Both the position numbers and the translations under genes were made by a program. A stretch of DNA of 64,000 nucleotides, taken from Secundilactobacillus angelensis (GTDB lineage Bacteria > Bacillota > Bacilli > Lactobacillales > Lactobacillaceae). The stretch covers positions 1 to 64,000 of the forward strand of contig NZ_JAAXLJ010000003.1 in NCBI RefSeq assembly GCF_012641075.1, read 5' to 3'. Below the pieces are notes generated by a model. It was not told where the DNA came from. It was given only the letters and a program-made list of their open reading frames with translations, and did not search any database. Each line of letters opens with the position of its first letter. The stretch's first letter is position 1. Positions 1 to 64,000 of the stretch are shown one piece after another.

Positions 1-1
1 A

Positions 2-364
2 GTCGGTATCTTAAACTGGATGGTCGAGGGAGCGCTGAAGTGGCAACGAGAAGGATTGATTCCTCCACAGATCGTGCAGCAGGCTAGCAAGGATTATCGA
101 AACGAAATGGACGTAACTTCTGAATTTATCGAAGAGTGCTGCACGATTGGCAAGCATGAGACAGTGAGAGCGAACCAGTTATATCAGCGATACAAGCAAT
201 GGGCTAACGATAATTCGCAGTATCTGATGAATTCGACTAAGTTTGGTAAAGAAATAAGCAATAAGTTTGAGAAAAAACATGACCGTCAAGGAACGTATTA
301 TGTTGGACTTTCACTGCTAGAATTTCATCAACCTTTTGAAATGATTGCTAGAAAGCCTAAATAG
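2..364 (+). CDS. Phage replicative primase/helicase (P4/D5 type), C-terminal fragment
   Basis: The reading frame is open from the left edge, so only the last 120 or so residues are present; the ATG at 20 is internal. The Trp/Gly-rich segment near the start, followed by a Tyr-Arg-x-Glu-x-Asp stretch, matches the end of the SF3 helicase core and the small C-terminal winged-helix-like domain of phage/plasmid primases of the P4 family. The full protein would prime and unwind phage DNA at the origin. It is directly followed by a repeat field that may be that origin, which agrees with the assignment. No catalytic motif is visible because they lie upstream of the window. Confidence 0.7.
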   Translation, partial: VGILNWMVEGALKWQREGLIPPQIVQQASKDYRNEMDVTSEFIEECCTIGKHETVRANQLYQRYKQWANDNSQYLMNSTKFGKEISNKFEKKHDRQGTYYVGLSLLEFHQPFEMIARKPK

Positions 365-600
365 TGTGACGGGTGTGATGAGTTGTGACGGGTTTGAAAT
401 AACCTGTCACACTTACAGCCTAAAGGGTTGTGATGAGTGTGACTAGTTTTTTCTATAAATAACATATTAGGAAAAATAAAAGTAAATATATAAAAAAGAG
501 TTTGAAAGTGCCGTCACACCCGTCACACCCGTCACATTCCTTGGGAGAGTAAGAATAGAAAGCGTGACGGGTAGTAAATTGGGTCGTCACACCCGTCACA
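365..600. repeat. 9-bp iteron field, candidate prophage replication origin
   Basis: A 235-base intergenic stretch carries many copies of the unit GTGACGGGT or its complement. On the plus strand GTGACGGG is at 366-373, 385-392 and 564-571; degenerate GTGATGAG copies are at 376 and 430. The complementary form CCGTCACAC/T is repeated exactly in tandem with a 9-bp period at 511-537, and again at 584-600. An AT-rich segment (about 445-505) lies between the two blocks of opposite orientation. Iterons around an AT-rich core next to a primase/helicase gene are the usual layout of a phage origin. The origin role is inferred. Confidence 0.55.
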
Positions 601-617
601 TTTTGGAGGTAACTGCT

Positions 618-929
618 ATCGAAAGTGAACACAAAATTCAATCCGACATCATGATGGAACTGTCAAAAGCAGGCTGCACCGTATTTCGTAGCAATGCCGG
701 TAAGGTGCGAACGGATGACGGTAGAAATATCGTGCTGTTCCCTAAAGGAACCCCAGATTTATTGGGGTTTCGCCATTCAGACGGCAAAGTGTTCTTCGTT
801 GAAGTGAAGAATGAGATTGGTCGATTAAGGCCGGATCAGATTCGTTTTGCAAAGTTTATCCGTCAATATCCGGTTTTATATGGTGTCGCACGTTCCGTAG
901 ATGATGCACTGAGAATCGTAGGTAAGTAG
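618..929 (+). CDS. VRR-NUC domain nuclease (early phage protein)
   Basis: Small PD-(D/E)xK-type nuclease of the VRR-NUC family, about 104 residues. The core is visible: an R-S-N-A-G-K segment, then G-T-P-D-L-L-G-F and V-E-V-K-N-E, which supply the Asp, Glu and Lys of the active site. Phages encode such proteins beside replication genes, probably to process branched DNA. The start is unusual. An in-frame GTG exists at 564 but has no well-placed ribosome site and would run through the iterons. A perfect GGAGGT (605-610) is placed 7 bases before ATC at 618, and translation from ATC gives the typical family N-terminus. An ATC start is therefore preferred. Confidence 0.75.
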   Translation: MESEHKIQSDIMMELSKAGCTVFRSNAGKVRTDDGRNIVLFPKGTPDLLGFRHSDGKVFFVEVKNEIGRLRPDQIRFAKFIRQYPVLYGVARSVDDALRIVGK

Positions 930-930
930 T

Positions 931-1125
931 ATGCAGGATAAACGTATTTATGCTTTATATCATGGTGATCACTTTATTGATGTGGGCACGAAAACGGAAT
1001 TGTCACAACGATTACATTTAAAGCCTGCCACATTGATGTTTAAGGCATCACCAGTCTATCGGCACCGTACAACTTATGAAAAATCTACACGGCTATATCT
1101 CATATCGAAGGAGGTGACTCAATGA
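931..1125 (+). CDS. Small phage protein, function unknown
   Basis: A 64-residue protein beginning one base after the nuclease stop. Its pattern (short beta-rich start 'YALYHGDHFI', a helix with Leu-rich spacing, then a basic tail) resembles small early proteins common in Firmicutes phages that have a short helix-turn-helix-like segment, but I cannot name a family. It overlaps the next gene by 4 bases, so it is co-translated with it. No membrane segment or cysteine motif. Confidence 0.6.
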   Translation: MQDKRIYALYHGDHFIDVGTKTELSQRLHLKPATLMFKASPVYRHRTTYEKSTRLYLISKEVTQ

Positions 1126-1487
1126 TGGTCTCCCGTGAGTTACTCAAAGAGATTCAGAAAGTTGAAAGCAAGTACAAATCAGTCATCAATGCACCTGACA
1201 ATGTGATGGAACCAATTTTAGAAATTGCCAGCAGTTTGCATGATCAGAACCGTTCAGCACTTGGTAAAAATGCTAGTCAGCGATCTAGTGCAATAACTGA
1301 AGTACTTAAACGAATTGACACTAGTACCATGACCGCGGATGAAATAACCAATTATTTAAACACCGATATTGATGTCACTAATGACGGTGCACTGGCAATG
1401 GATAAACACAGTGTTTACAGTCTGCTGAATTATCACAAGATACCGTACAAGCATAAAGGAAAAGGTGACTACACAAAGCTAACTTAA
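1122..1487 (+). CDS. Phage protein of unknown function
   Basis: A 121-residue soluble, mainly helical protein. It starts at ATG 1122 (ATG 1125 is equally possible) behind a strong GGAGGTG at 1110. The C-terminal half (D-E-I-T-N-Y-L ... V-Y-S-L-L-N-Y-H-K-I-P-Y-K) reads like a small DNA-binding helical unit, so a regulatory role is possible, but this is only inference. It is the last gene of the left early cluster before a convergent minus-strand gene. Confidence 0.6.
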   Translation: MMVSRELLKEIQKVESKYKSVINAPDNVMEPILEIASSLHDQNRSALGKNASQRSSAITEVLKRIDTSTMTADEITNYLNTDIDVTNDGALAMDKHSVYSLLNYHKIPYKHKGKGDYTKLT

Positions 1488-1498
1488 GAAAGTGAGAG

Positions 1499-1532
1499 TA
1501 AACAAAAGCACCCGATGTTTGGAGTCGAGTGC
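1499..1532 (-). terminator. Rho-independent terminator of the minus-strand gene at 1562-1732
   Basis: An 8-bp stem with one mismatch (GCACCCGA / TCGAGTGC, plus-strand 1508-1532). On the minus strand the stem is followed by GTGCTTTTGTTT, a T-rich run, so it terminates leftward transcription. It may also serve the rightward genes weakly. Confidence 0.5.
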
Positions 1533-1561
1533 AATCTAGTTTTAATAGATTTCAAAGGGTG

Positions 1562-1732
1562 TTAGTGTTTCCGAGTTACGCCTTTGAATGAACCACCGGA
1601 AGTTTTTCCGTCTATGAATCTTCCAGTAGCGCTATCAGATTTGGTCCACAGACCAGTGCGTGGATTGAAAGATTGAAAGCGTCCCTTTACAGAACCCTTT
1701 CGACCATTTCCACGGGAACCATTTTTAGCCAT
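1562..1732 (-). CDS. Small basic phage protein (56 residues)
   Basis: A minus-strand gene of 56 codons with a good AAAGGA site 12 bases before its ATG (1730-1732) and a terminator behind it. The product is rich in Gly, Lys, Arg and Ser, starts M-A-K-N-G-S-R-G-N-G and contains F-N-P-x-T and T-G-R-F pairs. Proteins of this size and pattern are widespread in Gram-positive phages and genomes and have no known role; the composition suggests nucleic-acid binding. It is convergent with the cluster on its left and divergent from the repressor-like gene on its right. Confidence 0.7.
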   Translation of the reverse strand: MAKNGSRGNGRKGSVKGRFQSFNPRTGLWTKSDSATGRFIDGKTSGGSFKGVTRKH

Positions 1733-1763
1733 TCTTATCACCGTCCTTTAAGTAGGAGTCAAA

Positions 1764-1829
1764 CTTAGAACATAAGTTTGCGCTTTGTATAGTACCACTA
1801 ATTAGATGCAGATACCACATATAGTACCA
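1764..1829 (+). promoter_or_regulatory. Promoter with two direct repeats, probable operator
   Basis: Upstream of the XRE gene a TTAGAA (1764-1769) and TATAGT (1787-1793 region) are 17 bases apart, giving a plausible sigma-A promoter. The 10-mer TATAGTACCA occurs at 1788-1797 and again at 1820-1829, exactly 32 bases (three helical turns) apart, and a related GATACCACAT lies between. The copy overlapping the -10 box suggests autoregulation by the XRE protein that follows. Confidence 0.45.
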
Positions 1830-1845
1830 AAAGGAGGGACAAATA

Positions 1846-2064
1846 TTGAGTAATATGGTTTTATGGGAAAATATAACTAGAATTTTGAAGCTTAAACATG
1901 TTTCAGTCCGTGAACTGTGCCGCCTAACCGGAATTCCCAGACAAACTCTATACAACATTAAGCAAGGATCCAGTCTGAATCCAAGCTTTTACTTGATTTT
2001 AAAAATTGCTGAAGCATTAGATGTTAGCTTAGACGAATTCAGGAAGAAGGCAGACGATGACTGA
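1846..2064 (+). CDS. XRE-family transcriptional regulator
   Basis: A 72-residue single-domain helix-turn-helix protein of the Cro/CI type. The motif is clear: V-S-V-R-E-L-C-R-L-T-G-I (helices 1-2), P-R-Q-T-L-Y-N-I-K-Q-G (recognition helix), then I-A-E-A-L-D-V-S-L-D-E-F. It starts at TTG, set by GGAGGG at 1832-1837; no ATG fits as well. The repeats at 1788 and 1820 are candidate binding sites. It could control the late-early genes to its right; it lacks the peptidase or oligomerisation domain of a main CI repressor, so the lysogeny repressor is probably elsewhere. Confidence 0.85.
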   Translation: MSNMVLWENITRILKLKHVSVRELCRLTGIPRQTLYNIKQGSSLNPSFYLILKIAEALDVSLDEFRKKADDD

Positions 2065-2251
2065 AATTAAAGCTAAACAGGAATGCCCGTACTGCCACGG
2101 CCACGCTGATTTAATCCATGCTGAGGATATTCAAGGCGATATTGAGTTTGCGGAATATGTCTTTCTAAGAATGTCTGATGATTACGAAAATGTGAGTTAC
2201 ACAACGGAAATTAGCTACTGCCCGAAATGCGGCAGGAAATTGGAGGTATAA
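2057..2251 (+). CDS. Zinc-ribbon phage protein
   Basis: A 64-residue protein with two Cys pairs, C-P-Y-C near residue 10 and C-P-K-C near residue 56, a short treble-clef or ribbon that should bind one zinc. The middle is acidic and Tyr-rich. It overlaps the regulator by 8 bases and is followed immediately by the DUF3310 gene, so it belongs to the same operon. Function not known; such proteins are frequent in siphophage early regions. Confidence 0.7.
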   Translation: MTEIKAKQECPYCHGHADLIHAEDIQGDIEFAEYVFLRMSDDYENVSYTTEISYCPKCGRKLEV

Positions 2252-2253
2252 AA

Positions 2254-2598
2254 ATGACACCAGAGGAATCTATGGGAGTTAACTTTAACGACTCAAAATT
2301 AAAACCAAAATACTATACAAATAATGGCAAAGACCTGTTTGATCGCTTTGAAGAAGGTTTAATGACAGCTGAACAAAACCGTGGTTTCTACATTGGTAAT
2401 GTCTTTAAGTACATTACAAGGTACCAAAATAAAAATGGTGTGGAAGATCTCCAAAAGGCCAGCACATATTTAAATCGATTGATCGCTTTTGAAACCAAAG
2501 CTAATCGAACTGACAGTGAAAAGATGACTGAATTTTGGGCAAACACCTTTAAAAATTGGCAGAAGGCAGGTGATATTCGTGACTCCAGAACAGATTAA
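2254..2598 (+). CDS. DUF3310 phage nucleotide-kinase-like protein
   Basis: 114 residues. The DUF3310 signature is present: G-F-Y-I-G-N-V-F-K-Y-I-T-R-Y, then D-L-Q-K-A and Y-L-N-R-L-I. The family is widespread in phages of Firmicutes and is often labelled SaV-like or nucleotide kinase, but the biochemical role is unproven. GGAGG at 2241 places the start at ATG 2254; the in-frame ATG at 2227 lies inside the preceding gene and lacks a ribosome site. The end overlaps the next gene. Confidence 0.8.
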   Translation: MTPEESMGVNFNDSKLKPKYYTNNGKDLFDRFEEGLMTAEQNRGFYIGNVFKYITRYQNKNGVEDLQKASTYLNRLIAFETKANRTDSEKMTEFWANTFKNWQKAGDIRDSRTD

Positions 2599-2773
2599 GT
2601 ACCGAAATTATTTAATAGCAGTATTCAATGACCACAACCATGATATGGAAGCAACTATTAAGTGGATGTATGACCACTTCCCGAGTATGCACACCGGTGT
2701 ACGGGAAGCACACAAACAGTTAACAATTCAACAGCGAAACGAAGTAATGAGAGAAAAATTGATGGGAGTGTAG
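2579..2773 (+). CDS. Small phage protein, unknown
   Basis: About 64 residues. Two GTG codons are possible starts: 2570 and 2579. AGGTGA at 2567-2572 fits 2579 best. The protein is helical, with a W-M-Y-D-H-F-P centre and a basic, Gln-rich end. It overlaps the DUF3310 gene by 20 bases and is followed 5 bases later by the RinA gene. Nothing in the sequence shows its role. Confidence 0.55.
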   Translation: MTPEQIKYRNYLIAVFNDHNHDMEATIKWMYDHFPSMHTGVREAHKQLTIQQRNEVMREKLMGV

Positions 2774-2778
2774 CTTAT

Positions 2779-3204
2779 ATGCGCAAGTCAACCTTTCACA
2801 AGATCGAGGATATCTTACGGGATTATCCAAGGATGGATGATTATATTAAGCAGCGGGAAGAAGAACTGCGATATCCAATGCAGACTGATGATGATAATGT
2901 AGGCGGTGGCAGAAGCAACTATCCTGACCGTGATCAACCAGTGCGTACACTGATCACCATTGATGAAGACCGTCGCTTGAATGGATTAAAGCGGGAACAG
3001 CGAATCATCAAGCAATGCTTTAATACCAGTGATAAAGATACTAGAATCATTATCACAGAGTTATATTTCAATCGGCATCCGCGCTACACTCTCCGTGGAT
3101 TGGTGACTATGCAAGTAGTAATGGTCAGTCGTAACCGAGCATATCAATTGCGCAATGGGTTTATCAAAGAGTGTGCTGATCAACTTGGACTGATTGATTT
3201 ATAA
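2779..3204 (+). CDS. RinA/ArpU-type late transcription activator
   Basis: 141 residues. The N-terminus (T-F-H-K-I-E-D-I-L-R-D-Y-P) followed by D-N-V-G-G-G-R-S is diagnostic of the RinA/ArpU activators that switch on packaging and morphogenesis genes in Gram-positive siphophages. A sigma-like helix-turn-helix occupies the last 70 residues (T-L-R-G-L ... V-S-R-N-R-A-Y-Q-L-R). As expected, the gene is last of the early block and lies just before the HNH and terminase genes. The duplicated CGGGAC motif right after it is a candidate target. Confidence 0.88.
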   Translation: MRKSTFHKIEDILRDYPRMDDYIKQREEELRYPMQTDDDNVGGGRSNYPDRDQPVRTLITIDEDRRLNGLKREQRIIKQCFNTSDKDTRIIITELYFNRHPRYTLRGLVTMQVVMVSRNRAYQLRNGFIKECADQLGLIDL

Positions 3205-3207
3205 TTC

Positions 3208-3342
3208 GGGACAAATCCGGGACGCAGAGCCTATACTTCCGTGTTACGTTGGTATCGTGAAATACATCAGAGATGATGTATGTTTCCCCTAAACTAACGG
3301 GACCCTAGCAGTAATGCTGGGGTTTTGTAATGCATTAACGAG
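3208..3342 (+). promoter_or_regulatory. Late-gene control region with CGGGAC repeat and two hairpins
   Basis: Holds a direct repeat CGGGAC (3207-3212 and 3217-3222, one turn apart), a perfect 7-bp inverted repeat ATACATC/GATGTAT (3262-3281, loop 6), and a terminator-like stem. No good sigma-A -35 box is present, as expected for a promoter that needs an activator. I infer that this is the RinA-responsive late promoter. Confidence 0.4.
3303..3327 (+). terminator. Intrinsic terminator before the late genes
   Basis: CCCTAGCA, loop GTAA, TGCTGGGG: an 8-bp stem with one G-U pair, followed by TTTTGT. It would end early transcription after the RinA gene, or act as an attenuator for the late operon. 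Confidence 0.55.
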
Positions 3343-3348
3343 GTGAAC

Positions 3349-3855
3349 ATGATGCCACGAGTCAGACGGTGCCGACAACCAGGCTGCCATAACATGGTTG
3401 CTTATCCTGATCATTACTGCAGTACACACCATGTGCATGAAGCAGAGTATCAACATAAACGGCAGGCATGGCATGATGCTAACCATACTCACCACTACAA
3501 CACCGTGGTACGTAACCGAGACAGCACGAAGCGTGAGCAGTATAACTTCTATCGGACAAAACAATGGGTACATCTAAGGCAGCAAGTACTAGACCGTGAC
3601 CACTACCTATGTCAGTACTGCTTAGCACAAGGGGTAGTCGAGCCTGGCAAGGTGGCAGATCACATCGTGCCGTATGTTGTAGCACCTGAACACAGAACTG
3701 ATATAGATAATCTAACAACAGCCTGTGCGAAATGCCACCGGCTAAAAACGGTATGGGAACAACAGCATTATTTTTCTGAACATGATGCGATTGATCCAAC
3801 CGCCGAACAGATTACTGATGTAAAAATAATTTCAAATTTATTTTATAAAAAATAA
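3349..3855 (+). CDS. HNH endonuclease (packaging-associated)
   Basis: 168 residues. The N-terminal third has C-x4-C and C-x2-H pairs that may form a zinc finger. The HNH domain follows: C-Q-Y-C near residue 87, A-D-H-I-V-P near 103, an Asn-Leu step and C-A-K-C-H near 127. HNH proteins encoded next to terminase genes in cos-type phages are needed for cos cleavage together with the terminase. The start could be GTG 3343, ATG 3349 or ATG 3352; GAGGTG at 3340-3345 suits the last two. The next gene pair is terminase. Confidence 0.88.
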   Translation: MMPRVRRCRQPGCHNMVAYPDHYCSTHHVHEAEYQHKRQAWHDANHTHHYNTVVRNRDSTKREQYNFYRTKQWVHLRQQVLDRDHYLCQYCLAQGVVEPGKVADHIVPYVVAPEHRTDIDNLTTACAKCHRLKTVWEQQHYFSEHDAIDPTAEQITDVKIISNLFYKK

Positions 3856-3904
3856 TTTTTTCAAAAAGATATTTTATAAATTTAAAAATAAAATTAATTT
3901 TTAA

Positions 3905-4000
3905 AAACGCCCCCGCCACTACTGCGAGTAAGAAAGAGCCACGCCATACCATCATCTTTTGTCGCAAACTACATTTGAAATGCTTTTGAAGGCGGGGGTG
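3905..4000. other. Candidate cos region
   Basis: Between the HNH and small terminase genes an 8-bp GC-only sequence CCCCCGCC (3910-3917) is mirrored 75 bases later by GGCGGGGG (about 3991-3998), flanked by a strongly AT-rich tract (3840-3903). This is the place and composition expected for the cohesive-end site of an HNH/P27-type phage. The exact nick positions cannot be read from one strand. Confidence 0.4.
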
Positions 4001-4028
4001 ACCAATCCAAACGAATCGAGGTGCTATC

Positions 4029-4484
4029 TTGACGAAAAGGTCGTTTAATCAAATAAATCATGGCAAATTGTCACACGAACCGCCTAAATATTTAGGTCGG
4101 CAAGCCAAAGTTATCTGGCGGCGAATCGTTCCGTTTTTAGAGGATAATCAAGATATCATCCGGGCTGACTTTGGAGTGGTTGAAATGTACTGTACTCAGT
4201 ATGAGATTTACCGGAATGCGTATAAACATATTCAAGAAAACGGTGAAGTCCAACCAATCTATAAATCTTTGCAGGATAGCAGCGGGAAAGTAATTGGTAA
4301 GACCTTTATGGGGTACAAGCGGAACCCAATGACCCAAATTTACGATTCGGCGGTTAACAAACTGACCACGATTGGTAGAGAATTGGGACTGTCACCGAAA
4401 GCCCGTGCAGAGTTATTAGAAATTCTGCCAGAAAAGAAAGATGATAAAGATATCACCGAACAAATGAAAGATTTTTTAAGTTAA
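4029..4484 (+). CDS. Terminase small subunit (P27 family)
   Basis: 151 residues. Recognises the packaging site on concatemeric phage DNA and loads the large subunit. The P27-type pattern is present: P-P-K-Y-L-G-R-Q-A-K-V-I-W-R-R-I-V-P-x-L at the start, a central Y-E-I-Y-R-N-A segment, and the closing R-E-L-G-L-S-P-K-A-R-A-E-L. The start is TTG 4029, set by GAGGTG at 4018-4023. It is followed not by the large subunit directly but by a structured 165-base leader. Confidence 0.88.
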   Translation: MTKRSFNQINHGKLSHEPPKYLGRQAKVIWRRIVPFLEDNQDIIRADFGVVEMYCTQYEIYRNAYKHIQENGEVQPIYKSLQDSSGKVIGKTFMGYKRNPMTQIYDSAVNKLTTIGRELGLSPKARAELLEILPEKKDDKDITEQMKDFLS

Positions 4485-4543
4485 CATGAGATGGCTAACA
4501 CCCTGCGTGTGGATGTACGCGATTTGGGAACAATAGTGACACA

Positions 4544-4640
4544 CTAACGAACGGATTCGTTTGTTAGCGAGGTTGGAAGTGGGAACTGGAAGCCTCACCC
4601 CACAACATCAAGTCAGGGAAACCTGGCTTTTTATTTTGGA
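4544..4640 (+). ncRNA. Structured leader/attenuator between terminase genes
   Basis: Three consecutive hairpins can be drawn: a 10-bp stem (4544-4553 with 4558-4567, loop GATT); a GAGGTT/AAGCCTC stem (4569-4574 with 4590-4596); and a 7-bp stem with GAAA tetraloop (4611-4628) followed by TTTTTATTTT, which is a good intrinsic terminator. The terminator sits about 20 bases before the large-terminase start. This suggests transcriptional attenuation or RNA processing; the function is inferred only. Confidence 0.45.
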
Positions 4641-4656
4641 AAAGTGGTGAGTGATT

Positions 4657-6528
4657 GTGCGAATAGATTTAACTCAAACACATGATGTACTAGGCGCGTT
4701 TGAACAGCTTAATTTAAATAAGATTGGTGAAAAGTATCAGGATGAAGCAACCAAGTATGCTTTGGATGTACTTAATGGTCGACAGACCACCAACTATTTA
4801 ATTAAGCTGGCCTGCTTCCGACATTTACAGGATTTAACTCGGCAGAACACACCGGACTTTAAATTCCATTATTCAATTAAAGAAGTTGAGAAGATTCTGA
4901 AATTCGCGTCAATCGCTCCCAATGTGGATACCGGTGAGCCAACCAAGCTAATGGATTGGCAGAAATTTATTTTTGCCATGTTATTAGGCTGGCGAAATGA
5001 AGATGGTGGCAAGCGGTTTAGCCGCGCAATTGTATCAGTTGCCCGTGGTCAAGGGAAAACATATCTTATGGCTATTTTGATGTGCTACTCCTTTTTTATT
5101 GAATCCATTGGTTTATCTAACCAAGATTATCTGGTAGCTTCAATTAATTTTAAGCAAACCATGAAGCTCTTTGGCTATATTAAATCCATGATGCGTAAGA
5201 TCATCGAGATTGAACCCTTTAAATCATTTGCTAAACAAACTCGACTCTCTATCCAGACTGACCAGATTGTGATGAAAGCCAACAACAATGTATTACGGTC
5301 AATCAGTCACGAATCCGGCCAGTACGATAGTTTTCACTTTACGACTGCCGTTTTTGATGAAATCGGTGAAATAAAACACCGTGACAAAATTAATAAGATC
5401 ATTTCAGGGCAGGTTAAAGTTCCGAATCGGCAGTTTATTCAAATTTCAACTGCTTATCCTGATCCATCAGTACCATTCCATTCCGATGAAAAAATGATTC
5501 AGCAAGCCATGGAACAAGATTATAAGCGGGATGCGGATAGTTATTTAGGACTGATTTGGTCACAAGATGATTTAGACGAAACCTTTAAACCAGAGACCTG
5601 GATTAAATCTAATCCACTGTTAGGACTGGATTCCCAAAAGCGAATCTTGATGCAAGGTTTAAGCGATAAGCGGGACTCCGATGCTATGACGGGTGAGATT
5701 CGCGACTTTCAAAATAAGAACCTCAACCTGTGGCTGCAGGAAGCGACAAACTCATACTTGAAGCTAGCTGATATTGAACGAGCAATTATACCTAGTTTTG
5801 ATGTAGAGGGCCGACAAGTTTACATCGGTTTTGACTACTCCATGTTTTCCGATAACACAGCGATTGCGTTTGTTTATCCATACCGAAATACCGCTGGTAA
5901 AACCCGTTGGCACTTACAGCAGCACTCATTTATTCCATGGGAAAAAGCTGGCTCGATTGAAGCTAAAGAAAAACAAGATGGCATCAATTACCGTGAATTA
6001 GCTGACCAGGGTCTGTGTACGATTACCAGCCATCCACAGGGCTTAATTAATGACGATCAGGTCTATCAATGGCTAAGAACCTTTGTGGAAGATATGGATC
6101 TCAAACCAATATTCTTTGGTTATGATGCATGGGGTGCAACGAATGCAATCAAAACATTGGAACTTAATACTACCTGGCCACTCGAAGCAATCCGGCAACG
6201 GACTAGTGAATTAAAAGACCCCACTAAGTTTTTGCAGGAGATGTTTGTGGAAGGCTCAGCAACGCGTTTTGATGATCCAATTATGGAAAAGGCGTTAATC
6301 AATGCCAGGGTGATTGAAGATAAAATCGGTATCCAAGTGGATAAGGTAGCAGCTACTTTTAAAATTGATGTGGTTGATGCGTTGATTGATGCGCTGTATC
6401 AAGCAATGTATCACTTTGAAGACTTTGCTGATATTAATGATCCATCAAAAGAGATCGAACATATGGATGCTCAAGATGTTTTTGACTGGTTTAACGATCC
6501 TAAATCAGGACTAATGGGAGGCGAGTAA
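4657..6528 (+). CDS. Terminase large subunit
   Basis: About 623 residues, the normal length for the Terminase_1 family. The ATPase carries Walker A V-A-R-G-Q-G-K-T near residue 129 and Walker B V-F-D-E-I-G-E near 233. The C-terminal RNase-H-like nuclease begins around G-F-D-Y-S-M-F (about 390), with further Asp at G-Y-D-A-W-G. It translocates DNA into the prohead and cuts it at cos. GTG 4651 and GTG 4657 are both possible starts; GGTG at 4646 fits 4657. Confidence 0.93.
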   Translation: MRIDLTQTHDVLGAFEQLNLNKIGEKYQDEATKYALDVLNGRQTTNYLIKLACFRHLQDLTRQNTPDFKFHYSIKEVEKILKFASIAPNVDTGEPTKLMDWQKFIFAMLLGWRNEDGGKRFSRAIVSVARGQGKTYLMAILMCYSFFIESIGLSNQDYLVASINFKQTMKLFGYIKSMMRKIIEIEPFKSFAKQTRLSIQTDQIVMKANNNVLRSISHESGQYDSFHFTTAVFDEIGEIKHRDKINKIISGQVKVPNRQFIQISTAYPDPSVPFHSDEKMIQQAMEQDYKRDADSYLGLIWSQDDLDETFKPETWIKSNPLLGLDSQKRILMQGLSDKRDSDAMTGEIRDFQNKNLNLWLQEATNSYLKLADIERAIIPSFDVEGRQVYIGFDYSMFSDNTAIAFVYPYRNTAGKTRWHLQQHSFIPWEKAGSIEAKEKQDGINYRELADQGLCTITSHPQGLINDDQVYQWLRTFVEDMDLKPIFFGYDAWGATNAIKTLELNTTWPLEAIRQRTSELKDPTKFLQEMFVEGSATRFDDPIMEKALINARVIEDKIGIQVDKVAATFKIDVVDALIDALYQAMYHFEDFADINDPSKEIEHMDAQDVFDWFNDPKSGLMGGE

Positions 6529-6532
6529 CCGA

Positions 6533-6733
6533 ATGCTGAAAAAACAACTTAATAGATTGGTAAGAGGCTTAATCAAAATTATTGATGGCCTCTTTTTTGT
6601 TGCAGCCATGATTTTGCTAGACGTTACGGTGTATCTAGCAAGCTGGTTTTGGGGTGGCATCGTTACCGCAATCACCTTAGTACTAATAGGATTATTGACA
6701 GAGGTCATCTTCCAGAAAGGAGGTGATAACTAA
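6533..6733 (+). CDS. DUF1056-like small membrane protein
   Basis: 66 residues with a basic N-terminus and two hydrophobic stretches (about residues 19-38 and 42-59). Small membrane proteins of the DUF1056 type occupy exactly this position, between the large terminase and portal, in many Lactobacillus phages; their role is unknown. The last base of its stop codon is the first base of the portal ATG, so the two are translationally coupled. Confidence 0.7.
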   Translation: MLKKQLNRLVRGLIKIIDGLFFVAAMILLDVTVYLASWFWGGIVTAITLVLIGLLTEVIFQKGGDN

Positions 6734-7908
6734 TGCCAATATTTAATCCAATTAAAAATCTAATGTCAGTACCTGGTCAATCGGTAACTACGGATGATAT
6801 GGAGATTCTTAATTTTGATCAGCCGTTGTTAAGCCACGAAGGTTATGTATCGATGCATGAGGCGTTAAAAAATTCTGATTTGTACTCGACTATCTCGACC
6901 ATCAGTGGCGATTTAGCCACTATGAAACTGATTGCGGATAAACCACAAGTACAGTCGTTTCTGGATTCACCAAGTGCGACTACGAACGGTCATGCTTTCT
7001 GGCAGGCCATGTATACCCAAATGTTGATCAGTGGTAATGCCTTTGCCTATATCTGGCGGAATCGAAATGGCATGATCTCACGGCTGGAATATTTGCGACC
7101 CTCACAGGTTGATACGTTTTTATTGGCGGATGGCTCCGGATTAGTTTATACGATTACGTTTGATGAACCGGAAGAAGGCGTTCTGCAGTATGAACCACAG
7201 GGGAACGTTATTCATTTGAGATTACTCAGCACTAGTGGCGGCATGATTGGCTACAGTCCACTTGAAGCACTAACGGCTGAGTTAAATATCAAAGACCAGT
7301 CAAACAAATTAACGTTAGCTGCATTAGCTAAGTCAATCATTAACCCGGGCGTTTTGAAGGTTACAAACGGAAGCAAATTAAGCGCCGATATGAAGGCTGC
7401 CCGCTCATCTCAATTTATGAAACAGGTATCGAAGTCCAATGGTGGGCCAATTGTGATTGATGATCTGGAAGATTACAGCCCATTGGAAATTAAAGCGGAT
7501 GTGTCTAAATTGTTAGCGCAAACTGACTGGACATCGAAGCAGATTGCTAAGGTATATGGTATTCCCGATTCGTACTTGAACGGGCAAGGTGATCAGCAGT
7601 CTTCAATCGTCATGATTGAAGGAATGTATGCGAATGCTTTAAACCGATATGTTCAGCCAATTATTAGCGAACTTGATTCGAAGTTCTGGGCGCACATCAG
7701 CGCCAACATGCAACCAGCCATTGACGCTAACGGTGATACTTACGCTGGCAGTATCGGCAATCTGAAATCAGCCGGCATTGTGGATACTTCACAAGCTCTC
7801 TGGCTCTTAAAACAGGCCGGTTATATTCCAGAGAATATTCCGGAAGCTATGCCAGTCATTCCACCGAAAGGAGGTGATAACAATGACGAAAGTAGTGATC
7901 CCGATTAA
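6733..7908 (+). CDS. Portal protein (HK97 family)
   Basis: 391 residues, family-typical. It forms the dodecameric DNA channel at the capsid vertex. Recognisable stretches: G-N-A-F-A-Y-I-W-R (about residue 97), R-L-E-Y-L-R-P-S-Q-V, I-H-L-R (stem region), and I-A-K-V-Y-G-I-P-D-S-Y-L before the C-terminal helices. A GGAGGTGATAACTA spacer precedes the ATG. The C-terminus overlaps the protease gene by 26 bases, in line with the fixed portal-protease-capsid order. Confidence 0.93.
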   Translation: MPIFNPIKNLMSVPGQSVTTDDMEILNFDQPLLSHEGYVSMHEALKNSDLYSTISTISGDLATMKLIADKPQVQSFLDSPSATTNGHAFWQAMYTQMLISGNAFAYIWRNRNGMISRLEYLRPSQVDTFLLADGSGLVYTITFDEPEEGVLQYEPQGNVIHLRLLSTSGGMIGYSPLEALTAELNIKDQSNKLTLAALAKSIINPGVLKVTNGSKLSADMKAARSSQFMKQVSKSNGGPIVIDDLEDYSPLEIKADVSKLLAQTDWTSKQIAKVYGIPDSYLNGQGDQQSSIVMIEGMYANALNRYVQPIISELDSKFWAHISANMQPAIDANGDTYAGSIGNLKSAGIVDTSQALWLLKQAGYIPENIPEAMPVIPPKGGDNNDESSDPD

Positions 7909-8632
7909 AGGAAATATTATTTCAGACGAAGATGCAGATGTTTATGATTATTTCGGTATCACAGGCTATACCAGCCCTAAGAAAATCAGTACATCATTAG
8001 CTAATGCTGAAGATGGTGATGATGTAGAACTTCAGGTAGCTTCTAACGGTGGTGATGTGTTTGCTGCTAGTGAAATTTATACCGCATTGAAATCTTCTAA
8101 GTTGCCAGTTAAGGCATCAATCCAAGGGTTAGCTGCTTCTGCTGCTTCTGTGGTAGCAATGGCAGCTGATACGGTTGAGATGTCACCCACAGCTCAGATG
8201 ATGATCCACAAAGCCTGGTCAGTATCACAGGGCAACGCGGATGCTATGCAGCATGAAGCCAGTGTACTTAGCAGTATTGATGACTCAATCGTGAATGCTT
8301 ATGAAGCAAAGACTGGTATGGATAAAGGCAAGTTGCTTAATTTGATGAGTGATGAGACTTGGATGGGTGCTGCAGATGCTGTGAAACTAGGGTTTGCCGA
8401 CGCCATCATGAAGTTTAATGACGACGATGATGATGACGACGGCGGAGGTGATCCAGAAGATTCTAAGTTACAAGCTTTTGCTAGTTTTGGCACGGTCATT
8501 CCGCATGACTCAATTGAGAAAATGCGGAATTTGATGGTGCTGGAACAAAAACAGGAACAACAAAATACGAAAGAAAATAGCCAGTCTAGCTTGATGAAAG
8601 CTAAGCTGGCTATTTTGAATGGAGGAAAATAA
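7883..8632 (+). CDS. ClpP-like head maturation protease
   Basis: About 250 residues. S14-type serine protease that removes the capsid delta domain and scaffold. The serine lies in G-L-A-A-S-A-A-S near residue 87 and the histidine in M-M-I-H-K-A-W near 108. An odd poly-Asp run followed by Gly residues (about residues 178-190) links the protease core to a helical tail. GGAGGTG at 7870 selects ATG 7883 rather than the in-frame GTG 7874. It lies between portal and capsid, as in other HK97-type heads. Confidence 0.92.
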   Translation: MTKVVIPIKGNIISDEDADVYDYFGITGYTSPKKISTSLANAEDGDDVELQVASNGGDVFAASEIYTALKSSKLPVKASIQGLAASAASVVAMAADTVEMSPTAQMMIHKAWSVSQGNADAMQHEASVLSSIDDSIVNAYEAKTGMDKGKLLNLMSDETWMGAADAVKLGFADAIMKFNDDDDDDDGGGDPEDSKLQAFASFGTVIPHDSIEKMRNLMVLEQKQEQQNTKENSQSSLMKAKLAILNGGK

Positions 8633-8634
8633 AC

Positions 8635-9873
8635 ATGGAATTTATCAAAAACGTAAATGCGCTTAACGATGCGCTCATTGGCAAAGGCCAAGAAGTGTCT
8701 GACTTAGACGCCAAAATTAATGCGGCGGTGTTAGATGACAGTTTCGACGCTGACAGTTTTAAAGCTTTAAAAGCAAAGCGTGATTCAGCCGCTGCACAAC
8801 GGGATGCAATCAAGGACCAACTCGAAGAAGAACGGGCTAACCAAGTTGCTGCCAGTTTAAACAATGGCAAACCTAACAAGTTGACTGATAACGAAAAATC
8901 AGTAGAAGACCAATTTTTAACTAACTTAAAGGGCATGATGACTGGTAATGCCAAGATCATGAACGAAGTTACCTCATCCACTGATGCCGATGGTCATGCA
9001 ATTGGCTTAACCATTCCACAAGACTTGCAAACAGCTATTCACACATTGGTACGTCAATATGCCAGTTTACAACCATACGTTAACGTTGAAAGTACCTCAA
9101 TGTCTTCTGGCTCACGGGTTTATGAAAAATGGACGGATGTTACTCCTTTAGCTGATCTTGATGATGAAACCGCCACAATTGGTGATAACGATGATCCAAA
9201 CTTAGCTTTGGTCAAGTACGTTATCCATCGTTATGCCGGTATTACTACGATCACCGACACTTTGCTAAAAGATACGGCTGAAAACTTATTAGCTTGGTTG
9301 ACTAGCTGGATTTCTAAGAAAGTCGTTGTTACTCGTAACAAGGCTATCTTAGGTGCTTTGGATAAGGCTACCATTACCTCTACGATTACTACGTTTGATG
9401 ATGTTAAAGACTTAGTACTGACTAAGCTTGATCCAGCAATTAAGACTACGGCGTTCTTTATCACGAACACATCTGGTTTTGCTAAGTTGGCTAAGGTTAA
9501 AAATGCCATGGGTGGTTATTTATTAGGACGTGATCCATCACAACCAGATGTTCGCACAATTGAAGGTAAACCAGTAATTGAAATTGCTGATCGTTGGTTA
9601 GCTAATGATGCTGATGGTAACATGCCTTTGTTCTTCGGTGATTACAAGCAATACGCAACCTTATTTGACCGTGAGCAAATGAGCCTGTTATCTACAAATA
9701 TCGGTGGCGGTGCGTTTGAAAACGATTCAACGAAAATTCGGGTTATTGACCGCTTTGATGTTGAAATCACTGATAACGAAGCAATCGTAAAGGCTACCTT
9801 TAAGAATATTGCTGATCAACCAGGTAACTTAGTGGCTGCATCTGCTACAACTACCACTCCAGCGTCAAAATAA
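8635..9873 (+). CDS. Major capsid protein (HK97 fold), short form
   Basis: 412 residues. The first 100 or so are charged and helical (Ala/Asp/Lys-rich, the delta scaffold domain); the shell domain follows from about V-T-S-S-T-D-A-D-G. Near the end are G-K-P-V-I-E-I-A-D and L-F-F-G-D-Y-K-Q-Y, typical of HK97-like coats. RBS GGAGG is at 8621. The frame ends with a Ser/Thr/Ala-rich tail and AAA-TAA. In the -1 frame after that stop an Ig-like domain continues without interruption (next entry), so a longer frameshifted form is likely. Confidence 0.94.
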   Translation: MEFIKNVNALNDALIGKGQEVSDLDAKINAAVLDDSFDADSFKALKAKRDSAAAQRDAIKDQLEEERANQVAASLNNGKPNKLTDNEKSVEDQFLTNLKGMMTGNAKIMNEVTSSTDADGHAIGLTIPQDLQTAIHTLVRQYASLQPYVNVESTSMSSGSRVYEKWTDVTPLADLDDETATIGDNDDPNLALVKYVIHRYAGITTITDTLLKDTAENLLAWLTSWISKKVVVTRNKAILGALDKATITSTITTFDDVKDLVLTKLDPAIKTTAFFITNTSGFAKLAKVKNAMGGYLLGRDPSQPDVRTIEGKPVIEIADRWLANDADGNMPLFFGDYKQYATLFDREQMSLLSTNIGGGAFENDSTKIRVIDRFDVEITDNEAIVKATFKNIADQPGNLVAASATTTTPASK

Positions 9874-10208
9874 GCGCCCCGAACGGCGCAACGACGACCG
9901 TTAATGCTGATGGAAGCGTAACGATCAAATGGAACGCCGTAGACGGGGCTAAGTCATATGTATTGCATTATGGCAACCCTGGTCAAACGACTGGTGACGC
10001 TAAGTTTATGGAATACACGACTGACACTAGCTACACTCTATCAGCCGACAAGGTTCCAGCTCATAAAGCTGGTGACAAGATTTACTTCTACGTGCAAGCC
10101 TTTGACGATTTAGGCCAAGGTGACACAACTGAAGCTCAGGCTCAATATCTGAATGCAGGTGAATTCTTAGGCTCTGACTGGTCTAAAGTTGCCAGTGCCA
10201 CATTTTAA
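9870..10208 (+). CDS. Ig/FN3-like capsid decoration domain reached by -1 frameshift
   Basis: From 9870 to the stop at 10206-10208 the -1 frame relative to the capsid gene is open for 112 codons and reads as one FN3-like beta-sandwich: S-V-T-I-K-W-N-A-V-D-G-A-K-S-Y at the start and Y-F-Y-V-Q-A-F-D in the F-strand region. It has no start codon with a ribosome site before its beta strands begin; the first usable start (TTG 9963) is inside the domain. Slippage of tRNA-Lys on AAAA before TAA would fuse it to the capsid protein (about 524 residues). A GCGCC/GGCGC hairpin (9874-9889) follows the slip site. Confidence 0.75.
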   Translation: MSAPNGATTTVNADGSVTIKWNAVDGAKSYVLHYGNPGQTTGDAKFMEYTTDTSYTLSADKVPAHKAGDKIYFYVQAFDDLGQGDTTEAQAQYLNAGEFLGSDWSKVASATF

Positions 10209-10221
10209 AGGGGTGATTTAA

Positions 10222-10548
10222 ATGACGGTTAATTTAATCACCCTCAAGACCTCATTGAGAATCGACGATGATGACCTTGACGATGATGCATTGTTGACCG
10301 GTTATTTAAATGCGGCTAACACATATATCTTAAATGCCACTGGGCTGTCTGCCGAGCAATCGAAACAGGCTGATATTGCTGACTTGTTTGATACCGCTGT
10401 GATGGCACTGGCAAGTGGGTACTATACTGCGCGAGCCAATCGTTCGTTAGTCCAACTGTACGAAGTTGATTTACCAGTAAATTCAATTATCGGCCAGCTT
10501 CGCGGTGTAGTGGCAAGCTTGGAAGCCGGTGAGACGGATGGCGATTAG
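10222..10548 (+). CDS. Head-tail connector (gp6-like adaptor)
   Basis: 108 residues, phage gp6-like connector family. The pattern is typical: an N-terminal L-K-T-S-L-R-I-D-D-D with acidic run, repeated Leu/Tyr helices (L-N-A-A-N-T-Y-I) and a C-terminal S-L-V-Q-L-Y-E ... I-G-Q-L-R segment. It binds under the portal as the first ring of the neck. GGGGTGATTTAA precedes the ATG. It overlaps the head-closure gene. Confidence 0.85.
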   Translation: MTVNLITLKTSLRIDDDDLDDDALLTGYLNAANTYILNATGLSAEQSKQADIADLFDTAVMALASGYYTARANRSLVQLYEVDLPVNSIIGQLRGVVASLEAGETDGD

Positions 10549-10882
10549 TCCTTACAGTTTTAACCGGCGGGTTCAATTTGGTACCGCTAAATCACTAGTT
10601 AACAAAAAGACTGGTGGAACGGTGCCAACATTTGTACCGGAGTTTAAACGCTATTGTGCGATTCGAACCCGGACACTTAATCAGCAGTATCTGGCGATTC
10701 AAAATGATATGAAGGATTCCATCGTGGTGGTAATTAGGCATACACCAAAAGTCAATGAAAGCCTACTAGCTAAATTAGGTGATAAGGTCTATCAGATTAT
10801 TGATATCTCACCAGATGAGTCAAACAATATGAATACTTTTGACTTGATTACTATGACTGTGGCTGAGAAAGTAGGCGGTTAA
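10538..10882 (+). CDS. Head closure protein (head-tail joining)
   Basis: About 114 residues, of the phage_H_T_join family (SPP1 gp16-like). The start pattern S-P-Y-S-F-N-R-R-V-Q-F-G and the closing Y-Q-I-I-D-I-S-P-D-E-S are diagnostic. It plugs the connector after packaging. The ATG at 10538 is preferred (GGTGAG 10527) over GTG 10529; the gene overlaps its neighbour by 11 bases. Confidence 0.82.
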   Translation: MAISPYSFNRRVQFGTAKSLVNKKTGGTVPTFVPEFKRYCAIRTRTLNQQYLAIQNDMKDSIVVVIRHTPKVNESLLAKLGDKVYQIIDISPDESNNMNTFDLITMTVAEKVGG

Positions 10883-10883
10883 T

Positions 10884-11294
10884 ATGGCTGAATTGGATCA
10901 AGCTCTTCAGGACTGGTTGCGACAAGTAAAATCCGCTACTGATTTGAGCTTTAAAGACAAGTCAGCCATCACATCGGCGGGTGCCCAAGTCTTTAAGAAG
11001 AAACTTGAAGAAACCACACGGCGGATGCATTATTCCCACCGAAGAGCAGCAGGTTATGAACACATGGATGATTCGATTGAACAGCGTGATCGTAACGTTG
11101 ACGGTAAGCTGGATGGATCCTCAACTGTGGGATTTCAAGGCGACAAAGCACGGATTGCTCGATATCTCAATGATGGTACCAAGTACATCACAGCTGATCA
11201 CTTTGTTGAGACCACCCGTGAGGAATCCAAGAATGATGTGTTTGCCGCAGAAAAGTCGGCATACGAAGAATTGATGAAGAAACGAGGCGGCTAA
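10884..11294 (+). CDS. HK97 gp10-like tail completion protein
   Basis: 136 residues. The pattern matches the HK97-gp10 family: an N-terminal helix, a basic middle with K-K-L-E-E-T-T, and the closing A-R-I-A-R-Y-L-N-D-G-T-K-Y-I-T-A-D-H-F-V followed by a charged helix. The family joins neck to tail. It lies between head closure and the tail terminator, the normal order. Confidence 0.82.
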   Translation: MAELDQALQDWLRQVKSATDLSFKDKSAITSAGAQVFKKKLEETTRRMHYSHRRAAGYEHMDDSIEQRDRNVDGKLDGSSTVGFQGDKARIARYLNDGTKYITADHFVETTREESKNDVFAAEKSAYEELMKKRGG

Positions 11295-11295
11295 A

Positions 11296-11670
11296 ATGTT
11301 AGCGACCTTTGAAGCAGAACAACTGATTGACTCTCAATCATACGAGGGGATTGACCGGATATTTACTGGTTCGATCCCTGAAGAAGCAAAACCGGATGCA
11401 AACTCGACAGATATTTTAATCACTGAGTCGGCTGGCGATATGCCGGAAGACTACGGAAATGATGATTTTGTAAATCTAAACAGAGCAGTGGAAGTGCAGA
11501 TTTTCTATTCGGTAAATACTGATTTTGATATTTCAGAGTTTGAAATTGCACTGATGCACCTGTTCTCACACAACGGCTGGCGAGTTGAGACTTCCCGGCC
11601 ACACACTCAAGACCCCGACACCAACCAGGTGACGAAGGTCTTTTATTTTGCACAACTCAAATATATATAG
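11296..11670 (+). CDS. Tail terminator-like protein (DUF806)
   Basis: 124 residues, of the DUF806 type found at this position in lactobacillar and lactococcal siphophages. It has an acidic N-terminal half and the closing V-T-K-V-F-Y-F-A-Q-L-K-Y strand. The position just before the tail-tube gene suggests the tail terminator that caps tube growth. It starts one base after the gp10-like gene. Confidence 0.75.
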   Translation: MLATFEAEQLIDSQSYEGIDRIFTGSIPEEAKPDANSTDILITESAGDMPEDYGNDDFVNLNRAVEVQIFYSVNTDFDISEFEIALMHLFSHNGWRVETSRPHTQDPDTNQVTKVFYFAQLKYI

Positions 11671-11682
11671 GAGGTCATACAC

Positions 11683-12342
11683 ATGGCTGTAGTAGGTTTA
11701 AAAATGATTAAAGCCGCCCTTTTGGACGACACAGGAAAGATTTTATCGGGTGAAGACGGTCTGTCTACTGATGGTCTTTACTCAATTGATGAAAAGGACA
11801 TGGGTTCGAAAACAGCGAACATTACTGGTCTTGAAGGAACCTTAACGAAGGTATCCGGTAACAACAAGGTTATGGATGCTTACGTTGGACCAGCTGCTCC
11901 CTCGGTGGCTTTGGATATCAACAACTTGGCATTTGATGTCGCTCAAAAAATGCTTGGTAATGTCAGCGATGGCACAGGCGGCTATTTGTTTGCTGGTTCA
12001 AAACCTCACGTTGCTCTATTGATTGAAACCCAAACGTTGGATCGTAAAAACTCGATTTACTTTGGCTTTGCCAACGGTAATATGACGGCAGCTTCGCAAA
12101 ACGTTGCTACTGATACTGATACTGCCCAAACTCGTGAAGATGATGCGCTCACTTACACAGCTCTGGCACCAGTTGATGGCAAGACATTTGTTAATGCTAA
12201 CGGTGATGTGCAATTAGTTAAACGTTACTTTACCGGTGATGAAGGTTTTGATGAAGCAACCATGCTGGCTGAAGTCTTTGGTGGATATGCAGCTGGAACA
12301 ACGGGTACAACAGGGACTGGTGCAACTGACTCGGGAAAATAA
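11683..12342 (+). CDS. Major tail tube protein, short form
   Basis: 219 residues, of the phi13/TP901-type major tail protein family. Characteristic are the opening G-L-K-M-I-K-A-A, S-I-D-E-K-D-M-G-S-K-T-A-N-I and the central V-A-L-L-I-E-T-Q repeat-like strand. RBS GGAGG is at 11671. The last residues form a Gly/Thr linker and the gene ends AAA-TAA, as does the capsid gene. An Ig-like domain in the -1 frame follows. Confidence 0.9.
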   Translation: MAVVGLKMIKAALLDDTGKILSGEDGLSTDGLYSIDEKDMGSKTANITGLEGTLTKVSGNNKVMDAYVGPAAPSVALDINNLAFDVAQKMLGNVSDGTGGYLFAGSKPHVALLIETQTLDRKNSIYFGFANGNMTAASQNVATDTDTAQTREDDALTYTALAPVDGKTFVNANGDVQLVKRYFTGDEGFDEATMLAEVFGGYAAGTTGTTGTGATDSGK

Positions 12343-12611
12343 CAACGCCGGCTAATGTCAGTGTTACGGGTGTCACCTTAGACAACCCAACACTCTCTGT
12401 TGGTACCGGCGCTACCGGTCAATTGAAAGCTACTGTTGCACCAACCAATGCTACGGACAAAACAGTTACTTGGTCATCAAGTGATGACACAGTAGCCACT
12501 GTGGATACAACTGGTAAAGTCACTGGGGTTAAAGCGGGGACTGCAACGATTACAGCAACTGCTAGCGGTAAGACCGCAACGAGTGCCGTAACGGTTACAG
12601 AGGCCGCTTAG
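12339..12611 (+). CDS. Big_2 Ig-like tail-tube extension reached by -1 frameshift
   Basis: 90 codons open in the -1 frame from 12339, overlapping the tail-tube stop, to TAG 12609. It reads as one complete Big_2 domain: V-T-L-D-N-P-T-L-S-V-G, then L-K-A-T-V-A-P-T-N-A, V-T-W-S-S-S-D and V-D-T-T-G-K-V-T-G-V-K-A-G-T-A-T-I-T-A. There is no ribosome site or start codon before its first strand. Slippage at A-AAA-TAA would give a tube protein of about 309 residues with surface Ig domains. CGCCGG (12346) and CCGGCG (12406) are inverted and could pair downstream of the slip site. Confidence 0.78.
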   Translation: MTTPANVSVTGVTLDNPTLSVGTGATGQLKATVAPTNATDKTVTWSSSDDTVATVDTTGKVTGVKAGTATITATASGKTATSAVTVTEAA

Positions 12612-12626
12612 TAGAGGAGATATCAC

Positions 12627-13061
12627 ATGAGTTTTAAATTTGCAGCTAAAGAAATTGGATTAAATCGGGCAACGGAAGTTAAATACTCTCAGAAAAACGT
12701 GCGCAGAATGTACGCTTGGCAACTTGAACAGGCTAAGGTACAGGACATGGATACTCAAATCAGTACTGCTGTAGACAACGGTGAAGATGTGGATAGTTTA
12801 ATTCGCAAGCAGTATCAAATGAACATTGATTTTATGGATCACACCAGAGCATTTATGAACGATGTTTTGAAGCTGACTGCTAAACAGCTGGAAAAGTTTG
12901 ACGATATGGAAGTCACAGAAGCGACTAATCTTGCAGTTCGACTCTCAATGCGCTTGATGGGGATGTCAGACAAACAAGTGACTGCTGCCATGGAAGCAAA
13001 TTCCGAGGATGAGGACGATACTTCAAAAAAATCAGCACCGGAGAGCGAGTCTTCGAACTAA
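12627..13061 (+). CDS. Tail assembly chaperone (gpG)
   Basis: 144 residues. It sits between the tube and tape-measure genes, the fixed position of the gpG chaperone that coats the tape measure during tail assembly. The protein is helical and acidic at the end (E-D-E-D-D-T-S-K-K). Near its 3' end a run of seven A (13025-13031) lies in frame as A-AAA-AAA, the classical -1 slippery heptamer. RBS GAGGAGA precedes ATG. Confidence 0.88.
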   Translation: MSFKFAAKEIGLNRATEVKYSQKNVRRMYAWQLEQAKVQDMDTQISTAVDNGEDVDSLIRKQYQMNIDFMDHTRAFMNDVLKLTAKQLEKFDDMEVTEATNLAVRLSMRLMGMSDKQVTAAMEANSEDEDDTSKKSAPESESSN

Positions 13062-13222
13062 AAAACTTAGTGGCTGATATGGACCTTGCCGAAAAACAGG
13101 CTTTAGTGTATCTGCATTGGGATATGGATACTTATGAAAACTCGGATTATTACCATCTCAGCGAGATCCTTTCTGCCAAAGAAGCCAAAGATCGCCCGGT
13201 AGATCCAATGACTTTACTGTAG
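13025..13222 (+). CDS. Frameshift extension of the tail chaperone (gpGT)
   Basis: After the A7 slip site the -1 frame continues for 63 codons (I-S-T-G-E-R-V-F-E-L-K-N ... M-T-L-L) to TAG at 13220-13222. It overlaps the gpG stop and has no start of its own. The fusion protein gpGT, about 198 residues, is made in a small ratio to gpG in nearly all siphophages and links the chaperone to tail tube and tape measure. The T segment here has the typical L-H-W-D-M and Y-Y-H-L-S-E-I motifs. Confidence 0.85.
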   Translation, partial: KKISTGERVFELKNLVADMDLAEKQALVYLHWDMDTYENSDYYHLSEILSAKEAKDRPVDPMTLL

Positions 13223-13241
13223 AAAGGAGGAAAAAATGTAG

Positions 13242-16200
13242 ATGGCAAATACAATTAGCGCTACTATGGCCACACAAATTGCGTTGGACACTGTTGGCGC
13301 GACAAAGAGTTTAAGAAGCTTAACTCTGGCAGTGAACGCAACTAATAATGCCTGGCGTGCGCAAGAATCTAGTCTACGGTCAGCTGGTGAGTATCTGCAG
13401 GCAGCTGAAGCCCGTTACAAAGGCTTAGGTTCAACGATTGATGCTCAGAAAAATAAGATCACTGAGTTAAAGAGTAAACAGTCCGATTTGAACGTTGAAA
13501 CCAAGGACGGTGCAACTCAGTATCTTAAGTATCAAGACCAGATTTCCAAGGCTCAGTCAAAGCTGGACGGCTTAACCGCTCAGCAAAACAAAGCTAAACA
13601 GGCGGTTGATTTACAAAAGTCTGGTGTGATCGAGCTTAATAATCAGCTACGCAACTCCGAAAATGTAACTAACTCATATGTCCAAAGGCTTAAAGCTGAG
13701 GGCGATGAGATGGGCGCACTCAAGACTAAGCGGGATTCTTTAGTCAGTCAGCAATCCAAGATGAGTGAAAGCTATCGGGCTGAAACTCGACTGCTGGAAG
13801 ATCTAAAAAATGCTGAGAATCAAGACGGTGATGCGATTGCTAAGCAGACTATCCGAGTCAACAACTTGGGTACCAAGATGGCGGAGACTAAAACCAAGAT
13901 TGGCGAGTTAAACACCGAGATGAAGACCGGCCCCAATATTTCTTGGGGTCAACGGCTGAAGAATAATCTGCTTGGTGTGGATGAAGCTACTGACAAAACG
14001 AATAAGCACATGGGTATCCTGAAAGGTACGATGATTGGTTCGTTTGTCGGGAATGCCGTGTATAGCGGTATTTCAAGAATTGGTTCAGGCTTACTTTCTG
14101 CCGCTAAAAATGGCTTGGAACTTGCTGAACAGGGCGAACAGACCGAACGTGTTTGGAAAGACATGGGGGTTAATTCTAAAGGGATTGAGATCCTGTCTGG
14201 TAGCATGGTTAAACTGCGGAACGAGTCTGGTTACTCTGCTGGAACGATTAAGCAATTGCAGAAATCCCTTTACGGGGTGACTGGCAGTGCTAAAGATACC
14301 AGTAAAGTAACCACGGCTTTAGTTGCTATGGGCGTTGCTTCCGGTACGACTGAAGAAAAGGTCGGCGGTTTGGCTAGGTCTATGAGTCGGATGTTTACAT
14401 CTGATAAAGTAACCACCACACAACTAGCCAGAGTTGAAACACAAATTCCTAAGCTGGGAAGTGCTCTTGCTAAAGCGGCTGGTGTAAGTCAGTCCGCTTT
14501 TAATAAGATGGTTTCCAGTGGCAAGATTTCTGGTAAAGAATTCCAAGATTTAATTGAGAAAGTCTCTAAACAGTCACCAGAGATGTTCAAGAATTTTGGC
14601 AAAACTGGTGAAGGGGCTATGGCTCAGATCAAGGGTCAATGGACCAGTTTAAAGTCTAATATGATGGCACCATTAGTCACCGTTAAAGGCTCTGGACTGG
14701 TTGACCTAGAAAAAGCCATGGCTTCTAAAGAGATGACTCAGGCTTCTAAAGATATTGGCAAAGGCTTAGCTGGTATGGCTAAGTCACTCGCCAGCTTTGT
14801 GGATTACGGAGCTAGACATTCTAAGGACATTTTAGGAATTGCTAGCGCAATTGGTGCAATCACCAAAGCACTGTTAATCGGTGCTTGGAAAACTGCCTCC
14901 ACAATCATTATGGATTTTGGCAAGGCGTTTGGAGTGTTCTCAAAGAATTCCAAAGCTGCTAAAGACCCACTACAGGCTGTTGATAATGGCTTAACTGGAT
15001 TAGCTAAACATCAAGGCGCAATTAAAGCCATCGGCAGTACGCTGGTTGGCTTATTTGTTGGTTCTAAAGTGCTTGGCGGTATGGCTGCCATGACGAAAGG
15101 TATCTACGGTTTTTCGGCAGGACTAAAGACGGTTCATGCTGCCAAAACGATGGCAGATTTGAAGAACTTGGATAAGCTATCTCCCATGGCTAAGAAGCTT
15201 GGCTCAATCAAAATTGGTGCTAAGTGGGTAGGCGGCAAAGCTGTCTCAGCAGCTAAACTATCATTTAAAGGTCTCTCTAAAGTTGGTTCGGCAATTAAGA
15301 TAAGCGCTCAATGGTTAGGTGGTAAGGCGGTTGCAGCTGGCAAACTCGCTATCGGTGGACTTGCTAAAGCTGGCCGTGGCGTTGGCAAAGCGTTGGTATG
15401 GACAGCTAAGATTGGCTGGAAAGGTGCACAGCTAGCGTTCAGCGGCATCATCAGAGGTATTGCTTTAGTTGGAACGGCATTTAAAGCCCTAGGTGCAGTG
15501 ATGATTGCCAATCCGTTTATTGCGATCACGGCTGCAGTTGTAGCAGTTGGCGTGGCTTTCTACGAGCTGTATAAACACTCGAAGAAATTCCGTCAATTCG
15601 TTAACGGCATGGTCAAGACAGCGGCGAACTTTGCTGAGTCGATTGGAAAATGGTTCAGCAAAGCCTGGTCAGGCATCACCAAAGGATTGTCTAAGGCATG
15701 GAAGTCCGTTTCGCGAACCTTTTCTAAAGGCTGGAAAGGTCTTCAAAAAGGTGCTTCATCCGGCGTTAAAAAGGTTGGTAAGGCCTGGAACAGTATGAAA
15801 TCCGTTGTAGGCAAGGCTACCTCGAAAGTTTGGAAATCAGTTCAGAAAACAAATTCTAAGCAATGGAAGAACTACGCTAAGTGGACTAAGTCGGGCATTA
15901 AAACGGCTGGGAAAGCTTGGAATAGCTTGAGAACAACTGTGTCTAAAACTACCTCTCGTCTGTGGAAGGCTACCAAGAAAGCGACCTCTAAAGGCTGGAA
16001 GACCATGTCAAAAACTACTAAGTCGTTTGCTAAACGAGTTAGTGATAATTGGGATGACATGCGAGACAACACGTATCAGTCGATCCGTGGCATGATGAAA
16101 GAAAATCCGAAGATCATGAAGAATGGTCATAAGACCATGCAGAACGCGACTAAGACGTGGAAAGACTTTACTTCTGGAAAATGGAGCGATCTTAGGAAGG

Positions 16201-18329
16201 ACACCAAGAATACTACTAGCGCATTGGTTAAAACTGCTAAGTCGTTATTCTCCGGTATGTACAGTAAGCTGAACTCCATGACAAATGGTGGACTTTCAAA
16301 AATGCTGAAGTCGTTTAAAACGACTTTTGGCGGTATTGAAACGGCTTCAAAAAACGTGGTTAAACACGTCAAGTCATTTTTCAGTGGCATGTGGGGTGAT
16401 CTTAAATCGATTGGCGGTAAAGGTATTAACGCTATCATCGGAGTTTTAAACGGTGGTATCGGTGGTATTGACACCGTCATTAGTTCATTCGGTGGCTCTA
16501 AATCGGCGATTGGCAAGATTAAAAAGGTTGCCTATGCTTCTGGTACTGGCAGACGGCCTATTACAGAGCCAACACTAGCAATGCTTAATGATGGCTACGA
16601 TTCACCGGATACTGGCAATCGGGAAATTGGTATGCTACCCAATGGCCGAATGTTTAGCCCGAAAGAACGCAATTGGACGGGTATTGTACCAGCCGGAACG
16701 GAAATCTTTAATGCTACTGAATCTAAGATGCTGGCAAGTGTAGCTGGTTTAACACACTTTGCTTCTGGTACTGGTATTTGGGACAAGATTACCGATGTGG
16801 TATCTAAGACGGTTAAAGGTGCCGTTGGCTTTGCCAAGAATGCTTTTTCCGGTTTAAAGAATCTCTTTACTACAGCAACCAAAATTGTTAAAAACCCAAC
16901 TGGATTTTTGACAGGAATGTTTAATCAGCCAACTGGTAAAAGTCCTGTTATGAAGGCATTTGCCAGTGGATTTTACAATAAGACCGTTCCAAGCGCGAAG
17001 AACTGGTGGAGCACTCTGTGGAAGATGGTCAACCTGAACGGTGGAGCTGGTGGCGACTGGGCATTACCTAAAGGACTCCAAAAAAAGGATGGTTTCGGTT
17101 CGTCTCGTGCAAGTATGTATGGTGCAGGAGCAGTCCATGATGGTGTTGATTATAGTGGACCTATGGGTTCAGCTATTGATGCCGTTCATGGTGGGACAGT
17201 TATCAGAGTTGGCGGTGTCGGTATCCCTGACCTTGGGGATGTTGTTATAACACGTTCTTCTGATGGATACGATGTTATCTATCAAGAGTTTGGTAATATG
17301 AGCAATGTCAAGGTTAAGAAAGGCGACACTGTTAAAACTGGTGATGAGGTCGCAACGTTGGGTCATTTAAATGGTGCTGGTAACGGATCACATGTTCACA
17401 TTGGCGTTACTAAAGGTAATCCATTGACTAAAAACATGTTATCAACTTCTGGATGGTATGACGTTTCTAAAATGGCTGGTAAAACGACTAGTTCGGATTC
17501 TGATAGTTCTGGTGTTGACGCAAAAACGCCACTGCAAAAGATGATTAAAAAGCAAGTTGGTTCTGGATTTTGGAAAATGATTAGCAAGCTAGCTTCGATG
17601 TTTGGCGATGATGCTGGTGGTGATATGGCTAACCCTGGTGGTTCAGGCGTCATGCGTTGGAAAAATGCTGTTATTAAAGCATTAAAAGCCAACGGATTTA
17701 GTGCTAGTGATTATCAAGTAAATTCTTGGCTCAAAGTCATTGCTCGTGAATCTCATGGTGATCCAAGGGCGAAAAATAACTGGGATTCAAACGCTCAAAG
17801 AGGAACGCCATCAGAAGGGCTGGTTCAAACCATTGGCCCAACCTTCAATGCCTTTAAGTTTAAAGGCCATGGAAATATCTACAACGGGTACGATGACTTG
17901 CTGGCTGGTATTAATTACATGAAGCACATTTATGGTAAAGGAAATAGTGCTTTTGCCCGTGTTTCAGGGTCTGAAGGATATGCCAATGGTGGCTTAGTCA
18001 CTAAAGAACAGCTGGCACCAATTGCTGAAGGCAACAAGCCCGAAATGGTGATTCCTTTGGATAAGATGAAACGCTCTCGCGCCTGGTCACTAGTTGGTGA
18101 TGTGGTTAATAGATTTACCAGAGATGAATCAACCACAAATAACAATGTCGACAGCACTCAATTAGACGAAATGAATGCTAAGTTTGACAAGCTGCTAAGT
18201 ATGTTTGGCAAATTGTTGGGTGTGAATATTAGTCAAATTGATGCGATTAAGAAATCTGCATTTGATAAAACTACGCTGTATAAACAGCAGGCACGTGATC
18301 AAACTATGCGCGATATCCAGACACTATGA
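13242..18329 (+). CDS. Tail tape measure protein with M23 and lytic transglycosylase domains
   Basis: 1695 residues, which sets a long tail. Residues 1-240 are coiled coil; 340-480 form the conserved tape-measure core (S-A-G-T-I-K-Q-L-Q ... M-S-R-M); several hydrophobic segments lie near 550-780; a repetitive Lys/Trp-rich region (W-K-S-V, K-A-W-N-S) spans about 800-940. Two cell-wall domains close the protein: an M23 zinc endopeptidase (H-D-G-V-D near 1300, H-V-H-I-G near 1384, all ligands present) and an SLT-type transglycosylase (catalytic Glu in A-R-E-S-H near 1502). These help DNA cross the peptidoglycan. GGAGG at 13226 selects ATG 13242. Confidence 0.93.
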   Translation: MANTISATMATQIALDTVGATKSLRSLTLAVNATNNAWRAQESSLRSAGEYLQAAEARYKGLGSTIDAQKNKITELKSKQSDLNVETKDGATQYLKYQDQISKAQSKLDGLTAQQNKAKQAVDLQKSGVIELNNQLRNSENVTNSYVQRLKAEGDEMGALKTKRDSLVSQQSKMSESYRAETRLLEDLKNAENQDGDAIAKQTIRVNNLGTKMAETKTKIGELNTEMKTGPNISWGQRLKNNLLGVDEATDKTNKHMGILKGTMIGSFVGNAVYSGISRIGSGLLSAAKNGLELAEQGEQTERVWKDMGVNSKGIEILSGSMVKLRNESGYSAGTIKQLQKSLYGVTGSAKDTSKVTTALVAMGVASGTTEEKVGGLARSMSRMFTSDKVTTTQLARVETQIPKLGSALAKAAGVSQSAFNKMVSSGKISGKEFQDLIEKVSKQSPEMFKNFGKTGEGAMAQIKGQWTSLKSNMMAPLVTVKGSGLVDLEKAMASKEMTQASKDIGKGLAGMAKSLASFVDYGARHSKDILGIASAIGAITKALLIGAWKTASTIIMDFGKAFGVFSKNSKAAKDPLQAVDNGLTGLAKHQGAIKAIGSTLVGLFVGSKVLGGMAAMTKGIYGFSAGLKTVHAAKTMADLKNLDKLSPMAKKLGSIKIGAKWVGGKAVSAAKLSFKGLSKVGSAIKISAQWLGGKAVAAGKLAIGGLAKAGRGVGKALVWTAKIGWKGAQLAFSGIIRGIALVGTAFKALGAVMIANPFIAITAAVVAVGVAFYELYKHSKKFRQFVNGMVKTAANFAESIGKWFSKAWSGITKGLSKAWKSVSRTFSKGWKGLQKGASSGVKKVGKAWNSMKSVVGKATSKVWKSVQKTNSKQWKNYAKWTKSGIKTAGKAWNSLRTTVSKTTSRLWKATKKATSKGWKTMSKTTKSFAKRVSDNWDDMRDNTYQSIRGMMKENPKIMKNGHKTMQNATKTWKDFTSGKWSDLRKDTKNTTSALVKTAKSLFSGMYSKLNSMTNGGLSKMLKSFKTTFGGIETASKNVVKHVKSFFSGMWGDLKSIGGKGINAIIGVLNGGIGGIDTVISSFGGSKSAIGKIKKVAYASGTGRRPITEPTLAMLNDGYDSPDTGNREIGMLPNGRMFSPKERNWTGIVPAGTEIFNATESKMLASVAGLTHFASGTGIWDKITDVVSKTVKGAVGFAKNAFSGLKNLFTTATKIVKNPTGFLTGMFNQPTGKSPVMKAFASGFYNKTVPSAKNWWSTLWKMVNLNGGAGGDWALPKGLQKKDGFGSSRASMYGAGAVHDGVDYSGPMGSAIDAVHGGTVIRVGGVGIPDLGDVVITRSSDGYDVIYQEFGNMSNVKVKKGDTVKTGDEVATLGHLNGAGNGSHVHIGVTKGNPLTKNMLSTSGWYDVSKMAGKTTSSDSDSSGVDAKTPLQKMIKKQVGSGFWKMISKLASMFGDDAGGDMANPGGSGVMRWKNAVIKALKANGFSASDYQVNSWLKVIARESHGDPRAKNNWDSNAQRGTPSEGLVQTIGPTFNAFKFKGHGNIYNGYDDLLAGINYMKHIYGKGNSAFARVSGSEGYANGGLVTKEQLAPIAEGNKPEMVIPLDKMKRSRAWSLVGDVVNRFTRDESTTNNNVDSTQLDEMNAKFDKLLSMFGKLLGVNISQIDAIKKSAFDKTTLYKQQARDQTMRDIQTL

Positions 18330-18347
18330 CAGAAAGGAGCTTGAAAA

Positions 18348-19181
18348 ATGTCGAAACGACCAAAACTGTATGTCCAGTATGATGATACGGATGAAGTGGA
18401 GGTCTCTGAAGCAATTCGGGGACTAACTTTTTTGGGCGACTCAACAAGCCCTAATCTGTTGAATACGTACCAAACTGATGCTGCTGTGGATGGCGAGTTA
18501 TTAACCTCGCAAACGTTTGATAAAAGTACCGTGACAGCTAATTTCTGGTTACATTTTGGTGACTATTACGATTATGTAATGGCTAAACACGAAATTTATA
18601 AGCTGTTTGCCAACCGGCGAATGCTCAGGTTAAGAACGGATGCACAGCCGTCACTAGTCAAGTACGTGCGGACAACACCGTTTGAAATTACAATTGATGA
18701 ACCTGGCACGCACGATGTACAGTTTGCAATTCCGTTCGATAATCCTAGTGGCTATTTATATTCGGCAGTTAACTCCGACCAGCTGACAGCTGATAACAGC
18801 CAGTTTGGAATGAATTTACCCACAGATACCGCAATCGGTTACCATTTCACCACTACTTCGTTTGAAGTATTTAATGCTTCCGATATCGCAATTGAGCCAT
18901 ATTTACAACGGCACGAACTACGAATCATCATTAATTTTACTGGTGATAACTTAACTCTGACTAACTCAACCAATGGTTCAAGCTGGTCATACACTAAGGC
19001 TGCTACCAGTAGCGACCAAATTGTTTTAAATGGTATCAATACGACACTAAATGGAAAACCGGCTAGTGCGAATACTGATTTTGGCAATATCACACTCAAC
19101 CCTGGTTTTAACTCAATCACTGCTACAGGCGCAACAGCGGTTGATATTACCTTTAGCTTCCCATTTATTTATCTTGCCTGA
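18348..19181 (+). CDS. Distal tail protein (Dit)
   Basis: 277 residues, siphovirus tail component family. The N-terminal half is the ring-forming domain (I-R-G-L-T-F-L-G-D, then H-E-I-Y-K-L-F-A-N-R-R-M-L-R-L-R); the C-terminal galectin-like part follows a G-Y-L-Y-S-A linker. Dit makes the hub between tail tube and baseplate. RBS AAAGGAG is at 18332. The stop overlaps the start of Tal. Confidence 0.9.
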   Translation: MSKRPKLYVQYDDTDEVEVSEAIRGLTFLGDSTSPNLLNTYQTDAAVDGELLTSQTFDKSTVTANFWLHFGDYYDYVMAKHEIYKLFANRRMLRLRTDAQPSLVKYVRTTPFEITIDEPGTHDVQFAIPFDNPSGYLYSAVNSDQLTADNSQFGMNLPTDTAIGYHFTTTSFEVFNASDIAIEPYLQRHELRIIINFTGDNLTLTNSTNGSSWSYTKAATSSDQIVLNGINTTLNGKPASANTDFGNITLNPGFNSITATGATAVDITFSFPFIYLA

Positions 19182-20544
19182 TAAAATCTTAGTTCAGGGA
19201 CTGGGCAGCGCCTATAAGGAACCATTAAACTCAGTCGTGAGCGATAGTTTTGAAATTGATTGGGAAGTTAATAGCACCTATGAGCTGCAGTTGACGGCAT
19301 GGGATGATCAGTCGCTAGCATATGAAATGCTTGATAGTGAATCAAGTATCTTTTATGGTGGGCAAGAATACATCATCAAACAATGTGTTTCTGACTCATC
19401 AGAAGGCTATAACACCGTACAAGTGACGGCTACACATATTTACCTCGAATGCTCGCGGGTTCGTCAATATAATATTTCTACCGATACGTCATTTACGCCT
19501 AATAGCATAATGGCGTTTTATTTTGCCGCCAATACGATGGGCTTTACGTATGAGATCTATGGCACATTTGATGCTCAGACTATTACAGACGATGTCGGTA
19601 ACGGGTCGGGTAGTGACGCTTTATCACTGATCGTTGATACTTGGCCTACCGCCGTTATCTTTGCGGACAACAAAAAGATACAGATTTATACGGCAGATGC
19701 CTGGGCTAAAGATTTAGGTAATCGGGTGGACTATCTAAATAACACACGTGAAATTGAACTGACTTATGACTCAACTGATATCGTAAATCAGGTGAAGGTC
19801 TACGGTGCTGAGGTGGAAGCTACAGATGATGGCGACGACACAGACACCACGGATGATACTGAGTCAGTTAGTATGGACGATACCAGTGCAGACGACGTTG
19901 AAGCTGATACTAGTACAACTGATGATTCAGGAGACAGTCAAGGCGACAAGTGGGGCTACCACCCAACACCAATGAATCAGGGTGACACTTGGGGCTATAA
20001 GGTAACGCCCATTGTTCCAGATGATTCTTCAAGTGCTGACAACGGTGATGATTCTACTGAGGATGACACACCTCAGTATTACTTTGAACCGCACATTCTG
20101 ACCAATCAGACCAGTGTGGACAAATGGGGCTTGCATCCCGGTGATGACATCACGGTAGATACAGCTCAAGACGCAGCTACTGCAGATGAGGTTGCTAAAT
20201 CACAAATGGTACCTGAACCAGCGCTCTCAATTGATGTGACGATGGAGGGCAATTTTAAACCGGTAGCCGGTGAAATGCGACGGCTGGAAAATCGAATAAC
20301 TGGTTTTGTGACCAACGTACAGGTTGTGGCGTATACCTGGTATCCACTGAGTCAAACGCAGGATACTAGTATCACCCTGAACAACACCTCACAAAACATC
20401 CTTGATTATCAGACCAACCGGACCAAGAAGATCAACCAAGCCGTTTCATCACAACAGCAATTAATCAAGACGATTACTGATACAACCAATCCAACGGCGG
20501 TTTGGACAGAAAGTGAGGTGGCAGCTTATGGCGGAGACAAATAA
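19174..20544 (+). CDS. Tail-associated protein (Tal), prophage endopeptidase tail family
   Basis: About 456 residues starting at TTG 19174, which overlaps the Dit stop; an in-frame upstream start at 19051 would give a sequence out of character. Residues 1-215 match the gp27-like N-terminal domain of prophage-tail proteins (I-D-W-E-V-N-S-T-Y-E-L ... N-R-V-D-Y-L-N-N-T). Then comes a strikingly acidic Asp/Thr/Ser-rich stretch (about 216-330) with three K-W-G-Y/L-H-P-like repeats, then the last beta domain (L-S-I-D-V-T-M ... N-R-I-T-G-F-V). No peptidase domain is attached; the tape measure supplies hydrolases instead. Confidence 0.85.
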   Translation: MPDKILVQGLGSAYKEPLNSVVSDSFEIDWEVNSTYELQLTAWDDQSLAYEMLDSESSIFYGGQEYIIKQCVSDSSEGYNTVQVTATHIYLECSRVRQYNISTDTSFTPNSIMAFYFAANTMGFTYEIYGTFDAQTITDDVGNGSGSDALSLIVDTWPTAVIFADNKKIQIYTADAWAKDLGNRVDYLNNTREIELTYDSTDIVNQVKVYGAEVEATDDGDDTDTTDDTESVSMDDTSADDVEADTSTTDDSGDSQGDKWGYHPTPMNQGDTWGYKVTPIVPDDSSSADNGDDSTEDDTPQYYFEPHILTNQTSVDKWGLHPGDDITVDTAQDAATADEVAKSQMVPEPALSIDVTMEGNFKPVAGEMRRLENRITGFVTNVQVVAYTWYPLSQTQDTSITLNNTSQNILDYQTNRTKKINQAVSSQQQLIKTITDTTNPTAVWTESEVAAYGGDK

Positions 20545-20818
20545 GCCGGTAGCTGGTGCTTATGTCGGTGTGGGAGTTGATACCACCCTGGGCGGTGGTC
20601 AAGCTTATGGCTATTCCACTGATGGTAAAAATTTTATCGCGTGCATTACGCCATTTGGCTTTACTTTTCAGCAAAGCGATGCGTTAAAAATGCAGGCGTT
20701 ATTTCAGCCAGTCAAGCAGCTGCAGTTGCTTTCGCCCGATGGCTCAACATTTAACTTAACTGTGGCGGATGACGGCACACTCAAAGCGACGAAAGAGGGT
20801 GAAACAAGTGGCAGTTAG
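20528..20818 (+). CDS. Small baseplate-region protein, unknown
   Basis: 96 residues. GAGGTG at 20515 sets the start at ATG 20528, within the 3' end of Tal. The protein is Gly-rich at the start and beta-rich, with no cysteine or membrane segment. It overlaps both neighbours, so it is part of the tail operon. Proteins of this size follow Tal in lactobacillar phages, but I cannot assign a function. Confidence 0.65.
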   Translation: MAETNKPVAGAYVGVGVDTTLGGGQAYGYSTDGKNFIACITPFGFTFQQSDALKMQALFQPVKQLQLLSPDGSTFNLTVADDGTLKATKEGETSGS

Positions 20819-21119
20819 TTTAATTACGGATGAGCTTGGTACCGCCCTTGATAAGGACTTTCGGCAAGCATTAATCTCCAATTTTAAAGCGATCGAGCTG
20901 GAGCTAAATAACATTCACACGGATATCACATCGCTGCAGACAGCTGATCAGACAGCTAGTCCAACAGTTACACAAGATGATTTAACTAAAGCAGTCGACA
21001 GCTTAACCAGTCGAATTAACCGGATCGTACTAGGGATTGACAGTGATTCGATTGAGATGGTAGTAACACAAATCTTAGAAGAAAAGGGAGTGATAAAGGA
21101 TGCAGACACTAACGTATAG
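20808..21119 (+). CDS. Small coiled-coil tail protein, unknown
   Basis: About 103 residues, starting at GTG 20808 behind AGAGGGTGA. It is acidic with an amphipathic helix (F-K-A-I-E-L-E-L-N-N-I) and a second helix after a Thr/Gln linker, suggesting a trimeric coiled coil typical of baseplate connectors. It overlaps the previous gene by 11 bases and the next by 20. Function unknown. Confidence 0.6.
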   Translation: MAVSLITDELGTALDKDFRQALISNFKAIELELNNIHTDITSLQTADQTASPTVTQDDLTKAVDSLTSRINRIVLGIDSDSIEMVVTQILEEKGVIKDADTNV

Positions 21120-22497
21120 TATTGGTTCAGATAAACGAGCCGTGGTAAAAGACTTGCAAAACTTCACAGTCGACTTTTCCGGCAGTGATTATAACTGGGT
21201 GCAGGCACGCCAATACGAGCGTGACATGCGGCAGGTCTTTGTCAATGTGCAGAACGCAGATGGCTCACCCTTTGATTTAACGGGGTGCAACATTGTTTTT
21301 GAAGGCATTTTACCGAATAAAGTTAATCGAGTAATCGATTCTAAGCACGGGGTTATTTTAGATCCCACAAACGGGCAATTCCGGTTTGATATGCCAGGAC
21401 AAGCTTTTGCTGTAGCCGGTTCATATCAACAAGCCTTCTTCCGCATCATGCGAGCAGGCAGCAGTATTACTACACTGGAATTTGATTTAGAAGTTTTAGC
21501 TGACAAAGTGATCTCTGATTTGCTACCTGCTGATTACATCACGCCGTTTGAAGATCTATACGGTGATCTAGAAGATGTAATCACCAAAGCAAATTCAGAC
21601 ATTAAAACGGCACTGGATAATGGCAATAAAAGCATTGCAGATTTAATCACAAAATCTGGTATAGATGTAGCTACTGCTGTGGACGCAATCACAGCCAAGG
21701 GCGACTCAGTTTTTGACACGCTGACTAAACAAGGCGCTGATGTTACCACTTTACTGACCACACTAGAAGCCCAGATTAAAACAGATGGTATCGCTAAGCT
21801 TACTGACTTAAACAATTATGTAAAAATCAACAGTGACGGTACTTTGAATATCCAAGGGACGACCACCAACTTTGCTAGTGCTGAGCAATTACAGCCACAA
21901 CTATTAAGCAAACCAACAGATGCTCAGGTAGCTGCTAATTCTGGTAATACAGACACTTTTGTGGCAGTTAAAGGTCAGGAATATTATGTAAGTGCTTTAG
22001 TATCGATGACGACAGAAGGCGATGTATTTAAGATCACCTTTAAAGACTCAGCTGGTTCCAGTACGGATGTGGTAGCAGATACTACCTTAAACGCAAGTGC
22101 AATTGGTCAAGGTAAATGGAAAGCAACCGCGGATGGTACCGTGACGGTATCTACCAGTGAAAAAGGCACGGATGTTAAGTATCAGCATTTAACAGTCACT
22201 CAAACTGGCAATTATGTACCGTATGAACGAGCGATGGCTAACAAGTATGTCCCTCAAACGGCAGTCAATTTACCAACTGATTTAGTCCATACTGCTGACC
22301 TAACAGCATTACAGGCTACACTTAAAAAGTATACTGATGATGCTGAACAGGCAGCCATCGACCATATTCAGCCAATGATCACTGCCGAATTTACCAAGCG
22401 TAACGCACCAAGCTCATGGTGGACCGGTGACGCTACTGCATACGCTGCTATCACACCGAAGGTTGCTGATGCTTATTATGATGTGGTAGAAAGTTAG
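21100..22497 (+). CDS. Baseplate upper protein (BppU-type)
   Basis: 465 residues. The N-terminal 140 (R-Q-Y-E-R-D-M-R-Q-V-F-V-N-V, then G-S-Y-Q-Q-A-F-F-R-I and L-E-F-D-L-E-V) match the BppU N-terminal domain that anchors receptor-binding modules to the baseplate. A coiled-coil and linker segment (about 160-260) and a carbohydrate-binding-like beta domain (V-S-A-L-V-S-M-T ... Y-V-P-Y-E-R) follow. It is the structural base for the variable genes downstream. Confidence 0.82.
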   Translation: MQTLTYSIGSDKRAVVKDLQNFTVDFSGSDYNWVQARQYERDMRQVFVNVQNADGSPFDLTGCNIVFEGILPNKVNRVIDSKHGVILDPTNGQFRFDMPGQAFAVAGSYQQAFFRIMRAGSSITTLEFDLEVLADKVISDLLPADYITPFEDLYGDLEDVITKANSDIKTALDNGNKSIADLITKSGIDVATAVDAITAKGDSVFDTLTKQGADVTTLLTTLEAQIKTDGIAKLTDLNNYVKINSDGTLNIQGTTTNFASAEQLQPQLLSKPTDAQVAANSGNTDTFVAVKGQEYYVSALVSMTTEGDVFKITFKDSAGSSTDVVADTTLNASAIGQGKWKATADGTVTVSTSEKGTDVKYQHLTVTQTGNYVPYERAMANKYVPQTAVNLPTDLVHTADLTALQATLKKYTDDAEQAAIDHIQPMITAEFTKRNAPSSWWTGDATAYAAITPKVADAYYDVVES

Positions 22498-22505
22498 GTG
22501 AGAAA

Positions 22506-22940
22506 ATGCCAGAAACAACTAATGCTAAAGAGGTTTTAAAAAGATTCATTGGGACTAACCAATCCTTTACTTCAAAAACTATTACGGTTTTTCCGGTTGA
22601 ATTAAATACGGCGATTGTCACTGGTGAAATGTATATTCTCGTAGAACCAAGTGATGACACCAAGGGCTTGGTCATCGGCCGTTGGCAGGCAGTTAAGGAT
22701 AGCCCACAAGCTGATTTCGGTAAGGTGATCACTGATCGGGTTGTAAATTCAAATGGCAGCTATATTTATTTCTCACAAGGTGGCTGGCCAACTGTTGCTG
22801 GTGGTACGGGAGCAACTTCTTCCGGATACAGTTTCATGCACATTAACGATAACATCGTTAGTAGTGTTGGTGATTCTGAGACGTTTTACCACAACAATGG
22901 TATTTACAATTTTGTACTGCCAGTTTCAATCAGTAATTAA
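22506..22940 (+). CDS. Receptor-region tail protein A
   Basis: 144 residues. The N-terminus M-P-E-T-T-N-A-K-E-V-L-K-R-F-I-G closely resembles that of the gene at 23748 (M-P-Q-I-T-N-A-K-R-V-L-H-K-Y-I-G), so these are paralogues with a shared attachment segment and divergent beta-rich C-termini. Lying right after BppU, it is a likely head domain or accessory receptor-binding protein. Unlike the next two receptor genes it has no poly-G leader. Confidence 0.6.
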   Translation: MPETTNAKEVLKRFIGTNQSFTSKTITVFPVELNTAIVTGEMYILVEPSDDTKGLVIGRWQAVKDSPQADFGKVITDRVVNSNGSYIYFSQGGWPTVAGGTGATSSGYSFMHINDNIVSSVGDSETFYHNNGIYNFVLPVSISN

Positions 22941-22952
22941 GGAGGGTACACT

Positions 22953-23009
22953 ATGAACGTTGATATGACAGTCTTTATAACCCTTGGGGGGGTAAAAATC
23001 ACCCTCTGA
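22953..23009 (+). CDS. Leader ORF 1 with G7 tract
   Basis: An 18-codon ORF with a strong site (AAGGAGGG at 22939-22946): M-N-V-D-M-T-V-F-I-T-L, then a run of seven G (22986-22992) and a stop at 23007. Its opening residues match leader ORF 2 at 23637. In the frame that a G8 tract would select, translation would run 32 codons and stop at 23048-23050, 3 bases past the ATG of the following gene. The leader may therefore control that gene by translational coupling. Confidence 0.5.
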   Translation: MNVDMTVFITLGGVKITL

Positions 23010-23042
23010 ACCACGGCAAATTAGACATTGGGGGCGACCTCA

Positions 23043-23600
23043 ATGCCTGAATATCGTGGATCAATAAAAATTACCAGTCCCAACATTGGTAGTAAAAGAA
23101 TTGTAGCTAAATATCGAGGCACCACTAAGTTTTACTCTGCATACGTGCCTATAGGAACATTACTATATGATTTTAGTGGATATGCCTTGGGCTTTGGTGC
23201 TGAACATGTGGGTGGTGCTACAAATCCACAAGATCCAAAGATAAGAGTATTGAGCAGTAATACTATTGTGCTTACTGCCTCAGCTGATAAAATCGCCCAT
23301 GGAATTGCTTTCAAAACAGATAAAAATGCCGCCCAATATTACCCACAGCCGAGTGCATTGGGTGTTAGATCGCCGTTTAAACCAGCCTATACTTTTCAAG
23401 TTACTAAAGCACAGCTGGCAGTGGGTTTTGTTTATGCAACTATTGGGAGTACTAAATTATCAGTTACTTTAAAAGGAAATCAATTAAGCTTTACATCTAC
23501 CCCAATTCCGTCAGGATACCCTAATGTTGGGACTGGCTATGATTTTGCCGGTAGTGAGAATTTTAAATTTGTTTTATTTGATTCAATTACAGCCTATTAA
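23043..23600 (+). CDS. Receptor-region tail protein B
   Basis: 185 residues, beginning M-P-E-Y-R-G-S-I-K-I. ATG 23043 is preferred over the in-frame TTG 23028. The only ribosome-site-like sequence is a weak GGGGG, so efficient translation may need coupling from the leader before it. The body is beta-rich and Gly/Ser/Thr-rich and ends F-V-L-F-D-S-I-T-A-Y, consistent with a tail-tip or receptor-binding beta-sandwich. Family not recognised. Codon use is more AT-rich than in the structural genes upstream, a sign of module exchange. Confidence 0.6.
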   Translation: MPEYRGSIKITSPNIGSKRIVAKYRGTTKFYSAYVPIGTLLYDFSGYALGFGAEHVGGATNPQDPKIRVLSSNTIVLTASADKIAHGIAFKTDKNAAQYYPQPSALGVRSPFKPAYTFQVTKAQLAVGFVYATIGSTKLSVTLKGNQLSFTSTPIPSGYPNVGTGYDFAGSENFKFVLFDSITAY

Positions 23601-23636
23601 GGCTTTTTATTTTACTCAATTTAAGGAGTGATATGT

Positions 23637-23687
23637 ATGACAAACGTTGATTTAACAGCGTTTCTAAATATGGGGGGGGGTGCATAG
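23637..23687 (+). CDS. Leader ORF 2 with G9 tract
   Basis: A 16-codon ORF behind AAGGAG: M-T-N-V-D-L-T-A-F-L-N-M-G, with a run of nine G (23672-23680). With the present length it stops at 23685. With G8 it would be read for 36 codons, ending at TAA 23746-23748, which overlaps the ATG of the next gene as TAATG, the ideal arrangement for translational restart. The opening is homologous to leader ORF 1. Confidence 0.5.
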   Translation: MTNVDLTAFLNMGGGA

Positions 23688-23747
23688 CCCTCACCTAAAC
23701 CGCTTAGAGCTTTGCAAGCCTTCAATCAGTGATTGGGGGCTATTTTA

Positions 23748-24167
23748 ATGCCACAAATAACAAATGCCAAGCGAGTGTTGCACAAGTATATCGGTCAAAC
23801 ACAAACTTATAAAGATACAGTAGGCGTTTGGCAAGAAATTAGTTGGAGTTCAAGTAATACCACGCCGTCAAGCGGAACAGTTCAGTTCATGGATATTGGT
23901 GGAATGATTATTTTTAAAGAGAATCTACTATTTACTTCTAACAGCACTAATGGAAGTTTAACAATCAAGAATATTCCAAGCCAATATACCAATTTGCAAT
24001 TTAAATCTATTATGCTTAATCAAGAAAGTTGGTCAAATTCAGCAAACATTGCTGACAATGAATCAGTAACAATATCAGGTCGAAACTTATCACTTAGCTT
24101 TTCTGGCATCGGCCAGACGCACTGGCCGCTTATAAATGTTCGACTTTATTATGGTCAACAAAATTAA
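23748..24167 (+). CDS. Receptor-region tail protein C
   Basis: 139 residues, a paralogue of the protein at 22506 in its first 16 residues (T-N-A-K-R-V-L-H-K-Y-I-G). The rest is Ser/Asn-rich beta structure (W-S-S-S-N-T-T ... L-S-L-S-F-S-G-I-G), probably the receptor-binding part. ATG 23748 overlaps the potential stop of the G8 form of leader 2; it is preceded only by a weak GGGGG. Confidence 0.6.
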   Translation: MPQITNAKRVLHKYIGQTQTYKDTVGVWQEISWSSSNTTPSSGTVQFMDIGGMIIFKENLLFTSNSTNGSLTIKNIPSQYTNLQFKSIMLNQESWSNSANIADNESVTISGRNLSLSFSGIGQTHWPLINVRLYYGQQN

Positions 24168-24182
24168 AGGAGGCCATCAATT

Positions 24183-24668
24183 ATGGCAGATACACCAGCA
24201 GTAACGTCACCTAAGTATGTTCAGGTGGACGAAAATAACTATGTAAATGTGGTTAAAAGCACACTAACTGACAGTGATGACGCAACTAAATGGATCAAGC
24301 TTTTTATCCCGTCAGCCTTCCAGACTGATTTCGGTAAGTTCTTCGACAAATATCAAGTCGATCCCAATACCAAGGCATTAATCCCACGTCCTGGTGCTGA
24401 CAATCCATCAATCGACACCGTTCAACAATCACTAAAAGACACCAATGCCGAACTGGTAGCCGTCAAGCAAGCCAACAGTGACTTGGGCGATAAACTAACT
24501 GCAGCTAATACAACGATCACTGATCTGCAAACTAAGTACAAGCAGGACAGTGACACTACTACAGAGGCCATTTTGGAATTATCTGACCAAGTTCTGTCTG
24601 CTGTTCCAGCTGGCAGTTCAACCACGCCAGCTAGTGACACCACAACACCCGCAGGAGGTGGTAAATAA
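24183..24668 (+). CDS. Tail-tip protein with C-terminal coiled coil
   Basis: 161 residues. The N-terminal 60 form a compact domain (P-K-Y-V-Q-V-D-E-N-N-Y-V ... F-D-K-Y-Q-V-D), followed by a coiled coil (about 78-130, heptads L-K-D-T-N-A-E-L) and a Ser/Thr/Pro-rich tail. Common in lactobacillar phages after the receptor genes. Its stop overlaps the following ATG (TAATG). Function not established. Confidence 0.6.
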   Translation: MADTPAVTSPKYVQVDENNYVNVVKSTLTDSDDATKWIKLFIPSAFQTDFGKFFDKYQVDPNTKALIPRPGADNPSIDTVQQSLKDTNAELVAVKQANSDLGDKLTAANTTITDLQTKYKQDSDTTTEAILELSDQVLSAVPAGSSTTPASDTTTPAGGGK

Positions 24669-24781
24669 TGAACGCATTAGCCACTTTATACGCTGAATCA
24701 GTTAAGGCTGGAAACCGCAAGATTGAAGACGTTCCAGTTGTCATTCGTCCCAAAGTTCAAGCAATTCTAGATCAAAAATAA
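24668..24781 (+). CDS. CD1375-like small phage protein, copy 1
   Basis: 37 residues: a helix L-Y-A-E-S-V-K-A-G, a turn, then I-E-D-V-P and a second helix. This is the CD1375/XkdX-neighbourhood type of short protein located near holin genes in many Firmicutes phages. Two longer relatives lie at 24799 and 25658. Starts on the stop of the previous gene. Confidence 0.65.
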   Translation: MNALATLYAESVKAGNRKIEDVPVVIRPKVQAILDQK

Positions 24782-24798
24782 GAAAGAGGTAATCAATT

Positions 24799-24972
24799 AT
24801 GACTTTAAATAAAAAGTTTTCTGCTTTAACCATGCTTTACGCTGCTAACGTGCTTGACGGTGGCCGTACCCTTGAAGAAGTCCCCGAAGTTCTGCGTGAT
24901 GATGTTGCCGGCATCCTAAAAAACGACGACAGCGCCGATTCTACTTCTGCATCTTCTACACCTGCTGCTTAA
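24799..24972 (+). CDS. CD1375-like small phage protein, copy 2
   Basis: 57 residues behind GAGGT. L-Y-A-A-N-V-L-D-G-G-R-T-L-E-E-V-P-E-V-L aligns position by position with copy 1, plus a Ser/Thr/Ala tail. The duplication suggests that subunits of one assembly are encoded side by side; function unknown. Confidence 0.68.
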   Translation: MTLNKKFSALTMLYAANVLDGGRTLEEVPEVLRDDVAGILKNDDSADSTSASSTPAA

Positions 24973-25023
24973 TCGGTGCCTTTCTGCTTGGATTATTAAT
25001 TTAGAAAGGACGGTGAGCAGACA

Positions 25024-25404
25024 ATGTATCGAATTTTTGCTTGTATGAAAAACAACCCCTTTCACACCGTGATTGGGCTGGCGGAGCTGGGTATCGGTAT
25101 CCATCTCATTTCGCATGATCAATACTTCTTGTGGCCACCGGTCATTGATGGAGTCGCCAATGATGATATTGTTGGGGGCTTTTTTGTTTTGGTTGGTGCA
25201 GTCATGCTCTACTGGGTGTATGACACTAAGCGTGCAGTACGATTAGATCATGTACTCTTAATCGCGTCTTCGTTTCTGATGTGTGTGTTGACACTATATC
25301 AACTAATGCATTGGATTGTCTTAGGTATCGACATGCCGTGGATTAGTAACGCCGCAATAACCTCGGTCATTATGATCTTAGCCAGTCGGAGCGACAGCGA
25401 GTGA
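25024..25404 (+). CDS. Phage membrane protein
   Basis: 126 residues with four hydrophobic stretches (about 14-29, 47-65, 75-93, 104-121). No known motif. Its place among the lysis genes suggests an accessory membrane protein, for example a holin partner or superinfection-exclusion protein; this is inference. The stop overlaps the following start. Confidence 0.6.
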   Translation: MYRIFACMKNNPFHTVIGLAELGIGIHLISHDQYFLWPPVIDGVANDDIVGGFFVLVGAVMLYWVYDTKRAVRLDHVLLIASSFLMCVLTLYQLMHWIVLGIDMPWISNAAITSVIMILASRSDSE

Positions 25405-25655
25405 TGGGACCCGATTTGGGGCACCTTATCTTAGAGCTAAACCCGGTAATTGCGATTATCCCAGGCTTGTTCGCGGCCTACTTTACTTATCTCCTTGGCA
25501 AACGCAAATCTCACCGAGAGGAGCTTTTTCAAGAGATGAATTATTGGAAGAACACAGCTGAAGAAGAGCGCAAACGACGCATTAAAGCCGAGACCGAAAC
25601 TGATGAAGTACGTCAGATTTTGCGTAAAGAAAGAGAAAACAAAAAGGAGAATTAA
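25401..25655 (+). CDS. Small membrane-anchored coiled-coil protein
   Basis: 84 residues. One N-terminal hydrophobic segment (I-L-E-L-N-P-V-I-A-I-I-P-G-L-F-A) is followed by a highly charged helix rich in Glu, Lys and Arg. Starts at GTG 25401 (or ATG 25404), overlapping the previous stop. The layout of one membrane helix with a charged coil resembles small lysis-control proteins, but no family can be named. Confidence 0.6.
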   Translation: MMGPDLGHLILELNPVIAIIPGLFAAYFTYLLGKRKSHREELFQEMNYWKNTAEEERKRRIKAETETDEVRQILRKERENKKEN

Positions 25656-25657
25656 CT

Positions 25658-25888
25658 ATGTTAACAAAAGATTATAGTACACCCGTTATTTTAGAGGCTT
25701 CCAATGTTATTGATGGCGGTAAGCAATTTGAAAATGTCCCTGTATTCTTACAGGGACAGGTGAAAGAACTTGTTGAATCATTAGGAATTGATCTATCGAG
25801 TAACAAGCCTGCTGCACCCAGCAATGTTGCTGCAGTCAAGGCAGCAACAAAGAGTGATACTATTGTGGTCACGCCTAAGGAGGCGTAG
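25658..25888 (+). CDS. CD1375-like small phage protein, copy 3
   Basis: 76 residues. I-L-E-A-S-N-V-I-D-G-G-K-Q-F-E-N-V-P aligns with copies 1 and 2 (24668, 24799); it has a longer Ala/Val/Lys tail. The stop is 2 bases before the holin start and GGAGG overlaps its last codons, so it is co-translated with the holin. Confidence 0.62.
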   Translation: MLTKDYSTPVILEASNVIDGGKQFENVPVFLQGQVKELVESLGIDLSSNKPAAPSNVAAVKAATKSDTIVVTPKEA

Positions 25889-25890
25889 TC

Positions 25891-26433
25891 ATGAATTGGA
25901 CTAAGTATTTAACAGACGCGATTACATGGCTGACCGGCGGAGGTTTTACTCTGTTAGTAGCCATTTTTATTAAAAATCGCAGTTCGATTTTTGATTTGCT
26001 AGAAAAAGTAGCAGACCAGACTAAGACGAAAAAAGACAATGAAGTGGTTGACCACTTGAAGGCACTGTCATCAACTCTGGTCACATCAGCACAGCCAACT
26101 AGCTTTTCAGGTAGCGAACAGAAAGCAATGGCGGTTTCTAAGCTGACTGAGTTGGCAAAGGATTTCAATGTAGATTTAGACAGTGATAAGGCCAAAGACT
26201 ACATCGAAGAAGCCTACCAATTGATTTATGGTGTGAATAAGTCTGCTGATAAGCAGCCATTAGCTGAACAGACCAAATTAGTTCAAGATATCACTTCCAC
26301 AGCAGAGAAACTGGACGCTGATAATCCGCCAGCCATTCAATTAGATGATGGTGATCTGATTGAACTTAACGATTGTCAGTACACCCTCGGCACGAATGAA
26401 GCCGGTGAAATCACTCTGACTAAGAAGGCGTGA
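25891..26433 (+). CDS. LL-H-type phage holin
   Basis: 180 residues with one strong N-terminal membrane helix (W-L-T-G-G-G-F-T-L-L-V-A-I-F-I) and a long soluble C-terminal part with a helical repeat (S-K-L-T-E-L-A-K-D-F-N-V-D-L-D), as in the Lactobacillus phage LL-H holin family. It permits release of the lysin across the membrane. Directly upstream of the lysin. Confidence 0.78.
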   Translation: MNWTKYLTDAITWLTGGGFTLLVAIFIKNRSSIFDLLEKVADQTKTKKDNEVVDHLKALSSTLVTSAQPTSFSGSEQKAMAVSKLTELAKDFNVDLDSDKAKDYIEEAYQLIYGVNKSADKQPLAEQTKLVQDITSTAEKLDADNPPAIQLDDGDLIELNDCQYTLGTNEAGEITLTKKA

Positions 26434-26437
26434 TACT

Positions 26438-27547
26438 ATGGCTCAATATTTTATCGACACCGCATCTTATCAGCCACAGACCTACAGCTATTTCCTAGAT
26501 AAGCGACAACGTGGCGCTAAAGGAGTAGTTGTTAAGACCTCTGAGGGCGGTTATGGTGGTACACCATACGTTAATGGGCGTGGCCATGACCAAGTAATTA
26601 ATGCAAAAAAGGCTGGCTTAAAGGTGGCCTTGTACCACTATGCTCGGTTTAACAGTGTTAGATACGGCAAGCATGATCCAGCCAGTGAAGCTGATTTAAT
26701 GGTCAACACTGCTCGTTCGTGGGGCCTAGGTAAAGATACTCTGATGGTTCTTGATGCCGAGGACCCTTCGTTACGTCATCAAGTAAGTACAGATGCCGCT
26801 TTATTTTTTAACGAATTAAAACGCAGGGGTTTTAAGCATTTTGATATTTACGGCCCAGGCTCATGGTTCTGGGCTCGTCGCTTGAAGATCGGCACCTCGT
26901 ATCATTTAGGCGGCTGGCCGGCATCTTATGGCAGTTCCAGCTCTGGTGTGTCTGGAGCTAAAGCTTGGCAGTATACTGACAATTGGAAGGGGCTTGGCGT
27001 GGATGGTTCGTTGGACTATGGCGGCCAATACACCACGGCTGCCAGGACATCGGCTAAGCCGAAAAAGATGACTAAAGATAACGTCCACGACTATTACTTT
27101 ACTTACAACCCTGGACGGATCATCACCAAGACGACCATCTACCAGCACAAGACAGGTTCCTTGAAGAGCAAGTCTAACCGTGCTTTAAAGCTGCCAGCAG
27201 GCACAGCGGTGGATATTAAGGCCGTCCACACCTTCAGTCACTCAGTCGTTCCGTATTTCGAGTTGGCTAACCATACGTACATCACAGCTAGCCGGGAAGC
27301 CGTCACAAATGCTTTTTACGAAAGCTCGGAGTTAAAGGCTATCAAAGTCATTAAGCGGACAAATTTATATCACGATTTGCAGCGAACTAAAGTGGTCAAA
27401 CGTAAAGGTTTGAAGTCTACGAAGTGGCCAGTTGGAACGCCATTTACCGTTAACAAAGTCATTCCGTACAAGGGTGCTTGGATTTTAAAACTGGACAACG
27501 GGTTCTACTGCACGGCCTACAAACAATATGTAAAGAAAATTAAGTAA
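26438..27547 (+). CDS. Endolysin: GH25 muramidase with DUF5776-type wall-binding repeats
   Basis: 369 residues. The first 200 are a GH25 lysozyme: F-I-D-T-A-S-Y-Q (catalytic Asp near 7), L-K-V-A-L-Y-H-Y-A-R, M-V-L-D-A-E-D (Asp/Glu pair near 104-107) and Q-Y-T-D-N-W. Two SH3/SLAP-like repeats follow (starting near 215 and 290), of the type lactobacilli use to bind the cell wall. No signal peptide, so export depends on the holin. It is the last lysis gene, followed by a strong terminator. Confidence 0.93.
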   Translation: MAQYFIDTASYQPQTYSYFLDKRQRGAKGVVVKTSEGGYGGTPYVNGRGHDQVINAKKAGLKVALYHYARFNSVRYGKHDPASEADLMVNTARSWGLGKDTLMVLDAEDPSLRHQVSTDAALFFNELKRRGFKHFDIYGPGSWFWARRLKIGTSYHLGGWPASYGSSSSGVSGAKAWQYTDNWKGLGVDGSLDYGGQYTTAARTSAKPKKMTKDNVHDYYFTYNPGRIITKTTIYQHKTGSLKSKSNRALKLPAGTAVDIKAVHTFSHSVVPYFELANHTYITASREAVTNAFYESSELKAIKVIKRTNLYHDLQRTKVVKRKGLKSTKWPVGTPFTVNKVIPYKGAWILKLDNGFYCTAYKQYVKKIK

Positions 27548-27573
27548 CACAATAAATAAGTAATCTCGATAAG

Positions 27574-27607
27574 AGCCTCCTAACCGCAATGGTTAGGAGG
27601 CTTTTTA
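27574..27607 (+). terminator. Strong terminator after lysin
   Basis: A perfect 12-bp stem (AGCCTCCTAACC / GGTTAGGAGGCT, loop GCAAT) followed by five T. Ends the late operon. The complementary orientation lacks an equal T run, but the convergent gene ends only 6 bases away, so it may serve both. Confidence 0.9.
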
Positions 27608-27612
27608 CTTAT

Positions 27613-27936
27613 CTACGAGAACAATAAATTCTTCTTAACATAGATGCAAGAGTGGGGAATAAAGATGTCGTTATAATATGATTTGCTTGAAGAAACTAAG
27701 GGGCAGCTTTTATTAAGCATAATCTGGCGATAAAGGGTTCCTGCAGGTAATATGTAAGTATTAGACTGGTTATGAGTTTTTGCTTGATACCAATCATATT
27801 GAGTGCCTTTAAAATTGGCTGGAATAGTTAATCCAACGAAACCATTTCGGGCAGGCTTGGCATCCGCCCAAACTGTCCTTTCATAACCATTATCTAAAAT
27901 AACTACAACTGGAAACATTTGTTCACTTAAATTCAT
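27613..27936 (-). CDS. Small protein at the prophage edge, unknown
   Basis: 107 residues behind AGGAG. Contains V-V-V-I-L-D-N-G-Y-E-R-T-V-W-A-D, and an aromatic/Asn-rich C-terminus. No membrane segment. Minus-strand single genes between the lysin and the right attachment site are often lysogenic-conversion genes expressed in the lysogen; I infer that here, but the family is not known to me. Confidence 0.55.
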   Translation of the reverse strand: MNLSEQMFPVVVILDNGYERTVWADAKPARNGFVGLTIPANFKGTQYDWYQAKTHNQSNTYILPAGTLYRQIMLNKSCPLVSSSKSYYNDIFIPHSCIYVKKNLLFS

Positions 27937-28125
27937 TTATGTAACTCCTATCATTTTTGTTATAGGGTTAATAGCCAGTTAACAACTATTCCCTATACAC
28001 TAATAGTATAAAAGTTTGTCGAAATGAAACGAAAATCACTGAGTAAGAGTTTATGCTGGTAAATTTGTTGATTACTTGGTATACTCCAATCTGCTTTAGT
28101 CAATCCCAGCTCGAAAGGACGACCA

Positions 28126-28458
28126 ATGAAATTTTATATGGCCATCAGTGCTTCATTTAACGAACCTCGCAAACGCAAGTTCCGAAAAAACCGCAAAGAT
28201 TTGTTTGATATTGTGGTTGCTAGGATCAATGAAATCCAACCTAGCAAAGGGGGAGAAAATCTTCTTCATCTTAAAGTTGGATATATCCCTAGTCATATTT
28301 ATGAGAGTATCCCAATTAATGGTGTAGATGTAGATCGCTTTGAATTAGGGAACAACACGTACAGCGTGTTTCAATCAATTAACTTTAAAGTTCAGACTCA
28401 GGAACAAGCAAATGACATCATAGAAATGCTGAATAACGAATACCAAGTCATTAAGTGA
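28126..28458 (+). CDS. Hypothetical protein between prophage and rsgA
   Basis: 110 residues behind AAAGGA with an extended -10 box (TTGGTATACT near 28077-28086). Basic first third (R-K-R-K-F-R-K-N-R-K), then a mixed alpha/beta part (L-K-V-G-Y-I-P-S-H-I ... F-K-V-Q-T-Q-E-Q-A-N-D-I-I). Could be a prophage cargo gene or chromosomal; no family recognised. Base composition is lower in GC than the housekeeping genes to the right. Confidence 0.55.
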   Translation: MKFYMAISASFNEPRKRKFRKNRKDLFDIVVARINEIQPSKGGENLLHLKVGYIPSHIYESIPINGVDVDRFELGNNTYSVFQSINFKVQTQEQANDIIEMLNNEYQVIK

Positions 28459-28593
28459 TATGAAAGCCACCCAACGAAATTTGAGCGGTTTTCTTCCTAT
28501 TAAATTATGTAAATTTCCACCCCGGAATTTTTTATGGGTTAGCCAAAATGGAAGCCAATTTTTATTTATTTTCGCTAAACGCTGTTAAATCAA

Positions 28594-28623
28594 TGGACTT
28601 AGACCCTATAGTTCTTTTATAAT
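28594..28623 (+). promoter_or_regulatory. Candidate promoter of the rsgA operon
   Basis: TGGACT and TATAAT 18 bases apart, about 50 bases before the rsgA start. In relatives rsgA is usually transcribed from the stp-prkC operon; here the prophage may separate them, so a local promoter would be needed. Confidence 0.4.
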
Positions 28624-28673
28624 AAAAAAGGACTGGTTTTTAATTATTCAGAACTATGAAAGGTGGCGTTGAT

Positions 28674-29576
28674 GTGGCGGAAGGCCAAATTCGACAATCG
28701 TTAAGCGGTTTCTACGATGTGATGACAGATTCAGGAACATTGGTGCGAACCCGGGCACGGGGGAATTTTCGGAACCGTAAAATTACCCCGTTGGTGGGAG
28801 ATCGAGTTGTAATCGATGCTCCCAACGACCATGAAGGCTATATTTTAGAAGTTAAACCAAGGCATAATTCGTTGCTGAGACCACCAGTTGCTAATGTTGA
28901 TCAAGCGATCGTGGCAACCGCCGTGCGCGAGCCGGCGTTCTCAACCAACTTATTAGATCGACAGCTTTTGGCACTTGAAATTGCGGATATTGAGCCGGTG
29001 ATTTATTTAACCAAGACGGATTTGCTGACATCTGCTGAACAAAATGAGTTTGCCAAGTTAGCCGAAGATTACCGTGAGATCGGGTATCATGTGGTGTATA
29101 CAGCAAGACCGTTCTCAACGGCGGCAATTCAAGAAGTTGACGATTTGCTGGCGGGTAAAGTCAGCGTCATCATGGGACAAACGGGTGCTGGCAAATCCAC
29201 GCTGCTGAATCATGTTGCACCTAACTTAGAGCTTGAAACCGGTGAAATTTCGGCTAGTTTGCACCGTGGAAAGCACACGACTCGTCGTGTACAGCTGCTA
29301 GAAGTAGCTGGAGGGTTGATTGCTGATACGCCAGGCTTCTCTTCTTACGACACATTTACATTGGACCCCAGAGAACTTGGTAAGTACTTCCGCGAGTTTC
29401 GTCGGGCTTCTGTTAACTGTCGATTTCGTGGCTGTGTTCACGTCAATGAACCAGGCTGCGCTGTAAAGGCAATGGTTGATTCAGGTGATATTTTACAAAG
29501 TCGATACGATAATTATTTGCTGCTGTATCAAGCTCTGAAAAATCAAAAACCAAATTATCGCAAATCTGAGAAATGA
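28674..29576 (+). CDS. rsgA: Small-subunit ribosome biogenesis GTPase RsgA
   Basis: 300 residues. Checks 30S maturation near the decoding site. OB domain first, then a circularly permuted GTPase: G4 T-K-T-D (near 113), P-loop G-Q-T-G-A-G-K-S (near 169), D-T-P-G-F (near 218), then a zinc motif C-x4-C-x-H-x5-C (248 onward). GTG 28674 with AGGTGG fits the family start (A-E-G-Q-I-R); ATG 28656 would add six residues. First gene of the rsgA-rpe-thiN operon. Confidence 0.95.
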   Translation: MAEGQIRQSLSGFYDVMTDSGTLVRTRARGNFRNRKITPLVGDRVVIDAPNDHEGYILEVKPRHNSLLRPPVANVDQAIVATAVREPAFSTNLLDRQLLALEIADIEPVIYLTKTDLLTSAEQNEFAKLAEDYREIGYHVVYTARPFSTAAIQEVDDLLAGKVSVIMGQTGAGKSTLLNHVAPNLELETGEISASLHRGKHTTRRVQLLEVAGGLIADTPGFSSYDTFTLDPRELGKYFREFRRASVNCRFRGCVHVNEPGCAVKAMVDSGDILQSRYDNYLLLYQALKNQKPNYRKSEK

Positions 29577-29586
29577 GGGAATAGAT

Positions 29587-30237
29587 ATGAAAATCGCACC
29601 ATCAATTTTAAGTGCTGATTATGTTAATCTTCAAAAGGATATTGAAATCGTGGATAAGGCGGGAGCTGAATACCTCCATATTGATGTTATGGACGGTCAG
29701 TTTGTCCCTGCTATCTCATACGGTCCAGGTTGGTTAAAGGCAATTCGCCCAATTACCAACATGACCCTGGATGTTCACCTAATGGTCCAAAATCCAGAAC
29801 GATTCGTTGAACAATTCGCCGAAAACGGCGCAGACATTATTGGTGTCCACGTTGAGGCAACACCACATATTCACCGTGCATTGCAATTGATCAAGAACGC
29901 GGGTGCTAAGGCCGAAGTTGTGATCAACCCAGGTACGCCAGTTGAAGCAATCAAGCCATTGTTATACATGGTTGATCAAGTATTAGTCATGACGGTCAAT
30001 CCTGGGTTTGGTGGGCAAAAGTTCCTGCCTGAGACTCTGAAGAAGATCACACAATTAGACCAATTAAAGCAAACAGAAGGCTATGACTTTGACATTGAAG
30101 TCGATGGCGGTGTTAAGAACAACACAATTGTGGATTGCCAAAAGGCTGGTGCAACGGTTGCTGTAGCTGGGTCATACGTGTTCGATGGTGTTGATCCTGC
30201 TGCTAAAGTCAAAATCTTAAAGGATGCGACGAAGTAA
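29587..30237 (+). CDS. rpe: Ribulose-phosphate 3-epimerase
   Basis: 216 residues, full length. Interconverts ribulose-5-phosphate and xylulose-5-phosphate. TIM barrel with metal ligands visible: H-I-D-V-M-D-G (His/Asp), V-H-L-M-V (second His) and the closing E-V-D-G-G-V. The gene lies 10 bases after rsgA and shares an ATGA overlap with thiN, the usual arrangement in lactobacilli. Confidence 0.96.
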   Translation: MKIAPSILSADYVNLQKDIEIVDKAGAEYLHIDVMDGQFVPAISYGPGWLKAIRPITNMTLDVHLMVQNPERFVEQFAENGADIIGVHVEATPHIHRALQLIKNAGAKAEVVINPGTPVEAIKPLLYMVDQVLVMTVNPGFGGQKFLPETLKKITQLDQLKQTEGYDFDIEVDGGVKNNTIVDCQKAGATVAVAGSYVFDGVDPAAKVKILKDATK

Positions 30238-30884
30238 TGAAACATCTCAACTTACTGGTAGGTGGTCCTACCAGCCAATGGCCTGACCAGTTAACTGCCG
30301 GTAAGGTGTCTGGTGATTGGATTGGCGTCGATCGTGGTACACTACGGTTGTTAAATCTAGGCATCAAACCGCTGGTGGCCATCGGGGATTTTGATTCATT
30401 GTCTGCCGATGAATTAAAGCGGGTCAAGAGTGCTGTTTCTGACATTCGTCAGGCTATTCCAGAAAAGGACGAAACCGATACGCAACTTGCAGTCACGGTT
30501 GCCTTGCATGAATACCAGTATGATCGTTTAGATATTTACGGTGCCACTGGTGGCCGTCTAGATCATTTTTTGGCAAACTTCTGGATGGTTTTGGAACCCC
30601 GGTATCGGCAGTACGCGCCCAAGATTCGCTTTATCGACAAACAAAATACCATTACCTTCTTTGCACCGGGTGCGTACGAGATTACAAAGGAACCAGACAA
30701 AAAGTATCTGGCTTTCGTCACACTTGAAAAGGTGGATAATCTCACCCTGCCGGATGAAAAGTATAATTTGAAGAACGAAAATGTCACCCGGCCAATTTCT
30801 TATGCAAGTAATGAATTTGTTGGCGATAAGGGTCATTTCTCTTTTGATAGTGGTATGGTTGCCGTTATTCAGAGTAAGGATTAA
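30237..30884 (+). CDS. thiN: Thiamine pyrophosphokinase
   Basis: 215 residues. Transfers pyrophosphate from ATP to thiamine. Motifs: G-V-D-R-G-T (near 30), A-I-G-D-F-D-S (near 48), E-K-D-E-T-D-T-Q-L-A and G-A-T-G-G-R-L-D-H in the nucleotide-binding domain, followed by the beta thiamine-binding domain. Last gene of the operon. Confidence 0.94.
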   Translation: MKHLNLLVGGPTSQWPDQLTAGKVSGDWIGVDRGTLRLLNLGIKPLVAIGDFDSLSADELKRVKSAVSDIRQAIPEKDETDTQLAVTVALHEYQYDRLDIYGATGGRLDHFLANFWMVLEPRYRQYAPKIRFIDKQNTITFFAPGAYEITKEPDKKYLAFVTLEKVDNLTLPDEKYNLKNENVTRPISYASNEFVGDKGHFSFDSGMVAVIQSKD

Positions 30885-30930
30885 TCGTTTACAAAAAAAT
30901 ATTGATCAATATTTTTGATTTGTGAGCGTT

Positions 30931-30966
30931 AGTTCCCGTCATGGTGTCATATGGCGGGAACTTTTT
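30931..30966 (+). terminator. Terminator after thiN
   Basis: AGTTCCCGTC pairs with GGCGGGAACT (one G-U) over a 12-base loop, followed by TTTTT. An AT-only palindrome (AAAATATTGATCAATATTTT, near 30894-30915) lies just before it. Confidence 0.8.
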
Positions 30967-31012
30967 AAGTGGAATGCAGATTTCTGAAGAAAAATGAAAG
31001 TGAGCGACTAAC

Positions 31013-31420
31013 GTGGCATTTCAAACACACTATAATTTTGGCGGTGCCAAAACCCATAATGGTGGCAGTAAGTCAGCCGCTAAAAAAGTACTCAAGCAAC
31101 TTTGGCAATACATTCAGGGGTAGGGTGCTCAGCTAAGTGAGCCAGTTTCCGTTGAACAAATTGCAGCACTGCAACATCATTTGTTGGCGTACGGCACCCG
31201 GATGGTCAACAGTTACCGCGTTTCTGGCGGCCGTTACGACGCAGAACTAAGACAATACATCACTGATTGTTGTGCGTACTTAAACCAGTTTCTAACCGAT
31301 GCGCCGTCTGCCTCCGCTGAGAAACTGCTTGCAGGAAATCGACAGACTTTCATGATTGATTTTGAACACGAGGTTAATCAACTGATCCGCCAGTATGAAA
31401 CTGCGATTGCTAAGGCATGA
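31013..31420 (+). pseudogene. Conserved small protein broken by an in-frame TAG
   Basis: Translation from GTG 31013 gives 36 residues (F-Q-T-H-Y-N-F-G-G-A-K at the start), then TAG at 31121-31123, then 98 more residues in the same frame ending A-I-A-K-A. Both parts look like coding sequence (W-Q-Y-I-Q-G | G-A-Q-L-S-E-P-V), and no frameshift is needed to join them. So a single nonsense mutation seems to have broken a 135-residue helical protein. A restart at GTG or TTG near 31175 could give a fragment. Function unknown. Confidence 0.7.
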
Positions 31421-31476
31421 TCTCTAGTTGTTGGAGATTGAGGTCACTGTCACCATTAATTTCAAGCCAACAAAAA

Positions 31477-31518
31477 AACCACTGTCAGCGAAGTTAATCA
31501 CTAACAGTGGTTCTTTTG
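31477..31518. terminator. Bidirectional terminator
   Basis: AACCACTGT (31477-31485) pairs with ACAGTGGTT (31504-31512); TTCTTTT follows on the plus strand and a run of seven A precedes (T on the minus strand). Serves the gene remnant on the left and can back up rpmB. Confidence 0.75.
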
Positions 31519-31545
31519 GTTGAAAGAATAATTTTAAAAATTCAC

Positions 31546-31573
31546 AAAAAAAGCTTGGCAATCGTGCCAAACT
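31546..31573 (-). terminator. Terminator of rpmB
   Basis: On the minus strand TTGGCA-CGAT-TGCCAA forms a 6-bp hairpin extended by AG/CT, followed by TTTTTTT. Confidence 0.75.
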
Positions 31574-31580
31574 TTCTTAA

Positions 31581-31766
31581 CTAAACTCGAGTCACTTTAC
31601 CTGACTTCAAAGTCCGTGCAGAAATCCAAACCTTCTTAGGCTTGCCATCCACTAAGATCCGAACCTTTTGCAAGTTTGGCTTCCATGAACGCTTTGATGA
31701 ATTCAAGGCGTGAGAGCGCTTGTTACCGAAACGGGTGCGCTTGCCGTTAATGAAATCTTTTGCCAT
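31581..31766 (-). CDS. rpmB: 50S ribosomal protein L28
   Basis: 61 residues, normal length. Opens [19 protein letters not shown] and closes with [11 protein letters not shown], both typical of bacterial L28. Two-cysteine zinc motifs are absent, so this is the zinc-independent form. Divergent from the asp23 gene, as in related species. Confidence 0.97.
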
Positions 31767-31824
31767 TGGTAACTACCTCCTTTTAGACTTATCTAAAAAA
31801 CGTTGCTTTTTAGCTCACTAAAAT

Positions 31825-31853
31825 AATTTATCATAGACCCAATCGGAATGCAA
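31825..31853 (-). promoter_or_regulatory. rpmB promoter
   Basis: Minus strand TTGCAT (31848-31853) and TAAATT (31825-31830), spacer 17. Confidence 0.6.
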
Positions 31854-31877
31854 TAGTTTTCTTTCAAGTAATTTTAC

Positions 31878-31907
31878 TTGACAGCAACAAAGTCGATTAA
31901 TTATGAT
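31878..31907 (+). promoter_or_regulatory. Promoter of the asp23-fakA operon
   Basis: Consensus TTGACA (31878-31883), spacer 18, TATGAT (31902-31907). Confidence 0.75.
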
Positions 31908-31975
31908 AACGGTAATACGCAATTTGTGGTAATATAAATTATCGTGAAGACTAGTATGCAAGGAGGCTACTTGAG

Positions 31976-32338
31976 ATGGCCGTTAAAATTAAAACAAAAC
32001 ATGGCTTGATTGATATCGATAACGATGTCATTGCTACAGTCGTCGGTGGTGCTGCCACCGATTCATATGGCGTTGTAGGAATGGCCAGTAAGAACCAACT
32101 TCGAGATAACGTTAATGTTATCTTGAACCGGAATAACTATGCCAAGGGTGTTGTTGTTCGTCAGGAAGATAATGGTGTCGCTGTTGATGTGTACATCATC
32201 GTTAGCTACGGAACAAAGATTTCTGAAGTATCCAGAACAGTTCAATCGAAAGTAAAGTACAATTTAGAAACCATGCTTGGAATTACCGCTAATGCTGTTA
32301 ACATTACAGTTCAAGGCGTTCAAGTATTAAGTGAGTAA
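31976..32338 (+). CDS. Asp23/Gls24 family envelope stress protein (YloU-like)
   Basis: 120 residues. The Asp23 pattern is clear: a beta start (K-T-K-H-G-L-I-D-I-D), V-V-G-M-A-S, a G-V-A-V-D-V-Y-I-I-V-S-Y-G strand, V-Q-S-K-V-K-Y-N-L-E-T-M-L-G and V-N-I-T-V-Q-G-V. The family is linked to envelope stress; in this context it is nearly always beside fakA. The start has AAGGAGG. Overlaps the upstream in-frame extension of fakA by a few bases. Confidence 0.92.
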   Translation: MAVKIKTKHGLIDIDNDVIATVVGGAATDSYGVVGMASKNQLRDNVNVILNRNNYAKGVVVRQEDNGVAVDVYIIVSYGTKISEVSRTVQSKVKYNLETMLGITANAVNITVQGVQVLSE

Positions 32339-32354
32339 GAAGCGGAGGATAAAG

Positions 32355-34061
32355 TTGTTGCAAACGAAAGAAATAACGAATCATGAGTTCATCAAGATGA
32401 TTGAGGCTGCGTCAGCATTCCTTGATCAAAATGCCGAATTCATCAATTCATTAAACGTGTTTCCGGTGCCCGATGGTGATACTGGGACCAACATGAGTTT
32501 GTCGTTGGATAGCGGCTTAAAGTACGTTAATGAATCGAGTAGCACCAAAGTCGGTGAATTAGCTCAGGCCCTCGCAAAAGGACTGTTAATGGGTGCCCGG
32601 GGAAACTCTGGTGTTATTTTATCGCAAATTTTTAGGGGATTTTCAAAGGACGTCGCTGAAAAAGAAACGCTGTCAGCTACTGATTTAGCAGACGCCTTCG
32701 CTGCTGGTGCTCAGACAGCTTACAAGGCCGTTATGAAACCTACTGAAGGAACAGTCTTAACCGTTGTTCGGGAAGCTGCTAAGGCCGCTCGTAAGACGGC
32801 TGCTCGCGAGGATGATATCGTTGCCGTTATGGATGCCACTTATAAAGCTGCGGATGCGGCCTTACAAACGACGCCTGATTTATTGCCCGTTTTGAAGCAG
32901 GTCGGTGTGGTTGATTCCGGTGGTCAGGGCTTAACTTTTGTGTTCCAAGCTTTTGATGATGTTTTAAACGGCCGTGAAACGGCTCAAAAGGGTGCACATC
33001 AGCCTAACCCAACCGAGATGGATGAAATGGTCGATGCAGAGCATCATCGCAGTGTGCAGGGTAAATTGAACCCTGACGACATTGTCTATGGTTACTGCAC
33101 GGAGATTATGGTCCGAATTGGCCGGGGCAAACAGGTCGACCAGAAGTTTGACTACGATACCTTCTATAATTACCTTGCTAAGTTGGGCGATTCCCTATTA
33201 GTGGTCAATGACGATGAAATCGTGAAGGTCCACGTTCACACTGAACACCCTGGTAAGGTTATGGCTTGGGGTCAAGAATTTGGTGATCTAGCTAAAGTCA
33301 AAGTCGACAATATGCGTTTGCAGCAGGAAACCATCATCGAAAAAGACGACGAAACTGCTGAAAAGCAAGTACCAGTTGCCACTGCAGAGGCACCAGCCGA
33401 AGCACCTGAAACAGCTATCATTACGATTGCTGCAGGAAAAGGGATGCAGACATTGTTTGAGAGCCTAGGTGCTACCACCGTTATCGCTGGTGGTCAGACC
33501 ATGAATCCAAGCACTCAAGATATCGTCGAGGCGATCAATAACAGTCATGCTAAGCAGGCAATTATTGTGCCAAATAACGGTAATATTTTCCTTGCTGCTG
33601 AACAGGCGATTAAAGTTGTTGATATTCCGGCTGTAATTGTCCACAGTAAGACAATTTCACAAGGGATGACTGCCTTACTCGGTTTCGAACCTGATCACAC
33701 CCTCGAAGAGAATCAAGAAGCCATGGAAGATAACTTAACCACTGTTAAGAGTGGCGAAGTGACCCATGCTATTCGGGATACGCAGATCGATGGTTTTGAT
33801 ATCAAGAAGGGCAACTTCATGGGCCTGATCGACGGCAAGATTGCCATTGTTACTGATAATGTCGAAGAAGCTGCTATCCAAATGGTCAATAAAATGATTG
33901 ATGACGATAGCGAGATTGTGACGATCATTTATGGTGCTGACACTGATCAGCAAACGGCAGAGCATGTTGAAACTGCTGTTGAAGAGCTGGATGATGAACT
34001 GGAAGTAGAAGTTCACGAAGGCGACCAACCCGTCTATCCGTTTGTGATCTCAGTCGAATAA
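32355..34061 (+). CDS. fakA: DAK2-domain fatty acid kinase (FakA/YloV)
   Basis: About 568 residues. Phosphorylates exogenous fatty acids held by a FakB/DegV protein. The kinase domain has F-P-V-P-D-G-D-T-G-T-N-M (metal-binding Asp residues) and A-R-G-N-S-G-V; then a middle domain with H-V-H-T-E-H-P-G and an acidic linker; then the C-terminal EDD-like domain. GGAGG at 32343-32347 fits TTG 32355; GTG 32331 would overlap asp23. Confidence 0.9.
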   Translation: MLQTKEITNHEFIKMIEAASAFLDQNAEFINSLNVFPVPDGDTGTNMSLSLDSGLKYVNESSSTKVGELAQALAKGLLMGARGNSGVILSQIFRGFSKDVAEKETLSATDLADAFAAGAQTAYKAVMKPTEGTVLTVVREAAKAARKTAAREDDIVAVMDATYKAADAALQTTPDLLPVLKQVGVVDSGGQGLTFVFQAFDDVLNGRETAQKGAHQPNPTEMDEMVDAEHHRSVQGKLNPDDIVYGYCTEIMVRIGRGKQVDQKFDYDTFYNYLAKLGDSLLVVNDDEIVKVHVHTEHPGKVMAWGQEFGDLAKVKVDNMRLQQETIIEKDDETAEKQVPVATAEAPAEAPETAIITIAAGKGMQTLFESLGATTVIAGGQTMNPSTQDIVEAINNSHAKQAIIVPNNGNIFLAAEQAIKVVDIPAVIVHSKTISQGMTALLGFEPDHTLEENQEAMEDNLTTVKSGEVTHAIRDTQIDGFDIKKGNFMGLIDGKIAIVTDNVEEAAIQMVNKMIDDDSEIVTIIYGADTDQQTAEHVETAVEELDDELEVEVHEGDQPVYPFVISVE

Positions 34062-34133
34062 TTGCTGTTTGTTTGTGTCTTTAACACCTTACAAGTTTAA
34101 AAGTAATGATGTTGTTTAGTGAGATTTGTTTTG

Positions 34134-34167
34134 AGCCTGCTGACCAATCTGGTCGGAAGGCTTTTTG
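34134..34167 (+). terminator. Terminator after fakA
   Basis: AGCCT ... AGGCT outer stem with inner GACCA/TGGTC stem, followed by TTTTTG (34134-34167). Confidence 0.75.
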
Positions 34168-34215
34168 TATTAGGTGGTTTAGGCTTAAGGCATTAATTGA
34201 AAGGGGAATCCAATC

Positions 34216-34473
34216 ATGGATCAACAAATTGTGACAGTAGACGGTATACAATACGTTATTACCGAACCCGCGACCGGCGAAATCTTTGAAAGTACGGTGA
34301 TGGGCGTCAGCGAAACTATTAAAACACTTAACGGTAAGGGTTATCAGCTTAACGGTGATCAAAAAAAGCTATACGAAATTGAGTGGCTGCTTGATGGGGA
34401 TTTAAACAGCGATGATTTTACAAAATGGGTCAAGGATTGGCACACAGCTGATGCTGCCCTAGAATTAGATTAG
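34216..34473 (+). CDS. Hypothetical protein, 85 residues
   Basis: Acidic small protein behind AAAGGGG. Begins M-D-Q-Q-I-V-T-V-D-G-I-Q-Y; the rest is mixed alpha/beta with W-L-L-D-G-D-L-N-S-D-D-F. No family recognised. Monocistronic between the fakA terminator and the recG leader. Confidence 0.6.
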   Translation: MDQQIVTVDGIQYVITEPATGEIFESTVMGVSETIKTLNGKGYQLNGDQKKLYEIEWLLDGDLNSDDFTKWVKDWHTADAALELD

Positions 34474-34542
34474 TGGTGATTAACAGCCGTACTAAGGTGT
34501 ACCGCTAATTTTGCAACTGGTCTTTTCAATTTATTTCGATTA

Positions 34543-34665
34543 TAATGTATGACGTTATAAATAGAGATGCGAGTTGAGATTGAATGTTCAACTACTATTT
34601 CTGCTTGGATTAAATTTTAACTCAGTTGTCGATTAAAGGTGGCGGCGCAATTGAACCGCCACTTT
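34543..34665 (+). promoter_or_regulatory. recG leader: promoter and attenuator-like hairpin
   Basis: A TATAAT (34543-34548) with a weak -35 lies 150 bases before recG. Near the end GTGGCGG (34639-34645) pairs with CCGCCAC (34656-34662), followed by TTTG, a weak terminator that may modulate read-through into recG. Confidence 0.4.
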
Positions 34666-34696
34666 GTTGATTAGTTTCAAGTTGGGAGGGAGTCAC

Positions 34697-36730
34697 GTGG
34701 CGTTAACAGATTCCGTAACGGGTTTGCCTGGCGTTGGCCCCAAAAGAGCGCAAGCGTTGGCAGACCTTGGAATTACGACGATCGAATCGTTGCTGACTTA
34801 CTACCCGTTCCGTTACGAAGATCTACGTGTGAAAGCGCTGGACGAAATTGGTGACCAGGAACAGGTTACTTTAAAGGGAATTGTGGCCGCGCCACCAACT
34901 GTGAGCCAGTTCGGCCGAAAGAAAAGTCGGTTAAACTTCAGGTTGTTAATTGGCCAAGACGTTGTTCCAGTGACATTTTTCAATCAGCCATGGTTAAAAA
35001 ATAATATTGAAGTAGAATCGCCAATCATGGTATACGGTCGTTTCGATGCCAATCGGAAACAACTTAACGGTATGAAAATTTTGAGTAGTGGTAAGACGGA
35101 TCCGATGGCTTCGGTTTATCCATCGAACTCAGGTATTCGGCAAAAAACGATACAGCAGCTAGTGGTTGCTGCCTGGGACCAGTATCATACCGAAATCGTT
35201 GATTTGGTGCCGACTGAGATCAAAGCACACTACCGGTTGCTTGACCGGGACCAGATGATTCATGACATGCATTTTCCAAAGGATTTGAAGGCTGCTAAGG
35301 CAGCTAGACGATCGGCTAAATTTGAAGAGTTTTTCCGCTTCCAAATGCAATTGCAAATGCTGAAACGACGGGATGAAAGTCAAGTCGGTATTTCGATTGA
35401 TTATGATAATCATAGACTGCAGCGATTTGTTCATGAGTTACCATACGAGTTAACTGGTGCTCAAAAGCGAGTGGTCAACGAAATTTGTGCAGACTTAAAA
35501 CGGCCAATTCACATGAACCGGCTGCTTCAAGGTGACGTCGGCAGTGGTAAGACGGTTGTAGCTGCCATTTGTATGTACGCTGCCATTACCGGTGGCTATC
35601 AAGCCGCGCTGATGGCGCCTACTGAAATTCTGGCAGAACAACATGCTAATAACTTACAAGCTTTATTTGAAGGCTTACCGGTCAATATTGTGCTGCTTAC
35701 TGGTTCAACTAAACCTGCAGTACGAAAAGAAATCCTGCCAAGAATTGCTTCGGGTGAAATCAACTTGATTATTGGAACACATGCCTTGATACAAAATGGT
35801 GTTGATTATCATCGCTTGGGGTTAATCGTGATTGACGAGCAGCACCGGTTTGGAGTCGCCCAGAGGCAAGCTTTGCGGCAAAAAGGTGACAATCCGGACG
35901 TTTTAGCCATGACCGCTACTCCGATTCCAAGAACCCTAGCAATTACCAGTTATGGTGAGATGGATATTTCAGTGATTGATGAATTGCCGGCTGGTCGTAA
36001 ACCAGTCACTACCCGGTGGATCAAAAATGCGCAGATTGATTCGGCTATTCAATTTGTTTTGCGGGAATTGGCTGCTGGCCACCAAGCTTACGTTGTGACG
36101 CCCTTGATTGAAGAATCTGAGGCAGTGGATATGAAGAATGCCCAGGCAATTTACGAACGGTTTTCAACGTATTTCTCACCGCACAATTACCAAGTTGGTT
36201 TGCTGCATGGTCGCATGAAAAACGATGAAAAAGACGATGTGATGCAGGCCTTCAAAAATAATCGCTATCAAGTGTTAGTCGCAACTACCGTCATTGAAGT
36301 TGGTGTGGATGTCAAGAATGCAACCGTCATGCTGATTTATGACGCTGATCATTTTGGCCTCGCTCAACTGCATCAATTACGTGGCCGAGTTGGCCGGTCT
36401 GACCAGCAATCATACTGTATTCTAGTGGCTGATCCTAAGAATAAAAACGGGGTTGACCGGATGCGCGTAATGACTGAAACTAATGATGGTTTCGTGGTCT
36501 CGCAAAAGGATTTGGAGTTACGCGGCTCAGGTGATGTGCTGGGAAAGAAACAATCTGGCTTACCCGACTTTAAAGTGGGTGACCCAGTTGCTGACCTCAC
36601 TATGTTGAGCGTTGCCCAAGACGAAGCTAAGAAATTGACTAGCATGCCTGAGTGGCAGCAACAGCCGGAAAATGCGGCCTTAGTCAGTTACCTAAAGCAA
36701 GCTGAAGAACATGCCTATATGTTTGATTAA
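34697..36730 (+). CDS. recG: ATP-dependent DNA helicase RecG
   Basis: 677 residues, normal. Remodels stalled forks. N-terminal wedge domain (L-P-G-V-G-P-K-R-A, Y-Y-P-F-R-Y-E-D-L), SF2 motif I G-D-V-G-S-G-K-T (near 276), motif II D-E-Q-H-R-F-G (near 380), motif III T-A-T-P-I-P-R-T and motif VI Q-L-R-G-R-V-G-R. GTG 34697 follows GGGAGGGAG and gives the family start; an in-frame upstream start has no support. Confidence 0.97.
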   Translation: MALTDSVTGLPGVGPKRAQALADLGITTIESLLTYYPFRYEDLRVKALDEIGDQEQVTLKGIVAAPPTVSQFGRKKSRLNFRLLIGQDVVPVTFFNQPWLKNNIEVESPIMVYGRFDANRKQLNGMKILSSGKTDPMASVYPSNSGIRQKTIQQLVVAAWDQYHTEIVDLVPTEIKAHYRLLDRDQMIHDMHFPKDLKAAKAARRSAKFEEFFRFQMQLQMLKRRDESQVGISIDYDNHRLQRFVHELPYELTGAQKRVVNEICADLKRPIHMNRLLQGDVGSGKTVVAAICMYAAITGGYQAALMAPTEILAEQHANNLQALFEGLPVNIVLLTGSTKPAVRKEILPRIASGEINLIIGTHALIQNGVDYHRLGLIVIDEQHRFGVAQRQALRQKGDNPDVLAMTATPIPRTLAITSYGEMDISVIDELPAGRKPVTTRWIKNAQIDSAIQFVLRELAAGHQAYVVTPLIEESEAVDMKNAQAIYERFSTYFSPHNYQVGLLHGRMKNDEKDDVMQAFKNNRYQVLVATTVIEVGVDVKNATVMLIYDADHFGLAQLHQLRGRVGRSDQQSYCILVADPKNKNGVDRMRVMTETNDGFVVSQKDLELRGSGDVLGKKQSGLPDFKVGDPVADLTMLSVAQDEAKKLTSMPEWQQQPENAALVSYLKQAEEHAYMFD

Positions 36731-36745
36731 GAGAGGATGAAAAAA

Positions 36746-37783
36746 TTGAGAATCGCAGTTGATGCCATGGGTGGAGATTACGCCCCTAAAGAGGTTGTTG
36801 CAGGAATTGAATTAGCCCGTGACCGCTATCCGGAAATTGAATTTGATTTGTACGGCCAGACTGATAAAGTGAAGCCGTTTTTGAATAATGAGGAACACAT
36901 CAGTTTAATTCAAGCAGATGAAGTTATCACTATGGAAGATGAACCCGTTCGTGCTTTACGTCGAAAAAAGCAGTCCAGCATTGTGTTGGCCGCTCAAGCC
37001 GTTCGTGATGGCAAAGATGATGCCTTTTTCTCTGCTGGAAATTCTGGTGCGCTTCTGGCAGCGGGGTTATTGATTATTGGCCGGATCAAGGGAATCGATC
37101 GCCCTGGATTGACGACGACGTTACCAGTGTTAAATAAGCCAGATCAAAATCAATTTTTGATGTTGGATGTGGGTGCCAACGCCGATTCGAAGCCGTTTAA
37201 TTTATACCAATACGCAATCTTAGGAAAATACTACGCACAAACAGTGATGGGTGTTAAAAACCCACGAATTGGGTTGTTGAATAACGGTACTGAAGCGGAT
37301 AAGGGTGACCTGGTCCACAAAGCGGTGCATGAATACTTAGCTGGTGCCAAAGACTTGAACTTTATTGGTAACGTAGAATCCCGCGAACTGTTAAACGGTG
37401 CGGCGGATGTTGTGGTTACTGATGGATTCACTGGTAACGCTGTTCTTAAAAATACGGAAGGTACCGCGTTGTCGATGCTGAAATTAATCAAGCACAGTAT
37501 TATGAATGGCGGTGTTTCCAGTAAGCTTGGCGCCCTCATGCTCAAATCAACCTTCAAAGAAATCCAGAATCAAATGGATTATTCTAAGTACGGTGGCGCT
37601 GTGTTACTAGGTGTTAAGGCGCCAGTGATTAAAACGCACGGTTCTGCAAAAGCCACGACCATTGCTAATACCATTGGCCAGATCAAAACGATGCTGGAAA
37701 ACCATTCGGTGGACAACGTCGTCAGCTACTTCAATGATCACAGTGAGGAAATGGCGGCTGCTAAGGCTGAGATGCAGAAGTAG
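36746..37783 (+). CDS. plsX: Phosphate acyltransferase PlsX
   Basis: About 345 residues. Makes acyl-phosphate from acyl-ACP for phosphatidic acid synthesis. Opening I-A-V-D-A-M-G-G-D-Y-A-P-K is the family hallmark. TTG 36746 with GAGG 9 bases upstream gives this start; ATG 36737 would add three residues but lies directly on the ribosome site. Also G-N-S-G-A-L-L-A-A and D-V-G-A-N. Followed by acpP, its substrate carrier. Confidence 0.95.
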   Translation: MRIAVDAMGGDYAPKEVVAGIELARDRYPEIEFDLYGQTDKVKPFLNNEEHISLIQADEVITMEDEPVRALRRKKQSSIVLAAQAVRDGKDDAFFSAGNSGALLAAGLLIIGRIKGIDRPGLTTTLPVLNKPDQNQFLMLDVGANADSKPFNLYQYAILGKYYAQTVMGVKNPRIGLLNNGTEADKGDLVHKAVHEYLAGAKDLNFIGNVESRELLNGAADVVVTDGFTGNAVLKNTEGTALSMLKLIKHSIMNGGVSSKLGALMLKSTFKEIQNQMDYSKYGGAVLLGVKAPVIKTHGSAKATTIANTIGQIKTMLENHSVDNVVSYFNDHSEEMAAAKAEMQK

Positions 37784-37854
37784 ACAGGTAGTTCTACCGT
37801 TTCCAAACAGTTTGTGCTAAACTGATTGATGAACTAAATAGGGTGAGGTAAATT

Positions 37855-38100
37855 ATGTCAAAAGACGAAATTTTTAATAAGATTGCTGACATCATCGCGG
37901 ATCGCTTTGAAGTTAAACGTGATGCAATCACGATGGACTTGAACTTTAAAACTGACCTTGATGCTGACTCCATTGATTTTGTAGAATTTATTCTGGAACT
38001 TGAAGATACATTTGGTGCGGAAATCTCAGATGATGCAGCTGAAAAGTTGAACACTGTGGGAGAAGCAGTGGACTACATTGCCGCTAATGGCGACAAGTAA
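37855..38100 (+). CDS. acpP: Acyl carrier protein
   Basis: 81 residues. Contains D-A-D-S-I-D, whose serine (about residue 40) carries 4'-phosphopantetheine. Acidic four-helix protein with F-V-E-F-I-L-E-L-E. Lies 70 bases after plsX; a leader with TTGTGC...TGATGA may hold a local promoter. Confidence 0.96.
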   Translation: MSKDEIFNKIADIIADRFEVKRDAITMDLNFKTDLDADSIDFVEFILELEDTFGAEISDDAAEKLNTVGEAVDYIAANGDK

Positions 38101-38196
38101 TCGCATTGTCAAAGAATAGACGGAAAGGTTGCGGTGAAACGATTTGTTTTATCACAGCCTTTTTCCTTGTATCGTTATAATGAAAAAGGAGCGTTA

Positions 38197-38904
38197 TTGA
38201 TCTTGATAAAGGGATTAGACGATTTACTCAAACAGAATTTTAATATAGTCATTAAAAATAAGGGTTTACTAGACGAGGCGTTTACACAGGCTTCCTACGT
38301 AAACGAGCATCCCAACGAAAATTTGAAGTTTTATGAACGAATTGAATTTTTAGGTGATGCGGTCATGCAACTGGTTGTTTCAGATTATATTTATAAGCGT
38401 TATACCAAAATGCCTCAAGGCCGGTTGACCCGGCTTCGGGCTGCCATGGTAAACGAAGAAAGTTTTGCTAGTTTTGCCCGTGAGTGCCATTTTGACCAGT
38501 ACATTAGGCTTGGTAAGGGTGAGGAGAAAGCGCATGCTCGAGAACGTGACTCATTACTCTGTGATATTTTTGAATCATTCATTGGCGCTTTATACCTTGA
38601 TCAAGGAGTGGAACCAGTCCGTGCGTTTGCTGCTCAGGTTATTTTTCCAAAACTTGATGAGGGTCGATTCGATGAATTCTTTGATCACAAGACCGAACTG
38701 CAGGAAGTTGCCCAGAAGAACGGTCCCGTCTCAATCGATTACGAACTGTTAGACGAAAATGGTCCCGACAACGACCGCGCGTTTAAAGTTGCGGTCAAAA
38801 TTGATGGTAAGGAACTCGGCGTGGGCGTTGGCCATTCGAAGAAAAACGCGGAACAAGGGGCCGCAAAACAGGCGTTACTCAAGCTTGAACCAGAGCAGGC
38901 CTAA
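38197..38904 (+). CDS. rnc: Ribonuclease III
   Basis: About 235 residues. Nuclease signature E-R-I-E-F-L-G-D-A-V near residue 50 and the second acidic site D-I-F-E-S-F-I-G-A; C-terminal dsRNA-binding domain (P-V-S-I-D-Y-E-L-L ... K-N-A-E-Q-G-A-A-K-Q-A). GGAG at 38188 fits TTG 38197 (or TTG 38203); the GTG at 38134 gives an N-terminus unlike the family. Precedes smc, as in other lactobacilli. Confidence 0.94.
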   Translation: MILIKGLDDLLKQNFNIVIKNKGLLDEAFTQASYVNEHPNENLKFYERIEFLGDAVMQLVVSDYIYKRYTKMPQGRLTRLRAAMVNEESFASFARECHFDQYIRLGKGEEKAHARERDSLLCDIFESFIGALYLDQGVEPVRAFAAQVIFPKLDEGRFDEFFDHKTELQEVAQKNGPVSIDYELLDENGPDNDRAFKVAVKIDGKELGVGVGHSKKNAEQGAAKQALLKLEPEQA

Positions 38905-38928
38905 TTTGAAAGTAAGTGGGGAGCAATT

Positions 38929-41900
38929 ATGAAACTAAAATCGCTAGAAATTAGTGGTTTCAAGTCGTTTGCGGACGATACCAAAATCGAATTTGAAGAC
39001 GGTGTCACTGGTATTGTTGGCCCCAATGGGAGTGGCAAAAGCAATATCAGTGAAGCGATTCGGTGGGTTCTAGGGGAACAGTCTGCCAAAAATCTGCGTG
39101 GTAGCCGAATGCCGGATGTCATTTTTAATGGCTCTACCAAACGAAAACCGTTGAATCGAGCTCGAGTGACCATGATCTTGGACAATTCTGATCACTACCT
39201 TAAAACGGAATATACCGAGATCAACGTCACCAGAAAGCTCTTTCGAAATGGTGAAAGTAATTATCAGCTTAATGGGCAGGACTGTCGGCTAAAAGATATT
39301 TTGAATCTTTTCATGGATTCTGGAATTGGTGATAATGCTTTTTCTATGATCTCGCAAGGTCGGGTCGAATCGATTTTCAATAGTAAACCTGAAGACCGTC
39401 GATTCATTGTTGAAGAACTCATCGGTGTTTCGAAATATCGCCTTGGGAAAGAGAAAGCTAAGCGGGAGTTAGACCAAACCGCTGGCTATCTTGACCGTGT
39501 AAATGATTTGATGACGGAACTGAGTAGTCAAATCGAACCTCTGGCCCAGCAAAGCAGTTTGGCTAAGGAATACGTGGCTCAAAAGAAACAGTTCGATACC
39601 CTTGACCAAAGTCGAATCGTCCTCGAGATTGAGTCACTGCAATCCGATTTAAAAACCCAGCAGGCACAACTTAAAGAAAAACAATCCCGGGTTGCCGACA
39701 CCAAACAACAATTGGCAAACAATGCTGCTCAGTTAGATGAAGCCCGTGACACAACCAACCAGTTATCCAGTAAAAAAGATGATACCAATCAGCAGTTACT
39801 TGATGTGACCTCGCGTAAACAACAGGTGGTTGGTGCACGAGCACTGGATTCTGAACGTCAAAAGCACCAACAGGAGACCTTGGGCGAGCTATCTAATCGC
39901 ATAAAGGCATCGCAGGAGAATTTAAAACAAGCACAGGCGACATTAACGACCACTCAGAGTCAATTAACGGAACTAAAAGCCGCTTTGAAACAAGATCGTG
40001 CCAAGGCAAAGCAGTTGAAATTACAGCTGGCGGATTTGGACGAAGCAAAACTGGCGGATGAAGAAGATCAATTGCAGAACAACTACATTGACCAATTGCA
40101 AGCTATCACGACTCTGCATAACCAAAAGCAATACCTGGAGAAGAATCAGCAACGGGCAACTTCTGAAAGTCAGCAAGCTGATCAGCGATTACACAGCTTG
40201 CAAACAGATCTCAAAGAACAGCAAAAACAGTTAGAAGTCGCCAATCAAAAGTTGCAATCACAGCAGCAACAATATGATGAGCTGCAAGAGAAGTGTCAAA
40301 AATTGGCCGCTGCACATGAACAGCGACAACAGCAGATTGCACAGTTGAATAATCAGTGGCTATCGGCTTTAGAAGTCAGTCAGCAGGCAAAAGCGAGATT
40401 AAAGAGCCTTCAAGAGCTTGCTCAAAATTATGCTGGGTTTTATCAAGGGACGAAGGCCGTATTGAAAGCTAAGGATCAGCTATCAGGTATTATTGGTCCG
40501 GTCGCAGAGATTTTACAGGTTCCCGAGAAGTACACTAAAGCTGTCGAAGCGGCAATCGGCGCTCAGCAGCAACACGTTGTGGTCAGTGATGAAAGTGCCG
40601 GTAAAGCGGCGATTCGCTATTTGACGCAAAATCAATTGGGACGTAGTACATTTCTGCCATTGACTAAAATTAGAACCAGTCATGTTGCTGAAAACATTTT
40701 AGTGAAGTGTCGGCAGGCACCAGGTTTTCTAGGAGTTGCGGCCGATTTAATCCACGTGTATGATGAGCGGTTGCAACCAGTCGTTGACCACTTATTAGGC
40801 AACTTAATTTTTGCAGCTGATTTGAACGATGCGGTTGCATTGGCTAACCTGATTCAGCATCGCTATCGCATTATCACGTTGGCCGGAGAAGTGATTTCTA
40901 CTAGTGGCGCAATGTCTGGTGGAAAAGATAAGCGAGAACGTCACGGTATTTTAAGTCAAAAACAAGAACTGACTAACTTACAGTTGAATGTTAATCAAAT
41001 GGCAGCGCAACTTGCCGCTAAGCAAACCGAGTTACAGCGTCTCAAGCATGTACAGGAATCCGATAATCAATCTGATTACCAAGATCAGCTGAATGCCTTG
41101 AATGTGACTCGTCAGCAAGCTGAAAACCAAGTCAAATTATTGTCTGATCGGGTGAGTTCAGTAAAGAAACAAATTGCGGTACATCAAGCGCAGTGGGGGC
41201 TCAACCAAGAAGGCGAGGATTTTGCTACTCAGCTGAAGCGCAACCAAGAAGAAACCGCGCAAGCAGAGCAAAAACTGGCTACCCTTAAGGACCAGATTGC
41301 AACGCTTAAGACGCAACAAGCTCAACGCAGTCAATCAGTTCAGCAAATCAGCGCGGAGTATCAGGATCAACGAGCAGTAGTCACCACCAAGTCGGTTCAA
41401 GAAAAACAACTGGAAAAAGAAGCTGCAGAACAAGTTGCGCATGTGTCAACAGTTGCGCATGAAATTGAAGCGCTTCAAAATCGAATCGATGCTTTAACTG
41501 CGGAAAAATCTGAAATGGGCGCGTCGACTCATGATCATGAAGCAACTTTAAAACAGCTCGCTGAAAAGGAATTCCAATTAAAGGAACTGTTAAAACAGCT
41601 TAATCAAGATTTGGGCACAGCTAACGACAAGCAGGCGACGCTAGAACGGTCAAATCAACTCGCAACCGAAACACTTAACAACGAGCAACTAGCCGCGCAA
41701 AAGCTTGATATCGCATGTTCAAGGCTCAGCTCGCAACTCGATCAACGCCAAAATACGCTTGCTGAAACCTACCACGCTAGTTTTGCGTTTGCGAAACAAC
41801 ACCAAGTTGACCTACCTCTCGACCAGATCCGCGAAAAGCTGAAATTGCTGAAACGTGGCCTGGATGATTTAGGTGAAGTCAACGTTTCAAGTATTGATGA

Positions 41901-42480
41901 GTATGACCGAGTAAAATCACGGTATGACTTCCTGACGCAGCAAAGAGAAGATCTCAGTGCGTCTAAGAATAATCTCTTGGACACTATGAACGAAATGGAT
42001 CAGCAGGTTATTGGGCGCTTTGATACCACGTTTAAGTTACTGAATGAGCAATTTCAGGAGACTTTCACTAAAATGTTTGGTGGCGGTCAAGCTAAATTAG
42101 TCTTGACCGATCCAGAACATTTGCTCACTACGGGAATCGAAATCATGGCAGAACCACCTGGAAAACGGTTGCAGAGTATGCGATTATTGTCAGGTGGTGA
42201 ACGGGCTTTAACTGCAATTACTTTACTATTTGCCGTCTTGCGGGTTCAACCGGCACCGTTTTGTGTGTTAGACGAAGCCGAAGCAGCTTTAGATCCAGCG
42301 AATACTGGCCGTTTTGCCAGCTATTTAAACCATTTTGATGATGATACTCAGTTTATTGTGATCACCCACCGGAAAGAAACCATGGTTCAAGCTGACCGGC
42401 TTTATGGGATTACCATGCAGGAATCTGGTGTGTCAAAATTGGTTTCAGTCGATCTCGATAAAGTACCAACTCAAAGATAA
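38929..42480 (+). CDS. smc: Chromosome segregation protein SMC
   Basis: 1183 residues. Walker A G-P-N-G-S-G-K-S near residue 33 and Q-loop region I-S-Q-G-R-V; long Gln/Lys-rich coiled coil; hinge about 510-650 (G-I-I-G-P-V-A-E-I ... G-A-M-S-G-G); second coil; C-terminal signature L-S-G-G-E-R-A-L near 1086 and Walker B V-L-D-E-A-E-A-A-L-D. Forms condensin with ScpAB, encoded elsewhere. The coils are very rich in Gln (QQ runs), as is common in lactobacilli. Confidence 0.97.
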   Translation: MKLKSLEISGFKSFADDTKIEFEDGVTGIVGPNGSGKSNISEAIRWVLGEQSAKNLRGSRMPDVIFNGSTKRKPLNRARVTMILDNSDHYLKTEYTEINVTRKLFRNGESNYQLNGQDCRLKDILNLFMDSGIGDNAFSMISQGRVESIFNSKPEDRRFIVEELIGVSKYRLGKEKAKRELDQTAGYLDRVNDLMTELSSQIEPLAQQSSLAKEYVAQKKQFDTLDQSRIVLEIESLQSDLKTQQAQLKEKQSRVADTKQQLANNAAQLDEARDTTNQLSSKKDDTNQQLLDVTSRKQQVVGARALDSERQKHQQETLGELSNRIKASQENLKQAQATLTTTQSQLTELKAALKQDRAKAKQLKLQLADLDEAKLADEEDQLQNNYIDQLQAITTLHNQKQYLEKNQQRATSESQQADQRLHSLQTDLKEQQKQLEVANQKLQSQQQQYDELQEKCQKLAAAHEQRQQQIAQLNNQWLSALEVSQQAKARLKSLQELAQNYAGFYQGTKAVLKAKDQLSGIIGPVAEILQVPEKYTKAVEAAIGAQQQHVVVSDESAGKAAIRYLTQNQLGRSTFLPLTKIRTSHVAENILVKCRQAPGFLGVAADLIHVYDERLQPVVDHLLGNLIFAADLNDAVALANLIQHRYRIITLAGEVISTSGAMSGGKDKRERHGILSQKQELTNLQLNVNQMAAQLAAKQTELQRLKHVQESDNQSDYQDQLNALNVTRQQAENQVKLLSDRVSSVKKQIAVHQAQWGLNQEGEDFATQLKRNQEETAQAEQKLATLKDQIATLKTQQAQRSQSVQQISAEYQDQRAVVTTKSVQEKQLEKEAAEQVAHVSTVAHEIEALQNRIDALTAEKSEMGASTHDHEATLKQLAEKEFQLKELLKQLNQDLGTANDKQATLERSNQLATETLNNEQLAAQKLDIACSRLSSQLDQRQNTLAETYHASFAFAKQHQVDLPLDQIREKLKLLKRGLDDLGEVNVSSIDEYDRVKSRYDFLTQQREDLSASKNNLLDTMNEMDQQVIGRFDTTFKLLNEQFQETFTKMFGGGQAKLVLTDPEHLLTTGIEIMAEPPGKRLQSMRLLSGGERALTAITLLFAVLRVQPAPFCVLDEAEAALDPANTGRFASYLNHFDDDTQFIVITHRKETMVQADRLYGITMQESGVSKLVSVDLDKVPTQR

Positions 42481-42500
42481 TAAATGAAGGACGTGATTTT

Positions 42501-43901
42501 GTGGGATTATTTGATTTTTTCAAACGCCGTGCCAAACAAGACGAATCGGAAAAGGCAACTGAGGAAAAGGCCGATGCTAAAACTAGTCAAATCAGTGACT
42601 CAGCTGACGATTCAGACGTGTCTGATGCACAGCTCACTGAAGCGTCGTCTACAAATGTGGAAGCCCAATCTGAGGTGAACGATTCGGCTGCAGTGACTTC
42701 TTCTGAAGCCATTGATCAAGTTACAAGCGAAGCCGTAGCGACTGAATCAGTTGATACGCAAAGTTCAATCTCGGCAGAAGCCAATGAAACCGTTGTCGCA
42801 CAGCCAACGAACTCTGACGAATCCACTAACGCATCTATGGAAACCGCAGCTGTGACTGAACAGCCACAGCCTGATTCTGAATCTGTGGTCGAAGAAACAA
42901 ATCAACCTGTCTCTGAACCAAAACCAGAAGATGACTCCGCTAAAGCTGACCAGACTGAACCCACTGAAGCGGAGCGGTATGATAAAGGGCTTGAAAAATC
43001 TCGCTTGACGTTTGGTCAACGGTTAAACCACCTATTAGCCAATTTTCGATCAGTTGATGAGAGTTTCTTTGATGATTTGGAAGAAACCTTAATCGGTGCG
43101 GATGTTGGTTTTGATATGGCCATGAAGATCAGTGACGAATTGCGCGAAGAGGTTAAGCTCAAAAACGTCAAAAAATCAACGGACGTTCAAAACGTTGTGG
43201 TTGAAAAACTGATAGAACTTTATGACCAAGCGGGCACTGACGAGCATAATGGTTTGACCTTTGCCAAAGAGGGTCCAACAGTGATCCTCTTTGTTGGGGT
43301 TAATGGTGTTGGGAAAACCACCACGATTGGGAAGATGGCTAACCTGTTTAAGCAACAAGGCAAAAAGGTGCTGTTAGCCGCTGCTGATACGTTCCGTGCT
43401 GGTGCGATTGAACAATTAAATGTTTGGGCACAACGAGATGGTGTGGACATCGTCAAAAAACCGGAACAAAGCGATCCATCTGCGGTGGTTTTTGACGCGC
43501 TGAAAAAAGCAAAATCGGAAAATTACGATATTTTATTCGTTGATACCGCGGGTCGATTACAAAACAAAACCAATTTGATGAATGAATTAGCGAAAATGAA
43601 ACGGATTATTACCCGTGAAATCCCTGATGCCCCTCAAGAAGTCCTTTTGGTACTGGATGCCACTACCGGTCAAAATGCTTTAAACCAAGCCAAGATGTTT
43701 AAGGAGGCTACTGATGTTTCCGGCATCGTGCTGACAAAACTTGATGGAACAGCACGTGGTGGTATCGTCTTGGCTATTAGAAACGAACTTCATTTGGCGG
43801 TTAAATATGTCGGTCTTGGTGAGCAAGTTGACGATTTACGACCGTTTGAACCTAGTGAATTTGTCTATGGACTGTTCAAAGGTTTAATTGACGTTAAATA
43901 A
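42501..43901 (+). CDS. ftsY: Signal recognition particle receptor FtsY
   Basis: 466 residues. The first 150 are an acidic, Ser/Thr/Glu/Val-rich unstructured segment, longer than in many Firmicutes; a short F-D-F-F-K-R helix at the start is the membrane-targeting amphipathic element. The NG domain has G-V-N-G-V-G-K-T-T (near 265), D-T-A-G-R (near 347) and T-K-L-D-G (near 411). GTG start with AAGGA. 20 bases after smc. Confidence 0.96.
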   Translation: MGLFDFFKRRAKQDESEKATEEKADAKTSQISDSADDSDVSDAQLTEASSTNVEAQSEVNDSAAVTSSEAIDQVTSEAVATESVDTQSSISAEANETVVAQPTNSDESTNASMETAAVTEQPQPDSESVVEETNQPVSEPKPEDDSAKADQTEPTEAERYDKGLEKSRLTFGQRLNHLLANFRSVDESFFDDLEETLIGADVGFDMAMKISDELREEVKLKNVKKSTDVQNVVVEKLIELYDQAGTDEHNGLTFAKEGPTVILFVGVNGVGKTTTIGKMANLFKQQGKKVLLAAADTFRAGAIEQLNVWAQRDGVDIVKKPEQSDPSAVVFDALKKAKSENYDILFVDTAGRLQNKTNLMNELAKMKRIITREIPDAPQEVLLVLDATTGQNALNQAKMFKEATDVSGIVLTKLDGTARGGIVLAIRNELHLAVKYVGLGEQVDDLRPFEPSEFVYGLFKGLIDVK

Positions 43902-43915
43902 CGGCAAAGCAAAGA

Positions 43916-44033
43916 TGTGACGTCACTCGGTAGCTCCTGGTCATATAACACCAACAGCGTCATTCCGAAAGTGCTTCGTCGGGATGGCGTTGTTTGTGGT
44001 GTTGCCTGAGAACTCTGGATTGTCAGACAGGTA
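43916..44033. repeat. Dispersed hairpin element, copy 1
   Basis: Core ATATAACACC (43943) ... GGTGTT (43998), with inner arms GCGTCATTCCG and CGGGATGGCGT that pair through G-U. Right flank CTGAGAACTCTGGATTGTC. Same order of blocks as copies at 55801 and 61455, most diverged of the three. Lies between ftsY and ylxM, which face the same way. Confidence 0.65.
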
Positions 44034-44133
44034 AAGCCGACATTCAAGTACTGAGCTAATGCCAATATCAACTTTAGCCTCAGTCAGTTTCTGATTTTTT
44101 ACACGAAACCCTATCGCTATTGTGAGGATTTGG

Positions 44134-44139
44134 TATAAT
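44134..44139 (+). promoter_or_regulatory. Extended -10 promoter of ylxM-ffh
   Basis: TTTGGTATAAT carries the TGn extension before TATAAT; -35 CTATCG is poor. 47 bases before the ylxM start. Confidence 0.5.
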
Positions 44140-44185
44140 GAATGAGCTGGGTTAATGAATTGTGGACGCAACTGGAGGCATCAAC

Positions 44186-44527
44186 GTGGAAATCGAAAAA
44201 AATAATCGGATCAATTCGCTGTTTGCCTTTTATCAACCGCTTTTGACCAACAAACAAAATGACTACATGCAACTCTATTACGGTGACGACTATTCATTAG
44301 GTGAAATCGCTGAGGAGTATCATGTGAGTCGGCAGGCGGTTTATGATAATATTCGTCGGACTGAAAAAATCCTTGAAACCTATGAAAAAAAGTTGTCTCT
44401 TTTATCGGAATTCACCAAGCGAAATCAATTAGCGGATGACATTCAGAGCTACGTTGCTAAACAATATCCAGATGATCAAAAACTTAACCAGCTGGTTCAT
44501 CAATTAGAATCAGCTGAAGAAGAATGA
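44186..44527 (+). CDS. ylxM: YlxM family regulator of SRP operon
   Basis: 113 residues, sigma-like helix-turn-helix: L-T-N-K-Q-x-D-Y-M-Q-L-Y-Y ... [20 protein letters not shown]. YlxM homologues modulate SRP assembly in streptococci. Start is GTG 44186 with GGAGG at 44176; the in-frame GTG 44162 lacks one. 18 bases before ffh. Confidence 0.92.
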
Positions 44528-44545
44528 AAGTTGGGTGCATAATAA

Positions 44546-45994
44546 ATGGCATTTGAAGGATTAACAGAGCGTTTACAAAACGCCATGAAGAAGCTTCGTG
44601 GTAAGGGAAAAATCTCCGAATCTGATCTCCGGGATACCATGCGAGAGATTCGGCTCGCATTACTGGAGGCTGACGTCAACTTTGACGTTGTTAAGGATTT
44701 CGTTAAAACCGTCCGTGAACGCGCTGTCGGCGCCAAAGTGCTGGAAGGGTTAAATCCCGCTCAGCAAATCGTTAAAATTGTTGATGAAGAATTAACTAAG
44801 ACCATGGGTGAGACCGAAGTGCCCCTGAATAAATCACCGAAAATTCCAACCATTATCATGATGGCAGGGCTTCAAGGTGCTGGTAAAACCACCACTGTTG
44901 GGAAACTGGCAAACCGCCTTAAAACTGAGGAAAATGCCCGGCCATTGATGATTGCAGCCGACGTTTATCGGCCTGCTGCCATCGATCAATTGGTGACGGT
45001 CGGTAAGCAGATTGACGTTCCCGTGTTTGAAATGGGGACTGATACTGATCCCGTAGAAATCGTGCGCCAAGGTTTGGCTAAAGCCGAAGCCGATCACAAT
45101 GATTACGTTTTTATTGATACTGCTGGTCGATTGCAGATCGATGAACAACTCATGGATGAACTGGCGCGAATCAAAGAGTTGGCTAATCCGACTGAAATCA
45201 TGCTGGTCGTGGATGCCATGACTGGTCAAAACGCAGTGGCTACCGCACAAGGGTTCAACGATAAACTCGACGTTACCGGTGTTATCCTCACCAAATTGGA
45301 TGGTGACACGCGTGGCGGGGCTGCACTGTCTATACGTGCCGTTACTGGTAAACCCATCAAGTTCGTTGGTGAAGGTGAAAAGATGTCTGATTTGGACGTC
45401 TTCCATCCTGATCGAATGGCTTCACGGATTCTGGGTATGGGGGATATGTTATCTCTGATTGAGAAAACCCAGAAAGAGTATGACGAGAAACAGGCGCAAG
45501 AATTAACCGAGAAAATGCGGGAAAATTCATTTGACTTCAACGATTTCTTGGATCAAATGCAGCAGATTCAAAAGATGGGCCCGATGGATCAAATCATGAA
45601 GATGATTCCAGGGATGGCTAATAATCCGGCACTGGCAAACGCTCAGATGGATCCAAAAGATATGGACCATATCAAGGCTGTCATTTATTCTATGACTGAG
45701 CAAGAACGGACTGAACCCGATGTTTTGAACCCATCTCGTCGGCGTCGAATCGCGGCTGGTTCTGGTCGACCGATTCAAGAAGTTAACCGGATGATCAAAC
45801 AATTCAATCAAATGAAGAAAATGATGAACCAAGTTTCAAAAGGCAACTTCTCCGGCATGGAGGGCATGATGAACAACGCTGGTATGGGTAATGCTCTTGG
45901 TGGTAAAATGGGGCAAATGGCAATGAAGTCCATGTCCCGGCGGATGAAGAAAAACAAGAAACGCCGTAACAACTTGAAGCGGCGACGAAAATAA
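44546..45994 (+). CDS. ffh: Signal recognition particle protein Ffh
   Basis: 482 residues. N domain, then GTPase with G-L-Q-G-A-G-K-T-T (near 109), D-T-A-G-R (near 192), T-K-L-D-G-D (near 249), and a Met-rich M domain (about 300-450: M-G-P-M-D-Q-I-M-K-M-I-P-G-M) that binds 4.5S RNA and signal peptides. Ends with a highly basic tail. Partner FtsY is encoded nearby. Confidence 0.97.
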   Translation: MAFEGLTERLQNAMKKLRGKGKISESDLRDTMREIRLALLEADVNFDVVKDFVKTVRERAVGAKVLEGLNPAQQIVKIVDEELTKTMGETEVPLNKSPKIPTIIMMAGLQGAGKTTTVGKLANRLKTEENARPLMIAADVYRPAAIDQLVTVGKQIDVPVFEMGTDTDPVEIVRQGLAKAEADHNDYVFIDTAGRLQIDEQLMDELARIKELANPTEIMLVVDAMTGQNAVATAQGFNDKLDVTGVILTKLDGDTRGGAALSIRAVTGKPIKFVGEGEKMSDLDVFHPDRMASRILGMGDMLSLIEKTQKEYDEKQAQELTEKMRENSFDFNDFLDQMQQIQKMGPMDQIMKMIPGMANNPALANAQMDPKDMDHIKAVIYSMTEQERTEPDVLNPSRRRRIAAGSGRPIQEVNRMIKQFNQMKKMMNQVSKGNFSGMEGMMNNAGMGNALGGKMGQMAMKSMSRRMKKNKKRRNNLKRRRK

Positions 45995-46007
45995 GTAGTG
46001 GGTCATT

Positions 46008-46040
46008 GAGTCGGGGGTGAAAACCCTGGGCTCTTTTTTG
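46008..46040 (+). terminator. Terminator after ffh
   Basis: GAGTCGGGGGT, GAAA loop, ACCCTGGGCTC with one mismatch, then TTTTTT. Confidence 0.8.
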
Positions 46041-46062
46041 AAAATGGGAAGAAGGCTGATAA

Positions 46063-47220
46063 ATGTTATCATTTCAAGAGTTATTGAAAGCAATTCCGGT
46101 TGTGATTGAAGCTGGTAATGTGCCCGCAATTGTCGGTGAAGCTGGAATCGGAAAGTCAGCATTGGTTCAAACAGTTGCTGACCAGATGGACGCGAAACTT
46201 TATACCACGGTTGTTAGTCTTTCTGAAAAGGGGGATCTCGCAATTCCTGTTCCACCAATGACCGATAGTGCCTTTGTCAAAACTTCACAGTACGGTGAGT
46301 TGGCGGACGTGAAATATGGCTACACGCATACGCTGATAGAAATCATTCAATGGGCTGAAGCGCACCCCAATCAACCCATTATTTGGTTCCTTGATGAATT
46401 CAACCGGGGAACGCAAGCAGTTCAAAGCGAGCTGATGAACCTTGTTTTACAGCGCCAAATTAATAATTTACGCTTGCCAGATTCAGTTCATATGATAATC
46501 GCTGAAAACCCTGACGCCACCATGGCTGGCTTTGAAACCAGTGACTATGGCGTGACGGTGGGTGATGCCGCCATCAATGACCGAACAGTGCGGCTGGTGA
46601 TGCGGGCAGCTGCTTCGGATTGGCTTGAATGGGCAAAATCCAACGGGCAGATTGTTAAGAGCGTTTGCCGGTTTATTGAAGAAAACCCGCAGGAATTAGC
46701 GCCGGTAGACCATGATACTGATTTATATCCTACTCCGCGAGCATGGCAGCGGGTCTCGCGGAATTTACAAACACTAAGTGACTTGCCAACAGAGGATCAG
46801 CAACGAATCCGACTGGATATTTTACAGGGCGATTTAGGAGTGACGGTTGGACAGAGCTTCGAGCGGTTCATTAGACAGCAAAACGTTGGGCTCAGTGCAC
46901 CGGAAATTTATGCCGGTAATTCATTAAGTCCAGCCGTTGCTCAAATTTTTACCGAGTCCGGAATCGACCAACAACAATCAATCATGAACAGCCTGATTCA
47001 ACAAGTTGCCCAGTATCCGTTAACGGACGACTCACACGCTAGTCATTTCACCGCATTATTAAACTTGATGCCGGTGGATGCCCAATTCGCCGTCGCACTG
47101 AAATTGGCGGAGGTTCCTGAGCTGTTAGAACGGTTGTACCAGGCCGCTCAAGAACACCCACTGGTTAAGCAGCTATATGATCAATTAACTGCCATCGGGC
47201 TAAAAAACAACCTTGACTGA
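46063..47220 (+). CDS. MoxR-like AAA+ ATPase
   Basis: 385 residues. Walker A G-E-A-G-I-G-K-S (near 30), Walker B W-F-L-D-E-F-N-R-G (near 108), sensor I region I-A-E-N-P-D (near 147). The N-rich Walker B and following R-G-T-Q-A-V-Q-S-E-L-M are typical of MoxR-type chaperone ATPases that act with VWA proteins, and the next gene is one. C-terminal lid continues helical. Likely remodels a protein or complex; the target is not known. Confidence 0.85.
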   Translation: MLSFQELLKAIPVVIEAGNVPAIVGEAGIGKSALVQTVADQMDAKLYTTVVSLSEKGDLAIPVPPMTDSAFVKTSQYGELADVKYGYTHTLIEIIQWAEAHPNQPIIWFLDEFNRGTQAVQSELMNLVLQRQINNLRLPDSVHMIIAENPDATMAGFETSDYGVTVGDAAINDRTVRLVMRAAASDWLEWAKSNGQIVKSVCRFIEENPQELAPVDHDTDLYPTPRAWQRVSRNLQTLSDLPTEDQQRIRLDILQGDLGVTVGQSFERFIRQQNVGLSAPEIYAGNSLSPAVAQIFTESGIDQQQSIMNSLIQQVAQYPLTDDSHASHFTALLNLMPVDAQFAVALKLAEVPELLERLYQAAQEHPLVKQLYDQLTAIGLKNNLD

Positions 47221-47235
47221 GAGAGGGTTTGAGAC

Positions 47236-48486
47236 ATGTTTTACACGCGATTGCATGCATTAGCTCACGAGCAAAATTCACAAGAGCTGCAGCGGCAAAC
47301 CCGAGCACTATTTCAAGCAGTGACCAGCCAAATGCTCAACAGTCAACGTTTTTATGGCGAATTGTTGCTGCGATTGGATAAGCGAGCTGATACGGGACTT
47401 GCTTCGGCTATTTCACTAACGACAGCTAAACAGCCGGTCTTGCTGATCAACCCAGTGTGCTTAAGTGAGATCATTCGTTCTGACCAGGATCTGTTGAGCT
47501 TAATTCAGCATGTCGTGAGTCACTTAGCTTGGCAACATCCAATGCGTTATGCAAAACAGGGTGCTGATCCGTTGGTGCAACTCGCAACGGATATGGCCGT
47601 CAACGATCATTTGATGTCATTGTATCCGGGAGCAATTACCCGACAGCGCGTTAATTTCAAACTCGACCTACACTTAGCAGCAAATCTTGGCTCATCGGAA
47701 TATTTAGCACAATTAAAGGATGCTATTCGTCAAGATCAAAGCGGAACAAAGGCGCGACAAATCAAACAAATTTTAGGACAATCACCAGAAACTCACCTTG
47801 GCTGGCAACGGTTAAATAACGATTCAGCACTCCAATTGAATCAAATGGTTGCGAAATCCTGGCAGGAAACCCCTACCAAACAGCGAGGATTGTTACCAAG
47901 TAAACTTCAGCACCGCTTAAACCGGCGTCCAGCGACGTTGACATTGGACTGGCGGTCATTGGTCATGGTCGGCTTAAACGGCCCTCAAAAGCGACAGGAG
48001 CCTGCATTCAATCGATTTAATCGACGCCAGCCCTACCGACTGGAATTACCCGGAGTAACTCGGACAGCAACCCGTCAGCTTTACCTGTTTGTCGATCAAT
48101 CAGGATCCATGACAGATGCCGAGGTTCAAAACATCCTGGCTCAGATTGTTCAGTTATTAAAACGATATCGTGATAAAATAACGGTAATTCCCTTTGATGC
48201 GTCAGTCCATGACGAACATTTGCAGGCGATTTCCCACAGCAGCCGGATTTTATTTCAACGGGTTGCTGGCGGTGGCACGGCTTATCAGTCGATTTTTGAT
48301 TGGCTGATCAAGCGGGGAGCGACCGATGGGAGTGCCTTGGTATTGATTTTAACTGATGGTCATGGTGAAGGAGTCGTCAACACCCATGGATTAACCAATA
48401 TCATTTGGGGGCTGACCACCACTAAGGCGGATCTTTCAGTGAAAAAACCAGTTGGTAGATTAACCGTCATTCGTGAAAGGAAGTAG
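47236..48486 (+). CDS. VWA-like protein with degenerate metallopeptidase-like domain (DUF2201 type)
   Basis: 416 residues. The N-terminal half is the putative metallopeptidase domain of the DUF2201 family; where relatives have HExxH it shows H-V-V-S-H-L-A-W-Q-H (near 92), so the catalytic Glu is replaced by Val and peptidase activity is unlikely. The C-terminal half is a VWA-like domain with an intact MIDAS D-Q-S-G-S-M (near 291) and L-T-D-G-H-G. Paired with the upstream ATPase: 15 bases apart. Confidence 0.82.
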   Translation: MFYTRLHALAHEQNSQELQRQTRALFQAVTSQMLNSQRFYGELLLRLDKRADTGLASAISLTTAKQPVLLINPVCLSEIIRSDQDLLSLIQHVVSHLAWQHPMRYAKQGADPLVQLATDMAVNDHLMSLYPGAITRQRVNFKLDLHLAANLGSSEYLAQLKDAIRQDQSGTKARQIKQILGQSPETHLGWQRLNNDSALQLNQMVAKSWQETPTKQRGLLPSKLQHRLNRRPATLTLDWRSLVMVGLNGPQKRQEPAFNRFNRRQPYRLELPGVTRTATRQLYLFVDQSGSMTDAEVQNILAQIVQLLKRYRDKITVIPFDASVHDEHLQAISHSSRILFQRVAGGGTAYQSIFDWLIKRGATDGSALVLILTDGHGEGVVNTHGLTNIIWGLTTTKADLSVKKPVGRLTVIRERK

Positions 48487-48489
48487 CTT

Positions 48490-48777
48490 ATGCTGACAGC
48501 TCAGCAATTACGTGCCGTTATTCAACAAAATATGCCCTTCAAACGAGCGCAATCGATTTTGCAAAATGACTGGCAGAACATCGATGATCAAAATCCCTTA
48601 GCAAGACAATTAATGACCATAGAAGATCTGCAATTTGCTCTTGCCTTGCAAAATTGTCAATCCGAGACTCAGTTTACTGATACGAGAGATTATGCCAGCG
48701 TCATGTCGTTTGTGAATCAGCACCAAGACGATTTAGCTCCCGGTAGTCGAGATTTTTTACTTCGTGGGTTTAAGTGA
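48490..48777 (+). CDS. Small protein of the ATPase/VWA cassette
   Basis: 95 residues, helical, no recognisable motif (R-A-V-I-Q-Q-N-M-P-F-K-R-A ... L-L-R-G-F-K). Starts 3 bases after the VWA gene with AGGAAG; it likely belongs to the same complex. Function unknown. Confidence 0.6.
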   Translation: MLTAQQLRAVIQQNMPFKRAQSILQNDWQNIDDQNPLARQLMTIEDLQFALALQNCQSETQFTDTRDYASVMSFVNQHQDDLAPGSRDFLLRGFK

Positions 48778-48855
48778 ATTTACTTGTTACGCATTGTTTT
48801 GAAAAGGTTATTCGTGCTTACGGCCACATTGTTTTCAGGTGTAAAGAAAAAAACC

Positions 48856-48884
48856 TTTACAACCTACTAGATAACTGGTATATT
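48856..48884 (+). promoter_or_regulatory. rpsP promoter
   Basis: TTTACA (48856-48861), 17-base spacer, TATATT (48879-48884), just before AGGAGGTG and the start of rpsP. Confidence 0.75.
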
Positions 48885-48920
48885 ATTTATCGTTGAAAGA
48901 ATTAACAGGAGGTGTCATGC

Positions 48921-49196
48921 ATGTCAGTAAAGATTCGTTTAAAGCGGATGGGTTCTAAGAAGCGTCCATTCTACCGTATCGTTGTTGCGGACTCACGGAG
49001 TCCTCGTGATGGTCGTTTCATCGAAAAAGTTGGGACTTATAACCCACTTGTTGAACCAGCTCAAGTTGAACTTGAAGAAGAGAGTATCATGAACTGGTTA
49101 AACAACGGTGCCCAACCTTCAGATACTGTTCGGACCTTGCTTTCCCAAGCAGGTATCATGAAGAAGTATCACGAAGCCAAGTTTTCAAAAAAGTAG
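48921..49196 (+). CDS. rpsP: 30S ribosomal protein S16
   Basis: 91 residues: [28 protein letters not shown], then G-T-Y-N-P. AGGAGGTG at 48907 selects ATG 48921; the GTG at 48912 is not needed. First gene of the rpsP-khpA-rimM-trmD string. Confidence 0.97.
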
Positions 49197-49205
49197 TGAT
49201 CAGTC

Positions 49206-49463
49206 ATGACTGACTTTAAAAAATTAATTACCACGATTGTAACGCCCCTCGTTGAACACCCTGAAGCGATTGAGATTGAACGCGTTGAAACTGATCGGTT
49301 TTACGAGTATCACTTAACGGTTGCCGGTGACGATGTGGGTCGTGTAATTGGCAAGCGGGGGCACGTTGCTTCTGCAATTCGCACAATCGTATATAGCGTA
49401 CGGATCAATGATCCCAAGCGTGTACGGCTTGTCATCAATGATGAGTCTAAAGCTCCCAAATGA
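49206..49463 (+). CDS. khpA: KH-domain RNA-binding protein KhpA
   Basis: 85 residues. KH motif G-R-V-I-G-K-R-G-H near residue 50. Forms a heterodimer with KhpB and influences cell elongation in streptococci and lactobacilli. No strong ribosome site; probably coupled with rpsP 9 bases away. The stop codon lies inside the terminator stem that follows. Confidence 0.93.
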   Translation: MTDFKKLITTIVTPLVEHPEAIEIERVETDRFYEYHLTVAGDDVGRVIGKRGHVASAIRTIVYSVRINDPKRVRLVINDESKAPK

Positions 49464-49487
49464 GACTCGTTCTCGGGAGCTTTTTTG
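49451..49487 (+). terminator. Terminator overlapping the end of khpA
   Basis: AGCTCCC (49451-49457) pairs with GGGAGCT (49475-49481), then TTTTTT; the left arm lies in the last codons of khpA. It would partly separate rpsP-khpA from rimM-trmD. Confidence 0.8.
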
Positions 49488-49527
49488 TTACTGTAAATAA
49501 ATTACGCAGTGAAGGGCAGGTGCTTAA

Positions 49528-50049
49528 ATGTACTATAAAGTTGGAACCATTGTTAACACTCACGGTATTCGCGGTGAATTGAGAGTCGTTGCCACCACGG
49601 ACTTTCCTGAACAGCGTTTCAAAAAGGGCAGTCAATTGGCACTCTTTAAGAGCGATCACGATTCTAAGCCAGTCGGAACGATTACGATTAATAGTTCTCG
49701 ACAACATAAGGGATTCATCTTGATTACATTAGCGGGCTATGACAACATTAACGATGTCTTAAAGTATAAGGGCATGGTCCTAAAAATCGCCGAAGAAAAT
49801 CTGACGGATGACGACCTGGAAGACGGCCAGTATTACTATCACCAGATCATTGGCCTTAAGGTGCTTACCGAAGATGGCGAAGAACTGGGAACCATCAAAG
49901 AGATCATGGCGCCGGGCGCAAATGATGTGTGGGTAGTCGCTCGCCCAGAAAAGGATGACCTGTTGTTGCCCGTGATTGACCAAGTCGTTAAAAAGGTGGA
50001 TTTGGCCGCTGGACAAGTGACAGTGGAATTAATGGAGGGCTTAGAATAA
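49528..50049 (+). CDS. rimM: Ribosome maturation factor RimM
   Basis: 173 residues. Opens [17 protein letters not shown]-barrel second half with Y-Y-H-Q-I-I-G-L and L-L-P-V-I-D. Assists maturation of the 30S head with S19. Its stop overlaps the trmD start. Confidence 0.96.
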
Positions 50050-50813
50050 TGCGAATTGATGTTCTCAGCTTGTTCCCCGACATGTTTGGGCCCTTGCATG
50101 ACTCAATCGTGGGTAAAGCACTTGACCGCGATGAGCTTGAAGTAGAAGTGACCGATTTTCGCCAATATTCCACGGACAAACACGGGAATGTTGACGACTA
50201 CCCATTCGGTGGCGGAGCTGGTATGCTGCTGCAGGCACAGCCAATTTTTGATGCGATGGCTGCGACTCAAAAAAAGGCGCAGGATTCTGGTCACGAAAAG
50301 GGTCGGGTCATTTTGACAGATCCTGCGGGTGTGCCCTTTACTCAAAAAGTGGCCGAAGACTTTGCTGGCGAAGATCACCTGACATTTATTTGCGGGCACT
50401 ACGAAGGTTATGATGAACGCATCAGGTCACTGGTCACCGATGAAGTGTCCATGGGTGATTACGTGCTAACTGGTGGGGAATTACCAGCCATGGTGATGAT
50501 TGATGCCATTTCCCGGTTGTTACCGGGAGTGCTAGGAAATGAAGACTCAGCGCCTGGCGATTCGTTTTCCACTGGGTTACTGGAATATCCGCAATATACC
50601 CGGCCAGCCGATTTTCGGGGAATGAAAGTACCAGACGTCCTCATCAGTGGTAATCACCAAAAAATCGATGAATGGCGCGAGATTCAGTCTTTGAAACGGA
50701 CGCTGCTCAGACGACCAGATCTTTTGGATCAGTTAGAACTAACGGCTGATCAAAAACGAAAACTGCGTGATATTCAAATCGATTTAGAAGAGAACCAGCA
50801 GTCAGGTAAATAA
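50049..50813 (+). CDS. trmD: tRNA (guanine-37-N1)-methyltransferase
   Basis: 254 residues. Motifs of the SPOUT knot: [22 protein letters not shown] and [10 protein letters not shown]. Methylates G37 of tRNAs to hold the reading frame, of interest beside the frameshift-rich prophage but not specific to it. ATG overlaps the rimM stop. Confidence 0.97.
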
Positions 50814-50816
50814 CCC

Positions 50817-50845
50817 TTTACTCACGTAAATAGATATGATATTGT
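50817..50845 (+). promoter_or_regulatory. rplS promoter
   Basis: TTTACT (50817-50822), 17-base spacer, TATTGT (50840-50845). The 80-base leader that follows could hold an L19 autoregulatory structure; I cannot confirm one. Confidence 0.55.
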
Positions 50846-50926
50846 AGTACATGGCTGTTTAGCCACAATTAACAATATTCCGCTGTCGAGTTCGAGTATG
50901 AATGTTGATTGAAGGAGAGAAACAAC

Positions 50927-51289
50927 ATGCGACAAAACCAATTAATCGAAAAGATCAATCAGGATCAATTACGGACCGATATTCCTAACTTCCGCCCTGG
51001 TGACACTATCCGTGTTCATGCCAAGGTTGTTGAAGGAACTCGTGAACGTATCCAATTGTTTGAAGGTGTCGTGATCAAACGTCGCGGTACTGGTATCCAA
51101 GCAATGTACACTGTTCGTAAGATTTCTAACGGTGTTGGTGTTGAACGGACTTTCCCTGTTCACTCACCACGTGTTGCCCAAGTAGAAGTTGTTCGTTACG
51201 GCCGTGTTCGTCGTGCTAAACTTTACTACATTCGTGCATTGCACGGTAAAGCAGCTCGTATCCCAGAAGCTCGTCGTCCTCGTAAGTAG
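50927..51289 (+). CDS. rplS: 50S ribosomal protein L19
   Basis: 120 residues: [10 protein letters not shown], then [23 protein letters not shown] and the basic end. ATG 50927 has AAGGAGAG; ATG 50909 would be out of place. Confidence 0.97.
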
Positions 51290-51311
51290 TCGACAGTTCC
51301 TGTTAAAAAAG

Positions 51312-51351
51312 GCGTTCAAGCTAGCAATTGCTAACTTGAACGCTTTTTTTT
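51312..51351. terminator. Bidirectional terminator between rplS and the dipeptidase
   Basis: GCGTTCAAG-(C)-TAGCAATTGCTA-(A)-CTTGAACGC, followed by TTTTTTTT and preceded by AAAAAA, serving both convergent genes. Confidence 0.9.
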
Positions 51352-51363
51352 GAACCGATTTTC

Positions 51364-52785
51364 TCACAAATTCAAATCTTGTTTATAACGCAAAGGTGAT
51401 AATGCGGTTGCTTGGGTAATTAATTTAGCTGATAGTTCACGGTACTTCTCAAGAGCTAATTTGGCATTTTTCGAACTTTCCGCAGTTAATGCAGCGCTCA
51501 ATTCTAGTCCGTTAAGATGCCGTGTCTTCTGATCAGTCTGAATCACGGAGCTAGCAAAGTGCTGATTGAGTTCCTGCTGTACTTGTTTCAACTGCTCGCC
51601 AAACAACTTGTAATGTGGGTCAACCAGAACGCCAGTCTGCTTGAATACCCAGTAGGCACTGTCCGGGCTGTAAGTTTCAAGTCCGCGTTGATAATCAACC
51701 GGCGTCTCAGTAATTCCAGCATAGAAGGGAACGTAGACGCTTTGGGCTGCCACACCCATTGCCAGCCAATGAATGCCTGACAGTTCCGGTTGAGCATACT
51801 GTCGTAACTGCAAAACGTGTGATTCTTGAGTGGTGGCTAAACTGACTGGACGGAACCGTTTCTTTTCCTCTGGCGTCCCAGTTCCAATCGGGTCATAGGG
51901 CGTTTCTTGATAGTGAGAACTTAGAAATGCTTTTGCGTCTTCCACCGATAACAATTTTTCAGCTTGACAGATGAACGGTAACGTGTGGCTATTCGTGGCT
52001 TGTTCAATACTGGGATTAAACATCTTCTGGCCGTACCAGACTCGGGGTAAATTGTAATAAGCATCCATCTGGTTATTAGTGCCGAAAATCTCTCGAAAAT
52101 TGAATCCTTCTCGGCGAGGATTTAGCGCATATTTTTCAACAAATGATTGAATTCCAGTGTGCCACATGAAATTGTCAGGATCAGTAAAATCAATGGTTTG
52201 AATCGCCATTTGATTAGCAATCACTGCATAGCTGTCATCGGGTATTCTCTGAGCGACCCAATAGTGACCAGAGCCGGTTTCGAAGTACCAAGCTTCGTTG
52301 CGATCAGCAAATAAGACGCCATTGGATTCGCTGGTGCCATATTGAGAAATAATGGTCCCTAACCGATTGACTCCTTCTCGAGCTGTTTTAATGTATGGCA
52401 GGGTCACGGTCACCATGGCCTCTTCGCCGATGCCGTCTTTGACTAGCGGATCTGCGGCCAACACGCGATCATTGGCATAGGTGCTCTCAGTAGCGCTCAT
52501 TGCAACACCATACTGATTGATGCCGTCTTCTTCAAACAAGCCGTATTTATCGCTCCATTCAGGCGTTGCGGTATATTTAAAAGCTTCGTTTGGCAAGGGC
52601 ATTTGAAAACCGTTATCCGTTGATTTAAAAGTCGCATTGATTGTGGTCGCAGCCGGATGAACAACAAAATGTTTTGGCCAAGCTGGTCGTGAGTCTTCGT
52701 TACGTCCGATCATTACCGATCCGTCCACAGAGGCTGCCTTGCCGATCAGAATACTGGTACAAGCAGAATAAGGTGTTAATGACAT
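51364..52785 (-). CDS. C69-family dipeptidase (PepD type)
   Basis: 473 residues. N-terminal nucleophile hydrolase: the family has Cys near the start (here Y-S-A-C-T-S, Cys9), then G-S-V-M-I-G-R-N-E-D-S-R-P. Lactobacilli carry several PepD paralogues that cut dipeptides from milk or plant peptides. GGAGG precedes ATG 52785. Which PepD paralogue it is cannot be told from sequence alone. Confidence 0.92.
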   Translation of the reverse strand: MSLTPYSACTSILIGKAASVDGSVMIGRNEDSRPAWPKHFVVHPAATTINATFKSTDNGFQMPLPNEAFKYTATPEWSDKYGLFEEDGINQYGVAMSATESTYANDRVLAADPLVKDGIGEEAMVTVTLPYIKTAREGVNRLGTIISQYGTSESNGVLFADRNEAWYFETGSGHYWVAQRIPDDSYAVIANQMAIQTIDFTDPDNFMWHTGIQSFVEKYALNPRREGFNFREIFGTNNQMDAYYNLPRVWYGQKMFNPSIEQATNSHTLPFICQAEKLLSVEDAKAFLSSHYQETPYDPIGTGTPEEKKRFRPVSLATTQESHVLQLRQYAQPELSGIHWLAMGVAAQSVYVPFYAGITETPVDYQRGLETYSPDSAYWVFKQTGVLVDPHYKLFGEQLKQVQQELNQHFASSVIQTDQKTRHLNGLELSAALTAESSKNAKLALEKYRELSAKLITQATALSPLRYKQDLNL

Positions 52786-52955
52786 ACTGATTCCTCCAAA
52801 TAAAGATGATTAAAAGCATTCTACCATAATTACGACCAAAGCATGGTATCATGGTTCAAACTTAAGCGTTTCAAGCGCATTAAAATAGGCAGCAGCATCA
52901 AAATATGATTCAATTAGACTTGTGTTTCAAATCTATTGGAAGGGTGGCACGTGTG

Positions 52956-53846
52956 ATGCAGGCAATCATCGACCGTAAGGATTTTGCAATCAAGTGTGGG
53001 CTGATTATTGGTTCAGCCTTTATCAATGCGATTGCCCTGAACTTTTTCTTAATTCCCGGTAACATTTTTAGTGCGGGTATCAATGGCGTCTCACAAATCT
53101 TATCAATTCTTGTACTTAAATGGTTCCACTTTCGTCTAAATACTGGGTGGCTCATTCTGTTATTTAACATCCCAATTGGCATTCTGGGCTGGTTAAAAAT
53201 TGGCCGAGGATTTACCATCTATAGTTTCCTCACTTCATTTTTCACGTCAATTTTGGCGGTGTTACTCCCCATTCAGACACTCTCTCATAATCCCTTGTTA
53301 AGTGCCTTATTTGGTGGCATTTTAACGGGTGTGGGTGTTGCTTACCCGTTGAAATATGGCTTTTCTACCGGAGGCATGGATATTATTGCGGTGATTCTTG
53401 AGAAAACCACTGGCAAAACAATCGGCACATTGATGATTGCAATCAACCTGGTGATCGTTTTGATTGCGGGAGCTTTGGTTGGCTGGGAAAATGCGATGTA
53501 TACCATCATTTCGTTATACGGGATGTCTCGGGTTGTCGACGCCATTCATACTCGGCACCAAAAATTGACGGCATTCATTGTGACCACCAAGTCAGATGAC
53601 GTCATTGAAGGGCTAAAAGCAACGTTGATTCGCGGAGTGACCATTTTACCGGCACAGGGAGCCTATAAACGGCAACGGGGTGCAGTTTTGATGGTGGTTA
53701 TTTCTCGTTATGAACTCTATGATTTAGAACACGTGGTTAAAACAGTGGATCCCGGATCATTTGTTAACTTAGTGAGCACCATCGATATTGAGGGAAATTT
53801 TTACGATGAAACTGAGCAGTTAAAATATAAACAAGAACGCTCATAG
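52956..53846 (+). CDS. YitT/DUF2179 family membrane protein
   Basis: About 297 residues. Five or so hydrophobic helices in the first 190 (G-L-I-I-G-S-A-F-I-N-A-I-A-L-N-F-F, S-A-G-I-N-G-V-S-Q-I; K-Y-G-F-S-T-G-G-M-D-I-I-A) match YitT; the last 80 residues are the cytosolic DUF2179 domain (K-L-T-A-F-I-V-T-T ... A-V-L-M-V-V-I-S-R). Function unknown. GTG 52953 and ATG 52956 are both possible starts. Confidence 0.9.
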   Translation: MQAIIDRKDFAIKCGLIIGSAFINAIALNFFLIPGNIFSAGINGVSQILSILVLKWFHFRLNTGWLILLFNIPIGILGWLKIGRGFTIYSFLTSFFTSILAVLLPIQTLSHNPLLSALFGGILTGVGVAYPLKYGFSTGGMDIIAVILEKTTGKTIGTLMIAINLVIVLIAGALVGWENAMYTIISLYGMSRVVDAIHTRHQKLTAFIVTTKSDDVIEGLKATLIRGVTILPAQGAYKRQRGAVLMVVISRYELYDLEHVVKTVDPGSFVNLVSTIDIEGNFYDETEQLKYKQERS

Positions 53847-53911
53847 TCCTCTTGCTTGAACTTCTGAAACGGGGTATACTTTTAGCATCTTAGACGAGGG
53901 AGGCACTTCAC

Positions 53912-54100
53912 ATGCCAATCGTAAATATTGATTTGATTGCTGGTCGTTCACAAGAACAGCTTAAAAATTTGGTGAAAGATGTTACCGATGCCGTCACCAA
54001 GAACACCGGTGCTCCTGCTGAACACGTTCACGTTATTTTGAGAGAAATGGCTAAGGATCGTTACAGTGTCGGCGGCGTTCTTAAGAGCGACGAAAAGTAA
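53912..54100 (+). CDS. 4-oxalocrotonate tautomerase family protein
   Basis: 62 residues. Begins M-P-I-V, giving the catalytic Pro after Met removal; then I-A-G-R-S-Q-E-Q and V-H-V-I-L-R-E-M. The physiological substrate in lactobacilli is not known. Confidence 0.92.
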   Translation: MPIVNIDLIAGRSQEQLKNLVKDVTDAVTKNTGAPAEHVHVILREMAKDRYSVGGVLKSDEK

Positions 54101-54107
54101 TTCTGGA

Positions 54108-54139
54108 GGGCGAACGACATGTCGTTGGTCCTTTTTTTA
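54108..54139 (+). terminator. Terminator after the tautomerase
   Basis: A palindromic stem around AACGACATGTCGTT, extended by GG/CC, followed by TTTTTTT. Confidence 0.75.
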
Positions 54140-54147
54140 CGAGTAAT

Positions 54148-54162
54148 TTGTAACCGATTACA
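54148..54162. promoter_or_regulatory. cre site upstream of glpK
   Basis: TTGTAACCGATTACA fits the catabolite-responsive consensus WTGNAANCGNWNNCW at every position. It lies 35 bases before the -35 box, so CcpA binding could regulate glycerol kinase. Confidence 0.7.
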
Positions 54163-54196
54163 CCAGCGATGTACATGCTTTTTTAAAGAAAACTAG

Positions 54197-54225
54197 TTGG
54201 CTATTTTGCCGGACTTCGGTATACT
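54197..54225 (+). promoter_or_regulatory. glpK promoter
   Basis: TTGGCT (54197-54202), 17-base spacer, TATACT (54220-54225). Confidence 0.7.
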
Positions 54226-54254
54226 ATAGAGAGTTAACTAACTTGAGAACGTAA

Positions 54255-55784
<1,530 letters not shown>

Positions 55785-55800
55785 TGAGTAAAATCAATTT

Positions 55801-55913
55801 AACAGGTTGTGACACAATTTGGTAGATTTCAGAATATAACACGAACAACGTCATTCCGATGGGATGGCGTTGTTTTGTGTTATATGGCTGAAGTCTGTAT
55901 TGTGAAACAGGTT
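55801..55913. repeat. Dispersed hairpin element, copy 2
   Basis: ATATAACAC (55834) through GTGTTATAT (to 55885) forms a 24-bp imperfect stem with a 3-base loop; outer blocks GATTTCAG/CTGAAGTC and GACACAA/TTGTGA also pair. Lies between glpK and the minus-strand phosphoesterase, so it can act as a bidirectional terminator. Related to copies at 43916 and 61455. Confidence 0.75.
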
Positions 55914-55947
55914 AAGGCGATATAGACTTGTGTCACAAGCCCTTCGC

Positions 55948-58056
55948 TTAATAATCGAAGTAGCCACGAAAACCGTGCCAGACCTGATCGACTTGTTTAT
56001 TTTGATTCTGATAATACAGCGCATTTCCAGTTGGATGCGGATCCGGCTGATTGAAAAAGGTTTTTATCGACGGATGCCGAGTATCTGTACCATCACCAAA
56101 CAACCGATATTGCCAGTTGCGAATTCGACCGGCGTAATCACGCCAACCATAACGTAAGCGGAATAATTGTCGCTGCTTAGGATTAATGACTAAAATATCC
56201 CAAGCCCCGAGTGATTTGCTGTTTAAGCGGCTAGTTTTCCGCCGATCTGCAATGTCACTGGTGGTTGTTATCCAACTGATACCATCCTGCTGCGACCAGT
56301 CATCAACGTGAGTGTGACCGGACATCACGGCGATAATCTGCTGTCGATGCTTCACTAGGCAGTTGTAAACCTGTGAAAATGACCCTTGCTGATTATTAGC
56401 GAACCAGTCGTAGGTCCAAAACGGTTTGACTGCTTGCTTATCAGTGGCTGAACGAATTGAATCGTGAGTAAAGATGATCACTTGTTCATCAGCAGCCAAT
56501 TGGTCCAGGTTTTTTGACAACCAGTCGGCTTGCTCACTAGCGATGCGAGAGCGACTGTGACGGATGTTTTGAAGAATCCCAGTCCAGTGGATGCCATTTG
56601 GCTGATCATCGTAATCACGGTCATAATACCCGTCTGAGAACGAATCACGGATGTCAAAGGTATTGAGCATAATTAGGCTAACACTGGTCCCTGGTACCTT
56701 GTATTTGCCATAGAAGTTATCTTGAGAAGCTAGCCAGCTATTATTTGGTTTGTTTCGTAAGTTTAGGGCAGTTTGTTCCGTCATGACCTGCTCTGTTCGA
56801 AAACCGTTTAAATAACGCGCAAACCCTGAATTGTCATCGTGGTTTCCTTGGGTGATAAAAGTGGGCAAGCGTCCAGCAAGTAAAGCCGATACTGCATTGC
56901 CAGTGTCAATAATGGTGCGATCGAGTGTCTGATTGCCGTCTACTAAGTCGCCGTTCATCACCAGACCGTCGAAGTGGTGCTTGCTTGCAAAATCACTGAT
57001 TAACTGAAGGTCATGGATTGTTCGTTGACTGTAAGAAGACTGATGAGAGTCGTAATGGGTGTCGTTGATCAAACCAATCACAATAGAATCTGATTGGCGA
57101 ACGCGGTTTAACTGATTTGCCACGTGTTTAAGTTCCTTTACTTCCGATTGTGTGGTTCTCAAATCAACTTGTGAGTTGCAACGGGTGAACGACCATGGCT
57201 CACTTAAACGAGTCACGGTTTTAGAACCAGTAATCTCGCGGCCAAAATAGTGTTCAAAGTGAGGATATCGGCTCATAAAGGGGACGTATGCCATCTGATC
57301 AGTAAAAGAAAGCTGTAACCAGCCACGATGACGATCAGCCAGCTTGCCAGTATAGCTAACCTCTGAATATCGATCGAGGTGACCAATGATGGGTGAGTTC
57401 AGATCGGGTAGCTGATAAATATCAACATCGCGACGGTTAAAGCGAAAACTACCGTGCATTTTGAATAAGGTGGGTTGTGCCGCAAGAGATGACTGATGCA
57501 GATCAAGCCTAGGACTGACGATGACGCCATATTGTTTGCCCGTTTTGGAGTTGTAATAAGGCAAAAATCCCCGTGAAGTTTCAAGAAACAAAAATGACTG
57601 TTTTCTCAGCTTATTGCTATATACAATTGCCTCACCTGTATCTAGCAATTGGGTGGTCTCCGTCGCTTCCAAACTAGGCATCGTGTAAAAATGGAGCGGT
57701 TCTGCCGCCACGAAATAGGGGGCTTGGGTTTCAAAATGTTTTGTAGGTCTAATTGATCCCTTTGCTGGCTCTTCAGTGGCATTCCAACTTGGATTTGAAT
57801 CATGTCCACGCAACACCTGATTGCCAATGGCCACACAAAGATAACCGTCTTCAAGGACCAACCAATACCAGCCATCACTCTTTAACTTGGCTAGATATGG
57901 CACTGGTTGGTGAGCGTGATAGATTGTTAACCGCGGGCTTAGTCGGTTGGGTGTCTGGCGACTGACTAGGAATTGCTTCGGTGTAAAAGTCCCTGATTGA
58001 CTGATCACCTGTCCGTCAATCAAGTTATCCAAAAATCGATTATGTAGCTGTTTCAA
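55948..58056 (-). CDS. Calcineurin-like metallophosphoesterase with N-terminal SH3-like repeats
   Basis: About 702 residues. The first 280 have repeated SH3/SLAP-like units (W-Y-W-L-V-L-E-D-G-Y-L, W-L-Q-L-S). The phosphoesterase core follows: I-N-D-T-H-Y-D (near 343), M-N-G-D-L-V-D-G, Q-G-N-H-D-D, F-T-H-D-S and M-S-G-H-T-H, so all metal ligands are present. No signal peptide is visible, although SH3-like repeats usually bind cell wall. Start TTG 58056 (GGTGG) or ATG 58071. Substrate not predictable. Confidence 0.85.
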   Translation of the reverse strand: MKQLHNRFLDNLIDGQVISQSGTFTPKQFLVSRQTPNRLSPRLTIYHAHQPVPYLAKLKSDGWYWLVLEDGYLCVAIGNQVLRGHDSNPSWNATEEPAKGSIRPTKHFETQAPYFVAAEPLHFYTMPSLEATETTQLLDTGEAIVYSNKLRKQSFLFLETSRGFLPYYNSKTGKQYGVIVSPRLDLHQSSLAAQPTLFKMHGSFRFNRRDVDIYQLPDLNSPIIGHLDRYSEVSYTGKLADRHRGWLQLSFTDQMAYVPFMSRYPHFEHYFGREITGSKTVTRLSEPWSFTRCNSQVDLRTTQSEVKELKHVANQLNRVRQSDSIVIGLINDTHYDSHQSSYSQRTIHDLQLISDFASKHHFDGLVMNGDLVDGNQTLDRTIIDTGNAVSALLAGRLPTFITQGNHDDNSGFARYLNGFRTEQVMTEQTALNLRNKPNNSWLASQDNFYGKYKVPGTSVSLIMLNTFDIRDSFSDGYYDRDYDDQPNGIHWTGILQNIRHSRSRIASEQADWLSKNLDQLAADEQVIIFTHDSIRSATDKQAVKPFWTYDWFANNQQGSFSQVYNCLVKHRQQIIAVMSGHTHVDDWSQQDGISWITTTSDIADRRKTSRLNSKSLGAWDILVINPKQRQLFRLRYGWRDYAGRIRNWQYRLFGDGTDTRHPSIKTFFNQPDPHPTGNALYYQNQNKQVDQVWHGFRGYFDY

Positions 58057-58091
58057 TATTGTCACCACCATTTGAGTTTAAAGTCTTATGT

Positions 58092-58097
58092 TATAAT
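58092..58097 (+). promoter_or_regulatory. Extended -10 of the helveticin-like gene
   Basis: ATGTTATAAT gives TGn plus TATAAT about 70 bases before the start at 58166; the -35 is weak. Confidence 0.4.
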
Positions 58098-58165
58098 CAA
58101 CTTAATAACAAAACAGTTGTTGCCAGTACTTGGCAGACAATTGATACGAAAAAGGAGTTGTTTAA

Positions 58166-59056
58166 ATGCAGTCAACTTTAGCCTATGAGTTTAAGGGTTT
58201 AACCCAGCAGGTGCCCGTTACTGCTTTTTGTCTTAGTGCTCAAACCTGTTATGCCGTGCAAACGATAAAACAGGATACCGTCATCACGAAGTGTCAATTA
58301 GAGGATTCCAACGCGGTTGCTACGACTGATCAAATTACGCTTCAAAAGTTTGTTAACGTGCATAGTTTATCATTGATTTCGCAAGCACCACAACTTAGTT
58401 TATTGGTGTGCGGGCAGCCGGTCGATGATAGCGGTCAAGCTGGTGCACCTGAATTATGGTTTATCACAATTAATTCAGATAAGCCAGACCAAACGTCGCA
58501 GATTTTTAAAGTCACACACTTAGAAAGCGCCAATATTACGGGTACGCCGTTACCAGAACCCGTTATTGGCGCAGTCTCGGCATTATCCAGCGATCACAGC
58601 GAATTAACAGTAATGGTGCTGGACAAAGCTCAGCACCTTCAATGCAGCGTTTATAACGTCAAGCAAATTACTAAGTTACTCTGGCAGTTGACCGAGAGTG
58701 GTGAGACCACCATTGAGGCTGGCAGTTTAAAATTTTTGGCAGCAGTTTACCAATCATTTAAACCCACGGAAAAGCAGCTGGATCCCCAAACGATCGGCAG
58801 CATTCAAAGCATCGCTTTTTCTAATGGCCGCGCTATTTATGCCACTAAGAGTTACGGTGAACAGCATGCAGTCAGCAAAGGATTCTGGCTATTAAAAAAT
58901 GGTTTTCATGATCAACCGGTAACTGATTTACCGGCTGATACCGAATTAACTGGTATTGCCTTGTTAGGGAAATACGTCTATTTTGGCATGACACAAAAAA
59001 ATAATGATCACATGCTCAATACGGTCCACCGAGTGGAAAAAGCACTGTGGAGCTAA
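58166..59056 (+). CDS. Helveticin J-like protein (class III bacteriocin family), tentative
   Basis: 296 residues behind AAAAAGGAG. The order of segments recalls helveticin J: a central A-V-S-A-L-S-S-D-H-S-E-L-T-V-M-V-L, V-Y-N-V-K-Q-I, then S-I-Q-S-I-A-F-S-N-G-R-A-I-Y and a final L-G-K-Y-V-Y-F-G ... V-H-R-V-E-K-A-L-W. All-beta, propeller-like composition. No signal peptide and no export gene beside it. Helveticins are large heat-labile muramidase-like bacteriocins, but many homologues are inactive; assignment is by remote resemblance. Confidence 0.5.
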   Translation: MQSTLAYEFKGLTQQVPVTAFCLSAQTCYAVQTIKQDTVITKCQLEDSNAVATTDQITLQKFVNVHSLSLISQAPQLSLLVCGQPVDDSGQAGAPELWFITINSDKPDQTSQIFKVTHLESANITGTPLPEPVIGAVSALSSDHSELTVMVLDKAQHLQCSVYNVKQITKLLWQLTESGETTIEAGSLKFLAAVYQSFKPTEKQLDPQTIGSIQSIAFSNGRAIYATKSYGEQHAVSKGFWLLKNGFHDQPVTDLPADTELTGIALLGKYVYFGMTQKNNDHMLNTVHRVEKALWS

Positions 59057-59116
59057 ATATTGTGACTAGAAAATGGCCTAGCAATGCCTTATTCAGCTTG
59101 CGAGGCCATCGATTCG

Positions 59117-59926
59117 TTAAGCTAGTTTGAGTGCTTTTGAAAGGTACTTTGCCATGCCGTCTTGATCGTTATTAAGTTCCGTCACGTCGTCAGCAATTGC
59201 TTTTAACTGGTTGGTGGCATTGTTCATCGCCACACCCTGACCAGCGTAATCGATCATTTCCATATCGTTATGTTCGTCTCCGAAAGCAATCACGTTTTGT
59301 CGATCAATATGATAATAGTTGGCTAGACGTTCAACGCCTACTGCCTTTTGCACGCCCTTAGCGCCGATTTCTAGAACGCTATTAGGACCGCCCCAGGGTG
59401 CAACGTCCACGAAGTTACCAAAGCGGTCTTCAATATAACTTTGAAGCTGTTTTTGTAATGGCCGATCGACTGCAATCGTCATACTGGTGGGGTTCTTTTT
59501 TAAGGTAACGGCATTCAGTTGCTGGTCGTGGCTGAGAACAGCAGGGAAGAAGCCCACTTGAGTTGTTTCATTTTGATGAGCTAAGAAAAGGTGTTTGCCT
59601 TCAGCAGCAATCATCTGAATGTTAAATTCTTGCTGGTGTTGCAACAAATCCAAGACAATTCCACGATCGAAGGTGTACTGATATTCATACTGCCAATGTT
59701 GATGTGGCATGTGACCCAAACTACCGTTAAAATTTATCATGGGTGAAGTTAATCCTAACTGATCATAGTAGGCTTGTGAGAGTCGATTGGGGCGGCCAGT
59801 CACAATACTGACCACATGGCCAGCTTGGATTGCCTTTTTGAGAGTGGCAATCGTCGTTTTAGATAGCTTTGCTTCATTATTGAGCGTCGTTCCGTCGAGA
59901 TCAAGCGCAATTAACTTTTGATTCAA
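59117..59926 (-). CDS. HAD superfamily hydrolase (Cof type)
   Basis: About 269 residues. HAD motifs: A-L-D-L-D-G-T-T-L (near 9), T-G-R-P (near 46), K-G-V-Q-K-A and F-G-D-E-H-N-D-M-E-M-I. Cof-type cap domain between motifs II and III. Likely a sugar or nucleotide phosphatase. TTG 59926 with GGATG fits the family start; the upstream ATG at 60025 adds 33 uncharacteristic residues. Confidence 0.9.
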   Translation of the reverse strand: MNQKLIALDLDGTTLNNEAKLSKTTIATLKKAIQAGHVVSIVTGRPNRLSQAYYDQLGLTSPMINFNGSLGHMPHQHWQYEYQYTFDRGIVLDLLQHQQEFNIQMIAAEGKHLFLAHQNETTQVGFFPAVLSHDQQLNAVTLKKNPTSMTIAVDRPLQKQLQSYIEDRFGNFVDVAPWGGPNSVLEIGAKGVQKAVGVERLANYYHIDRQNVIAFGDEHNDMEMIDYAGQGVAMNNATNQLKAIADDVTELNNDQDGMAKYLSKALKLA

Positions 59927-60103
59927 AATTACACATCCGTTCTTGTAGATTAATAGATTAAATCTAACACACTCTACGTAATCAGGGCAAGATGACTTCT
60001 GTTCTGTCAGCCATATGAACGACAAAATAGTTGCCGATTGACCGCTCCCCTCTGAAAAGGTATACTGTTTCAGAGAATTTTCGAGGAATGAAAGGGATAG
60101 ATA

Positions 60104-61456
60104 ATGGAATTACCTGCAGCATTTAAAACCAAGTATCAACAGTTATTGGGCACCGAAGCTGAGGCTTTCTTTGCTAGTTTTGACCAGCCAGAAAACAGTG
60201 GCTTCCGGGTTAATCCAATGCGGCCAACTCCCACGGATCTGGATTTAAGCGACCCAGTACCCTATACCCATTGGGGGTATTATGGAAAAGTATCCGGTCA
60301 TAGTTTGGATCACCAAAGCGGCGCAGTTTACAGCCAAGAACCAAGCGCAATGTTCGTGGGTGAAGTGGCACATCCTCAAGCGGGTATGCGGGTACTTGAT
60401 TTATCCGCTGCACCTGGTGGTAAAACAACTCACCTCAGCAGTTTTTTGCAGCAGACGGGTTTGCTGGTGAGCAACGAAATCATGCCTAAACGAGCCAAAG
60501 TATTGGCTGAGAACACGGAACGTTTCGGCTTAAGTAACACTTTGGTCCTTAACGAAGACCCGGCGACCATTGCCAAAGCATTTCCAGTATTTTTTGATCA
60601 GGTCTTAGTGGATGCACCCTGTTCAGGTGAAGGCATGTTCCGCAAAGATCCTGACGCAATCAGCTATTGGTCAACTGATTATCCAGCAACCTGTGCTAAG
60701 CGTCAGCGCGAAATTCTGACAGAAGCCGTAAAAGTACTCAAGCCAGGTGGTGAACTGGTTTATTCAACTTGTACTTTCGCACCTGAGGAAGATGAGCAAA
60801 TCATTTCGTGGCTATTAGAAACCTATCCGCAGTTTGAAGTAGTCCCCATCAAAAAAACAGCTGGCATTATTGATGCTAAATCAGAATGGGGGAACGGCGA
60901 TCCAAGTTTAAAGGGGGCCGCTCGGTTATTTCCACACCTCATGCGGGGTGAAGGACACTTTGTTGCCAAACTACGACTGAACGAAGCCATTGGTAACAGC
61001 AGTAAATACCATCGGCAACCGTCAAATGTGTCTCGTGATCAATCTCATCTCTTTGAGGAATTTGCGGCTGAATATTTAAATTTCAAAGCGGACTCACATC
61101 AGTTGCTGGCGTTCGGCGATCAGCTTTACCTGATGCCTGAAGGCACACCTTCGCTTAGAAACCTCAAGGTGGTACGACCGGGCCTTCATCTAGGGACGTT
61201 TAAGAAGAACCGTTTTGAGCCAAGCTACGCAATGGCGTTAGCCTTACGCCCTGGTCAATTTAAGTACGAATCAGCCATCTCTGAGGATGATTGGAAGCAG
61301 GTCGTTCACGGCGACACGTTTACGAAGGATGATTTGCCAATCAAAAAGGGGTGGGTACGACTATTTTGTAATGGTCAGCCCGTTGCGTTTAGTAAAGTCG
61401 TTAACCAAACGGTGAAAAACTTTTTTCCTAAGGGCTTACGGTTTAAGGCACTATAA
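60104..61456 (+). CDS. RsmF-type rRNA (cytosine-5) methyltransferase
   Basis: 450 residues. NOL1/NOP2/Sun family: S-A-A-P-G-G-K-T (SAM-binding, near 107), D-A-P-C-S-G-E-G-M-F-R-K (first Cys near 175), Y-S-T-C-T-F-A (second, catalytic Cys near 224) and a C-terminal PUA-like extension. Close to YebU/RsmF, which methylates C1407 of 16S rRNA. Ends at the hairpin element. Confidence 0.9.
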   Translation: MELPAAFKTKYQQLLGTEAEAFFASFDQPENSGFRVNPMRPTPTDLDLSDPVPYTHWGYYGKVSGHSLDHQSGAVYSQEPSAMFVGEVAHPQAGMRVLDLSAAPGGKTTHLSSFLQQTGLLVSNEIMPKRAKVLAENTERFGLSNTLVLNEDPATIAKAFPVFFDQVLVDAPCSGEGMFRKDPDAISYWSTDYPATCAKRQREILTEAVKVLKPGGELVYSTCTFAPEEDEQIISWLLETYPQFEVVPIKKTAGIIDAKSEWGNGDPSLKGAARLFPHLMRGEGHFVAKLRLNEAIGNSSKYHRQPSNVSRDQSHLFEEFAAEYLNFKADSHQLLAFGDQLYLMPEGTPSLRNLKVVRPGLHLGTFKKNRFEPSYAMALALRPGQFKYESAISEDDWKQVVHGDTFTKDDLPIKKGWVRLFCNGQPVAFSKVVNQTVKNFFPKGLRFKAL

Positions 61457-61572
61457 CCTGACACAACGCAGTATGTTCCAGAATATAACACTTAATGGCG
61501 CCATCCCAATGTTTTTATCGGGATGGCGCCATTTAGTGTTATATGGCCGGAATCTAAGTTGTAAATTAGGTT
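61455..61572. repeat. Dispersed hairpin element, copy 3
   Basis: The most perfect copy: 25-base arms (61483-61507 and 61520-61544) with one mismatch and a 12-base loop; outer AACCTGACACAAC and GTTGTAAATTAGGTT pair imperfectly. Starts at the stop codon of the methyltransferase and lies 15 bases from the end of convergent fni. Confidence 0.8.
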
Positions 61573-61586
61573 TCAGCTAAATTAAA

Positions 61587-62627
61587 TTATTCTAATGAAA
61601 TAAACCTTTGCCGAGCAAACGACTCTAGCTCCGGTGAGAAGACCATGGATTGTTTTCGCAGGTCCCTAACGGTTTTGCTACCCGTTAGTAACATGAGCCG
61701 TTTAAAATCTTGAAGCCAGTGAATCAGCCATTGTTCAGTGGCGTTGTAGTCGGTGGCAATCAGATGATGCAACACTTCGCCAGCCATGCCAGCAATATCG
61801 GCACCTAATGCTAAAGCTTTTATAGCATCCAGTGGTGTTTTAATGCCACCGCTAGCGATGATTAATGGTCGAGTTGACAGCTTACGCATTTCCAACAGTG
61901 ATTCAGTAGTGGTTAGACCCCAGTCGTTCAGGTAGGTCATTTCTTTTTCGGGACGCCGGAAATTCTCAATTTGAGCAAAACTGGTGCCGCCACGGCCACT
62001 TAAGTCCACAGCAGTAACGCCAATCGCCATTAACTTTTGAACCGTTTTGGCTGTCATACCGAAGCCGACTTCTTTTACAATCACAGGGACGTTAAGTTTT
62101 GCAACGATGGCCGCTAACTGATCCAACCAATAAAATTCCCGGTCGCCTTCAGGCATGATCAGTTCCTGCGCCACATTGATATGAACTTGTAAAGCGTCTG
62201 CTGAGACCATTTCCACAACAGCCCGGGCATCATCAACACTGTGACCGGCACCAAGGTTAGCAATAACCATTCCGTCGTGGTTATAATTTCGTACAACCGT
62301 GAACGTACTGCTCAAAGCGGGTTCCTTCAAGGCAACACTTTGTGAACCAACAGCCATTGGTAAATGGGCGGTGGCCGCTAACTGCGCCAGTTGTGCATTC
62401 AATTTGCCAGTTCGCTCACTACCACCAGTCATGGCTTCAATCAAAATAGGGTAGTCAATCCGCCGTTGTTCAAACAGCGTTGTCGTATCAATATCCGATA
62501 ATGCTAACTCAGGTAAACTCTGATGAAGTATCCGGACCTGATCAAAACTACTGAATTCAGCAGGCCGGTGGAATTTTTCAGCCAGTGAGACGTGTTCATC
62601 TTTGCGATGGGATTGCTGTGAAGTCAT
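61587..62627 (-). CDS. fni: Type 2 isopentenyl-diphosphate delta-isomerase
   Basis: 346 residues. FMN-dependent enzyme: R-K-D-E-H-V at the start, E-A-M-T-G-G-S, K-E-V-G-F-G-M, D-L-S-G-R-G-G-T-S-F-A and S-G-G-I-K-T ... D-I-A-G-M-A-G. Converts IPP to DMAPP for undecaprenyl phosphate and other isoprenoids. GAGGAG precedes ATG. Last gene of the mva cluster, 4 bases after mvaK2. Confidence 0.96.
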   Translation of the reverse strand: MTSQQSHRKDEHVSLAEKFHRPAEFSSFDQVRILHQSLPELALSDIDTTTLFEQRRIDYPILIEAMTGGSERTGKLNAQLAQLAATAHLPMAVGSQSVALKEPALSSTFTVVRNYNHDGMVIANLGAGHSVDDARAVVEMVSADALQVHINVAQELIMPEGDREFYWLDQLAAIVAKLNVPVIVKEVGFGMTAKTVQKLMAIGVTAVDLSGRGGTSFAQIENFRRPEKEMTYLNDWGLTTTESLLEMRKLSTRPLIIASGGIKTPLDAIKALALGADIAGMAGEVLHHLIATDYNATEQWLIHWLQDFKRLMLLTGSKTVRDLRKQSMVFSPELESFARQRFISLE

Positions 62628-62631
62628 GTCG

Positions 62632-63705
62632 TCACTCCTCTACGTGGTGAACGTTGAAACTTAAGGGAATAATTTGGTTAGACGCCCATTTTGACACTAA
62701 ATCTTTTAACTGCTTACGAGAATCAATAATGGCGATGCCGCAATCTCCGCCACCAGCGCCAGAGGTTTTGGCAATACCGCCAAATTCTTCAGCAATGTCA
62801 CACAATTTTGTTAGCAGCGGCGTTTCGATGTGCGCGTGAGTAAATTGATCTAATTCGTTTAACAGTTTACGGTTGATTGCAATTTCTGCTTGAATGGCAT
62901 GCAGATCTTGATTCCGAAACCCAGCAATCATCCGTTTCAGACAGGCTTTACTATTTGCTAGAAAATCCAGATAGGCTTGCTGACGCTTGGCCTTATTTAG
63001 GGCTACTCGGTCAACCAAATGAGAGGTGGAAGCTGGTGAACCCGTCCAACCAACTAATAATTTCAAATTCCTAGGCGGGGTTAGTAATTCAATGTCCAAA
63101 CCAGGCCAATCCATTGATAACATCTCGGCAAAATTGTAGTTTTTTTCTGCTAACTTGAGCCAGTCGCGATCAAAGGAACGGTAGGCAATCCAGCCACCAT
63201 AAACACTGGCGGCAATATCACCTAGTGAGCCGTTGCCTTGAACGTGGAAATGGGCAATTGCAGCTAATTTAAATAATTTATCGTGGTTAACTGGTAAATC
63301 ATAGAACTTGCAAAGTGCTTTAATCGTGGCAACGGTGACGGCTGCTGATGAACCTAAGCCATACTTTCGGCCGTCCTTGCTATCAAGATCACTTTCAACG
63401 GTGAGGTGGTAAATGCCAAGTTCCTTGCCCACAGTTTTGGCGTAATCTTCAGTCACCTTGATGGCAGACAGAATATAGTGGAAAGGGTTATCCCGATTAT
63501 CGAAAACCATTTCACCATCTTCACGGCGCCAATAGATCGAATTTTCTTGGTACTGACTGGAAACGATACTGCCAATTTGGTCGGCGGATTGAATTGTCAC
63601 CGTTACAAATTGATCCAATGCAACGATGATCGCAGGGAAGCCGGTCTCAACGACAGCGTACTCACCTGCAATATAAAGTTTGCCTGGGGCTTTCACGGAA
63701 ATCAA
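62632..63705 (-). CDS. mvaK2: Phosphomevalonate kinase
   Basis: About 357 residues. GHMP kinase: A-P-G-K-L-Y-I-A-G-E-Y-A-V near the N-terminus, ATP loop G-L-G-S-S-A-A-V (near 120) and the C-terminal T-S-G-A-G-G-G-D-C-G. TTG 63705 with AAAGGA fits the family start; ATG 63723 adds six residues. Phosphorylates mevalonate-5-phosphate. Confidence 0.95.
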   Translation of the reverse strand: MISVKAPGKLYIAGEYAVVETGFPAIIVALDQFVTVTIQSADQIGSIVSSQYQENSIYWRREDGEMVFDNRDNPFHYILSAIKVTEDYAKTVGKELGIYHLTVESDLDSKDGRKYGLGSSAAVTVATIKALCKFYDLPVNHDKLFKLAAIAHFHVQGNGSLGDIAASVYGGWIAYRSFDRDWLKLAEKNYNFAEMLSMDWPGLDIELLTPPRNLKLLVGWTGSPASTSHLVDRVALNKAKRQQAYLDFLANSKACLKRMIAGFRNQDLHAIQAEIAINRKLLNELDQFTHAHIETPLLTKLCDIAEEFGGIAKTSGAGGGDCGIAIIDSRKQLKDLVSKWASNQIIPLSFNVHHVEE

Positions 63706-63765
63706 AACATCATGTCCTTTCATTAGCAGGTTAAAAAAACACCGCTAATAGTACTAATACAATTA

Positions 63766-64000
63766 TTAATTTGAAATTGAAATGCCCGTTCCTGATCGGG
63801 TAACGAGTACTTGATCTTGACCAAATGATGACTGAAAATAGCAACGGATACGCTCTGCATCAGCACCTTGGCAGATAATTTTAACGTTCGGTCCAGCATC
63901 CATTGTAAAGTAACAGGATATCCCTTGCAAACGTAACTCTTTAACCATATTCATTGCTTGAATACTATCGGCATTGAAATAGGTGAAATTTGGGTCCGAA
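63766..64000 (-). CDS. mvaD: Diphosphomevalonate decarboxylase, C-terminal part
   Basis: The last 77 residues, open to the right edge. Y-F-N-A-D-S-I-Q-A-M and Y-F-T-M-D-A-G-P-N-V-K are unmistakable for MvaD, which makes IPP. Next in the mvaD-mvaK2-fni cluster. The ATG at 63954 is internal. Confidence 0.95.
   Translation of the reverse strand, partial: SDPNFTYFNADSIQAMNMVKELRLQGISCYFTMDAGPNVKIICQGADAERIRCYFQSSFGQDQVLVTRSGTGISISN

Follow-up and report, generated by a model that had tools for sequence, protein, structure and literature searches.

The closest described systems are found in Campylobacter phages, which carry hypermutable poly-G receptor-binding genes (Sorensen et al. 2021, Cell Rep 35:109214, as cited in PMC10877375, PMC11868660, and PMC9311878). 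According to the passages that cite this work, phages phase-vary through repeat-mediated switching of a receptor-binding protein (PMC11868660), and the contingency homopolymers of Campylobacter comprise 7–11 G (PMC9311878). The locus described here resembles these phage genes, as they are presented in the citing passage (PMC11868660), in its phage-borne G homopolymer, in its association with tail genes, which here are probably receptor-binding, and in a switching that would be repeat-mediated. It differs in that the tract in the lactobacilli lies in a separate leader ORF upstream of the gene, in its predicted RNA hairpins and overlapping stop and start, in the presence of several tail genes per prophage, each with a leader, and in its Gram-positive hosts. 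In the Campylobacter phages of the 2021 study, the tracts reportedly lie inside the receptor-binding gene.

The contingency loci of Campylobacter, Neisseria, and Helicobacter are similar in homopolymer length, in having ON and OFF states, and in the likely origin of these states by slipped-strand mispairing; here, in contrast, the tract would work through a leader ORF and predicted coupling, and not from within a surface protein gene or a promoter. A further system, in which a small RNA targets a G repeat in an mRNA leader, is comparable in that a length-variable G repeat tunes the gene behind it, whereas in the present locus the repeat shifts the reading frame of the leader and is predicted to pair within the leader itself. 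Mu-type invertible tail-fiber segments and diversity-generating retroelements also give one phage several tail specificities, but the reading proposed below needs neither DNA inversion nor reverse transcription. The principle of poly-G switching is thus known, and the separate leader ORF, the coupling, and the hosts are what differ. The original prediction recognized this architecture in no described system; to judge from the articles that cite them, the poly-G receptor-binding genes of Campylobacter phages are such a relative. A search of the full-text literature, consisting mostly of papers outside subscription, returned no publication on such leaders in lactobacilli among the matches listed.

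The window, by which we mean the whole stretch of 64,000 nucleotides of Secundilactobacillus angelensis DNA that was analyzed (contig NZ_JAAXLJ010000003.1), contains a prophage tail module with genes for a tape measure protein, Dit, a Tal-like endopeptidase, and a BppU_N protein, followed by the small genes A, B, and C, a further small gene, a holin, and a GH25 lysin (Table 1). Tail gene A adjoins the BppU gene directly. A, B, and C were named tail genes on position alone, and searches of Pfam and PHROG gave no family match for any of the three; the holin gene has no Pfam match. Possible relatives of tail B, with 20–23% identity, stand behind leaders in G001 and G138 (G numbers denote genomes and L numbers the loci or stretches examined). 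Among the products behind leaders in relatives, four of seven have weak matches to PHROG tail families (best E 1.6e-9 to 1e-5), two of these four along the C-terminal part of a minor tail protein, and the G067b tail protein finds four records in the phage collection at about 32–38% identity, one of which is annotated as a minor tail protein. By analogy with lactococcal baseplates, the position behind BppU presumably points to a receptor-binding role for the tail genes; on this position and the PHROG names, the tail products behind leaders are probably receptor-binding proteins. Downstream of the tail genes, at 24668–24972 and 25658–25888 of the window and likewise in relatives, lie several very small ORFs of similar sequence, which may encode repeated XkdX-like proteins.

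Table 1. Features of the tail gene array in the window, with the observations on which each assignment is based
Feature	Coordinates	Strand	Basis and remarks
BppU_N baseplate upper protein-like gene	21100..22497	+	Pfam PF10651, E 8.5e-25; PHROG minor tail protein among matches; 5′ of the tail gene array
Tail gene A	22506..22940	+	ORF; no family match; 27% identity to tail C in alignment; no visible leader
Leader B ORF, own frame (OFF)	22953..23009	+	18 codons + stop; ATG at 22953; AGGAGG upstream at 22940-22945; reads MNVDMTVFITLGGVKITL
Predicted hairpin with the G tract of leader B as 5′ arm	22984..23010	+	z -3.64 for 22980-23060
G7 tract of leader B	22986..22992	+	G-run count
Long frame past tract B	22993..23050	+	Stop overlaps the tail B start by 8 nt
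Predicted hairpin with GGGGG ribosome site and ATG of tail B	23026..23045	+	Folding
Tail gene B (185 aa)	23043..23600	+	ORF; no family match; "tail" from position
Leader C ORF, own frame (OFF)	23637..23687	+	16 codons + stop; ATG at 23637; AAGGAG upstream at 23623-23628; reads MTNVDLTAFLNMGGGA
Predicted hairpin with the G tract of leader C as 5′ arm	23671..23697	+	z -1.46 for 23666-23765, by itself not significant
G9 tract of leader C	23672..23680	+	9 G, including the G of the preceding ATG codon
Long frame past tract C	23681..23748	+	Stop TAA overlaps the tail C start (TAATG)
Predicted 11-bp hairpin with GGGGG ribosome site of tail C	23717..23741	+	Centroid fold
Tail gene C (139 aa)	23748..24167	+	ORF; no family match; "tail" from position
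Holin gene, used as probe for related prophages	25024..25404	+	tblastn hits to 45 Lactobacillus/Lacticaseibacillus phage records, many of them annotated as holin

In leaders B and C, exactly one of the three frames is long past the tract, and this frame, which reaches the tail start, differs from the leader's own frame, which stops soon after the tract. The long frame of leader C closes at TAATG, its stop codon reaching the first base of tail C (23748), and that of leader B ends 8 bases inside tail B (23043–23050), such that the original prediction of both ending on the start codon of the next gene is exact for C and only approximate for B. The shared leader opening that it described, NVD(L/M)T(A/V)F, is indeed present in both. 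Within the window, however, the argument that chance would hardly make two units follow one rule is not supported: with the stretch from tract to start shuffled, a frame ending within −6 to +20 of the tail start has a chance of 0.59 for B and 0.44 for C, and of about 0.26 for the two jointly, which is not significant. A run of 9 G occurs once in the window, against 0.27 expected from dinucleotide shuffling (at least once in 18 of 100 shuffles), and the four 7-G matches, with 3.2 expected, are no excess. Because the two leaders of the window alone fit chance, the significance of the geometry comes from the relatives.

The comparison set comprises 21 leaders from 12 genomes in five Lactobacillaceae genera and one IMG/VR contig, from a sample with one genome per species and with tract lengths taken at assembly level. 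Left out of the 21 are the leader of G137 (not coupled), that of G136 (L068, cut at a contig end), the second copies in G338, and L227, since both of its printed leader stretches are identical to those of G067. Searching 41 genomes with DNA gave matches in four: the window itself, G001, which has an intact 35-codon leader ending one base before the ATG of the next tail gene, and two that share only a terminator-like palindrome. The palindrome AACGTTGATTTAACAGCGTT lies at the start of leader C (23643–23662) and, as judged by eye, recurs in two other Secundilactobacillus genomes (L003, L004 near 1502) as the stem of hairpins that resemble terminators; close relatives of it constitute the inner hairpin after the tract in leaders of the genus of G384.

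Genes of the module served as further probes. The small gene behind the tails was found in 6 of 397 family genomes and led to leaders in G138, G080, and G182, and the holin, found in 44 of the 397, led to the G137 leader and to two in G384. Forty prophage regions were covered in this way (38 at holins, two at the small gene), six of which hold a leader, one of these cut by the contig start; no leader turned up in the remaining 34 when they were scanned for ORFs preceded by at least six consecutive G. A search of the genus of G384 (21 genomes) with one of its leaders, together with an RNA model, added further leaders. The model, R1, found 15 strong places in six of these 21 genomes; a match in a seventh (E 0.04) has no G run nearby. 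Across the family, R1 matched 33 of 397 genomes at E 0.1 or below, and those in G067, G151, G196, G338, G367, G384, G080, and G182 were accepted, as was G128 by reading its locus; 11 loci checked among the other 24 matches (ten plus G000) have no leader. Order-wide, 10 of 227 genomes matched at E 0.05 or below, and the seven matches outside the family have no G run of six or more nearby.

In IMG/VR, two contigs contain leaders, one of them carrying the G067 sequences; one search there matched 35 stretches and another 74, and both times the leaders identified by eye were L200 and L227 only. Three IMG/VR stretches that match a gapped pattern (L019–L021) lack the leader layout, and the G-run scan found no leader at three IMG/VR relatives of the holin (L030–L032), two of which have little upstream DNA. 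Leader-length matches were confined to G182 and G080 among the 24 genomes of the genus of G182 and to G138 itself among the 35 of its own genus. The phage collection held no match to window 22900–24200, the G001 leader peptide, the small gene behind the tails, the G384 tail, the G080 tail DNA, or the G067 leader and tail DNA. The 14 records that it returned for the G182 leader peptide at E 6–10, from unrelated hosts, were taken as chance, as were peptide matches in 12 further family genomes (E 0.05–0.65). The G151 leader region had no match in the plasmid collection, tail C had none in IMG/VR, and window 22400–24400 and three further loci had none in Rfam.

The 21 leaders carry tracts of 6 G (two leaders), 7 G (four), 8 G (six), 9 G (five), 10 G (three), and 21 G (one). 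We designate a leader ON when its own frame reaches the tail start and OFF when it is out of that frame; 12 are ON and nine are OFF, the latter in offset class 2 (B, G080, G384a, and G384b) or offset class 1 (C, G151a, G151b, G067b, and the IMG/VR leader). In all nine OFF leaders, the stop of the leader's own frame lies at most about six codons past the tract. A frame past the tract ends within −6 to +20 of the tail start in 21 of 21 leaders, compared with 11.2 expected from shuffles, and a stop is at exactly +8 in 15 of them; that a frame merely reaches the tail start (21 against 16.7 expected) is less telling. A single frame does so in 19 leaders, and two frames do so in G338c and G128. Every leader has a candidate start with a ribosome-site-like motif and an open frame into the tract, and none was excluded for want of one; seven of the 12 ON leaders are exactly 35 codons long. 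The weakest of the set is G384b, whose long frame ends on an ATG opening only 22 codons.

Because flanking lengths differ, leaders can be ON at 6, 7, 8, 9, 10, or 21 G, and a universal G8 rule is therefore not borne out. The G8 alleles expected in relatives do exist, in frame and with the same geometry, in G001 and G138 among others, and the more general expectation of a variable G tract combined with coupling geometry is supported by the span of 6–21 G and by the geometry of all 21 leaders. Within single genomes, both leaders are ON (G367, G196), both are OFF (G384, the window), or the states are mixed (G067, G151), a distribution that does not bear out the suggestion that tails B and C are expressed alternately. 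The ON state is commoner than the third given by free drift, and the states thus need not be neutral.

The frames of G080 (L027:949–1050) and the closely related G182 (L026, near 2400 on the minus strand) differ through a T run adjoining the tract, which has 6 G in both. The 21-G tract of G367b (L192:1488–1508) is in frame and far longer than the others, and is perhaps long enough for a G-quadruplex. The 9-G leader of G137 (L050:426–590) has sequence in common with leader B past the tract; it is uncoupled, with a terminator-like hairpin and a separate ribosome site behind it, and any switch at this leader may act differently.

The assembly of G338, in seven contigs, contains two near-identical prophages about 41 kb apart (L344–L349, C1:1773222–1848066). 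Over at least 33.8 kb, the aligned copies show zero mismatches and one gap, a G in a leader tract, and this one G is the sole difference between L318 and L320 (3115 and 3116 bases). The copy with 9 G is ON and stops four bases inside the tail gene (ATGA), and the copy with 10 G is OFF; the second leader is of equal length in both. At assembly level, this pair is the one instance in which tract length differs between otherwise identical sequences, and the one-G difference could be a consensus error at a homopolymer. Because the relatives span 6–21 G and the G338 copies differ by one G, sequencing error at the tracts of the window, although possible, need not be invoked. In the 22.7 kb of G338 that were checked, there are two G/C runs of six or more, both of them leader tracts, and the 40 prophage regions, which total 296.5 kb, contain four G/C runs of at least eight, three of them leader tracts. 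The fourth begins at the first base of the G136 contig (L068:1–62) and is followed by an apparent leader remainder that ends at TAATG before a tail-like gene, as if the assembly had stopped at the tract.

Ten leaders that share one long frame were compared over the 45 bases preceding the ribosome-site part, and their differences per site are equal at the three codon positions (0.364, 0.370, and 0.357); G338, G196, and G196b read these nucleotides in a different frame. Judged by these comparisons, the feature that is kept is an open frame ending at the tail start and not a peptide; the expected conservation of the leader frames as peptide is not supported, given the absence of codon-position bias.

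Folding of the stretch from tract to tail start gives a mean z of −2.60, with 16 of 21 leaders below −2, compared with a mean of −0.38 and 14 of 129 below −2 for control gene starts (p 8e-8; controls with an upstream G run of six or more were excluded, and the 21-G tract of G367b was reduced to its last 14 G). Five leaders have z above −2, including leader C (z −1.05, not significant). In 12 leaders, from the genus of G384 and from IMG/VR, the G tract forms the 5′ arm of a conserved predicted stem with a CCCUUUU-like 3′ arm and an inner hairpin, and 97.6% and 89.3% of the cells in its two helices are paired across the alignment. The covariation score of 0.301, compared with 0.243 for shuffled alignments, was reached by 2 of 500 shuffles and falls when the partners are slid. 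Two of five covariation measures do not exceed shuffles, one of them being the count of pairs changed on both sides (four inner pairs, reached by 103 of 500 shuffles); nor is the number of pair types raised. In B, C, G001, G138, G182, and G080, the tract is predicted to pair with a C-rich stretch just 3′ of it. Together, the predictions support folding of the leader RNA.

A second predicted hairpin lies over the ribosome site of the tail gene, full in G001, G182, G080, and G067a and partial in others. The unpaired probability at tail starts is 0.367, compared with 0.455 at 155 control starts (p 0.002), and it is not below that of flank shuffles (9 of 21 below the shuffle mean). From minimum-energy structures and z-scores, the ribosome site of the tail gene is likely hidden in structure, a point on which the accessibility shuffles are neutral.

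Tract-length variation, the frame states, the stop/start geometry, and the excess of predicted RNA structure can all be read from the sequence, and they are consistent with the notion that each leader switches its downstream tail gene in a phase-variable manner, a reading to which we assign a probability of about 0.72. Slipped-strand mispairing, we infer, would lengthen or shorten the poly-G tract that the short leader ORF contains. In the ON state, a ribosome translating the long frame would cross both the tract hairpin and the hairpin covering the tail ribosome site and would stop on the tail start or a few bases beside it, and the tail gene would then be translated by coupling, of a strength that is likewise conjectural. 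In the OFF state, the ribosome would stop soon past the tract, the tail ribosome site would stay folded, and the tail protein would be poor or absent; this state may be leaky, because the tail genes keep recognizable ribosome sites. As leaders B and C are both OFF in the assembly, tail A would dominate in this prophage. With several tail genes and a switch for each, the particles released by a lysogen population could differ in their tail proteins, which are probably receptor-binding; once incorporated into the tail, these proteins might bind receptors, affect host range, and benefit the population.

Slippage might instead occur at the RNA level, with RNA polymerase or the ribosome giving a fixed minor in-frame fraction in every cell, whatever the length of the DNA tract. 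Homopolymers can be slippery for both RNA polymerase and ribosomes, and a stable predicted hairpin involves the tract, but a one-way programmed shift predicts one fixed offset, and the leaders show offset 0 (12 leaders), class 1 (five), and class 2 (four); as all three occur, a programmed one-way ribosomal frameshift was rejected. In addition, frameshift stimulator stems lie a few bases behind the slippery site, whereas the stem predicted here includes the tract itself. We consider slippage at the RNA level unlikely. The leader peptide could alternatively be the phase-variable product, as a small regulator or tail chaperone to which the coupling is incidental, and the ribosome sites of the leaders and the exact length of 35 codons in seven of 12 ON forms would suit this proposal. 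The long frame, however, shows no third-position excess, the middle parts are frame-swapped, and both length and peptide vary between genera, all of which argues for regarding a peptide product as quite improbable.

A more skeptical explanation is that the leaders are decaying remnant ORFs without function, with sequencing or assembly errors at their G tracts. Homopolymers are error-prone, and neither B nor C is in frame in this assembly; yet 12 of 21 leaders are in frame, the stop at the tail start is kept in 21 of 21, the layout recurs in five genera, and there is the excess of structure, and we judge this explanation to be even less probable than a peptide product. Lowest in our estimate stands the proposal that the G tract and hairpin act mainly as a transcription attenuator or pause, with the frame mattering only through the position at which the ribosome stops on the nascent transcript. 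The inner palindrome looks, by eye, like the terminator-like stems of other genomes in the genus (L003, L004), and this likeness and the terminator-like hairpin behind the G137 leader are in keeping with attenuation, but in the leaders that were folded the 3′ arm of the tract stem is the pyrimidine run itself, and no separate U tract is seen by eye directly behind it.

The phase-variable switch can also be cast in a modular form, in which a leader cassette of roughly 110 bases, consisting of a ribosome site, a start, a poly-G tract, a folding RNA, and a stop on the next start, would be placed by Lactobacillaceae phages before different tail genes, and in which independent random switching would yield a combinatorial mix of virions. 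We hold this modular form to be slightly better than an even bet. The leader layout amounts to a simple sequence signature that may escape gene callers, since the leaders are short and frequently appear broken. If the switch is real, temperate phages of lactobacilli would hedge their tail composition without gene loss, and the switch, a disposable leader, would be separate from the gene that it controls. Poly-G phase variation of phage tails would then extend beyond Campylobacter, to tract-driven phase variation in phages of Gram-positive bacteria that would operate through a disposable upstream ORF and not through the gene itself.
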